The position numbers were made by a program, and so were the translations under genes. 31,234 nucleotides of DNA from Caldisericota bacterium (GTDB lineage: Bacteria > Caldisericota > JANLFM01), in contig JANLFM010000007.1 of the NCBI GenBank assembly GCA_024655865.1, forward strand, positions 1 to 31,234, in the 5' to 3' direction. Positions 1 through 31,234 of the stretch are shown here, in pieces. The notes beneath the pieces were generated by a model, which was given only the letters and a program-made list of their open reading frames with translations, had not been told where the DNA came from and did no database searches. Every line of letters starts with the position of its first letter. Within the stretch, counting starts at the first letter, position 1.

Positions 1-14
1 GGTCCAAGTGAGTC

Positions 15-76
15 TTGTACCTGCATGTGCCTACACTGTTTAGTTTTCAAGGTACAACCAGGAAGCTTTCTTCCTG
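15..76 (-). promoter_or_regulatory. rRNA-type leader: boxB-like hairpin, boxA and flanking stem
   Basis: Reading the minus strand after the promoter, there is first a perfect 7-bp hairpin (CAGGAAG at 59-65 with CTTCCTG at 70-76, 4-base loop). Next comes TGTACCTTGAAAACTAAACA (about 56-37), which resembles the boxA antitermination signal TGTTCTTTGAAAAC of Firmicutes rRNA operons. A 7-bp inverted repeat (TTGTACC 15-21, GGTACAA 51-57) encloses the boxA flank and could be part of an RNase III processing stem. The order hairpin then boxA is the one known from bacterial rRNA leaders. Positions 1-210 hold no protein gene. The 16S-23S spacer carries a similar box, but the promoter just upstream favours the operon leader. 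Confidence 0.55.
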
Positions 77-172
77 AGTTTGACTTCCAAAGAGAAAAAA
101 TATACTTAACAGCCCTTATCTCTGGCGTTAATTTTCTGCCTCTTCGGTTGTCAAACTTAAAAGGCAAGATTG

Positions 173-201
173 ATTATATAGAGGAGCACCTCCCCTGTCA
201 A
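173..201 (-). promoter_or_regulatory. Strong sigma-A promoter, probably for an rRNA operon to the left
   Basis: On the minus strand TTGACA (196-201) and TATAAT (173-178) are separated by exactly 17 bases, a full match to both consensus hexamers. It begins 10 bases after the stop of the VWA gene at 211 and points out of the window. A second TTGACA at 149-154 has only a weak -10 (TTAACG, 126-131) and could be a tandem promoter. The downstream hairpin and boxA suggest that the transcript is ribosomal RNA. The promoter itself is seen; the target gene is inferred because it lies outside the window. Confidence 0.8.
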
Positions 202-210
202 TAGAGGACG

Positions 211-2595
211 TCAAATTTTTCCAGATTTTTTAAAGAACTTAAAGCGCCGGGAAAGGTAAATTTCTAAAAGATAGAGGACAGCAGCGAGCACCAGAAGCCA
301 CTCCCTTAAAGAAAATTCCCGGAGGATAAAGGGTAGGTCTGCCAAAATCTCAGAGGAAACTTTCTCCCTGGTTTTTCCCCCAGTCAGGGCGCAAATATTA
401 TCTAGGACTGAGCTATTCAAGCGAATCTGCTGTACCTCTGGATCAGGTACCCAAAACGCCTGGACAAATTTTTTCTCCCCTTGAAAGGCATTTAAAATAT
501 ATGCTCCTCTGCCCCAAAGCGCTATCTCCTCCCGAAACTGGTTTTCCCCTGATTTTCTTACTTGAAAGTGCGCCACCTTTCCCTCGGGACCCTCCAGAGT
601 AAGTATCAGGGGCTCATCTTGATCGGAATAAGCCCTAAATTCAAGGGAGCTTCCCCTTAGTTCCGCAAAAAAGGGCAGATCTTTTTGGGGAGCAGCTAGC
701 CAGTTCAGGAGAGCGGACCAGAAGTCGGAGAATCCTGCCCAGCCTGAGAGCTCACGAGTATACGGTCCCTGAAAGTCGCTCGTCCAGCAAACAACCCTTC
801 CCTGGCCCTGGTTCCAGAAAGCCAGTAGAGGCTCCCCTCCTGAAAATTGGTATATGGAATAAGCTTTCTCCTTTAGTCTGGTTTTGAGGTAACCGTCCAG
901 CGGGGGCAAGTTTTCAGGAGGGAGAGGAACAGGAGCCGGATTGTACTCCGATTGGAACCTTCCCTCTTCTACCTTCTTTCCGCTCTTTTCCGCGCTGGGA
1001 GGAAAAATTACGTTGGGAATCCCCTCACCCCCTGTAACCTGAGCAAATTTTCCCTCTCCCAGCTGGGCAATCCTTTTCATGAAATCAGTGTCCGCATCAG
1101 CACCCACGGCAATTGCCGTAGTGTAAACGCCGCCCTCTCTGCCCTGTCTGATTAAATTCTCGAAATCCCCCTCGCTAGATTTGCCGTCCGAAATCAAAAT
1201 CACGTGCTTCAGGCTGGCCTCTGTGCTCTCCAGGGAGCGGTAAGCCTCCTGGAGAGCTAAATATGCGTTGGTACCTCCACCAGGCCCCCTCAGGGAAATC
1301 TTTTCCTTGATCTGGGTAAAATTCCTTCCTGCACCCAAAGGAAGCGCCCACTGGGGTTGATCCGCGAAAAAGATCACCCCTACCTGATCAAATTCCCTGA
1401 GCGGTGCTGAGGCGTGGATAGCCACCTCCTCCGCTAAATCGAGTTTCTGGACTCCCTGAGAGATCTTCCACATGGAGGAAGAATTATCTATTACGAAAAT
1501 CAGGGCCATCTCGGGAATTTCCTTTTCCAGCTGGGGAGCGGAAAGCACAGGAAGCAGTTCCTCAAGTGCACTACGGAAATAATTTCCTAAAGTGAAGGAG
1601 TGCCCTCCGCCGATTGCCAGAAGCCCTCCGCCGGAAAAGCGGACGAAACTGGAGAGAGTATTAATTTGCGCATCGTTCAGTTCCCCGGCATCCACATCCA
1701 GTAGAACCACGGCATCATAAAGGGAAAGGACATGGGGCTCTTCCGGAAATTCCTGGGGGTCGATGAGCTCGAAGGGGAAGCCCTGCTTCTCCAAGAATTG
1801 GGAAAAAGTATCCCGGGAAGGCTGGCTGGAAACGAGGAGGATCCCTTTCCGCTCCTTGACCTCCACAAAGAGCTCATAGTGGTTGTTCTCCAGAAATATA
1901 TCCCCGCGGGCAAGGTCCCCTTCCACCTTGTGAATTCCCCCCTCTCTGAAGGACAAATAATAGGTGAAAAAATTGTCTCCCGCCTCCAATTCCTTCGCTT
2001 GGCGTAGGATTTCTAACCCATCGAGTTTCAGGGAAAATTCCTCCTCTCCCTTTTCTGCAGTATGAATTTTAACCTTGAGGAGAAAGGCCTGATCCATGAA
2101 AGCAAATTTAGGCCCGTACAGAGTGATTGCCGAATCCTTCCAGGGGGGAGTTACGGGAATGGCATCCACCTTTATGCCCTGCCTCAGGCAAGCATTGATT
2201 CCCTCTTCCAGGCCTCCCTCGGTATCCATACCATCACTTAAAAGGACAATCTTCCCCTGGCCCTGGGGGATCATAGCTGCTGCTTCGCTTAAAGCCTTTC
2301 CCAGGTCGGTTCCATGCTCATCGCCGAAAAAGTACATGGTGCTTTCCACACCCTTTTTTGAGGGAAATTGGGAAGGGTCAACTGCCAGTCCGGTGGAGCG
2401 GGAGCGATCAAGAAGATAGACCACCTTTCCCCCGGCCTTCTCTAAGTAAACAACAGGGAAAGCAAGGGCCAGGATGAGGAAAGCGAAGACCACGGCCCTC
2501 AAAATGGATAAAATTTTAAAACCCTTTTTCTTTAAGAAGAAAAAGGGGATGAACAAAAGGAGAAGAAGCGCCCAGGGATGGAGAAGGTCAAACAT
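211..2595 (-). CDS. Membrane-anchored tandem VWA protein with amidotransferase-like domain
   Basis: This 794-residue protein has two N-terminal membrane helices (about 8-21 and 29-51) and one near the C-terminus (about 763-783), so most of it should lie outside the cytoplasm. A first VWA-like segment carries DRSRS at 63-67 and LLSDG around 118-122. Residues 250-350 resemble the glutamine-amidotransferase-like fold of large VWA proteins (GGGLLAIGGG near 322-331). A second VWA domain begins with the metal-site motif DNSSS (370-374). Its start overlaps the preceding VWA gene by 8 bases and follows a strong GGAGGA ribosome site. It is the last gene of the MoxR operon. Metal-dependent partner binding is inferred from the motifs; the real function is unknown. 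Confidence 0.85.
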   Translation of the reverse strand: MFDLLHPWALLLLLFIPFFFLKKKGFKILSILRAVVFAFLILALAFPVVYLEKAGGKVVYLLDRSRSTGLAVDPSQFPSKKGVESTMYFFGDEHGTDLGKALSEAAAMIPQGQGKIVLLSDGMDTEGGLEEGINACLRQGIKVDAIPVTPPWKDSAITLYGPKFAFMDQAFLLKVKIHTAEKGEEEFSLKLDGLEILRQAKELEAGDNFFTYYLSFREGGIHKVEGDLARGDIFLENNHYELFVEVKERKGILLVSSQPSRDTFSQFLEKQGFPFELIDPQEFPEEPHVLSLYDAVVLLDVDAGELNDAQINTLSSFVRFSGGGLLAIGGGHSFTLGNYFRSALEELLPVLSAPQLEKEIPEMALIFVIDNSSSMWKISQGVQKLDLAEEVAIHASAPLREFDQVGVIFFADQPQWALPLGAGRNFTQIKEKISLRGPGGGTNAYLALQEAYRSLESTEASLKHVILISDGKSSEGDFENLIRQGREGGVYTTAIAVGADADTDFMKRIAQLGEGKFAQVTGGEGIPNVIFPPSAEKSGKKVEEGRFQSEYNPAPVPLPPENLPPLDGYLKTRLKEKAYSIYQFSGGEPLLAFWNQGQGRVVCWTSDFQGPYTRELSGWAGFSDFWSALLNWLAAPQKDLPFFAELRGSSLEFRAYSDQDEPLILTLEGPEGKVAHFQVRKSGENQFREEIALWGRGAYILNAFQGEKKFVQAFWVPDPEVQQIRLNSSVLDNICALTGGKTREKVSSEILADLPFILREFSLREWLLVLAAVLYLLEIYLSRRFKFFKKSGKI

Positions 2596-4285
2596 ACTTC
2601 CTCCTCAGGATTTCCTCAATCAAGATCAAAGCAAGGGGAATGGAGAGCATAAAGGGCATAAGGTCCCGGGGTGCATTTGAGCCTGTGGTTGCCCCCATCC
2701 TTTCGATTTCCGTGTGTCTCAAGAGGTTGGACTCCTCCTCGGAAAGGTAGGCGCAACTGTAAAAGCGAAAACCCTGGGCCCCTTCTTTGAGGTACAGTCC
2801 GGGAGGGGAACCCAGGACCTCCTCTCCTTTGAGGACAGGTTCCAGGAGTTCATCGCTTCTGGTTTCCTCAAAAGATTGGAAGCCGGCCTTTTCCCCTGAG
2901 AGATAATTAATGACGTTTAAGAGAAAGACGGGAAAGGAAGGCTCCAGGGGGAAGTTGCTCAGGCTGAGGCTGGGAGCAAAGAGAACAGCCCTGTGGTCTG
3001 AAATTACGCCCTCGAATAAAAAGGGTGTTTTTCCCCAGAAGGCTATGGGGATCATAGCGCCGGGTTGAAGTACCGGAACCTCGTAAAATTGAACCGTGGA
3101 GAAGTCCAGGAACTCCACAAGGGAACTCGGTACCTCAATTGGAAACCCCTCCTTTTCCAGTCCTGACCAGGGAAAGAGCTTGTTCCCCTGGGGAGGATGG
3201 ATAATCAAGAGGGGGGAATCGGGGAGGACGTCAGGCAAAAAGTCCTCAAAAATTGCCAGGTCGGATGAAATCTGGGGGTTATAATCCTCGGGTTTCACTG
3301 AGACCACGGTCATCCCCAGTGCCTGAAGCGCGCTCTTTATAAACGGGGTGGAAGAGACGAGAAGCACCCTCAAGCTCTGGGGTCTGATCAGGTAAAGGGC
3401 GTTATCCCATTCCAGGGGATCCGCTTCCTCTATTTCCACTTTTATGTAGGGTTTGGTGCCCGTGACGGTTAGCGCTACTTTCTGGGTGCTCATGTTCTCA
3501 ATCCAGAACGAGGAAGGATTTTCCACCCTCTTCCCATCTATTTTTAAATGCACTTCCCTCTCTTTATTTCCGAAATTCTTGATCTCCAGCCAGAGCCTTT
3601 CGCCCTGGAGATTCGCCGAGACGATCGCCAGATTTTCCACAGCCTCCCCTACTCCTATCTGGTGGAGGACCAGGTGGGGAAAGCGGTTGGGAAGAACGGA
3701 GAAGGCCAGATCGGAGAAAAGGTAAACTTCTACCACTTTTGGGGCCGCCCATTTCTCCAAGAGGTCGAGGAGTTGCATAATATTCGTTCCGGAGTAAGAA
3801 GGCGTAATTTTATCCAGAGCGCTTTCTAAAAGGTGAGCATTAGAGGTGAAATTCTGAATGATTTTAGGGTTCAAACTCAGCTCCCAGAAAGATACCTGAT
3901 TCCCTGAGGAGAGAAGCTCCTCGATTTTTTCCCGGGCGAGGCTCACCGCCACAACAAACCTGTTGGGGGCAACGTCCGTGGCCATCATGGAAAGGGAAGT
4001 GTCCAGAACCACAGCGCAGTACTTTCCGGCCCAGGGGGGCATTACTCCTTGAGGAGCGGAAGCTGAGAGGGAAAGAAATAAGAGGAAGAAAACTTCCAGA
4101 ATCAAAATCGAGTTCTTCAGGAATTGCCACCTGGAAATGCGGGATAGGGCCTCTCTCCTTGCACGCAGGAAAAGAAAAACCTGCGAGAAAACCCGCTTCT
4201 CGCGCCTGGGACGACGGAGCACGATATATAAAAGGAGGAGCAGACTTAAGAGTGAAATCAAAAATAGAGGCTTTAAAAAAATCAT
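2588..4285 (-). CDS. BatA-like membrane protein with VWA domain
   Basis: A 565-residue protein with two N-terminal hydrophobic helices (about 4-23 and 58-75), a VWA domain opening with the MIDAS motif DTSLS at 95-99, and a C-terminal helix (about 543-560). The architecture matches the aerotolerance-regulator N-terminal (BatA/DUF4159-like) family: a membrane-tethered metal-dependent adhesion module. The ATG overlaps the TAA of the DUF58 gene by one base (TAATG), and the 3' end overlaps the next VWA gene by 8 bases, which implies tight translational coupling. Genes of this type are usually found beside MoxR and DUF58, as here. The assignment to the family is firm; the substrate or partner is unknown. 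Confidence 0.85.
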   Translation of the reverse strand: MIFLKPLFLISLLSLLLLLYIVLRRPRREKRVFSQVFLFLRARREALSRISRWQFLKNSILILEVFFLLFLSLSASAPQGVMPPWAGKYCAVVLDTSLSMMATDVAPNRFVVAVSLAREKIEELLSSGNQVSFWELSLNPKIIQNFTSNAHLLESALDKITPSYSGTNIMQLLDLLEKWAAPKVVEVYLFSDLAFSVLPNRFPHLVLHQIGVGEAVENLAIVSANLQGERLWLEIKNFGNKEREVHLKIDGKRVENPSSFWIENMSTQKVALTVTGTKPYIKVEIEEADPLEWDNALYLIRPQSLRVLLVSSTPFIKSALQALGMTVVSVKPEDYNPQISSDLAIFEDFLPDVLPDSPLLIIHPPQGNKLFPWSGLEKEGFPIEVPSSLVEFLDFSTVQFYEVPVLQPGAMIPIAFWGKTPFLFEGVISDHRAVLFAPSLSLSNFPLEPSFPVFLLNVINYLSGEKAGFQSFEETRSDELLEPVLKGEEVLGSPPGLYLKEGAQGFRFYSCAYLSEEESNLLRHTEIERMGATTGSNAPRDLMPFMLSIPLALILIEEILRRKYV

Positions 4286-5163
4286 TATTTTAAAATCCCT
4301 GCCAGAGGCAAACGCTTCAGAACCAGTTCTTCAATGGGGGAAGAGGTGAGGACAAAAAGGTACGGGATCTGGTGGGCCAGGCAAAAGACACGCAGGGTGT
4401 TCCTCCAGTTTTCCACCGTTTTTTTAAGAATTTGAAGGGCAACTTCGTCCAGGGTGACTTCCACTCTCGTTCCCCACTCCTTATCCTCCAGTTCAAAGTC
4501 ACCCCTTATCTGAGGTTGAATTTCCTCGGGAGCGAGGATGTGGAGAAATACTAACTGGTGACCGCGGGCCAGGAGCCTCCTAATTCCTCCCTCAATACCG
4601 GTGGGCTCTAAGGCGTCTGTAAGAAGGAAGATTAAGGACGGTCTGGGGTTGAGCTCCGCGTAGCGCTTGAGCTCCTCCCCAAGATGACACTTTCCCAGAG
4701 GCTTTATTTTTGAGAGGAACTGGAAAAACTGAGGAATTTGCTGGCGGCCCCTCCTTTCCGGGTAAAAGTAGCCTCCGGGGATACTCTGAAATTTAACCCA
4801 GTTATATCCTGAAGAGGCCACATAGCCTAAAGCTGCTATCAGTTTTAAAGCGTATTGCAGCTTGTGAGGGTCGCCCCAGTCCATGGAATCGGAGCAATCC
4901 ACGAGAAAATGGAGCACGATTCCCTCCTCGTCCCGATAGACTTTCACGAAGGGCCTATCCAGACGAGCGTAGGAATTCCAGTCTATGAGGCGATAGTCAT
5001 CTCCCCAGGTGTAGGTGCGGAAGTCCGAAAATTCCACCGAGGCTCCGCCTTTACGCACCAGGTGCTCTCCCGCTCCTTTTCCTGCAATTCCTGGCCTGGG
5101 CTTGAAACGGAGCGTTGTCAGTCTCTGGAGAAACGGGTCGGGGAAACCGGGAAATTTCTCCAT
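4285..5163 (-). CDS. DUF58 family protein, VWA-like, MoxR partner
   Basis: A 292-residue soluble protein of the DUF58 family. The family hallmark stretch is seen around residues 43-75 (SVEFSDFRTY, GDDYRLIDWN), followed by a VWA-type metal motif DCSDS near residue 108. It has no signal peptide or membrane segment, so it probably acts in the cytoplasm with the MoxR ATPase encoded 8 bases upstream. It is preceded by AGGGG and starts at ATG. Its stop overlaps the start of the BatA-like gene by one base. DUF58 proteins are nearly always encoded next to MoxR and are thought to connect the ATPase with membrane VWA proteins; that role is inferred here from context. Confidence 0.9.
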   Translation of the reverse strand: MEKFPGFPDPFLQRLTTLRFKPRPGIAGKGAGEHLVRKGGASVEFSDFRTYTWGDDYRLIDWNSYARLDRPFVKVYRDEEGIVLHFLVDCSDSMDWGDPHKLQYALKLIAALGYVASSGYNWVKFQSIPGGYFYPERRGRQQIPQFFQFLSKIKPLGKCHLGEELKRYAELNPRPSLIFLLTDALEPTGIEGGIRRLLARGHQLVFLHILAPEEIQPQIRGDFELEDKEWGTRVEVTLDEVALQILKKTVENWRNTLRVFCLAHQIPYLFVLTSSPIEELVLKRLPLAGILK

Positions 5164-5171
5164 CTTAACCC

Positions 5172-6137
5172 CTATTGAGCTATTCTTTTCAGAACGTCCT
5201 CGATTAAGAGATCCGGGGAGATTCCCTCCGCCTGAGCTTCAAAATTGAGAATTAACCTGTGCCTCAAAGCTGGGAGGCAAACGGCCTGCACGTCCTCCAG
5301 GGAAACATTAAAACGGCCTTTCTCCAGCGCTCGGACCTTTGCAGCAAGGATAAGCGCCTGAGCACCCCTGGGGCTTGATCCGTAGCGCACGAATCTCCAC
5401 ACCATCTCCCCGGATTTGGGATTCTGGGGCCGGGTGCTCTCCACGATGTTGATCACGTATTCGTAAACTGTCCGGGATACAGGCACCTCTCGAGCTAAGG
5501 AGGTCATTTCCCATAGTTCAGAACCGTCAATCACCTTCCTTAAATCCGGCTGATAGACGCTGGTAGTCCGGGAGAGCACTTCCACCATCTCGAAATCCTG
5601 AGGATAACCGATCAGGATCTTGAAGAAAAAGCGATCCAGTTGGGCTTCGGGCAAAGGATACGTGCCTTCCATCTCGATGGGGTTCTGGGTGGCAAAAACG
5701 TAGAAGGGTTGAGGGAGCTGGTAGGTTTTTCGAGCAATGGTCACCTGCCCCTCCTGCATGGCTTCAAGGAGGGCTGATTGAGTTTTGGGGGTTGCCCGGT
5801 TGATTTCGTCTGCCAGAATCACGTTGGCGAAAACCGGGCCTTCCTGGAATCTGAAGCTTCTCCGCCCGGACTCCTCCTCGAGCACCATGGTCCCCGTGAT
5901 GTCAGCGGGCATCAGGTCGGGAGTGAACTGAATGCGGGAAAAACCTAAGTCGAGAACCTGGGCCAGGCTGCGCACCATTAAGGTCTTGCCCAACCCCGGC
6001 AAACCCTCGATCAGCGCATGGCCCCTGGCAATCAGGCAAATCATGAGGCCCATGAGCACGTCCTCCTGGCCCACAAGGATTTTTCCCACTTCCTCTTTGA
6101 TCAAGCGAAAATTTTCCTGAAATTTTTCCGGTGTCAT
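5172..6137 (-). CDS. MoxR family AAA+ ATPase
   Basis: A 321-residue AAA+ ATPase with Walker A GLPGLGKT near residues 44-51, Walker B ILADEIN around 108-114, the sensor-1 region FATQNPIEMEGTYPLPEAQLD in the middle, and a C-terminal lid domain. Length and motifs match MoxR chaperone-like ATPases, which assist maturation or metal loading of protein complexes together with VWA proteins. It has a GGAGGG ribosome site and its ATG overlaps the stop of the upstream coiled-coil gene by 4 bases. The four following genes or partners (coiled-coil protein, DUF58, two VWA proteins) form a typical MoxR locus. The client of this particular ATPase cannot be told from sequence. Confidence 0.92.
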   Translation of the reverse strand: MTPEKFQENFRLIKEEVGKILVGQEDVLMGLMICLIARGHALIEGLPGLGKTLMVRSLAQVLDLGFSRIQFTPDLMPADITGTMVLEEESGRRSFRFQEGPVFANVILADEINRATPKTQSALLEAMQEGQVTIARKTYQLPQPFYVFATQNPIEMEGTYPLPEAQLDRFFFKILIGYPQDFEMVEVLSRTTSVYQPDLRKVIDGSELWEMTSLAREVPVSRTVYEYVINIVESTRPQNPKSGEMVWRFVRYGSSPRGAQALILAAKVRALEKGRFNVSLEDVQAVCLPALRHRLILNFEAQAEGISPDLLIEDVLKRIAQ

Positions 6138-7543
6138 CTGAGACCCTCCAGAATTTGATAGTACCTTTTGGCGAGTTCCTCGTAGTCAGGAGGAAAAGCC
6201 TGGCGCAGGAAAACTTCGGAAGCGCTTTTTTCATACAAGGAAAGGACTTCCCTGTATTCGTAAAAAGCTCCCTCCTGAGATTCTCCGGGGGTAAAAATCT
6301 GGTACTTTCCTTCGCTTCCCTGAGGCAAAACCAAAGGCTCCCCTTTCCCCTCCATGGGAAGGGGAGGAAGGTAAATCAGGCCCTGAGGTAGGTTGCCCTG
6401 CTCATTGGGAGGGGATTTGATATACCCGCTCTGATCCTCCTCCTTGCTGGTTGAGAGCCCTCCCTGTGTGCCAATCCCTTGACCCGGTTCCAGTTGCCCC
6501 TGGGCTCCGCTGGCTTTTGCCTGCAGTTCCACCTGAGCTCGTTCATCCTTAAGCTGGGAAAGGAGGTTATCAAGGCTTGCATAGGCTGATTCCTCTCTGG
6601 GTTGGATTTCCAGGAGCTTCTTTCCCACCTCTTCCAGGTCATTCCCATCCTCCATTAAAGAATTCGCCAGTTCCTCTAAAGTGGCACTCAAAGGTCCCTG
6701 GGGGGAATTTTTAAGCTTCTCCGCTATCCTTTCTGCCTGCGCTTTCCTTTCCTGGGAAGTGAGCCCCTCAAGCTGAAGCAGATGTGAAAGGGAGTTGTTT
6801 TTAATGCTCCAGGTGAGAAAAGAGAGTTCCTCGGATGCTTCGAGTGCTTGCAGGGTCTCTTTGTCCTTTTCCATCGCCTCCTCGAGGAGCTTCTTTGCCT
6901 CCTCTAAATTTATGCTCGCTTCCTTGAAGTTCAGGGCCTCAAGTTGCTTTTTCGCTTTTAAAACCTCTAAATAAGCCTGGTCCTTCTCCGGTCCCGCAAG
7001 GAATGAGAGCTCACGTAAAATGGCGCTTGCCTGAGAGATCAGTTCCTGGTACGGGGCGCCGGAAAACTCGATTTTGGGCAGAAATGGTGCCACGGAGAAA
7101 ACGATAAGCGCGCTAAGGAAAAGGACAAAAACTTTCCCCGAGGTCCTCCCGGGAAGAGCCTCCCTGGGTTTCATAGCTTGAAGCCGCTCGCAAGTGTCCT
7201 TTAAAAGCAGGCTTTCGAGGAGAGAACCGGGTCCATTTCTTTCTATCACTTCAAAGGAGGTGACGAGCCTCTCTTCCATTTTGAGGTTCTGATCTACCCG
7301 AGCCAGAACCTTAAGAGGATCAGGGCGCTTTAAAAAATATATAGGGGCAAGCGCAAACCAAAAAAGAGGGGCCAAGTAAAAGTACAGGGTTAACCCCTCA
7401 AAGAAAAGGCGTGAAATTAAAAAGATGAGGGAAGCGGAAAGGAGGCTCAGGGCAAAAGCCCATTTCAGTCCCAGGAGCGCTGCATCCCGGGCGCTCAGAG
7501 AGAGGACCTCACATAGAAATTTTTTGAGAGTTTCTTTTTCCAC
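6134..7543 (-). CDS. Membrane protein with long coiled-coil region, first gene of MoxR operon
   Basis: A 469-residue protein with three predicted membrane helices (about 24-45, 51-71 and 137-155), then a highly charged, Leu/Glu/Lys-rich stretch (about 165-345) that should form coiled coils. A Gly/Gln/Pro-rich low-complexity linker (about 345-420) follows, with a short C-terminal segment ending YYQILEGLR. It vaguely resembles DUF4175-type proteins found in MoxR/BatA loci, but I do not recognise a catalytic motif. The start is GTG with GAGGG six bases upstream, and both lie in a strong hairpin (separate entry). It overlaps moxR by 4 bases. A scaffold role for the VWA/MoxR complex is a guess from position. 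Confidence 0.75.
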   Translation of the reverse strand: MEKETLKKFLCEVLSLSARDAALLGLKWAFALSLLSASLIFLISRLFFEGLTLYFYLAPLFWFALAPIYFLKRPDPLKVLARVDQNLKMEERLVTSFEVIERNGPGSLLESLLLKDTCERLQAMKPREALPGRTSGKVFVLFLSALIVFSVAPFLPKIEFSGAPYQELISQASAILRELSFLAGPEKDQAYLEVLKAKKQLEALNFKEASINLEEAKKLLEEAMEKDKETLQALEASEELSFLTWSIKNNSLSHLLQLEGLTSQERKAQAERIAEKLKNSPQGPLSATLEELANSLMEDGNDLEEVGKKLLEIQPREESAYASLDNLLSQLKDERAQVELQAKASGAQGQLEPGQGIGTQGGLSTSKEEDQSGYIKSPPNEQGNLPQGLIYLPPLPMEGKGEPLVLPQGSEGKYQIFTPGESQEGAFYEYREVLSLYEKSASEVFLRQAFPPDYEELAKRYYQILEGLR

Positions 7544-7578
7544 CGTTTTCCCTCAGTGATTAGATAAAGGGAAAACGG
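7543..7578 (-). promoter_or_regulatory. SD- and start-sequestering hairpin between tyrS and the MoxR operon
   Basis: A perfect 11-bp inverted repeat, CCGTTTTCCCT (7543-7553) and AGGGAAAACGG (7568-7578) on the plus strand, has a 14-base loop. In the minus-strand transcript its 3' arm contains the GAGGG ribosome site and the first base of the GTG start of the 6134-7543 gene. The 5' arm begins 8 bases after the tyrS stop. No T-run follows, so it is not an ordinary terminator. Ribosomes finishing tyrS should melt it, which would couple the two genes; this is inferred. Confidence 0.6.
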
Positions 7579-7585
7579 GGAAAGT

Positions 7586-8803
7586 TCAAGTCAGGCGAAG
7601 CCTGATGAACCTTTTCTTCCCCACCCTTAAGATAGCGCCGTCCTCAAGTGTAGATATAACAGGCCTTTCACTGTAAGGAAGGGGCACGTTGTCCAGGTAA
7701 ATTCCTCCCTGTTTTAAGAGCCTCCGTGCCTCGGATTTTGTAGGCACCAGCCCTACATCCACAAGGAAAGTAAGGAGGTCCAGGGGCAGGGAGACGCTCT
7801 TTTCCGGCATCTCTTCGGGCATTCCTCCCCGGCTGAATACTTTTTCGAACTCCTGACGCGCCTTCTTTGCCTCCCCAGGGGAATGGAGCCAGGAGACAAT
7901 TCTGGTAGCTAAATCCAGCTTGACGTCCCTGGGATTCAAGGAACCGGAAGCCATTCTCTCCTCGAAGGATTTGACTTCTTGGGGGGTAGCAAGATTGAGG
8001 TAGAGGAAGTAGTGGGACATGACGTTATCGGGGATGGACATTACTCTGCCGAACATCTCCTGGGGAGAATCGGTGATGGCGATCACGTTATCCAGGCTCT
8101 TGCTCATCTTCAGGGAACCGTCTGTCCCCTCCAGGATGGGCATGGTGAGACAAACCTGGGGATCCTGCCCCATTTCCCTCATGAGCTCACGGCCCACAAG
8201 AAAGTTGAATAGCTGATCCGCACCGCCCATCTCCACGTCGCAGTTTAAAGCTACGGAGTCGTAAGCCACCATCAAAGCGTAGAGGAATTCGTGGAGGAAA
8301 ATCGGGATTCCCGCAGAGAACCTCTTCTGAAAATCCTCCCTCTCTAACATCTGGGCAACGGTGAACTTCGCCGCCACATGCACCAGATCCTTGAGGGTCA
8401 TATTCTCCAGCCAGCTCCCATTGTAAACGACGCGGGTCCTCTCTGGATCCAGAATCCGGGTTACTTGTTCATGGTAGGTACGGGCGTTTTCTTCCACTTC
8501 CTCCTTGGTCAAGGGAGGCCTGACCTGCGATCTGCCGGTAGGGTCCCCGATCCTGGCGGTGAAGTCCCCAATCACAAAAACCACGATGTGCCCCAGATCC
8601 TGAAATTCCCTCATCTTCAAAAGGCAAACCGCGTGTCCCAGGTGGATATCCGGTCGGGAGGGGTCAGCACCGTATTTCACGATCAGGGGCTTTCCGGTGT
8701 GAATGGATCTCTCCAGTTTGGAAAGCAAGTCCTCGGGAGTGACCAGATCGACCACTCCGCGCTTTAAAATCTCCAGTTGCTCTTTTGCGCTTAGCTTTTT
8801 CAT
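7586..8803 (-). CDS. tyrS: Tyrosyl-tRNA synthetase
   Basis: This enzyme charges tRNA-Tyr with tyrosine using ATP. The 405-residue class I synthetase shows the HIGH motif as HLGH at 54-57, the KMSKS motif intact at 232-236, and a C-terminal S4 RNA-binding domain from about 340. The early sequence (VKYGADPSRPDIHLGH) and length resemble the TyrZ/TyrS2-type branch, not the classical E. coli type. It starts at ATG after AGGTGA and has its own promoter with a leader of only about 25-30 bases, too short for a T-box riboswitch. It is followed after 42 bases by the MoxR operon, possibly read through. Confidence 0.96.
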   Translation of the reverse strand: MKKLSAKEQLEILKRGVVDLVTPEDLLSKLERSIHTGKPLIVKYGADPSRPDIHLGHAVCLLKMREFQDLGHIVVFVIGDFTARIGDPTGRSQVRPPLTKEEVEENARTYHEQVTRILDPERTRVVYNGSWLENMTLKDLVHVAAKFTVAQMLEREDFQKRFSAGIPIFLHEFLYALMVAYDSVALNCDVEMGGADQLFNFLVGRELMREMGQDPQVCLTMPILEGTDGSLKMSKSLDNVIAITDSPQEMFGRVMSIPDNVMSHYFLYLNLATPQEVKSFEERMASGSLNPRDVKLDLATRIVSWLHSPGEAKKARQEFEKVFSRGGMPEEMPEKSVSLPLDLLTFLVDVGLVPTKSEARRLLKQGGIYLDNVPLPYSERPVISTLEDGAILRVGKKRFIRLRLT

Positions 8804-8834
8804 TTCACCTGTTCTTGCCGGTTTTTGAAATTTG

Positions 8835-8863
8835 ATAATACCTGGAGAAGGCCTGCTTGTAAA
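8835..8863 (-). promoter_or_regulatory. tyrS promoter
   Basis: On the minus strand TTTACA (8858-8863) and TATTAT (8835-8840) are separated by 17 bases, a good sigma-A match. The expected start of transcription lies about 25-30 bases before the tyrS ATG at 8803. Confidence 0.75.
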
Positions 8864-8888
8864 CTATTTTTTAACTCAAGCGGGATTT

Positions 8889-8908
8889 CTGTAAAAAATT
8901 TTTTACAG
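8889..8908. other. Perfect 20-bp AT-rich palindrome
   Basis: CTGTAAAAAATTTTTTACAG reads identically on both strands. It lies 13 bases after the stop of the dehydrogenase fusion and 25 bases upstream of the tyrS -35 box. It may form a weak bidirectional terminator stem or be the binding site of a dimeric regulator acting on tyrS. Sequence alone does not decide between these. Confidence 0.5.
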
Positions 8909-8921
8909 GTGGAGAATTCCG

Positions 8922-10706
8922 CTAAGGTGTCTTCGAGGAGCGTGCCGATCTTGGAATTTGCCTTCTTAAAAGTGCCGGACCCAGAGCGTCAAAAAGCCAG
9001 CCGAAGGTAAATTCAAGGACGGGGATGACCCTCAGCCACCGGGGAAAGTAGATTTCCCTCCGAGGACGGTTGAGCAGCTCCCAGACTTTGAAGGCTACCT
9101 TTTCCGGGCTTAAGGGAAAGACTTTCCCGGGAATTATCAAATTGGCTTCCCCGGGAGAATGCTCGAAGAATTCCGTATCCACAGCTCCCAGCTTGATTGA
9201 GGAAACCGTCACCCATCCTTTAAGCTCCCTGTGAAGCGCAGAGCTCAAAGTAGAGAGAAAGGACTTCGTGGCCGCATAAATAGCCACACCCTGAGAGGGG
9301 ATCTCGCTTGCAATGGAGCTGATGTTGATCACATACCCCCTACTCCGGTTTCTCATTCCCGGTAGAAAGAGCTTGATTAAGTGCACCGGGCAAGTGGCAT
9401 TGAGCTCGATCATCTCTTTAGTCAAATCCCAGGACATGTCTTTAAGGTAGCCATACCAGCCAAAGCCGGCATTATTAATCAGGACGTCAACCCCCTGGAA
9501 TTTCTCTTCCACCCAGAGGAAAAGCCTGATCCTTTCCTCTTCCTTAGTCAGGTCACAGGGAAAAGAGAACGCCTGTCCCCCCTTGCGCTGGATTTCCTCC
9601 TTTAAAGAATCCAGCGCCTCCTCGCTTCGGGATACCAGGACCACCTTCAACCCTGCTTGTGCAAGCTTCAGGGCGATTGCCCTTCCGATTCCCCTTGAGG
9701 CACCAGTGACCAGGGCCACCTTCCCTTCCCAGGCTTTCCCCTGCCGCTTCAGGCGGTAGTATGGAGAACGGGAAAGCAGATATTGCCTGACAATAGGGCT
9801 AAAGGCTTTAATCAAGTACCTCCTGAAGCCGAAAGCCTTGTGCATGTCCCTTATATAGTCGGCAAAGGTTCTGGTTTGGAAATTGAGAATTCTCTGGCTC
9901 TCGGAGCTATCCAGCCAATCAGTGGCGAAGGGCTCTTCCGTAAAGGCGCTCTCTGGGAGCGGGGCAATGCCCAGGGACCCCAGCACTCCCTCTAAAATTT
10001 CCCGATAATAGAGCTGACAGGAGGGGCCGCCGCCGATGTGCAGGATTTTTCCCCAAATTTCCTCAGAGCTCACTCCCCTGGCGATGGCCAGGCCCACGTC
10101 CTTAGTGTGCACGAACTCCATTCTGTTCCAGAGGGGGACATCGAACATCCCCGGATCGAGCCTGAGGGAAATGGGTAAGGCCGCGGCCAGACGGAAAATG
10201 GACCAGGTCAGGCCGGAATTTTTCACCATCTCTTCACAGGCCAATTTGTGTCTGGAGTAATGCTCTACGGGCCTGGGAGGATCTTCCACCCTTCGGGGTG
10301 GAGGGAGGTAATGGGTATCCCCGTAAACGTACAGAGAAGAGGTGAAAATTATCCGCGGAGGGACGGGCTGCATCCTCATTGCCTGGAGTAGTTTAGACGT
10401 TCCTCCCACGTTAACCTCCTCGGCGATTTTGGGCTTCTCATTGCAGTCAATTCCTGTCCGGGAGATCTTCGGGATGATGAACGCCAAATGTACCACCACA
10501 TCCTGATTCTCCACAGCTACAAGCACGTCCTCCAGCTTTCTCAAATCGCCCCAGACCACCCTGACCCTGCCCTTGAGCTTCCTGTAGACCCTTAAGTTGG
10601 CTTTTGTGGGAAGATCAAAACAGGTCACTTCGTGACCAGCTTTCAGTAACTCTTCCAGCGCGCTTAATCCTATGTTGCCAAACGCTCCTGTAATTAAAAC
10701 TTTCAA
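8922..10706 (-). CDS. Fusion of NAD-dependent epimerase/dehydratase and short-chain dehydrogenase
   Basis: A 594-residue protein with two complete Rossmann dehydrogenase modules. The first (about 1-300) is of the extended SDR/epimerase type, with the nucleotide motif GAFGNIG at 7-13 and YSRHK at 150-154. The second (about 327-594) is a classical SDR with TGASRGIG at 334-341, NNAG at 411-414, a serine at 463/464 and the catalytic YAATK at 477-481. Both active sites look intact. The start is TTG at 10706, nine bases after AGGAGG, and gives the expected MKVLITG beginning. It lies 27 bases after the TetR-family gene and probably shares its promoter. The two-step redox chemistry on a common substrate (lipid, polyketide-like or sugar) is inference; the substrate is not identifiable. 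Confidence 0.88.
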   Translation of the reverse strand: MKVLITGAFGNIGLSALEELLKAGHEVTCFDLPTKANLRVYRKLKGRVRVVWGDLRKLEDVLVAVENQDVVVHLAFIIPKISRTGIDCNEKPKIAEEVNVGGTSKLLQAMRMQPVPPRIIFTSSLYVYGDTHYLPPPRRVEDPPRPVEHYSRHKLACEEMVKNSGLTWSIFRLAAALPISLRLDPGMFDVPLWNRMEFVHTKDVGLAIARGVSSEEIWGKILHIGGGPSCQLYYREILEGVLGSLGIAPLPESAFTEEPFATDWLDSSESQRILNFQTRTFADYIRDMHKAFGFRRYLIKAFSPIVRQYLLSRSPYYRLKRQGKAWEGKVALVTGASRGIGRAIALKLAQAGLKVVLVSRSEEALDSLKEEIQRKGGQAFSFPCDLTKEEERIRLFLWVEEKFQGVDVLINNAGFGWYGYLKDMSWDLTKEMIELNATCPVHLIKLFLPGMRNRSRGYVINISSIASEIPSQGVAIYAATKSFLSTLSSALHRELKGWVTVSSIKLGAVDTEFFEHSPGEANLIIPGKVFPLSPEKVAFKVWELLNRPRREIYFPRWLRVIPVLEFTFGWLFDALGPALLRRQIPRSARSSKTP

Positions 10707-10733
10707 ATCTTTATTCCTCCTGTTTTTAAATAA

Positions 10734-11345
10734 TTAAGCCTGCGCGCTCTTCAATTCCTTCAAAATAATGCCGATCATCCTCCTTAAGGAGGCCTTCCAG
10801 TCCGAACCCCTGGGGTCCAGGGCAGCCTGTAGGAAAACTCCCACAGCGAGGGATACCATTATCTGTGAATAGAGTTCCAGATCAAAAGGCTGGAACTCTC
10901 CATTTTCCCTTCCTTTTTTCAGAATCTTCAGAAAAAATTTTCGGTAGCGCTCAAAATAGGAAACAGCGCTCTGCCAGATCTTCTCCTCGTGGCGAGCCTT
11001 GTTCCAGAATTCGAAGAGGATGCCGTAGCTTCCTTCAGCCTGTTCGATCACGTATCCGGCAACATCGGTCATCCTGGCAATGGCCTCTTCCACGGTTGAG
11101 GTGCTGGACTCAATTTTGAGGAGTTCCTCATCCAGGTGGGAAAGCCAACGGTCCAGGAGCTCGAGAAAGAGGGCTTCTTTAGAGGAGAAATGATGGTAAA
11201 AACCTCCTTTGCTCACTCCCGCGGCCTGGCAGATGTCATCTACAGAAACTGCGTCGTATCCTCTCAGTGCGAAGAGATTCTCCGCCTCCTTAAGCAGGAT
11301 TGACCTGGTCTCTTCTGCTTTCTGCGCTTTCATGTTTTTGCTCAT
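10734..11345 (-). CDS. TetR/AcrR family transcriptional repressor
   Basis: A 203-residue regulator with the typical N-terminal helix-turn-helix (about residues 10-58, ending GGFYHHFSSKEALFLELL) and a helical ligand-binding C-terminal domain. Its promoter carries a palindromic site directly after the -10 box, so autoregulation is likely. The epimerase-SDR fusion follows 27 bases downstream and should be in the same regulon. The inducer is unknown. A TTAAGG-like weak ribosome site precedes the start; M1 at 11345 and M5 are both possible, and the ATG at 11345 gives the longer usual N-terminus. The IS element ends about 100 bases upstream. Confidence 0.9.
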   Translation of the reverse strand: MSKNMKAQKAEETRSILLKEAENLFALRGYDAVSVDDICQAAGVSKGGFYHHFSSKEALFLELLDRWLSHLDEELLKIESSTSTVEEAIARMTDVAGYVIEQAEGSYGILFEFWNKARHEEKIWQSAVSYFERYRKFFLKILKKGRENGEFQPFDLELYSQIMVSLAVGVFLQAALDPRGSDWKASLRRMIGIILKELKSAQA

Positions 11346-11395
11346 TTTCCCTCAATTTTTTTCGTTTTACTCAATTTAAGAATCTCATTTCACAA

Positions 11396-11438
11396 ACCGA
11401 CTGGTCGGTATATTACCTGAGGATAGCATGGTTGTCAA
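11396..11438 (-). promoter_or_regulatory. tetR promoter with palindromic TetR-type operator
   Basis: The minus strand has TTGACA (11433-11438), a 17-base spacer and TAATAT (11410-11415). Immediately downstream, at 11396-11409, is ACCGACCAGTCGGT, a near-perfect palindrome of the form bound by many TetR/AcrR repressors. A repressor bound here would cover the start of transcription. The -35 box lies 5 bases from the end of the neighbouring insertion sequence. Confidence 0.8.
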
Positions 11439-12422
11439 GGGCTTGTATGAGATGAGTACATCGGTAACACCTGAGTATATTCTTCCGCAAATTCCAGAGG
11501 TGTCAAATAGCCCAGGGATTGATGAGGACGAACTGCGTTGTAGGTGATCAACCACTCCGTGAGGGAGGCGTTAACCTCTTCTAGGTCCTCACCCATCTGA
11601 CCGAAGTCCAACCATTCCTCCCTCAGGGTGCGATTGAACCTCTCCAATCGTGGGTTGTCCTTGGGCGTTTTCACCCGGGAGTAGTACTGGGGGATGTGCA
11701 AGCTCTGGCATAGTTGGCTGAAGTACTTGGAGTACTCTGAGCCGTTATCCGTGTGCACATATTGAATGGGAATATTTAAGACATAGAGCAAACGCTGGAG
11801 GAAATCCGAGGCATTCCGGGAATTAGCAGATTTGTACATCCGGGCATAGCCGATGCGGGTATGATCATCGATAGCCGTGAAGATGTAGCGGTAGTCGCCA
11901 CTCCAGGGTTTTGGCCGCTCTTTGGGGATGAAAGTAGAGGGAATGGCGCTCGATAACCCGCTGTATTTTCCAGGAGGAGATCCTCTCCCCGTATCTTTTC
12001 TGGTAAAGCAAGGCCAGCTTCATCTTTCCCCAGCGCAAGTTCTCCTTACGCAGCTTGATGATCCTAAATTCCTCCTCCGGGGTCACCTGCCAGGCCCTCT
12101 TTCTCTGGGGAGCTCGGGAGCGCTCCTCTAAGGAGGAGAGCTCTCCCTCCTTAAACCTCTTCTGCTATAGGTAGAAGGTCTTCCGGGAGATGCCAAAGTG
12201 GCGGCAGGTAAAGGAAACGTTTCCCTTTCCCCTACATTTTAAGAAAAGGAACCACTCCAGACGCCGGAGGGCATTCCGGGATAACTTCTCCTTCCTGGCC
12301 CGGACACGGAGGTTGTTAGCCCAATCCTCAGGATCCCTGGGCTCCGGATTCTTCTGGGGGAAATAGGTGACGTATTTGATCCAATAGGGTTCTTTCCAGG
12401 GGAGGGAAATCTCTTCCTCCAA
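11435..12422 (-). pseudogene. Transposase with integrase core, broken (IS481/IS3-like)
   Basis: The remains run from a TTG start at 12422 (after AAGGAGGTG) to a TGA at 11435. The N-terminal helix-turn-helix part reads ...HFGISRKTFYL and then hits a TAG at 12165-12167, where relatives have Trp (TGG), so a single G-to-A change is likely. The frame resumes with QKRFKEGELSSLEERSRAP and runs to about 11900. It then shifts into another frame at TAIDDHTRIGYARMYKS, the middle of the integrase core. The second catalytic Asp (HTDNGSE) and the Glu (LERFNRTLREEW) are present. The segment that should carry the first Asp, just before the TAIDD motif, is missing, so one out-of-frame deletion of roughly 40 codons explains both defects. 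Inactive. Confidence 0.85.
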
Positions 12423-12488
12423 GATGTAACACCTCCTTCTCCAACAATTCTATTACGGAGGTGTTACCTATCTTTCTCATCTTTTTCA
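11444..12488 (-). mobile_element. Decayed IS481-like insertion sequence
   Basis: The ends are imperfect inverted repeats beginning TG and sharing GATGAG followed by GGTAACACCT. The left end is 11444-11472. The right end is 12457-12488, read on the opposite strand. GGGCT flanks both sides (11439-11443 and 12489-12493) and looks like a 5-bp target duplication. The element is 1045 bp, somewhat short for the family, which fits an internal deletion in the transposase. It sits between mutS2 and tetR. A second copy of the right end lies at 28704-28735. Boundaries could be off by a base or two. Confidence 0.75.
12426..12467 (-). promoter_or_regulatory. IS end hairpin covering the transposase ribosome site
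   Basis: GTAACACCTCC (12426-12436) and GGAGGTGTTAC (12457-12467) are a perfect 11-bp inverted repeat with a 20-base loop. In a minus-strand transcript entering from outside the element, the terminal inverted repeat would pair with the GGAGG ribosome site of the transposase. A transcript starting inside the end would lack the 5' arm. Several IS families use this layout to avoid expression from neighbouring genes; applying it here is inference. Confidence 0.6.
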
Positions 12489-12636
12489 GGGCTCCGAGAA
12501 AAATTAATAGAAATGCGCTCCATTCGTAGGGGTACAGCGGATCTGGAAAATCCCAGGAGTTGGCTTTTTAGGAGCCTGCTTTTAAAAAGGGGCGCAGGCG
12601 GTCTTTAATCTTCTTGAAAATGAACAGAAAAGAAAG

Positions 12637-14988
12637 CTACTTCAAATAGACGATGGTGACACCCTGCCCACCCTCGGTGGCCTCTCCCATGCGGAAGCGG
12701 AGCACGGAAGGATGATTGCGCAGGTAATTGTGAATGGCCTGACGTAAAGCTCCCGTTCCCCGTCCATGAAGGATATAAACAAAAGGGAAATTAGCCATCA
12801 CAGCGTCGTCCAGGTACTTATCCAGAACCTGAAGGGCATCCTCTACCCTGGCTCCGTGGAGATCGATCTTCCAGGAGATATCCTTCTTGAAGGAAATAGA
12901 GGGTCTTTCCGGAACCTCCCTCTCCTTTAAGACCTCCTGGGCCTCTTTGGCCTCCAGGCGTTCAATCTCCCTTTCCTCCACGCTGGCGCGCATTGAGCCC
13001 ACCTGGACTCTGGCCTTCTTTTTTTCTTCATCGATTTCCACGATCACGCCCTGAGCCTTAAAGCGAGGAATCCAGACCAAATCACCTATGCGTAAATCCT
13101 TGAGGGAAACGGGAAGGCCGCGCTTTTCCGTAATCTGAATGCGTTCATCAACCTGGGATTTGACCTCCTCCACCTCCTTCCTGATGGCTTCAGTGCGGAC
13201 GGAGACCTTAGGCTCTTGCCTAAGTTTTTCCAGAAGCTCCTCCATCTGCGATTTGGTCTCATTAATCACCTTTTGAGCTTCTTCATAAGCGCTGCGCAGG
13301 ATTTGCTTTTTCTTTTTCTTGAGCTCCTCGCTCTGCTTCTGGTACTCCTCACGCAATTTCCAGGCTTCTTCCTTGAGCTTCTCCGCCTGAGCCTTATCGG
13401 ATTCCAGTTTTTGCCTCTCCTCTTCAAGCTTGGAGATTAACTGGTCCAGCTTCTCCCTCTCTAAGGTCATGTGGTTCTGGGCATCAGAGAGCACCTCCGG
13501 GAGAAGCCCCAGCTTTTTAGCGATCTGGAAAGCGTGACTCGATCCGGGAATACCCAGGCGCATCTTGTAAGTGGGAGCGAGAGTGTTCAGGTCGAATTCC
13601 ATGGAGGCGTTCCGGGCATCGCGGTGCAGGTAGGCAAAGGCCACAAGTTCGGTGTGATGGGTGGAAGCAATGGTAGGGATACGATTTTCGTGCAAGAATT
13701 CCAAAATTGCTGCCCCCAGAGCCGCCCCTTCCCGGGGATCCGTGCCCGAGCCCAGTTCGTCCAAAAGCACTAAAGAACGGGGGTCCGCATCCTTCAAAAT
13801 CCTCACAATTTGCGCCATGTGAGCGCTGAATGTAGACAGGGACTGCTGGATAGACTGTTCATCCCCGATATCGGCAAAGACGTTGCGGAAAATGCCGATC
13901 GAGGACGTTGCGGAGGCCGGAATATGCAACCCCGCCTGAGCCATAAGCACAAGCAGTCCTGCGGTTTTCAGGCTCACGGTTTTTCCTCCCGTGTTCGGGC
14001 CAGTGATCACCAGGGTGTGAAAACTTCGTCCGATCTGAATGTCTATGGGTACTACTTCGCCTTTAAGTAGAGGATGTCTGGCGTTCACCAGGTCGAGGTA
14101 GGCCCCGTCCTCCACTTTAGGCATATTAGCTTTCATCAGATCGGAAAGGCGCGCCTTGGCAAAGATGAAATCCAGGCGCCCTAAAGCCTGAAGGGAGCGT
14201 AAGAGTTCCCCGGCCTGCTCCCCGATCTTTTTCGAGAGGGTCATGAGAATGCGCTCTTCCTCATCCCTGATCTTCATCTGCGCTTCCCTGAGCTCGTTAT
14301 TGATATTTACGGTGTCCAGGGGTTCGAGGAAGACAGTCTGGCCGGATGCCGAGCGGTCATGCACCACTCCAGGAAGCTGGGCCTTGAATTCTGCTTTTAC
14401 GGGGACCACGAAACGGTCATCCCTGATGGTGATAATTGGCTCCTGGAGATATCTTTTAACTGTGGGCGATTCAATCAGGCCCTGGAGTTTCTCTTTCAGG
14501 CGGTTTTCGATCAGCCGGGCCTGCTTTCTCAGGCGCAGGAGGTCGTAAGAGGCGGAATCCAGGATCTCCCCGGAGGGAGAAATCGATTTCTCAATTTCCT
14601 TTTCTAAGGCCGGCAAAAGGTGGAACTCCTTGACCAGCGAAGTAATGATGGGAAAGGATTTCGATTCCAGAACTTTGCTTTTGATCTGTCTCAGCGCGCC
14701 CAAGAATTCCTTTATCTGGTAGAGTTCCCCTGGCGTGAGCACTCCCCCGATTTTAGCCCTGCTCAGAATGGGCCTGATATCCAGACTGGTACCCCAGGGA
14801 ATTTCTCCGTAACGGCCGAGCCACTCCACGCCCTCGGAAGTCTCCTCCTGAGCCCTTCTGATTTCATCCAGGTCATTGAACGGCGCAATTTTCTCCGCTA
14901 TTTCCCTGCCGTAAACTGTCTGGGTTTGCTCCACCAGTTTTTCTACTATGGCGAAGAAATCCAGGACTCTCAGCGCATGGGCATCCAT
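12637..14988 (-). CDS. mutS2: MutS2 endonuclease/ATPase
   Basis: This MutS homologue suppresses recombination and, in Gram-positives, acts on stalled or collided ribosomes through its Smr domain. It shows the MutS core, a P-loop TGPNTGGKT near residues 326-334, Walker B LVLLDELGSGTDP, a long charged coiled-coil stretch (about 510-610) and a complete C-terminal Smr domain (about 706-783) with DLHG and HGRGTGALR. I place the start at the ATG at 14988 (MDAHALRVLDFF, the usual N-terminus), four bases after AGGTGAGG. That gives 783 residues. A longer in-frame ATG at 15117 would add 43 atypical residues inside the glycosylase gene. It is the last gene of the infC operon. Confidence 0.94.
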   Translation of the reverse strand: MDAHALRVLDFFAIVEKLVEQTQTVYGREIAEKIAPFNDLDEIRRAQEETSEGVEWLGRYGEIPWGTSLDIRPILSRAKIGGVLTPGELYQIKEFLGALRQIKSKVLESKSFPIITSLVKEFHLLPALEKEIEKSISPSGEILDSASYDLLRLRKQARLIENRLKEKLQGLIESPTVKRYLQEPIITIRDDRFVVPVKAEFKAQLPGVVHDRSASGQTVFLEPLDTVNINNELREAQMKIRDEEERILMTLSKKIGEQAGELLRSLQALGRLDFIFAKARLSDLMKANMPKVEDGAYLDLVNARHPLLKGEVVPIDIQIGRSFHTLVITGPNTGGKTVSLKTAGLLVLMAQAGLHIPASATSSIGIFRNVFADIGDEQSIQQSLSTFSAHMAQIVRILKDADPRSLVLLDELGSGTDPREGAALGAAILEFLHENRIPTIASTHHTELVAFAYLHRDARNASMEFDLNTLAPTYKMRLGIPGSSHAFQIAKKLGLLPEVLSDAQNHMTLEREKLDQLISKLEEERQKLESDKAQAEKLKEEAWKLREEYQKQSEELKKKKKQILRSAYEEAQKVINETKSQMEELLEKLRQEPKVSVRTEAIRKEVEEVKSQVDERIQITEKRGLPVSLKDLRIGDLVWIPRFKAQGVIVEIDEEKKKARVQVGSMRASVEEREIERLEAKEAQEVLKEREVPERPSISFKKDISWKIDLHGARVEDALQVLDKYLDDAVMANFPFVYILHGRGTGALRQAIHNYLRNHPSVLRFRMGEATEGGQGVTIVYLK

Positions 14989-14992
14989 TTCC

Positions 14993-15580
14993 TCACCTTG
15001 AGAGGTATTCACTTCCCACTTCAAAGAAGCGCCAGGGCTTTTCCTTCCATTCTCCGGCATAGTGCACCCCGATCCTGGTGCCCTGGCCAATTTTTTCCGG
15101 GGATCTCCCCTCCTCAATCCAGAGGTCGCTTGTACAGAGGTCCCATCCGTTCATCTCCCTGGTGATCCCCAGGGCCAAAGTCAACTTTCCCGGTCCATTA
15201 GCGATTTCCCTCCGGGACTTGACCTTCCTGCGCTCGAGCATGAGCTCAATCCCCTCGAAAGGCTCAAGGGCTCTTATCAGAACCGCCGCTGGATAATTTT
15301 CCCTTTCCGTCACCACATTAAAACAATAATACATTCCGTAGATGAGATAAATATAGGCATGTCCTGGGGGACCAAACATAGGGGCTGTTCTTTTAGTGAG
15401 GCCCCTGGATGCGTGGGAGGCGCGATCGTCCGGACCCACGTAGGCCTCGGTCTCCACAATGAAACCTGAAAGATAACTCTCCCCTACCCTATGTACCAAA
15501 AGCTTGCCAATTAAACTTCTGGCAACTTCCAGGGTATCTTGAAGGTAAAAAGATCGAGGAAGAGGGGCTCTTCCACTCAA
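14993..15580 (-). CDS. 3-methyladenine DNA glycosylase (AAG/MPG type)
   Basis: A 195-residue base-excision repair enzyme that removes alkylated purines. The family pattern is clear: an N-terminal FYL..TLEVARSLIGKLLVH, the active-site segment VETEAYVGPDD with the catalytic Glu at about residue 45, HASRG, MFGPPGHAYIYLIYGMYYCFNV, and NGPGKLTLALGI. The start is TTG at 15580, overlapping the pheT stop by 4 bases with little room for a separate ribosome site, so translation is probably coupled. mutS2 follows 4 bases after the stop, placing two DNA-maintenance genes at the tail of a translation operon. Confidence 0.93.
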   Translation of the reverse strand: MSGRAPLPRSFYLQDTLEVARSLIGKLLVHRVGESYLSGFIVETEAYVGPDDRASHASRGLTKRTAPMFGPPGHAYIYLIYGMYYCFNVVTERENYPAAVLIRALEPFEGIELMLERRKVKSRREIANGPGKLTLALGITREMNGWDLCTSDLWIEEGRSPEKIGQGTRIGVHYAGEWKEKPWRFFEVGSEYLSR

Positions 15581-17970
15581 CCTTTTCTCAGCTCGGCTTT
15601 CAGTTTCAAGGTCAATTCCTCTTCCACATTCTGGAGGAACTGGTTCACCTCTGCTTCAAGCAGGGTCCTCTGAGGATGGCGGAAAATTAAGGTAAAAGCC
15701 AGGCTCTTTTTTCCCGAAGGGATGTTAGACCCTTGATATAAATCGAAGAATTCCATCCTTTCCAGGTATTCCCCGCTCGCCTGACGGATAACCTCCTCAA
15801 GCTGGGAATAAGGAATCTCTTCATCCACAATTACGGCAATGTCTCTGCGCACCTGAGGGAAGCGGGGGTATGGCTTGAAACTGGGGGCCTCAGGCTTCCT
15901 CAGAAAGGCCTCAAAGAGAATTTCCGCTACAAGCACCCTCTCTTTCAAATCCCAGAATTGCGCCGCCTGAGGGGCAAGTTCTCCAAGAATGCCCACTTTT
16001 TCCCCGTCTAAATGGATAGCAGCTTGGCGTCCGGGATGCAGCGGGGGGCAGGAATCAGGCACGAACTCCAGGGGAAATTCCTTGAAGGCGTTCTCGATCA
16101 GCCCTTTCAGGGAGAAAAAATCCAGGGTTTCCTCTTCTCCTCTCCACGATCTGCGCTTCCTTGAGGAAAGGACGACTCCAAGTACCCTGGGCTCCTCGGG
16201 GAGCTCCTTTTCCCCTCTTTTAAGGTAAACTTTACCCAGCTCGAAGAATCCCAGAGTCTCCTTCCCCACTCTCTCGTTTAAAGCATAGGTCGAAATTAAA
16301 GAGGGAAGAACGCTTTTCCGCAGGACTGATCTATCCTGAGAAATGGGGTTGAGAATTTTCACTTCCTCCCTCCCTGAAAAGAGAAAGGCGTACTCGTTTA
16401 AATGCGGGGAAACCAGAGGAGCGGTGATCGTTTCCTGAAGCCCGAAATGAAGGAAATGAGAACGCGATTCCTTCCAGCGGATTCTCCAGAGGGGCTCCTG
16501 GCCTTTCCTCGGTTCACCCCTGGGGAGGGTACTGGGGATATTCTGGTATCCGTTCAGGCGGGCGATGTCCTCGATCAGATCGGCATCCTCTTTCACATCG
16601 TTCCTGAAGGGAGGGACTTCCACCTCTAAATCTTCCCCATTCTCTTTCACTTTAAAATGAAGCCTCTTCAAATCGGAGATAATCTTTTCCCGGGAATAAT
16701 TCGCCGCAAGGTAAAAATTCACTCGCTTGGGGGTAATTTTGACGGTATTCGTGCGAGATTCTGCCCCTTTCCGAATCGTTCCCTTGAGGATTTTCCCTGA
16801 GGAGAGATACGAGATGAGCTGAGTAGCAAGCCGGGAACCAAGCTCTACCTGTTCCATGTTTGTCCCGCGCTCGAACCTTAAAGAGGCTTCAGTGCGCAGG
16901 CCCAACTTTCTCGCCGTCCTCCTTATGGAAAAGGGAGCAAAGTATGCCGATTCCAGAACCACCCTGGTCGTGGTCTCCTTAACCTCGCTGTTCTCTCCGC
17001 CCATCACCCCGGCAATGCCAATTCCCTTTTCCGGGTCGGCAATCAGGAGCATCTCCCTTTCCAGGGCTCTCTCCTTCCCATCCAGGGTGATAATAGTCTC
17101 CCCGGGGTTGGCTCTCCGCACCACAATCTTCCCCTGAGCCACGTCATCGTAGTCGAAAGCGTGTAGGGGCTGCCCGGTCTGAAGCATGATGTAGTTCGTA
17201 GCGTCCACCACGTTGTTGATCGGCCGAACCCCAGATTTCCATAGGCGGCTCTTCAGCCAAAGAGGGGATTCCTTGATGGAAATTCCAAAAATAAGGGTGG
17301 CCAGATAAAAGTAGCAGAGGTCGGGGTCTGAAATCTCCAGATCTAAATAAGAGGAGGATTCCTCTGGAGAGAATTCTCCGGGAAACTCCCCCAAATGGAG
17401 AGGCTGGTCAGTGAAAACCGAGATCTCCCGGGCCAGTCCGTAAACCGAGAACCAGTCAGGGCGGTTGGGAGTGACTTTGATATCCAGAAGGTGATCCGGA
17501 AGGTTCAAGAGTTCAGCCAGATCGGCACCGATCGGGGTATCAGGTGGAAGGATGGAAATCCCACCTTCCCCTTCAGGCAGGAGCTCGAGGTCCAAATCCA
17601 GTTCTTCTCTGGAACAGAGCATGCCCTGGGAGGAAACTCCCTGGAACTCCCGGATCTGGATTTCTCGATCCTTTAACCTGGAGCCCGGCAAAGCCACAGG
17701 AACGATGGCCCCCGGAAAGACGTTTTTCGCCCCGCACACTATGGAAAGCTCCTGAGGATCACCCACATTAACCCGGGCTATGTGCAAACGGGAATCGCCG
17801 GGATGAGGTTCCCAGGATATAACTTGGCCAGTTTTCACGCCCTGGAAATTGGCCCGGATCTCGTTCATCTCTTCCACCTCCAGACCAGCTTTCAAGAGGA
17901 GATCAGCGAGTTCTACAGGAGTTGGAAGGTCACTTAAAAACTCTTTAAGCCAGGAATACGGGACTATCAT
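15577..17970 (-). CDS. pheT: Phenylalanyl-tRNA synthetase beta subunit
   Basis: The large subunit of the alpha2-beta2 enzyme that charges tRNA-Phe. At 797 residues it has the usual length and order: an EMAP-like tRNA-binding domain (about 40-150), B3/B4 editing region (GVRPINNVVDATNYIMLQTGQPLHAFD around 245-275), B5 domain, a catalytic-like core, and the C-terminal anticodon-binding FDX-ACB domain (from about 705, YPRFPQVRRDIAVIVDE). The ATG at 17970 overlaps the pheS stop by 4 bases (ATGA). The 3' end overlaps the glycosylase gene by 4 bases. Confidence 0.97.
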   Translation of the reverse strand: MIVPYSWLKEFLSDLPTPVELADLLLKAGLEVEEMNEIRANFQGVKTGQVISWEPHPGDSRLHIARVNVGDPQELSIVCGAKNVFPGAIVPVALPGSRLKDREIQIREFQGVSSQGMLCSREELDLDLELLPEGEGGISILPPDTPIGADLAELLNLPDHLLDIKVTPNRPDWFSVYGLAREISVFTDQPLHLGEFPGEFSPEESSSYLDLEISDPDLCYFYLATLIFGISIKESPLWLKSRLWKSGVRPINNVVDATNYIMLQTGQPLHAFDYDDVAQGKIVVRRANPGETIITLDGKERALEREMLLIADPEKGIGIAGVMGGENSEVKETTTRVVLESAYFAPFSIRRTARKLGLRTEASLRFERGTNMEQVELGSRLATQLISYLSSGKILKGTIRKGAESRTNTVKITPKRVNFYLAANYSREKIISDLKRLHFKVKENGEDLEVEVPPFRNDVKEDADLIEDIARLNGYQNIPSTLPRGEPRKGQEPLWRIRWKESRSHFLHFGLQETITAPLVSPHLNEYAFLFSGREEVKILNPISQDRSVLRKSVLPSLISTYALNERVGKETLGFFELGKVYLKRGEKELPEEPRVLGVVLSSRKRRSWRGEEETLDFFSLKGLIENAFKEFPLEFVPDSCPPLHPGRQAAIHLDGEKVGILGELAPQAAQFWDLKERVLVAEILFEAFLRKPEAPSFKPYPRFPQVRRDIAVIVDEEIPYSQLEEVIRQASGEYLERMEFFDLYQGSNIPSGKKSLAFTLIFRHPQRTLLEAEVNQFLQNVEEELTLKLKAELRKG

Positions 17971-18977
17971 CCAAACTGCTCCAGGAAACGGAGGTCGTTC
18001 TCCATAAATAGCCGGATCTCCGGGATGTTGTACTTTAGCATGGCGATCCTTTCAACTCCCAGGCCGAAGGCGAAACCGGAATAGACCTGGGGGTCCAGAC
18101 CAACGTTGCGCAAAACCTGGGGATGAACCTGGCCACAGCCCAAAACCTCCAGCCATTTTCCGCCCGCTGCATTATGTCCCTTCTCGTCGTCCCATAAAAT
18201 TAGAAGCTCGGCTGAAGGCTCCGTAAAGGGGAAGTAGCTGGGAACGAACATCGTTTTGCGTCCAGGGCCAAAAATCAGGGAGACGAAAAGCTCAAGCGTC
18301 CCTTTGAGGTCCGCGAAAGTTGTGTCCTTATCCACCACCAACCCCTCAATCTGCACAAAAACATCCATGTGGGTGGCATCCACAGCCTCGTGCCTGTAAA
18401 CCAGACCGGGCATGATCGCCTTAATTGGCGGCCTCTGCTCCTCCATGCACCTGATCTGATCGGGTGAGGTGTGTGTCCTGAGGAGCATCTTATCGGTGAT
18501 GTAAAAGGTATCCCACATATCTCGTGCCGGATGGTCAGGGGGAATATTCAGGGCGCCGAAATTGTAATATTCCCACTCCACTTCTGGCCCCTCGTAGATG
18601 TCAAATCCTAAAGAAAGAAAGGCATCCTCTATTTCCTCCCATACTTGAAGTAGAGGATGCCTTCTTCCCAGAGGGGGTCTGATGCCAGGAAGGGTGACGT
18701 CCACCCTTCCCTTTTCCAAGCTCTCACGGATCCTCGCTTCTTCCAGCTCGCGCTCGCGGGCAAGGAAAAACGATTCCAGCTCGACTTTCAGAGAATTCAA
18801 TTGAGCACCCAGGATTTTTCTCTGCTCAAGAGGGAGCTCCCCCAGCGATCTCAGGTATTGAGTTAATTGTCCTTTTCTTCCTAAAACGCTGGCCTTAAGC
18901 TGGTTCAATTCCTCCAGGCTGGATACCAAACTGATTTTTTCCTGGAGTTCCTGACGCAGAAGATCCGGGTTAATCAA
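17967..18977 (-). CDS. pheS: Phenylalanyl-tRNA synthetase alpha subunit
   Basis: The catalytic subunit of phenylalanyl-tRNA synthetase, 336 residues. It has an N-terminal coiled-coil arm (about 1-90) and a class II catalytic core with GRRHPLLQV, RTHTSPDQIRCM and the C-terminal motif 3 region GFAFGLGVERIAMLKY. The start is a TTG at 18977, one base after the rplT stop, with AGGGAT just upstream. It is followed by pheT with a 4-base overlap. The rplT-pheS junction is so short that the synthetase genes probably share the infC leader control. Confidence 0.96.
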   Translation of the reverse strand: MINPDLLRQELQEKISLVSSLEELNQLKASVLGRKGQLTQYLRSLGELPLEQRKILGAQLNSLKVELESFFLARERELEEARIRESLEKGRVDVTLPGIRPPLGRRHPLLQVWEEIEDAFLSLGFDIYEGPEVEWEYYNFGALNIPPDHPARDMWDTFYITDKMLLRTHTSPDQIRCMEEQRPPIKAIMPGLVYRHEAVDATHMDVFVQIEGLVVDKDTTFADLKGTLELFVSLIFGPGRKTMFVPSYFPFTEPSAELLILWDDEKGHNAAGGKWLEVLGCGQVHPQVLRNVGLDPQVYSGFAFGLGVERIAMLKYNIPEIRLFMENDLRFLEQFG

Positions 18978-18978
18978 G

Positions 18979-19344
18979 TTATCCCTGCTTATTTAGTTCC
19001 GATTTAGCAATCTCTACCAGGTGGCTGAAAGCTTGGGGATCGTTCACTGCGATGTCGGCAAGCACTTTTCGGTCAATCACCACTCCTGCCTGCTTCAGGC
19101 CGTAGATGAACCGGTTGTAGGCCAGTCCCTCTTGCCTACAAGCAGCGTTGATCCTCTGAATCCAGAGCGTGCGGAAATCACGCTTCTTTAATCTCCTGCC
19201 CACATAAGCGTGTTGCAAGGCTTTCATCACCGCTTCCCGGGCGATGCGATAGCGAACATGGGTGGAACCCCAGTAGCCCTCCGCCATCTTCAAAACTTTT
19301 TTTCTGCGCTGCCTTGTTGCGGGCCCGCCTTTAACGCGACTCAA
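18979..19344 (-). CDS. rplT: Ribosomal protein L20
   Basis: A 121-residue 50S subunit assembly protein with the typical highly basic N-terminal extension ([25 protein letters not shown]) and globular C-terminal half ([24 protein letters not shown]). The usual second residue Pro is Ser here. The start is TTG at 19344, seven bases after AAGGTGA. L20 is the known repressor of its own operon in many bacteria by binding the mRNA leader; a matching leader is present before infC. Confidence 0.97.
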
Positions 19345-19370
19345 TTTTAATCACCTTCCCTATTTGCCGG

Positions 19371-19571
19371 TTATTTCGGCAGTAGTCCTTTTATTCTCCG
19401 GTAATCCGATGGGGAAATTTCAGTCAAAGTGGTAAGGCGACGCTTGCGCGCGCTGGACTTCTTGGATAAAAGGTGTCCGTGGCCGATATGGCCCCGGAGT
19501 ATTTTTCCAGTCGCGGTGACCTTAAACCTCTTGACTGCTGTTTTGCAAGTTTTCGACTTTATCTTTGCCAC
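19371..19571 (-). CDS. rpmI: Ribosomal protein L35
   Basis: A 66-residue basic 50S protein with the standard features KSKTCKTAVKRFKVTATGK, SKKSSARKRRL and the ending IKGLLPK. The start is GTG at 19571, seven bases after GGGAG. It begins 50 bases inside the end of infC in another frame, a longer overlap than the usual gap between these genes. rplT follows after 26 bases. Confidence 0.96.
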   Translation of the reverse strand: MAKIKSKTCKTAVKRFKVTATGKILRGHIGHGHLLSKKSSARKRRLTTLTEISPSDYRRIKGLLPK

Positions 19572-20094
19572 TTTGCTCTCCCTTCGCCCGCTTGGGCGAC
19601 AAAACCATAATTATTCTTCGACCTTCGAGGGTTGGCTTTCTCTCGACTGTGGAAATCGAGCTCAGTCTCTCGGCCAGTTTGTTCAGGATCTCGAAGCCTT
19701 TATTTAAATAAAGCTGCTCCCTTCCCCTGAACTCCACAATCAGCCTGGCCTTATCACCATGCTCCAAAAATCGAATTAAATGATTCACCTTAACCTGGAG
19801 GTCATGCTCTGCGATGTGGGCACGAGTGATCTTAATTTCCTTAACATCCCCGCTCTGTTTCTTACGGGAATCCTTGGCTTTTTTGGCCTGCTCGTATTTG
19901 AATTTACCGTAATTCATCAGCCGGCAGACCGGGGGATGAGAAGCTGAGGAAACCTCCACCAGATCAAGCTGCATCTCCTGTGCTTTCCTTAAAGCCTCGT
20001 TGAGGGATAAAATCCCCAACTGAGTGCCATCGGGGCCAATCAGGGCACGAGAAGTGCGCCTGATCTTTTCGTTCACGCGAAAGTCCTTACTGAT
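19522..20094 (-). CDS. infC: Translation initiation factor IF-3, probable AUC start
   Basis: IF-3 binds the 30S subunit and checks initiation codons. N- and C-domains are both present (VNEKIRRTSRALIGPDGTQLG; KEIKITRAHIAEHDLQVK; EFRGREQLYLNKGFEIL). The first standard start, GTG at 20076, would cut off the conserved ISKD-R-VNE beginning. Six codons upstream in frame is ATC (20094-20092), six bases after GGGGGTGA, giving M-SKDFRVNEKIR, 190 residues. AUU/AUC starts are known for infC and give autoregulation because IF-3 discriminates against them. The C-terminus is extended by about 18 residues beyond KRAKG, encoded in the stretch shared with rpmI. Confidence 0.93.
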   Translation of the reverse strand: MSKDFRVNEKIRRTSRALIGPDGTQLGILSLNEALRKAQEMQLDLVEVSSASHPPVCRLMNYGKFKYEQAKKAKDSRKKQSGDVKEIKITRAHIAEHDLQVKVNHLIRFLEHGDKARLIVEFRGREQLYLNKGFEILNKLAERLSSISTVERKPTLEGRRIIMVLSPKRAKGEQSGKDKVENLQNSSQEV

Positions 20095-20167
20095 GGGACT
20101 TCACCCCCAGGGAAATATTCTCTTTTTCCAAATTTTCTCTCCTTTCTCGCTCCTTTCTAAAATAATG

Positions 20168-20190
20168 AAAAAGGCTCCCACAATGGAGCC
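20168..20190 (-). terminator. Intrinsic attenuator before infC
   Basis: On the minus strand, GGCTCC (20185-20190), a 6-base loop and GGAGCC (20173-20178) are followed by TTTTT (20168-20172). It lies about 75 bases upstream of the infC start and downstream of the operon promoter, so it is an attenuator and not the thrS terminator. Confidence 0.8.
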
Positions 20191-20257
20191 GCCAGTACAA
20201 GACTGATTTCATTTTTTGACCTTGTTGGCGGCGCCACAAGGTGAGGGGCCAGGCCCC
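20168..20257 (-). ncRNA. L20-type leader with alternative pairing and attenuator
   Basis: In the roughly 175-base leader of infC, the minus-strand RNA has a GGGG/CCCC hairpin (20245-20257). A second hairpin, CCTTGT/ACAAGG (20236-20241 with 20220-20225), has a loop containing GCCGCC (20227-20232). A terminator hairpin follows. The loop GCCGCC can pair with GGCGGC (20188-20193), which includes the 5' arm of the terminator, so loop pairing and termination exclude each other. This arrangement is like the ribosomal-protein L20 leader of Firmicutes. The pairings are seen; L20 binding is inferred from operon content. Confidence 0.65.
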
Positions 20258-20275
20258 TTCTTTATTCGCATAAGG

Positions 20276-20304
20276 AGGATAGCACAGCTATAGGGCTTAG
20301 TCAA
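20276..20304 (-). promoter_or_regulatory. Promoter of the infC operon, overlapping the thrS stop
   Basis: The minus strand reads TTGACT (20299-20304), a 17-base spacer and TATCCT (20276-20281). The -35 box overlaps the last codons and stop of thrS. Transcription would begin near 20269 and run into the attenuation leader. Confidence 0.55.
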
Positions 20305-22159
20305 GCGGTTCAATGGCTTTCTTCTGGATTTCCTCCACCATTTTCTCTATAAGTTGGGAAAGAGGCATATCCCCCAGGTCTCCTTTCTTCCTGCGCCTCA
20401 CCGATACGGATCGGGATTCCACTTCCCTGTCTCCTACGATAAGAATGAAGGGGATCTTCTGGGTTTCTGCATCCCGGATCTTGGCGTTCATCTTCTCTGA
20501 ACGCGAGTCCACCTCCGCGCGGATACCCTGAGCTCTCAGGAGGTCACGCACTTCCTGACTATACTCCTGGTGTCGGGAAGCGATGGGGATGACCACGGCC
20601 TGTTGAGGGGCAAGCCAGAGCGGAAAATCCCCAGCATAATGCTCAATTAAAGCGCCAATGAAGCGCTCCAGGGAGCCCAGGATAGCCCTGTGGATCATCA
20701 CCGGCTGGTGTTCCTTGCCATCCTCCCCCATGTAAGTCAGGTTAAATTTCTCCGGGAAGTTGAAGTCCACCTGAACAGTGGGGCCCTGCCACGTTCTTCC
20801 TAAAGCGTCTTTAAGCTTGGTATCGATCTTGGGCCCGTAGAAGACGCCCTCCCCGGGATCCACCCTGAAAGGAATGTCCTTCCTTTCCAGGGCTTCCTTT
20901 AAAGCAGCGGTGGCCCGATCCCAATTTTCCTGGCTGCCGATGAATTTCTCCGGCTGGGTGGAGAGGCGCACGTCAAACTCCTTGAACCCGAAGGTCTCCA
21001 ACATGAAGATCACGAGGTCCAGCACCCCAACAAGTTCATCCAGAAGCTGGTCGGGACGGCAGAAGATGTGTGCGTCGTCCTGGGTAAACCCACGTACTCT
21101 GAGCAGTCCGTGGAGAACGCCAGAGCGCTCGTAGCGATAGACGGTACCCATCTCGAAGAAACGCAAGGGGAGGTCCTTATAAGAGCGGGTCTTGCTGCGA
21201 TAAATGAGCACGTGATAAGGACAATTCATGGGCTTGAGCACGAACTCCTGCTCATCAATGGTAAAGAAATACATGTTCTCCCGATAGAACTCCGTGTGTC
21301 CGGAAACTCGGTAGAGGTCGGACTTGGCAATGTGAGGGGAAGTTACCAGATTGTACCCTCGCCTGAGGTGTTCCTGAACGTCAAAGTCCTCGATGATCCG
21401 GCGCAGAATGGCACCCTTGGGATGCCAGATCACCAGTCCTGCTCCGGAAATGTCCTCGATGGAGAAGATCTCCAGCTCCTTCCCTAAACGCCTGTGGTCC
21501 CTTCTCTGGGCTTCCTCGAGCAGATGCAGGTATTGCTCCAGGCCTTCCTTTGTGGGAAATGCGGTTCCATAAATCCTCTGAAGCATGGGCCGCTTTTCGT
21601 CCCCCCTCCAGTAAGCTCCCGCCACGCTCAAAAGTTTGAAATGCTTTAAATATCCGGTGGAAGGAGCATGAGGACCCCGGCAGAGGTCCACGAATTCCCC
21701 CACTCGATAGAGGGAAACGGTCTCCTCCGGAAGTTCCTGAAGGAGCTCCACTTTGAAATCCTCGTTCAGACGCTGGAAGAGTTCCAGGGCCTCTTCCCTT
21801 TTTATCTCTTCCCTCTGGAAAGGCTGATCCCGGGAGGCGATCTCTTTCATCTTCTCCTCGATGGCAATAAGATCCTCCTGGGTCAAGGGCCGGGGGAGGT
21901 CAAAATCGTAGTAGAAACCCTCTGCGGTCGCCGGGCCAATTCCCAGTTTGGCCTCAGGAAAAATCTCCTTCACAGCCTGAGCCATAAGATGGGAAGTACT
22001 GTGACGCAGTATTTCTAATCCTTCCTCAGTTGATGTCTTAATAAAGGTAACATCCTTTCCGCCCGTGAAGGCGGAAAGATCCATTAAACGGCCATCAACC
22101 TTGAGGGCGATGGCATCCTGAGGAATTGAGCCTTCAGGCTCAGGCTTGAACCGATTCAT
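20297..22159 (-). CDS. thrS: Threonyl-tRNA synthetase
   Basis: A class II synthetase of about 620 residues. It carries the second editing domain (HSTSHLMAQAVKEIFPEAKLG), zinc-site region (KPMNCPYHVLIYRS), the conserved RVRGFTQDDAHIFC, IHRAILGSLERFIGALIEHY, and the C-terminal anticodon-binding domain. I choose the second ATG (22159), six bases after AAGAAGGGG; the ATG at 22165 abuts the ribosome site. A stop codon lies a few codons upstream, so the N-terminus cannot be longer. Compared with usual ThrRS, the N-terminal TGS domain lacks about its first 20-30 residues: only MNRFKPEPEGSIPQDA precedes the IALKVDGRLMDL part. The start overlaps the membrane-protein gene. No T-box leader is seen. Confidence 0.95.
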   Translation of the reverse strand: MNRFKPEPEGSIPQDAIALKVDGRLMDLSAFTGGKDVTFIKTSTEEGLEILRHSTSHLMAQAVKEIFPEAKLGIGPATAEGFYYDFDLPRPLTQEDLIAIEEKMKEIASRDQPFQREEIKREEALELFQRLNEDFKVELLQELPEETVSLYRVGEFVDLCRGPHAPSTGYLKHFKLLSVAGAYWRGDEKRPMLQRIYGTAFPTKEGLEQYLHLLEEAQRRDHRRLGKELEIFSIEDISGAGLVIWHPKGAILRRIIEDFDVQEHLRRGYNLVTSPHIAKSDLYRVSGHTEFYRENMYFFTIDEQEFVLKPMNCPYHVLIYRSKTRSYKDLPLRFFEMGTVYRYERSGVLHGLLRVRGFTQDDAHIFCRPDQLLDELVGVLDLVIFMLETFGFKEFDVRLSTQPEKFIGSQENWDRATAALKEALERKDIPFRVDPGEGVFYGPKIDTKLKDALGRTWQGPTVQVDFNFPEKFNLTYMGEDGKEHQPVMIHRAILGSLERFIGALIEHYAGDFPLWLAPQQAVVIPIASRHQEYSQEVRDLLRAQGIRAEVDSRSEKMNAKIRDAETQKIPFILIVGDREVESRSVSVRRRKKGDLGDMPLSQLIEKMVEEIQKKAIEPLD

Positions 22160-22754
22160 TTTCATCCCCTTCTTTATTTATAATTTTCTGCATTTTAAGC
22201 GCATAGAAGTGATAAAGTAAAGAGACCCCAAAGTACCCCAGGATAATGGAAAATGGCAAAAGGTAGGGGCGCGAAGGAAGAAAGGGCAAGGCTTTCTTCA
22301 CGAGAAAATACTGCGCAGTAAGAAGCTCTAAGATCAAGGAAAACAGAAAGTAAAGAAGGCCACACCAGTATTTTCTCTGGAAAAATCCGTGCGCGGTGAG
22401 GGCCAGAAAGCCCGCAATAAGAATGTAGGCCTGAATCATCCAGAAGCGGTCCAGGATGAAAAATCCTGTAAAGATTGCGGAGGGGGAATTAAAGAGGTAA
22501 AGCCCAAAGCTTTGCCCCAGGCCGAATAGGAAACCTAAAAGGAGCGCTCCCTGAAATACCCTTCTGGGATGGGTTTCCCTTTTTACAACATAAGCCAGGA
22601 AAAAGACAATCAGGCACAAGAAGAAGTAAGCAGGATTCCACCTTCTCAAAATGAGAACGGGTGGAGAAAGTAACCCTCCCAGAAAAGAAAGCGATACCGC
22701 TACTAAAAAAAGCCCCTTCTTAAACCCTATAGAAATGCGATTAGCGCAGGCCAT
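22140..22754 (-). CDS. Six-helix membrane protein of unknown function
   Basis: A 204-residue, strongly hydrophobic protein with six likely membrane helices at about 14-36, 41-57, 66-88, 93-121, 129-152 and 163-185, basic connecting loops (VKRETHPRR, FFQRKYW), and a short charged tail (KMQKIINKEGDENESVQA). I recognise no family or catalytic motif. It lies between lon (43 bases upstream) and thrS (overlapping by 20 bases with the chosen thrS start). The ATG at 22754 sits in the loop of a strong hairpin, and no other good start is near. Translation coupling with thrS is likely, but a functional link cannot be claimed. Confidence 0.75.
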   Translation of the reverse strand: MACANRISIGFKKGLFLVAVSLSFLGGLLSPPVLILRRWNPAYFFLCLIVFFLAYVVKRETHPRRVFQGALLLGFLFGLGQSFGLYLFNSPSAIFTGFFILDRFWMIQAYILIAGFLALTAHGFFQRKYWCGLLYFLFSLILELLTAQYFLVKKALPFLPSRPYLLPFSIILGYFGVSLLYHFYALKMQKIINKEGDENESVQA

Positions 22755-22765
22755 CCTGCGCTAAT
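22740..22765 (-). promoter_or_regulatory. GC-rich hairpin with a start codon in its loop
   Basis: ATTAGCGCAGG (22740-22750) and CCTGCGCTAAT (22755-22765) on the plus strand form a perfect 11-bp inverted repeat with a 4-base loop. In the minus-strand RNA the loop holds ATGG, the start codon at 22754, and the stem contains the only AGG that could serve as ribosome site. It follows lon by 32 bases but has no T-run. It could limit translation of the membrane protein, or shield the 3' end of lon mRNA. Confidence 0.55.
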
Positions 22766-22797
22766 CATAAATAAGTTTTGGGGCAAATCTCAAGGAT

Positions 22798-25146
22798 TTA
22801 GCTTTTCCTTTTTGCCAGAGCCTCCTTGAGCACTTCATCCATATGATTCACGAGCACAAATTTCATGCTCTTCTTGACGATGGGTGGAAGCTTTTCCAAC
22901 TCCTTTTTATTGGCTTCAGGAAGGATCATAGTTTTTATTCCGGCCCTGTGGGCTGCAAGGACTTTCTCCCTAACTCCACCTATGGGAAGTACTCTTCCCC
23001 TGAGCGTGATCTCCCCGGTCATGGCCACATCGCGCCGTACTGGCTTTCCGGAAAGAGCGGAGACCAGAGCTGCTGCCATGGCGATTCCCGCAGAGGGGCC
23101 TTCCTTGGGAATGGCTCCTGCAGGAACGTGGATGTGGATGTCCATCTGGCGATAGAAGCTCTCATCGATGGAGAGCTCCTTGGCCCGGGAACGAACATAA
23201 GTGATTGCCGCTCTGGCAGCTTCTTTCATCACGTCCCCTAACTGACCTGTCAGGAGGAGCTCCCCTTTGCCCTTGACCAGGGCAACCTCAATGGGCATGA
23301 TGTCCCCACCGTACTCACTCACCCCTACCCCTGTGGCCACTCCTACCTCATCCTGCTTTTCTGCAGATTCGTAGTGGTAGCGAGGGATATCCAGATACTG
23401 GGGAACAGTTTTCGCAGTAACGGTAACGCCAGAGAAATCTTTATTCTCCACTTTAGCTCGAGCTATCTTGCGGCAGATATTGGAAATCTCGCGCTCTAAG
23501 TTGCGCACTCCGGCTTCCCTGGTGTACTCCCGAACGATCCTTAAAATAGCACCTTCGTTGATTTTAAGATCCTCGGGCGAGAGCCCATTGGCCTCAAGCT
23601 GTTTGGGGATTAAGAAACGCTCGGCGATCTTTACCTTTTCCAGCTCCGTATACCCGGGCAAGCCGATGACCTCCATCCTGTCCAGAAGGGCTGGAGGGAC
23701 GGTGTGCAGCACGTTGGCCGTAGTGATGAAGAGCACCTTGGAGAGATCGAAGGGGACTTCGATGTAGTGGTCAGAGAAGGAGTGGTTCTGCTCAGGATCA
23801 AGAGCCTCAAGCAGGGCAGCTGAAGGGTCTCCCCTGAAGTCGGTACCCAATTTGTCGATCTCATCAAGGAGGAAGACCGGGTTCTTGGAACCGGCGTTCT
23901 TCATTCCCTGAATGATTCTCCCGGGAAGAGCGCCCACGTATGTGCGGCGGTGGCCCCGGATTTCCGCTTCATCCCGCACTCCGCCTAAGGACATGCGCAC
24001 GAACTTTCTGCCCATGGCCCGAGCAATGGACTTTGCCAGAGAGGTCTTTCCCACTCCAGGAGGCCCCACGAAGCAAAGGATAGGACTTTTCACCTTCTTG
24101 GAAAGGTGGCGCACAGCGAGGAACTCCAGAATGCGTTCCTTAGGCTCTTTTAAGCCGTAGTGGTCTGCCTCCAGGATTTCCTCAGCTTCCTTTAAGTCCA
24201 GCTTGTCAGGGGTCTCGATACTCCAGGGAAGGTCCAGGAGCCAATCGAGATAGGTGCGCACAACCGTGGATTCTGCCACCATCGGAGGCATCTTCTCCAG
24301 CCGGGAAAGCTCTTCCTCCACCTTTTCCCGAACCTGTGGAGGAGGGTTGACCTTTTCCATCTTGGTGCGGTAGGCCTCGATCTCGGCCAACTTCTCGTCC
24401 TTTTCCCCTAACTCCTGCTGAATGGCCTTCATTTGCTCTCTGAGGAAGTACTCTTTCTGGCTTTTCTCCACTGAGGTCTTGACCCTGTCCTCGAGCTTTT
24501 TGGCCAGCTCCAGGACTTCAAGCTCCTTGGAGAGGACTTCTCCTAGTTTCTCCAGACGCGGGTAGACGTCAGTGATTTCCAGGATTTCCTGCTTTTCCTT
24601 GATGGAAAGGACCATATTAGCCGCAATAAGGTCAGCGAGCTGGTTGGGGTCATCCACGTTCATGATCGCTACCGTGGCCTCGCTGGAAACTCGCTTGGAA
24701 AGACGGGCGTAGTTCTCAAATTGCTCGACGACCATCCTCATCAAGGCTTCCAGGTTTTTCGAGGGCTGCACAACCTCAGGAAGATAATGAAACTTGACCC
24801 GGTAGGAGGGGCTGGTCTGGGTAAATTCGTCGATCTTTACCCGGCAAACTCCTTCTACTACCACGGAGAAGGTGCCATCGGGCATCTTCAGGAGCCTGAG
24901 GATTTCCGCGCCCACTCCTATTTGGAAGACATCATTAGGACCCGGGTCCTCGATGGATTCCTCTTTCTGGGTAACTAATATAATTAATCTGTCCTTCTGG
25001 ACAGCTTCTTCCAGCGATTTGGTGGATTTCTCCCTACCAACGGTCAAGGGAATAATCATATGGGGGAAAACTACTACGTTGCGCAGCGGCAGAAGCGGCG
25101 CTTCGGTCAGGTTTTCCCAAATTGAAAGAGCGTTTTCTCGCGCCAT
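22798..25146 (-). CDS. lon: ATP-dependent Lon protease
   Basis: This 782-residue AAA+ serine protease degrades misfolded and regulatory proteins. It has the N-terminal LON substrate domain (PLLPLRNVVVFPHMIIPLTVGR), a coiled-coil linker, Walker A GPPGVGKT near 358-365, Walker B VFLLDEIDK, and the protease domain with the catalytic pair Ser685 (GPSAG) and Lys728 (GGVREKVLAA), 43 residues apart as in other Lon enzymes. The ATG follows an excellent AGGAGG-like site (GGAGGTGAAACT). A perfect CIRCE element lies 31 bases upstream, so heat-shock control by HrcA is expected. It follows tig-clpP-clpX in one direction. Confidence 0.97.
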   Translation of the reverse strand: MARENALSIWENLTEAPLLPLRNVVVFPHMIIPLTVGREKSTKSLEEAVQKDRLIILVTQKEESIEDPGPNDVFQIGVGAEILRLLKMPDGTFSVVVEGVCRVKIDEFTQTSPSYRVKFHYLPEVVQPSKNLEALMRMVVEQFENYARLSKRVSSEATVAIMNVDDPNQLADLIAANMVLSIKEKQEILEITDVYPRLEKLGEVLSKELEVLELAKKLEDRVKTSVEKSQKEYFLREQMKAIQQELGEKDEKLAEIEAYRTKMEKVNPPPQVREKVEEELSRLEKMPPMVAESTVVRTYLDWLLDLPWSIETPDKLDLKEAEEILEADHYGLKEPKERILEFLAVRHLSKKVKSPILCFVGPPGVGKTSLAKSIARAMGRKFVRMSLGGVRDEAEIRGHRRTYVGALPGRIIQGMKNAGSKNPVFLLDEIDKLGTDFRGDPSAALLEALDPEQNHSFSDHYIEVPFDLSKVLFITTANVLHTVPPALLDRMEVIGLPGYTELEKVKIAERFLIPKQLEANGLSPEDLKINEGAILRIVREYTREAGVRNLEREISNICRKIARAKVENKDFSGVTVTAKTVPQYLDIPRYHYESAEKQDEVGVATGVGVSEYGGDIMPIEVALVKGKGELLLTGQLGDVMKEAARAAITYVRSRAKELSIDESFYRQMDIHIHVPAGAIPKEGPSAGIAMAAALVSALSGKPVRRDVAMTGEITLRGRVLPIGGVREKVLAAHRAGIKTMILPEANKKELEKLPPIVKKSMKFVLVNHMDEVLKEALAKRKS

Positions 25147-25176
25147 AGTTTCACCTCCATTTTCTTTTGCTATATT

Positions 25177-25203
25177 TTAGCACTCTTTAGTCAAGAGTGC
25201 TAA
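25177..25203. promoter_or_regulatory. CIRCE element (HrcA operator) before lon
   Basis: TTAGCACTC (25177-25185), nine bases, and GAGTGCTAA (25195-25203) match the CIRCE consensus perfectly. HrcA is known to bind this sequence and repress heat-shock genes, usually groESL and dnaK. Here it lies between clpX and lon and overlaps the clpX stop codon at 25200-25202. On the minus strand the spacer contains TTGACT, which may serve as a -35 box, but no well-placed -10 is obvious. Confidence 0.92.
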
Positions 25204-26450
25204 CGAAGGAGGGCTTCCTTCTTTTCCTCTTTCCTGGCCGATTTTTCCAAAATCGGCCTCCCGCCATTCAAAATTACTTCTTCGGTGATCAAACACCTGG
25301 TTATACCTTTCATGGATGGTACCTCAAACATTAAATCGAGCATTAAACTTTCCAGAACAGATCTCAATCCGCGCGCCCCTATCCCTAAGCCCAGTGCCTT
25401 TCTGGCGATGGTTCTAAGTACTCCCTCAGTAAAGATCAGTTCTATTCCATCTAATGCCATGAGCTTCTGGTATTGCCTGATAATGGCGTTCCCGGGCTCG
25501 ACGAGAATCCTCACCAGGTCATCCTCAGAAAGGGGTTCGAATTCCACAATCAGGGGGAACCGCCCCACCAGCTCGGGAATCATCCCGAACTTTAAAAGGT
25601 CCTCGGGCATAGCCCCCTTTCCTGCTACTTCTGCTTTGCTTTCTTTTGCGACGAAACCGATGGATCCTTTTTCCTTTTTCTTTATTATTTTATCAAGCCC
25701 CTCGAAGGAACCGCCAGCGATGAAAAGGACATTGGTAGTGTCCATTTGAATGAAATCCTGGTAGGGATGCTTTCTTCCTCCTTGAGGGGGGACATTCATT
25801 ACTGCTCCCTCTAACATTTTGAGCAGGGCCTGCTGCACTCCCTCTCCGGAGACGTCCCTGGTGATCGAGGGGTTCTCCGATTTGCGCCCAATTTTATCTA
25901 TCTCATCGATGTACACGATCCCTTTTTCCGCTCTCTTGACATCGAAATCCGCGGCCTGCAGCAACCTTAAGAGGACGTTCTCCACATCCTCACCCACGTA
26001 GCCTGCTTCCGTAAGGGAAGTAGCGTCGGCAAGGGCAAATGGGACTTTGAGGAATTTAGCCAGAGTCTGAACTAAAAGAGTCTTCCCTACTCCGGTAGGA
26101 CCTATAAACAGAAGGTTGCTCTTTTGAATCTCCACATCCTGAGAAGAGGGAGAGGAGATCCTCTTGTAATGGTTATAGACGGCTACAGAGAGGGCCTTCT
26201 TGGCCTTTTCCTGCCCGATCACGTAGTCGTCTAAAGCTTTTTTGATCTCCATCGGCGTGGGAAACCGGGAAAGCTCAAGGGAAAAACTGTCCGCGCGGTT
26301 CATAGCGTTGTGGAACAGGGTAACACACTCCTCGCAAATAAAGGCGTTATAACCAGCAAACAATTTGCCGGTTCCCGTAGCGGGTCTGCCGCAGAAGGAA
26401 CAGTATCGCTCTTTCCCCGCGGGAGAAGAGAAGGGTCTTAAGTCGGACAT
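25200..26450 (-). CDS. clpX: ATP-dependent Clp protease ATP-binding subunit ClpX
   Basis: The AAA+ unfoldase that feeds tagged or specific proteins into ClpP. 416 residues. The N-terminal C4 zinc-binding domain has Cys17, Cys20, Cys39 and Cys42. Walker A GPTGVGKT lies near 116-123, followed by [12 protein letters not shown] and the sensor region of the AAA+ module. The ClpP-binding loop motif should be the IGF in [10 protein letters not shown]. The start is ATG at 26450, 12 bases after the clpP stop, with a weak AGAGAA ribosome site. The stop lies inside the CIRCE element. Confidence 0.97.
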
Positions 26451-26462
26451 TTAATTCTCTGT

Positions 26463-27053
26463 TTACTCTCTTTTATAGAATACGTAATCGATTAACCCAT
26501 ACTCCTTGGCTTCTTCCGCGGACATGTAAAAATTGCGCTCCGTATCCTTCTCGATTTTCTCCAGAGGCTGTCCGGTGTGCTTAGCCAGGATCTTGTTCAA
26601 GATATTCTTGGTTTCCAGGATCTCCCGGGCCTCGATCTCGATGTCCTTGGCAGCCCCTGAAATCCCCTGCCCGGTCAAGAGAGGCTGATGGATCAGGATA
26701 CGGGCATGGGGAAGCGCCATCCTCTTTCCTTTTGTTCCCGCAGCCAGAATCAGAGCGGCAATGCTTGCTCCCAGGCCAAGACAAATGGTGTTAATCGGGG
26801 ATTTCAGGTATTGCATGGTGTCGTAAATGGCCAAACCAGAGGAAACCAGGCCACCAGGGCTGTTGACGTAAAGGTAGATGTCCTTGGCGGGGTCTTCTGC
26901 TTCCAGGAAGAGAAGCTGGGCGATGATGGAGTTTGCCAGATCATCCATTACCGGCCCTCCCAGGAAGATAATACGGTCCTTAAGCAAGCGAGAATAGATG
27001 TCATAGGCTCGCTCGCCTCGGGGCGTTTGTTCAATAACGTATGGGATAACCAC
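26463..27053 (-). CDS. clpP: ATP-dependent Clp protease proteolytic subunit ClpP
   Basis: A 196-residue serine peptidase that forms the 14-mer chamber for ClpX. The catalytic Ser97 (GLGASIA), His122 (ILIHQP) and Asp170 ([10 protein letters not shown]) are all present. The Ser motif GASIA differs slightly from the common AASM form. ATG at 27053 follows the tig stop by 3 bases; clpX follows after 12 bases. The order tig-clpP-clpX-lon is conserved in many bacteria. Confidence 0.97.
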
Positions 27054-27056
27054 TCT

Positions 27057-28280
27057 TTACCTCCCTTCCTCTGTCTCCTTTTGGGAAAGAATCGTAGATA
27101 CCTGCCAGTCGTGGAAGAGTTCGTCCAGGGCTTTTCTTCTTCTCAAGCTGGCGTAGATACTTTCCGGATCAGCGTCCTCGCGGTTCCGCAAGGCCTCCCG
27201 GAGCTCGGACTCCTCAACCTGGATGTCCCTCTCATCAGCCACCTGCCAGAGCACGATTTGCTCCTTGAGGGTCTGAACAGCCTGATTTCTGGCCACCGTT
27301 TCCCTCCACTCTTCCTCGGTAAGACCGATCCTGCCCAGGAAGTCATCCAGCATTCGTCCGGTGCTCCTCAAGTAGTCCTTGAAGGATTCTACGTAATTGG
27401 CCAGCGCTTTCTCCCGGGCGTGACTTGAGAATTCCAGAGGAATAAGTTCTATGTACTTCCTGAGGAACTCTTCCTTGAGTTGCTTCTGGTACTCATTTTC
27501 CATGTAATTTTTCAGATCGGTTCGGACCTTTTCCCTAAGCTCCGCTAGATTTGAGACCTGAAAGTTCTGTGCGAACTCGTCATTTTCTGGGGGAAGCTCT
27601 TTTTGTTTGACCTCGACTACCTGAACCTCTATATCAGCCTTTTCACCCTTGAGATCCACGGAAATGGTTTTCGTCTCCCCAGCCTGAGCCCCTTGCAGGT
27701 TTTGGTCAAACTCGGGCAGAAAGGACTCCTTGCCCAATTCCAGCATCTCGGTAGCCCAGGGCTCATCGCCCAAGCGCCATCTAACCACCACCACGTCACC
27801 GATCTCTGCCGGCCCTTCCTTGGGGATCAGGGCGGCATAGCTTTCCCGGAGGCGGAAAATGGTCTTTTCCACATCAGCATCGGTGACTACAGGAGGAGGA
27901 AGATCAAGTTTCACCTGTTCCACGGGAGGAAGCTCGAATTCTGGCCAGGGATCTACGGTCATGCGGAATATGAAGGGCATGCCCTCCTCGAATTGCTCCA
28001 CTTTTATTTGGGGGGAGAAAAGAGGAGTGATGTTCTCCTTTTCATAAACCTCCTCGATCGATTCCTCAAGGAGCGCGGAGAGGGCCTCCTCCTTGATCTT
28101 TTCTTTGCCTAAAAAGGCCTTTACTACGTTGGTGGGAGCCCTTCCCTTGCGGAAACCAGGAATAACGGCATCTTGACCTAAACGCGAAGTCGCCATGTTC
28201 ATGGCATTATCAACCTTCTCCGCAGGCACTGTCACTCTGAATTCAACCTGGTTTTCCAGGTCTTTTCTCTCAGTTTGCAA
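27057..28280 (-). CDS. tig: Trigger factor, ribosome-associated chaperone
   Basis: A 407-residue peptidyl-prolyl isomerase/chaperone that binds nascent chains at the ribosomal exit tunnel. It contains the ribosome-binding N-domain with the signature GFRKGRAP (about 42-49), a central FKBP-like domain (about 155-240, GPAEIGDVVVV) and a long helical C-terminal chaperone domain. The start is TTG at 28280, after GGAGAAAATAAA. There is no obvious terminator between tRNA-Leu and this gene, so its transcript may start at the tRNA-Leu promoter. Confidence 0.95.
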   Translation of the reverse strand: MQTERKDLENQVEFRVTVPAEKVDNAMNMATSRLGQDAVIPGFRKGRAPTNVVKAFLGKEKIKEEALSALLEESIEEVYEKENITPLFSPQIKVEQFEEGMPFIFRMTVDPWPEFELPPVEQVKLDLPPPVVTDADVEKTIFRLRESYAALIPKEGPAEIGDVVVVRWRLGDEPWATEMLELGKESFLPEFDQNLQGAQAGETKTISVDLKGEKADIEVQVVEVKQKELPPENDEFAQNFQVSNLAELREKVRTDLKNYMENEYQKQLKEEFLRKYIELIPLEFSSHAREKALANYVESFKDYLRSTGRMLDDFLGRIGLTEEEWRETVARNQAVQTLKEQIVLWQVADERDIQVEESELREALRNREDADPESIYASLRRRKALDELFHDWQVSTILSQKETEEGR

Positions 28281-28323
28281 TTTATTTTCTCCTTCCTTAA
28301 GGCTAAGTTCCTTAAAAATTATT

Positions 28324-28408
28324 TGGTGCGAAGGGCGGGACTCGAACCCGCATGGATTGAACCACTGGATCCTAAGTCCAGCGCGTCTGCCAATTCCGCC
28401 ACCTTCGC
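28324..28408 (-). tRNA. tRNA-Leu (anticodon UAG)
   Basis: The 85-base gene has the 7-bp acceptor stem GCGAAGG/CCTTCGC, a long variable arm typical of tRNA-Leu, the anticodon loop CTTAGGA (anticodon TAG, reading CUA), the T-loop GGTTCGAGTCC and an encoded CCA end. Its own promoter lies just upstream. Confidence 0.96.
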
Positions 28409-28419
28409 ATTCTATTCTG

Positions 28420-28448
28420 ATTATAGGGCTTTGAAGGCGGCTTTTCTA
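28420..28448 (-). promoter_or_regulatory. tRNA-Leu promoter
   Basis: The minus strand shows TAGAAA (28443-28448), a 17-base spacer and a perfect TATAAT (28420-28425). The expected start is a few bases before the tRNA 5' end at 28408. Confidence 0.7.
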
Positions 28449-28561
28449 CCCTGAGAAGTTGGATTTCAAGCCAAATTCAAATGCGTTAAAAGGCAAAGCG
28501 AGGGGCGATGATCAAGAAGCACATACTGCTTCAAAGAGTGACGGAACCATTAAAAAAATTC

Positions 28562-28637
28562 TGGTGGGTCGTACAGGACTCGAACCTGTAACCGCCTGAT
28601 TAAGAGTCAGATGCTCTACCAATTGAGCTAACGACCC
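28562..28637 (-). tRNA. tRNA-Lys (anticodon CUU)
   Basis: The 76-base gene has the acceptor stem GGGTCGT/ACGACCC, D-arm TAGCTCAATTGGTAGAGCA, anticodon loop with CTT (GACTCTTAATC), T-arm ACAGGTTCGAGTCCTGT and encoded CCA. A TTTTTTT run follows the CCA by four bases and may end the transcript. Confidence 0.96.
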
Positions 28638-28665
28638 ACGCAGCCGTCCTCTGGACGCAAAAAGT

Positions 28666-28694
28666 AAATTAGCAGAAAAGGGTAATATTTTCAA
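28666..28694 (-). promoter_or_regulatory. tRNA-Lys promoter
   Basis: The minus strand reads TTGAAA (28689-28694), a 17-base spacer and TAATTT (28666-28671), about 28 bases before the tRNA. The solitary IS end starts 10 bases upstream of this -35 box. Confidence 0.6.
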
Positions 28695-28703
28695 GACGAT
28701 CAG

Positions 28704-28735
28704 GGAGGTGTTACCAATCCTTCTCATCTTCCCCA
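28704..28735 (-). repeat. Solitary IS end, copy of the right end at 12457-12488
   Basis: This 32-base segment matches the right inverted repeat of the IS in 27 of 32 positions, including GGAGGTGTTACC and TTCTCATCTT and the terminal CA. No left end or transposase remnant is seen nearby, so it is a remnant, or the end of a non-autonomous derivative. It lies between the tRNA-Lys promoter and the permease leader. Confidence 0.7.
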
Positions 28736-28814
28736 GAGAAAAGATTCAGCAGGTCAGCTTCCTGGAGAGAAGAGAGTAATATTTAAAATTTTATCCATTA
28801 CCCCTAAAAACCTC

Positions 28815-28966
28815 TTGACATGTCTAAAAGTCCCATTGCAACTTTTAGATTTAATAATCTTCTTTGAAAAGGGGGTGAGATAGTTTCTAAAAAAAATCGA
28901 AGAAGATCAAGAAAGGGGGTGAGAAATCCCAATAACTTTTATCTGCCCTATGGCGCAAATTTCTGA
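28815..28966 (+). promoter_or_regulatory. Structured leader region of the permease gene
   Basis: The gene-free stretch from 28638 to 28982 holds, besides the tRNA promoter and IS end, TTGACA (28815-28820) and a perfect inverted repeat TCTAAAAGT/ACTTTTAGA (28823-28831, 28841-28849). A second stem pairs ATCTTCTTTG with CGAAGAAGAT (28857-28866, 28898-28907). Two copies of AAAGGGGGTGAGA (28868-28880 and 28912-28924) are followed by a possible 15-codon frame GTG...TGA (28919-28966) that ends 16 bases before the permease ATG. No -10 box fits the TTGACA at 17 bases. A repressor site or leader-peptide control is possible but unproven. Confidence 0.4.
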
Positions 28967-28982
28967 GACTTAAGGAGGGATT

Positions 28983-30353
28983 ATGGCAGACAAAAAAGAA
29001 GTTGTTCCCGCAGGCGGTGTAGAAGAATTCGGTTACAAACAAGAATTAAAGCGCGTTCTTTCTTTTTGGGATCTCCTGGTTTACGGCTTGGTGTTTATGG
29101 TACCCATTGCTCCGATGGGAATTTACGGAGTGGTAGCTCAGGCCAGCAAGGGCATGGTTCCCCTCACCTACATCATCGGTGCCGTAGCCATGGTCTTTAC
29201 AGCCTTAAGCTACTGGAGGATGGCTCAGGCTTATCCCATTGCAGGATCAGTCTATTCTTACGTTCAGAGGGGAATTAGTCCTCATGTAGGATTTATTGCT
29301 GGCTGGACTATCTTGCTGGACTACATTCTCGTTCCTGCTCTGGTGTACCTCGTCTCAGGTCTCTGGCTTTCAGCAGAATTTCCTGCTATTCCCTTTTGGG
29401 TCTGGATCATTGCTTTTATTGTACTTAATACCATCCTGAACGTTCTGGGAATTGACATCATGGCCAAGGCCATGTGGATAATGTTAGGAATTGAACTTCT
29501 GGCATTTTTGGCCTTTGTGATTGCAGCCATCATAGCTATTGCGAATGGCGCGGCCACTTTCACCTTCAAACCTTTCTTTGATCCGGAAAACTTCAGCTGG
29601 AGTTTTGTACTCACTGCAACGTCAATCTCCGTGTTAAGCTACCTCGGTTTTGACGCCATCAGCACGCTCGCTGAAGAAACTCGTGATCCCAAGCGCATGA
29701 TCGGACGCTCCATGGTGGCCGCTCTGGGTCTTCTGGCATTTTTCTTCGTGATTCAAACGTGGCTTGCAGGATGCATCTGGCCCGATTACAATTCCTTCCC
29801 CAACCCGGACGTGGCCTTCTTCCACATAGCGGAGAAAGCCGGAGGAGCGGTAGTCAGGGTTCTCTGCCTGATTGGAACGGTTCTGGCCTGGGGAGTAGGA
29901 GACGGTCTTGCCTCCCAAGCTGCGGTCTCCCGCATCCTGTATGGAATGGCTCGCGATGAGCAGCTTCCCCCATTCCTAGCTAAGGTGAGCGCCAAGTACA
30001 AAACGCCCTGGGTAGCCACTATCGTGGTAGCGGTAATAACTCTTCCCATCGCTGTATTGCTGCCCCTGGATAAGCTCAGCTCCCTGGTTAACTTTGGCGC
30101 CCTGACAGCGTTCCTCTTCCTGCACGTCACCGTGGTTTCCAACTACATAATCAAGGGAAAGCAGTTCTCCTTCCGGGATATCTTTAATTACTTGCTCTTG
30201 CCCTTAATCGGGTTCGTGATCATCGGCTTCGTCTGGGTCTCACTCGATGCTCTGGCTAAGACCCTGGGCTTCATCTGGTTAGGAGTGGGGCTCGTCCTCC
30301 TTGTAATTGTGACCAGGGGATTTAAGAAGGTTCCACCTGCGCTTCAGGTTTAG
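28983..30353 (+). CDS. APC-family amino acid/amine permease
   Basis: A 456-residue transporter with about 12 membrane helices, of the amino acid-polyamine-organocation superfamily. The first helix carries the typical broken segment (VYGLVFMVPIAPMGIYGVVAQASKG), followed by the AYPIAGSVYSYVQRGISPHVGFIAGW motif of the family and SYLGFDAISTLAEETRDPKR around residues 218-240, which is a conserved APC signature. ATG at 28983 follows AAGGAGG by four bases. It is the first rightward gene after a long leftward series. A probable acetamidase/formamidase follows 25 bases later, so the substrate may be an amide, amine or amino acid; this is inference. Confidence 0.92.
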   Translation: MADKKEVVPAGGVEEFGYKQELKRVLSFWDLLVYGLVFMVPIAPMGIYGVVAQASKGMVPLTYIIGAVAMVFTALSYWRMAQAYPIAGSVYSYVQRGISPHVGFIAGWTILLDYILVPALVYLVSGLWLSAEFPAIPFWVWIIAFIVLNTILNVLGIDIMAKAMWIMLGIELLAFLAFVIAAIIAIANGAATFTFKPFFDPENFSWSFVLTATSISVLSYLGFDAISTLAEETRDPKRMIGRSMVAALGLLAFFFVIQTWLAGCIWPDYNSFPNPDVAFFHIAEKAGGAVVRVLCLIGTVLAWGVGDGLASQAAVSRILYGMARDEQLPPFLAKVSAKYKTPWVATIVVAVITLPIAVLLPLDKLSSLVNFGALTAFLFLHVTVVSNYIIKGKQFSFRDIFNYLLLPLIGFVIIGFVWVSLDALAKTLGFIWLGVGLVLLVIVTRGFKKVPPALQV

Positions 30354-30378
30354 GGCCATTGGCCAGAAAGGAGGAGAA

Positions 30379-31234
30379 GTGTCAAAAGTAATCACAAGGG
30401 ATAAGGTTTTTTACGCTTTCTCCCCAGATTTAAAGCCGGTAGCGGAAGTGGATCAGGGCGAGCTTTTCACCCTTGAGACCCATGATTGTTTCGAAGGCCA
30501 GCTGAAATCGGAAAAGGACCTCGTCACTTCACTGGATTGGAGTCACGTCAATCCGGCAACTGGACCGGTCTTCATCAGAGGAGCTGAGCCTGGCGACATA
30601 CTCTCTTTTGAGATCGTAGACCTTGAAGTGGGAAGCTCCTCCACCATGGTGGCTGTTCCCAAGGAAGGCGCTTTGGGGAATATGATCACGGACATGGAAA
30701 CCACTGTCTTGAAACACGAGGCTGGGGCAGTGGTTTTCAAAAATAAGATTCGCATACCCTTCAAGCCCATGATTGGGGTAATTGGAGTCGCTCCGAAGTC
30801 TGGAAGCGTACCCACGGGAACTCCCGGTGCCCATGGCGGAAACATGGACTGCACTTTAATCGGCAAAGGCGCCAGAGTTTATTTTACCGTTAACGTAGAA
30901 GGCGCTCTCTTTGGCTGCGGCGATTTCCATGCCGTGATGGGTGACGGAGAAATAGTGGTCTGTGGAGCCGAGACCCCGGGAATAGTGACCTTCAAAGCTC
31001 AGGTTACTGGTTTAAAGGGGCTTCCCACCCCCCTGGTGGAAACGGATAAGGTCGTGGCTACGATCTTTTCCGCCCCTACTCTCGATGAGGCCAGCCAGGG
31101 TGCCATTGAGGCCATGGCGAAATTGCTCACAGATTTCGCCAAAATTCCCTTCAACGACGCCGGAATGCTCATGAGCCTGGTGGGTGAGCTGAAGTTCTGC
31201 CAGGTGGTGGACCCCGAGAAGACCGTGCGCTTTG
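30379..31234 (+). CDS. Acetamidase/formamidase family protein, cut by the window end
   Basis: The frame is open from a GTG at 30379 (AAAGGAGG four bases upstream) to the edge; about 285 residues are visible of a usual 300 or so. The family is recognised by the N-terminal VFYAFSPDLKPV, ETHDCFEGQ (about 34-42), GPVFIRGAEPGD, the glycine-rich GTPGAHGGNMDCTLIGKGA, and GDFHAVMGDGEIVVCG, which contain conserved acidic and histidine residues likely to bind metal. The enzymes hydrolyse formamide or acetamide to ammonia and the acid. It lies 25 bases after the permease, so import and hydrolysis of a nitrogen source fit. Exact substrate unknown. No stop codon is in the window. Confidence 0.9.
   Translation, partial: MSKVITRDKVFYAFSPDLKPVAEVDQGELFTLETHDCFEGQLKSEKDLVTSLDWSHVNPATGPVFIRGAEPGDILSFEIVDLEVGSSSTMVAVPKEGALGNMITDMETTVLKHEAGAVVFKNKIRIPFKPMIGVIGVAPKSGSVPTGTPGAHGGNMDCTLIGKGARVYFTVNVEGALFGCGDFHAVMGDGEIVVCGAETPGIVTFKAQVTGLKGLPTPLVETDKVVATIFSAPTLDEASQGAIEAMAKLLTDFAKIPFNDAGMLMSLVGELKFCQVVDPEKTVRF

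Follow-up and report, generated by a model that had tools for sequence, protein, structure and literature searches.

CIRCE usually precedes groESL or dnaK, as a first-pass annotation of the locus described here had pointed out, although its occurrence before lon has already been published for Mollicutes (PMC7737663, PMC4245973, PMC5138195). The classical HrcA regulon is made up of groESL and hrcA-grpE-dnaK (PMC545781). In Mycoplasma pneumoniae, whose genome contains hrcA, lon has a CIRCE element and its transcription is also linked to the promoter of the trigger factor gene tig (PMC7737663). CIRCE is likewise found before lon in M. gallisepticum, where lon is up-regulated by heat and where the role of CIRCE in the heat induction itself has been questioned (PMC4245973), and in Spiroplasma melliferum (PMC5138195).

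The DNA analysed here (the window, a stretch of 31,234 nucleotides) belongs to an uncultured Caldisericota bacterium and shares the combination of CIRCE and lon with M. pneumoniae, although the Mollicutes are only distantly related to it. In M. pneumoniae there is presumably neither clpP nor clpX between tig and lon. As in M. gallisepticum and S. melliferum, lon stands in the HrcA regulon beside chaperone genes (PMC4245973, PMC5138195), the partner targets being clpB, dnaK and dnaJ in those two species and groESL, grpE-dnaK and an ABC exporter in the Caldisericota genome. Both the operator consensus and the core targets are like those of the classical regulon (PMC545781), from which this genome differs in the addition of lon and in having hrcA apart from grpE-dnaK and devoid of a CIRCE. 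With CIRCE before lon in this Caldisericota family, a known arrangement is extended to a new lineage.

The CIRCE operator and the lon neighbourhood

When the pattern TTAGCACTC-N9-GAGTGCTAA was searched, both 9-base arms were found to be exact at positions 25177-25203 (minus strand), where the operator reads TTAGCACTC-TTGACTAAA-GAGTGCTAA on the lon strand. Dinucleotide shuffles of the window gave no CIRCE even with three mismatches (expected number 0.00), and the perfect CIRCE before lon reported in the first-pass annotation is upheld by these results. The operator is separated from the lon ATG by 30 bases, the arm end lying 31 bases upstream of the A. On its other side, four of the 27 operator bases, all in the upstream arm, overlap clpX and correspond to its stop codon TAG (25202-25200) and the final base of the codon before it. 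Both the distance of 31 bases and the overlap with the clpX stop had been correctly described, and the range originally annotated, 25147-25203, comprises the operator together with the spacer to lon.

The genes on the minus strand are ordered tig (trigger factor, 27057-28280), clpP (26463-27053), clpX (25200-26450; PRK05342, 584 bits) and lon, with gaps of 3, 12 and 53 bases. The presumed target, lon (22798-25146), encodes an ATP-dependent protease La of 782 aa (TIGR00763, 981 bits). Its leader (25147-25176, minus strand), which was also compared in the relatives, has a strong ribosome-binding site, GGAGGTGA. Directly after lon, and in the same position in four relatives, is the gene for a small membrane protein of 204 aa (22140-22754, minus strand) with a weak, below cut-off similarity to Bax1-I; it may be co-transcribed with lon and be a partner in the Lon operon. 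An Rfam search of the window returned two tRNAs only.

HrcA, further CIRCE sites and their conservation

The genome scanned, of 1.82 Mb and 96% complete, contains a single hrcA gene (PF01628, 163.7 bits, C11:56137-56796). CtsR is the regulator of Clp-type protease genes in Bacillota, and a search of the genome with its profile PF05848 gave no match. Four perfect CIRCE sites were found genome-wide, the reversed-pattern control giving none, and their targets are groESL (L001), grpE-dnaK (L003), lon and an ABC-type ATPase-permease pair (L002). Since perfect sites also precede groESL, grpE-dnaK and the ABC-type pair, the lon site is part of an ordinary HrcA regulon to which lon has been added. Upstream of hrcA itself no CIRCE could be recognised in this genome (best match with 7 mismatches), whereas in three relatives (G002, G003 and G004) a degenerate CIRCE with three mismatches is placed 3-4 bases before the hrcA start codon. 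The hrcA gene (L005, G000:C11) is flanked by hemW-like and rsmE-like genes and is not close to grpE-dnaK.

The ABC exporter operon, encoding an ATPase and a membrane permease, is an unusual HrcA target and has its CIRCE 39 bases upstream (L002:1501-1527; G000:C22:121995-122021). The link between CIRCE and this exporter is conserved within the genus, because the orthologue in the sister genome G001 (89% identical) also has both arms perfect, in this case with a 7-base spacer (L183:1439-1463; G001:C22:229471-229495). In addition, a -35-like hexamer, TTGACA or TTGACT, is often present in the CIRCE spacers before groES, lon and the ABC operon (L001, L002, L004, L170, L177).

The family was sampled by five genomes, the one studied here (G000) and four relatives (G001-G004), the latter being matched by identical operator sequences to records L036, L086, L037 and L038, which were deposited as Caldisericota or Coprothermobacterota MAGs. 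In all five a CIRCE with 0-1 mismatch is found 30-37 bases before lon. The 9-base spacers of these lon operators (TTGACTAAA, TAACCAAAA, TTGACAATA, GTGACCAAA and GTGACCAAT) differ from each other, as do the flanks, and because both have diverged while the arms were kept, the comparison indicates what looks like selection on the CIRCE arms. Even with up to four mismatches allowed, a CIRCE was absent both from 25 lon loci belonging to other families of the phylum (L121-L145) and from 76 lon loci of more remote origin. Moreover, by coordinate comparison, none of the CIRCE matches listed for the phylum adjoins lon outside the family. The first-pass annotation had placed lon under the control of HrcA and CIRCE and had suggested looking for hrcA, for other CIRCE sites and for conservation of the site in relatives; with hrcA present, three further perfect sites, including those before groESL and grpE-dnaK, and a lon site kept in five of five family genomes, this proposal appears sound.

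The CIRCE sites inspected in the rest of the phylum have groES, grpE-like genes and an Hsp20-like gene as targets. A variant CIRCE whose two arms are altered symmetrically, TTAGCAGTC-N9-GACTGCTAA, precedes an Hsp20-like gene (L191:1747-1773; G027:C14:1747-1773) in a genome from another family of the phylum, and similar sites occur in G033, G053 and G050. This variant may reflect a shifted HrcA preference.

Although clpX next to lon is common elsewhere in the phylum, the gene before the CIRCE-lon unit is clpP, not clpX, in all four relatives of G000, and ClpX was not found when their genomes were searched (E <= 1e-40). All four have kept clpP, and one of them has a 95%-identical Lon; at least one further Clp-type ATPase is encoded in each. 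In the sister genome 165 bases, with no clpX, extend from the clpP stop to CIRCE-lon, and no convincing match to a clpX remnant was obtained between clpP and CIRCE in L036, L037 and L038. The ClpX of G000 forms a lone deep branch of weakly supported placement in the ClpX tree, which for this reason does not tell a kept clpX from a regained one.

Proposed control of lon and alternative readings

The operator coincides with a promoter-like sequence (25174-25203, minus strand), which is composed of TTAGCA as the -35-like hexamer, an 18-base spacer ending in TGC, and TAAAAT as the -10-like hexamer. With nine of 12 consensus positions matched and a TG ahead of the -10-like hexamer (expectation of 0.4 sites per region), the match is modest, partly inherent to the CIRCE sequence, and one to the consensus only. 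From it we infer that the promoter is positioned on the operator; its use would place the transcript start near 25167. Control of HrcA by GroE titration is an established model (Mogk 1997, cited in PMC7737663). In such a scheme HrcA, activated by free GroE, would bind CIRCE and block the overlapping promoter by excluding RNA polymerase, and would probably also block read-through from tig-clpP-clpX. Since the lon strand showed no terminator in the clpX-lon interval, HrcA may indeed obstruct transcripts that would otherwise continue into lon. With GroE engaged as a result of heat or misfolded protein, HrcA would lose its activity and lon would be derepressed together with groESL and grpE-dnaK.

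It is thus very probable that 25177-25203 is a genuine HrcA operator, by which HrcA represses lon and from which GroE titration releases lon along with groESL and grpE-dnaK. The perfect site, the presence of hrcA, the failure to find CtsR, the chaperone sites, the conservation in the family, the coincident promoter-like sequence and the Mollicute precedents all argue for it, while the modest promoter match, the hrcA of G000, which has no CIRCE, unlike that of three relatives, and the doubt raised about CIRCE in the heat induction of M. gallisepticum argue against it. Repression of lon by HrcA appears well supported because the lon CIRCE is kept across the family and is absent from the other lon loci compared, and Lon is probably induced together with the chaperones. 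It is from the sequence that we infer HrcA binding, lon repression and heat induction. The suggestion that the operator splits the cluster into separately regulated tig-clpP-clpX and lon parts can be retained to the extent that an operator-promoter of its own is plausible for lon.

Alternatively, lon might have no promoter of its own and be read from the tig-clpP-clpX transcript, HrcA at CIRCE serving mainly as a roadblock. The short gaps from tig to lon, the missing terminator, the lack of any promoter match in the clpX 3' end upstream of CIRCE and the description of M. pneumoniae lon as having the trigger factor promoter plus CIRCE (PMC7737663) are all consistent with this, but the promoter-like sequence on the operator and the sister genome that keeps the site at 165 bases from the clpP stop, with no clpX, make it rather unlikely. 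The palindrome could also be thought to act as an RNA hairpin in a read-through transcript, influencing lon translation or mRNA stability instead of binding HrcA. Although RNA folding of the segment is good (z -3.5), this follows from the palindrome itself, and the ribosome-binding site in the read-through transcript is no more hidden than with shuffled flanks. Moreover it is the arm sequences, and not pairing alone, that are conserved, and they agree with the HrcA consensus before groES and grpE, so that a hairpin function is very improbable. That the clpX end sequesters the lon ribosome-binding site, as one fold suggested, was rejected on the basis of ensemble accessibility compared with shuffled flanks.

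As to its origin, the operator had been thought to have evolved inside coding sequence, which would make it a local novelty of G000 at the clpX coding end, and the four operator bases overlapped by the clpX end are in agreement with this. Nevertheless the stop codon accounts for three of these four bases, and in four relatives without clpX the operator is found at almost the same distance before lon, which contradicts such an origin and leaves it hardly credible. Since these relatives have the operator without clpX, it goes with lon, and only in G000 does clpX abut it.

HrcA control of lon may have a wider meaning in this family, in which four of the five genomes are without ClpX and a CtsR search of one genome gave no match. 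We tentatively suggest, as a possibility rather than an expectation, that HrcA captured lon, and in one genus also the ABC exporter, so that folding, Lon proteolysis and export would answer to a single GroE-titrated repressor. This would be a case outside the Mollicutes, extending through the whole family, of probable control of Lon by the class I heat-shock repressor. As CIRCE-lon is found in one family only within the phylum, it offers an example of regulon growth by the gain of one operator, and coupled with the sister genomes' loss of ClpX it provides a simple and testable story of rewired protein quality control.
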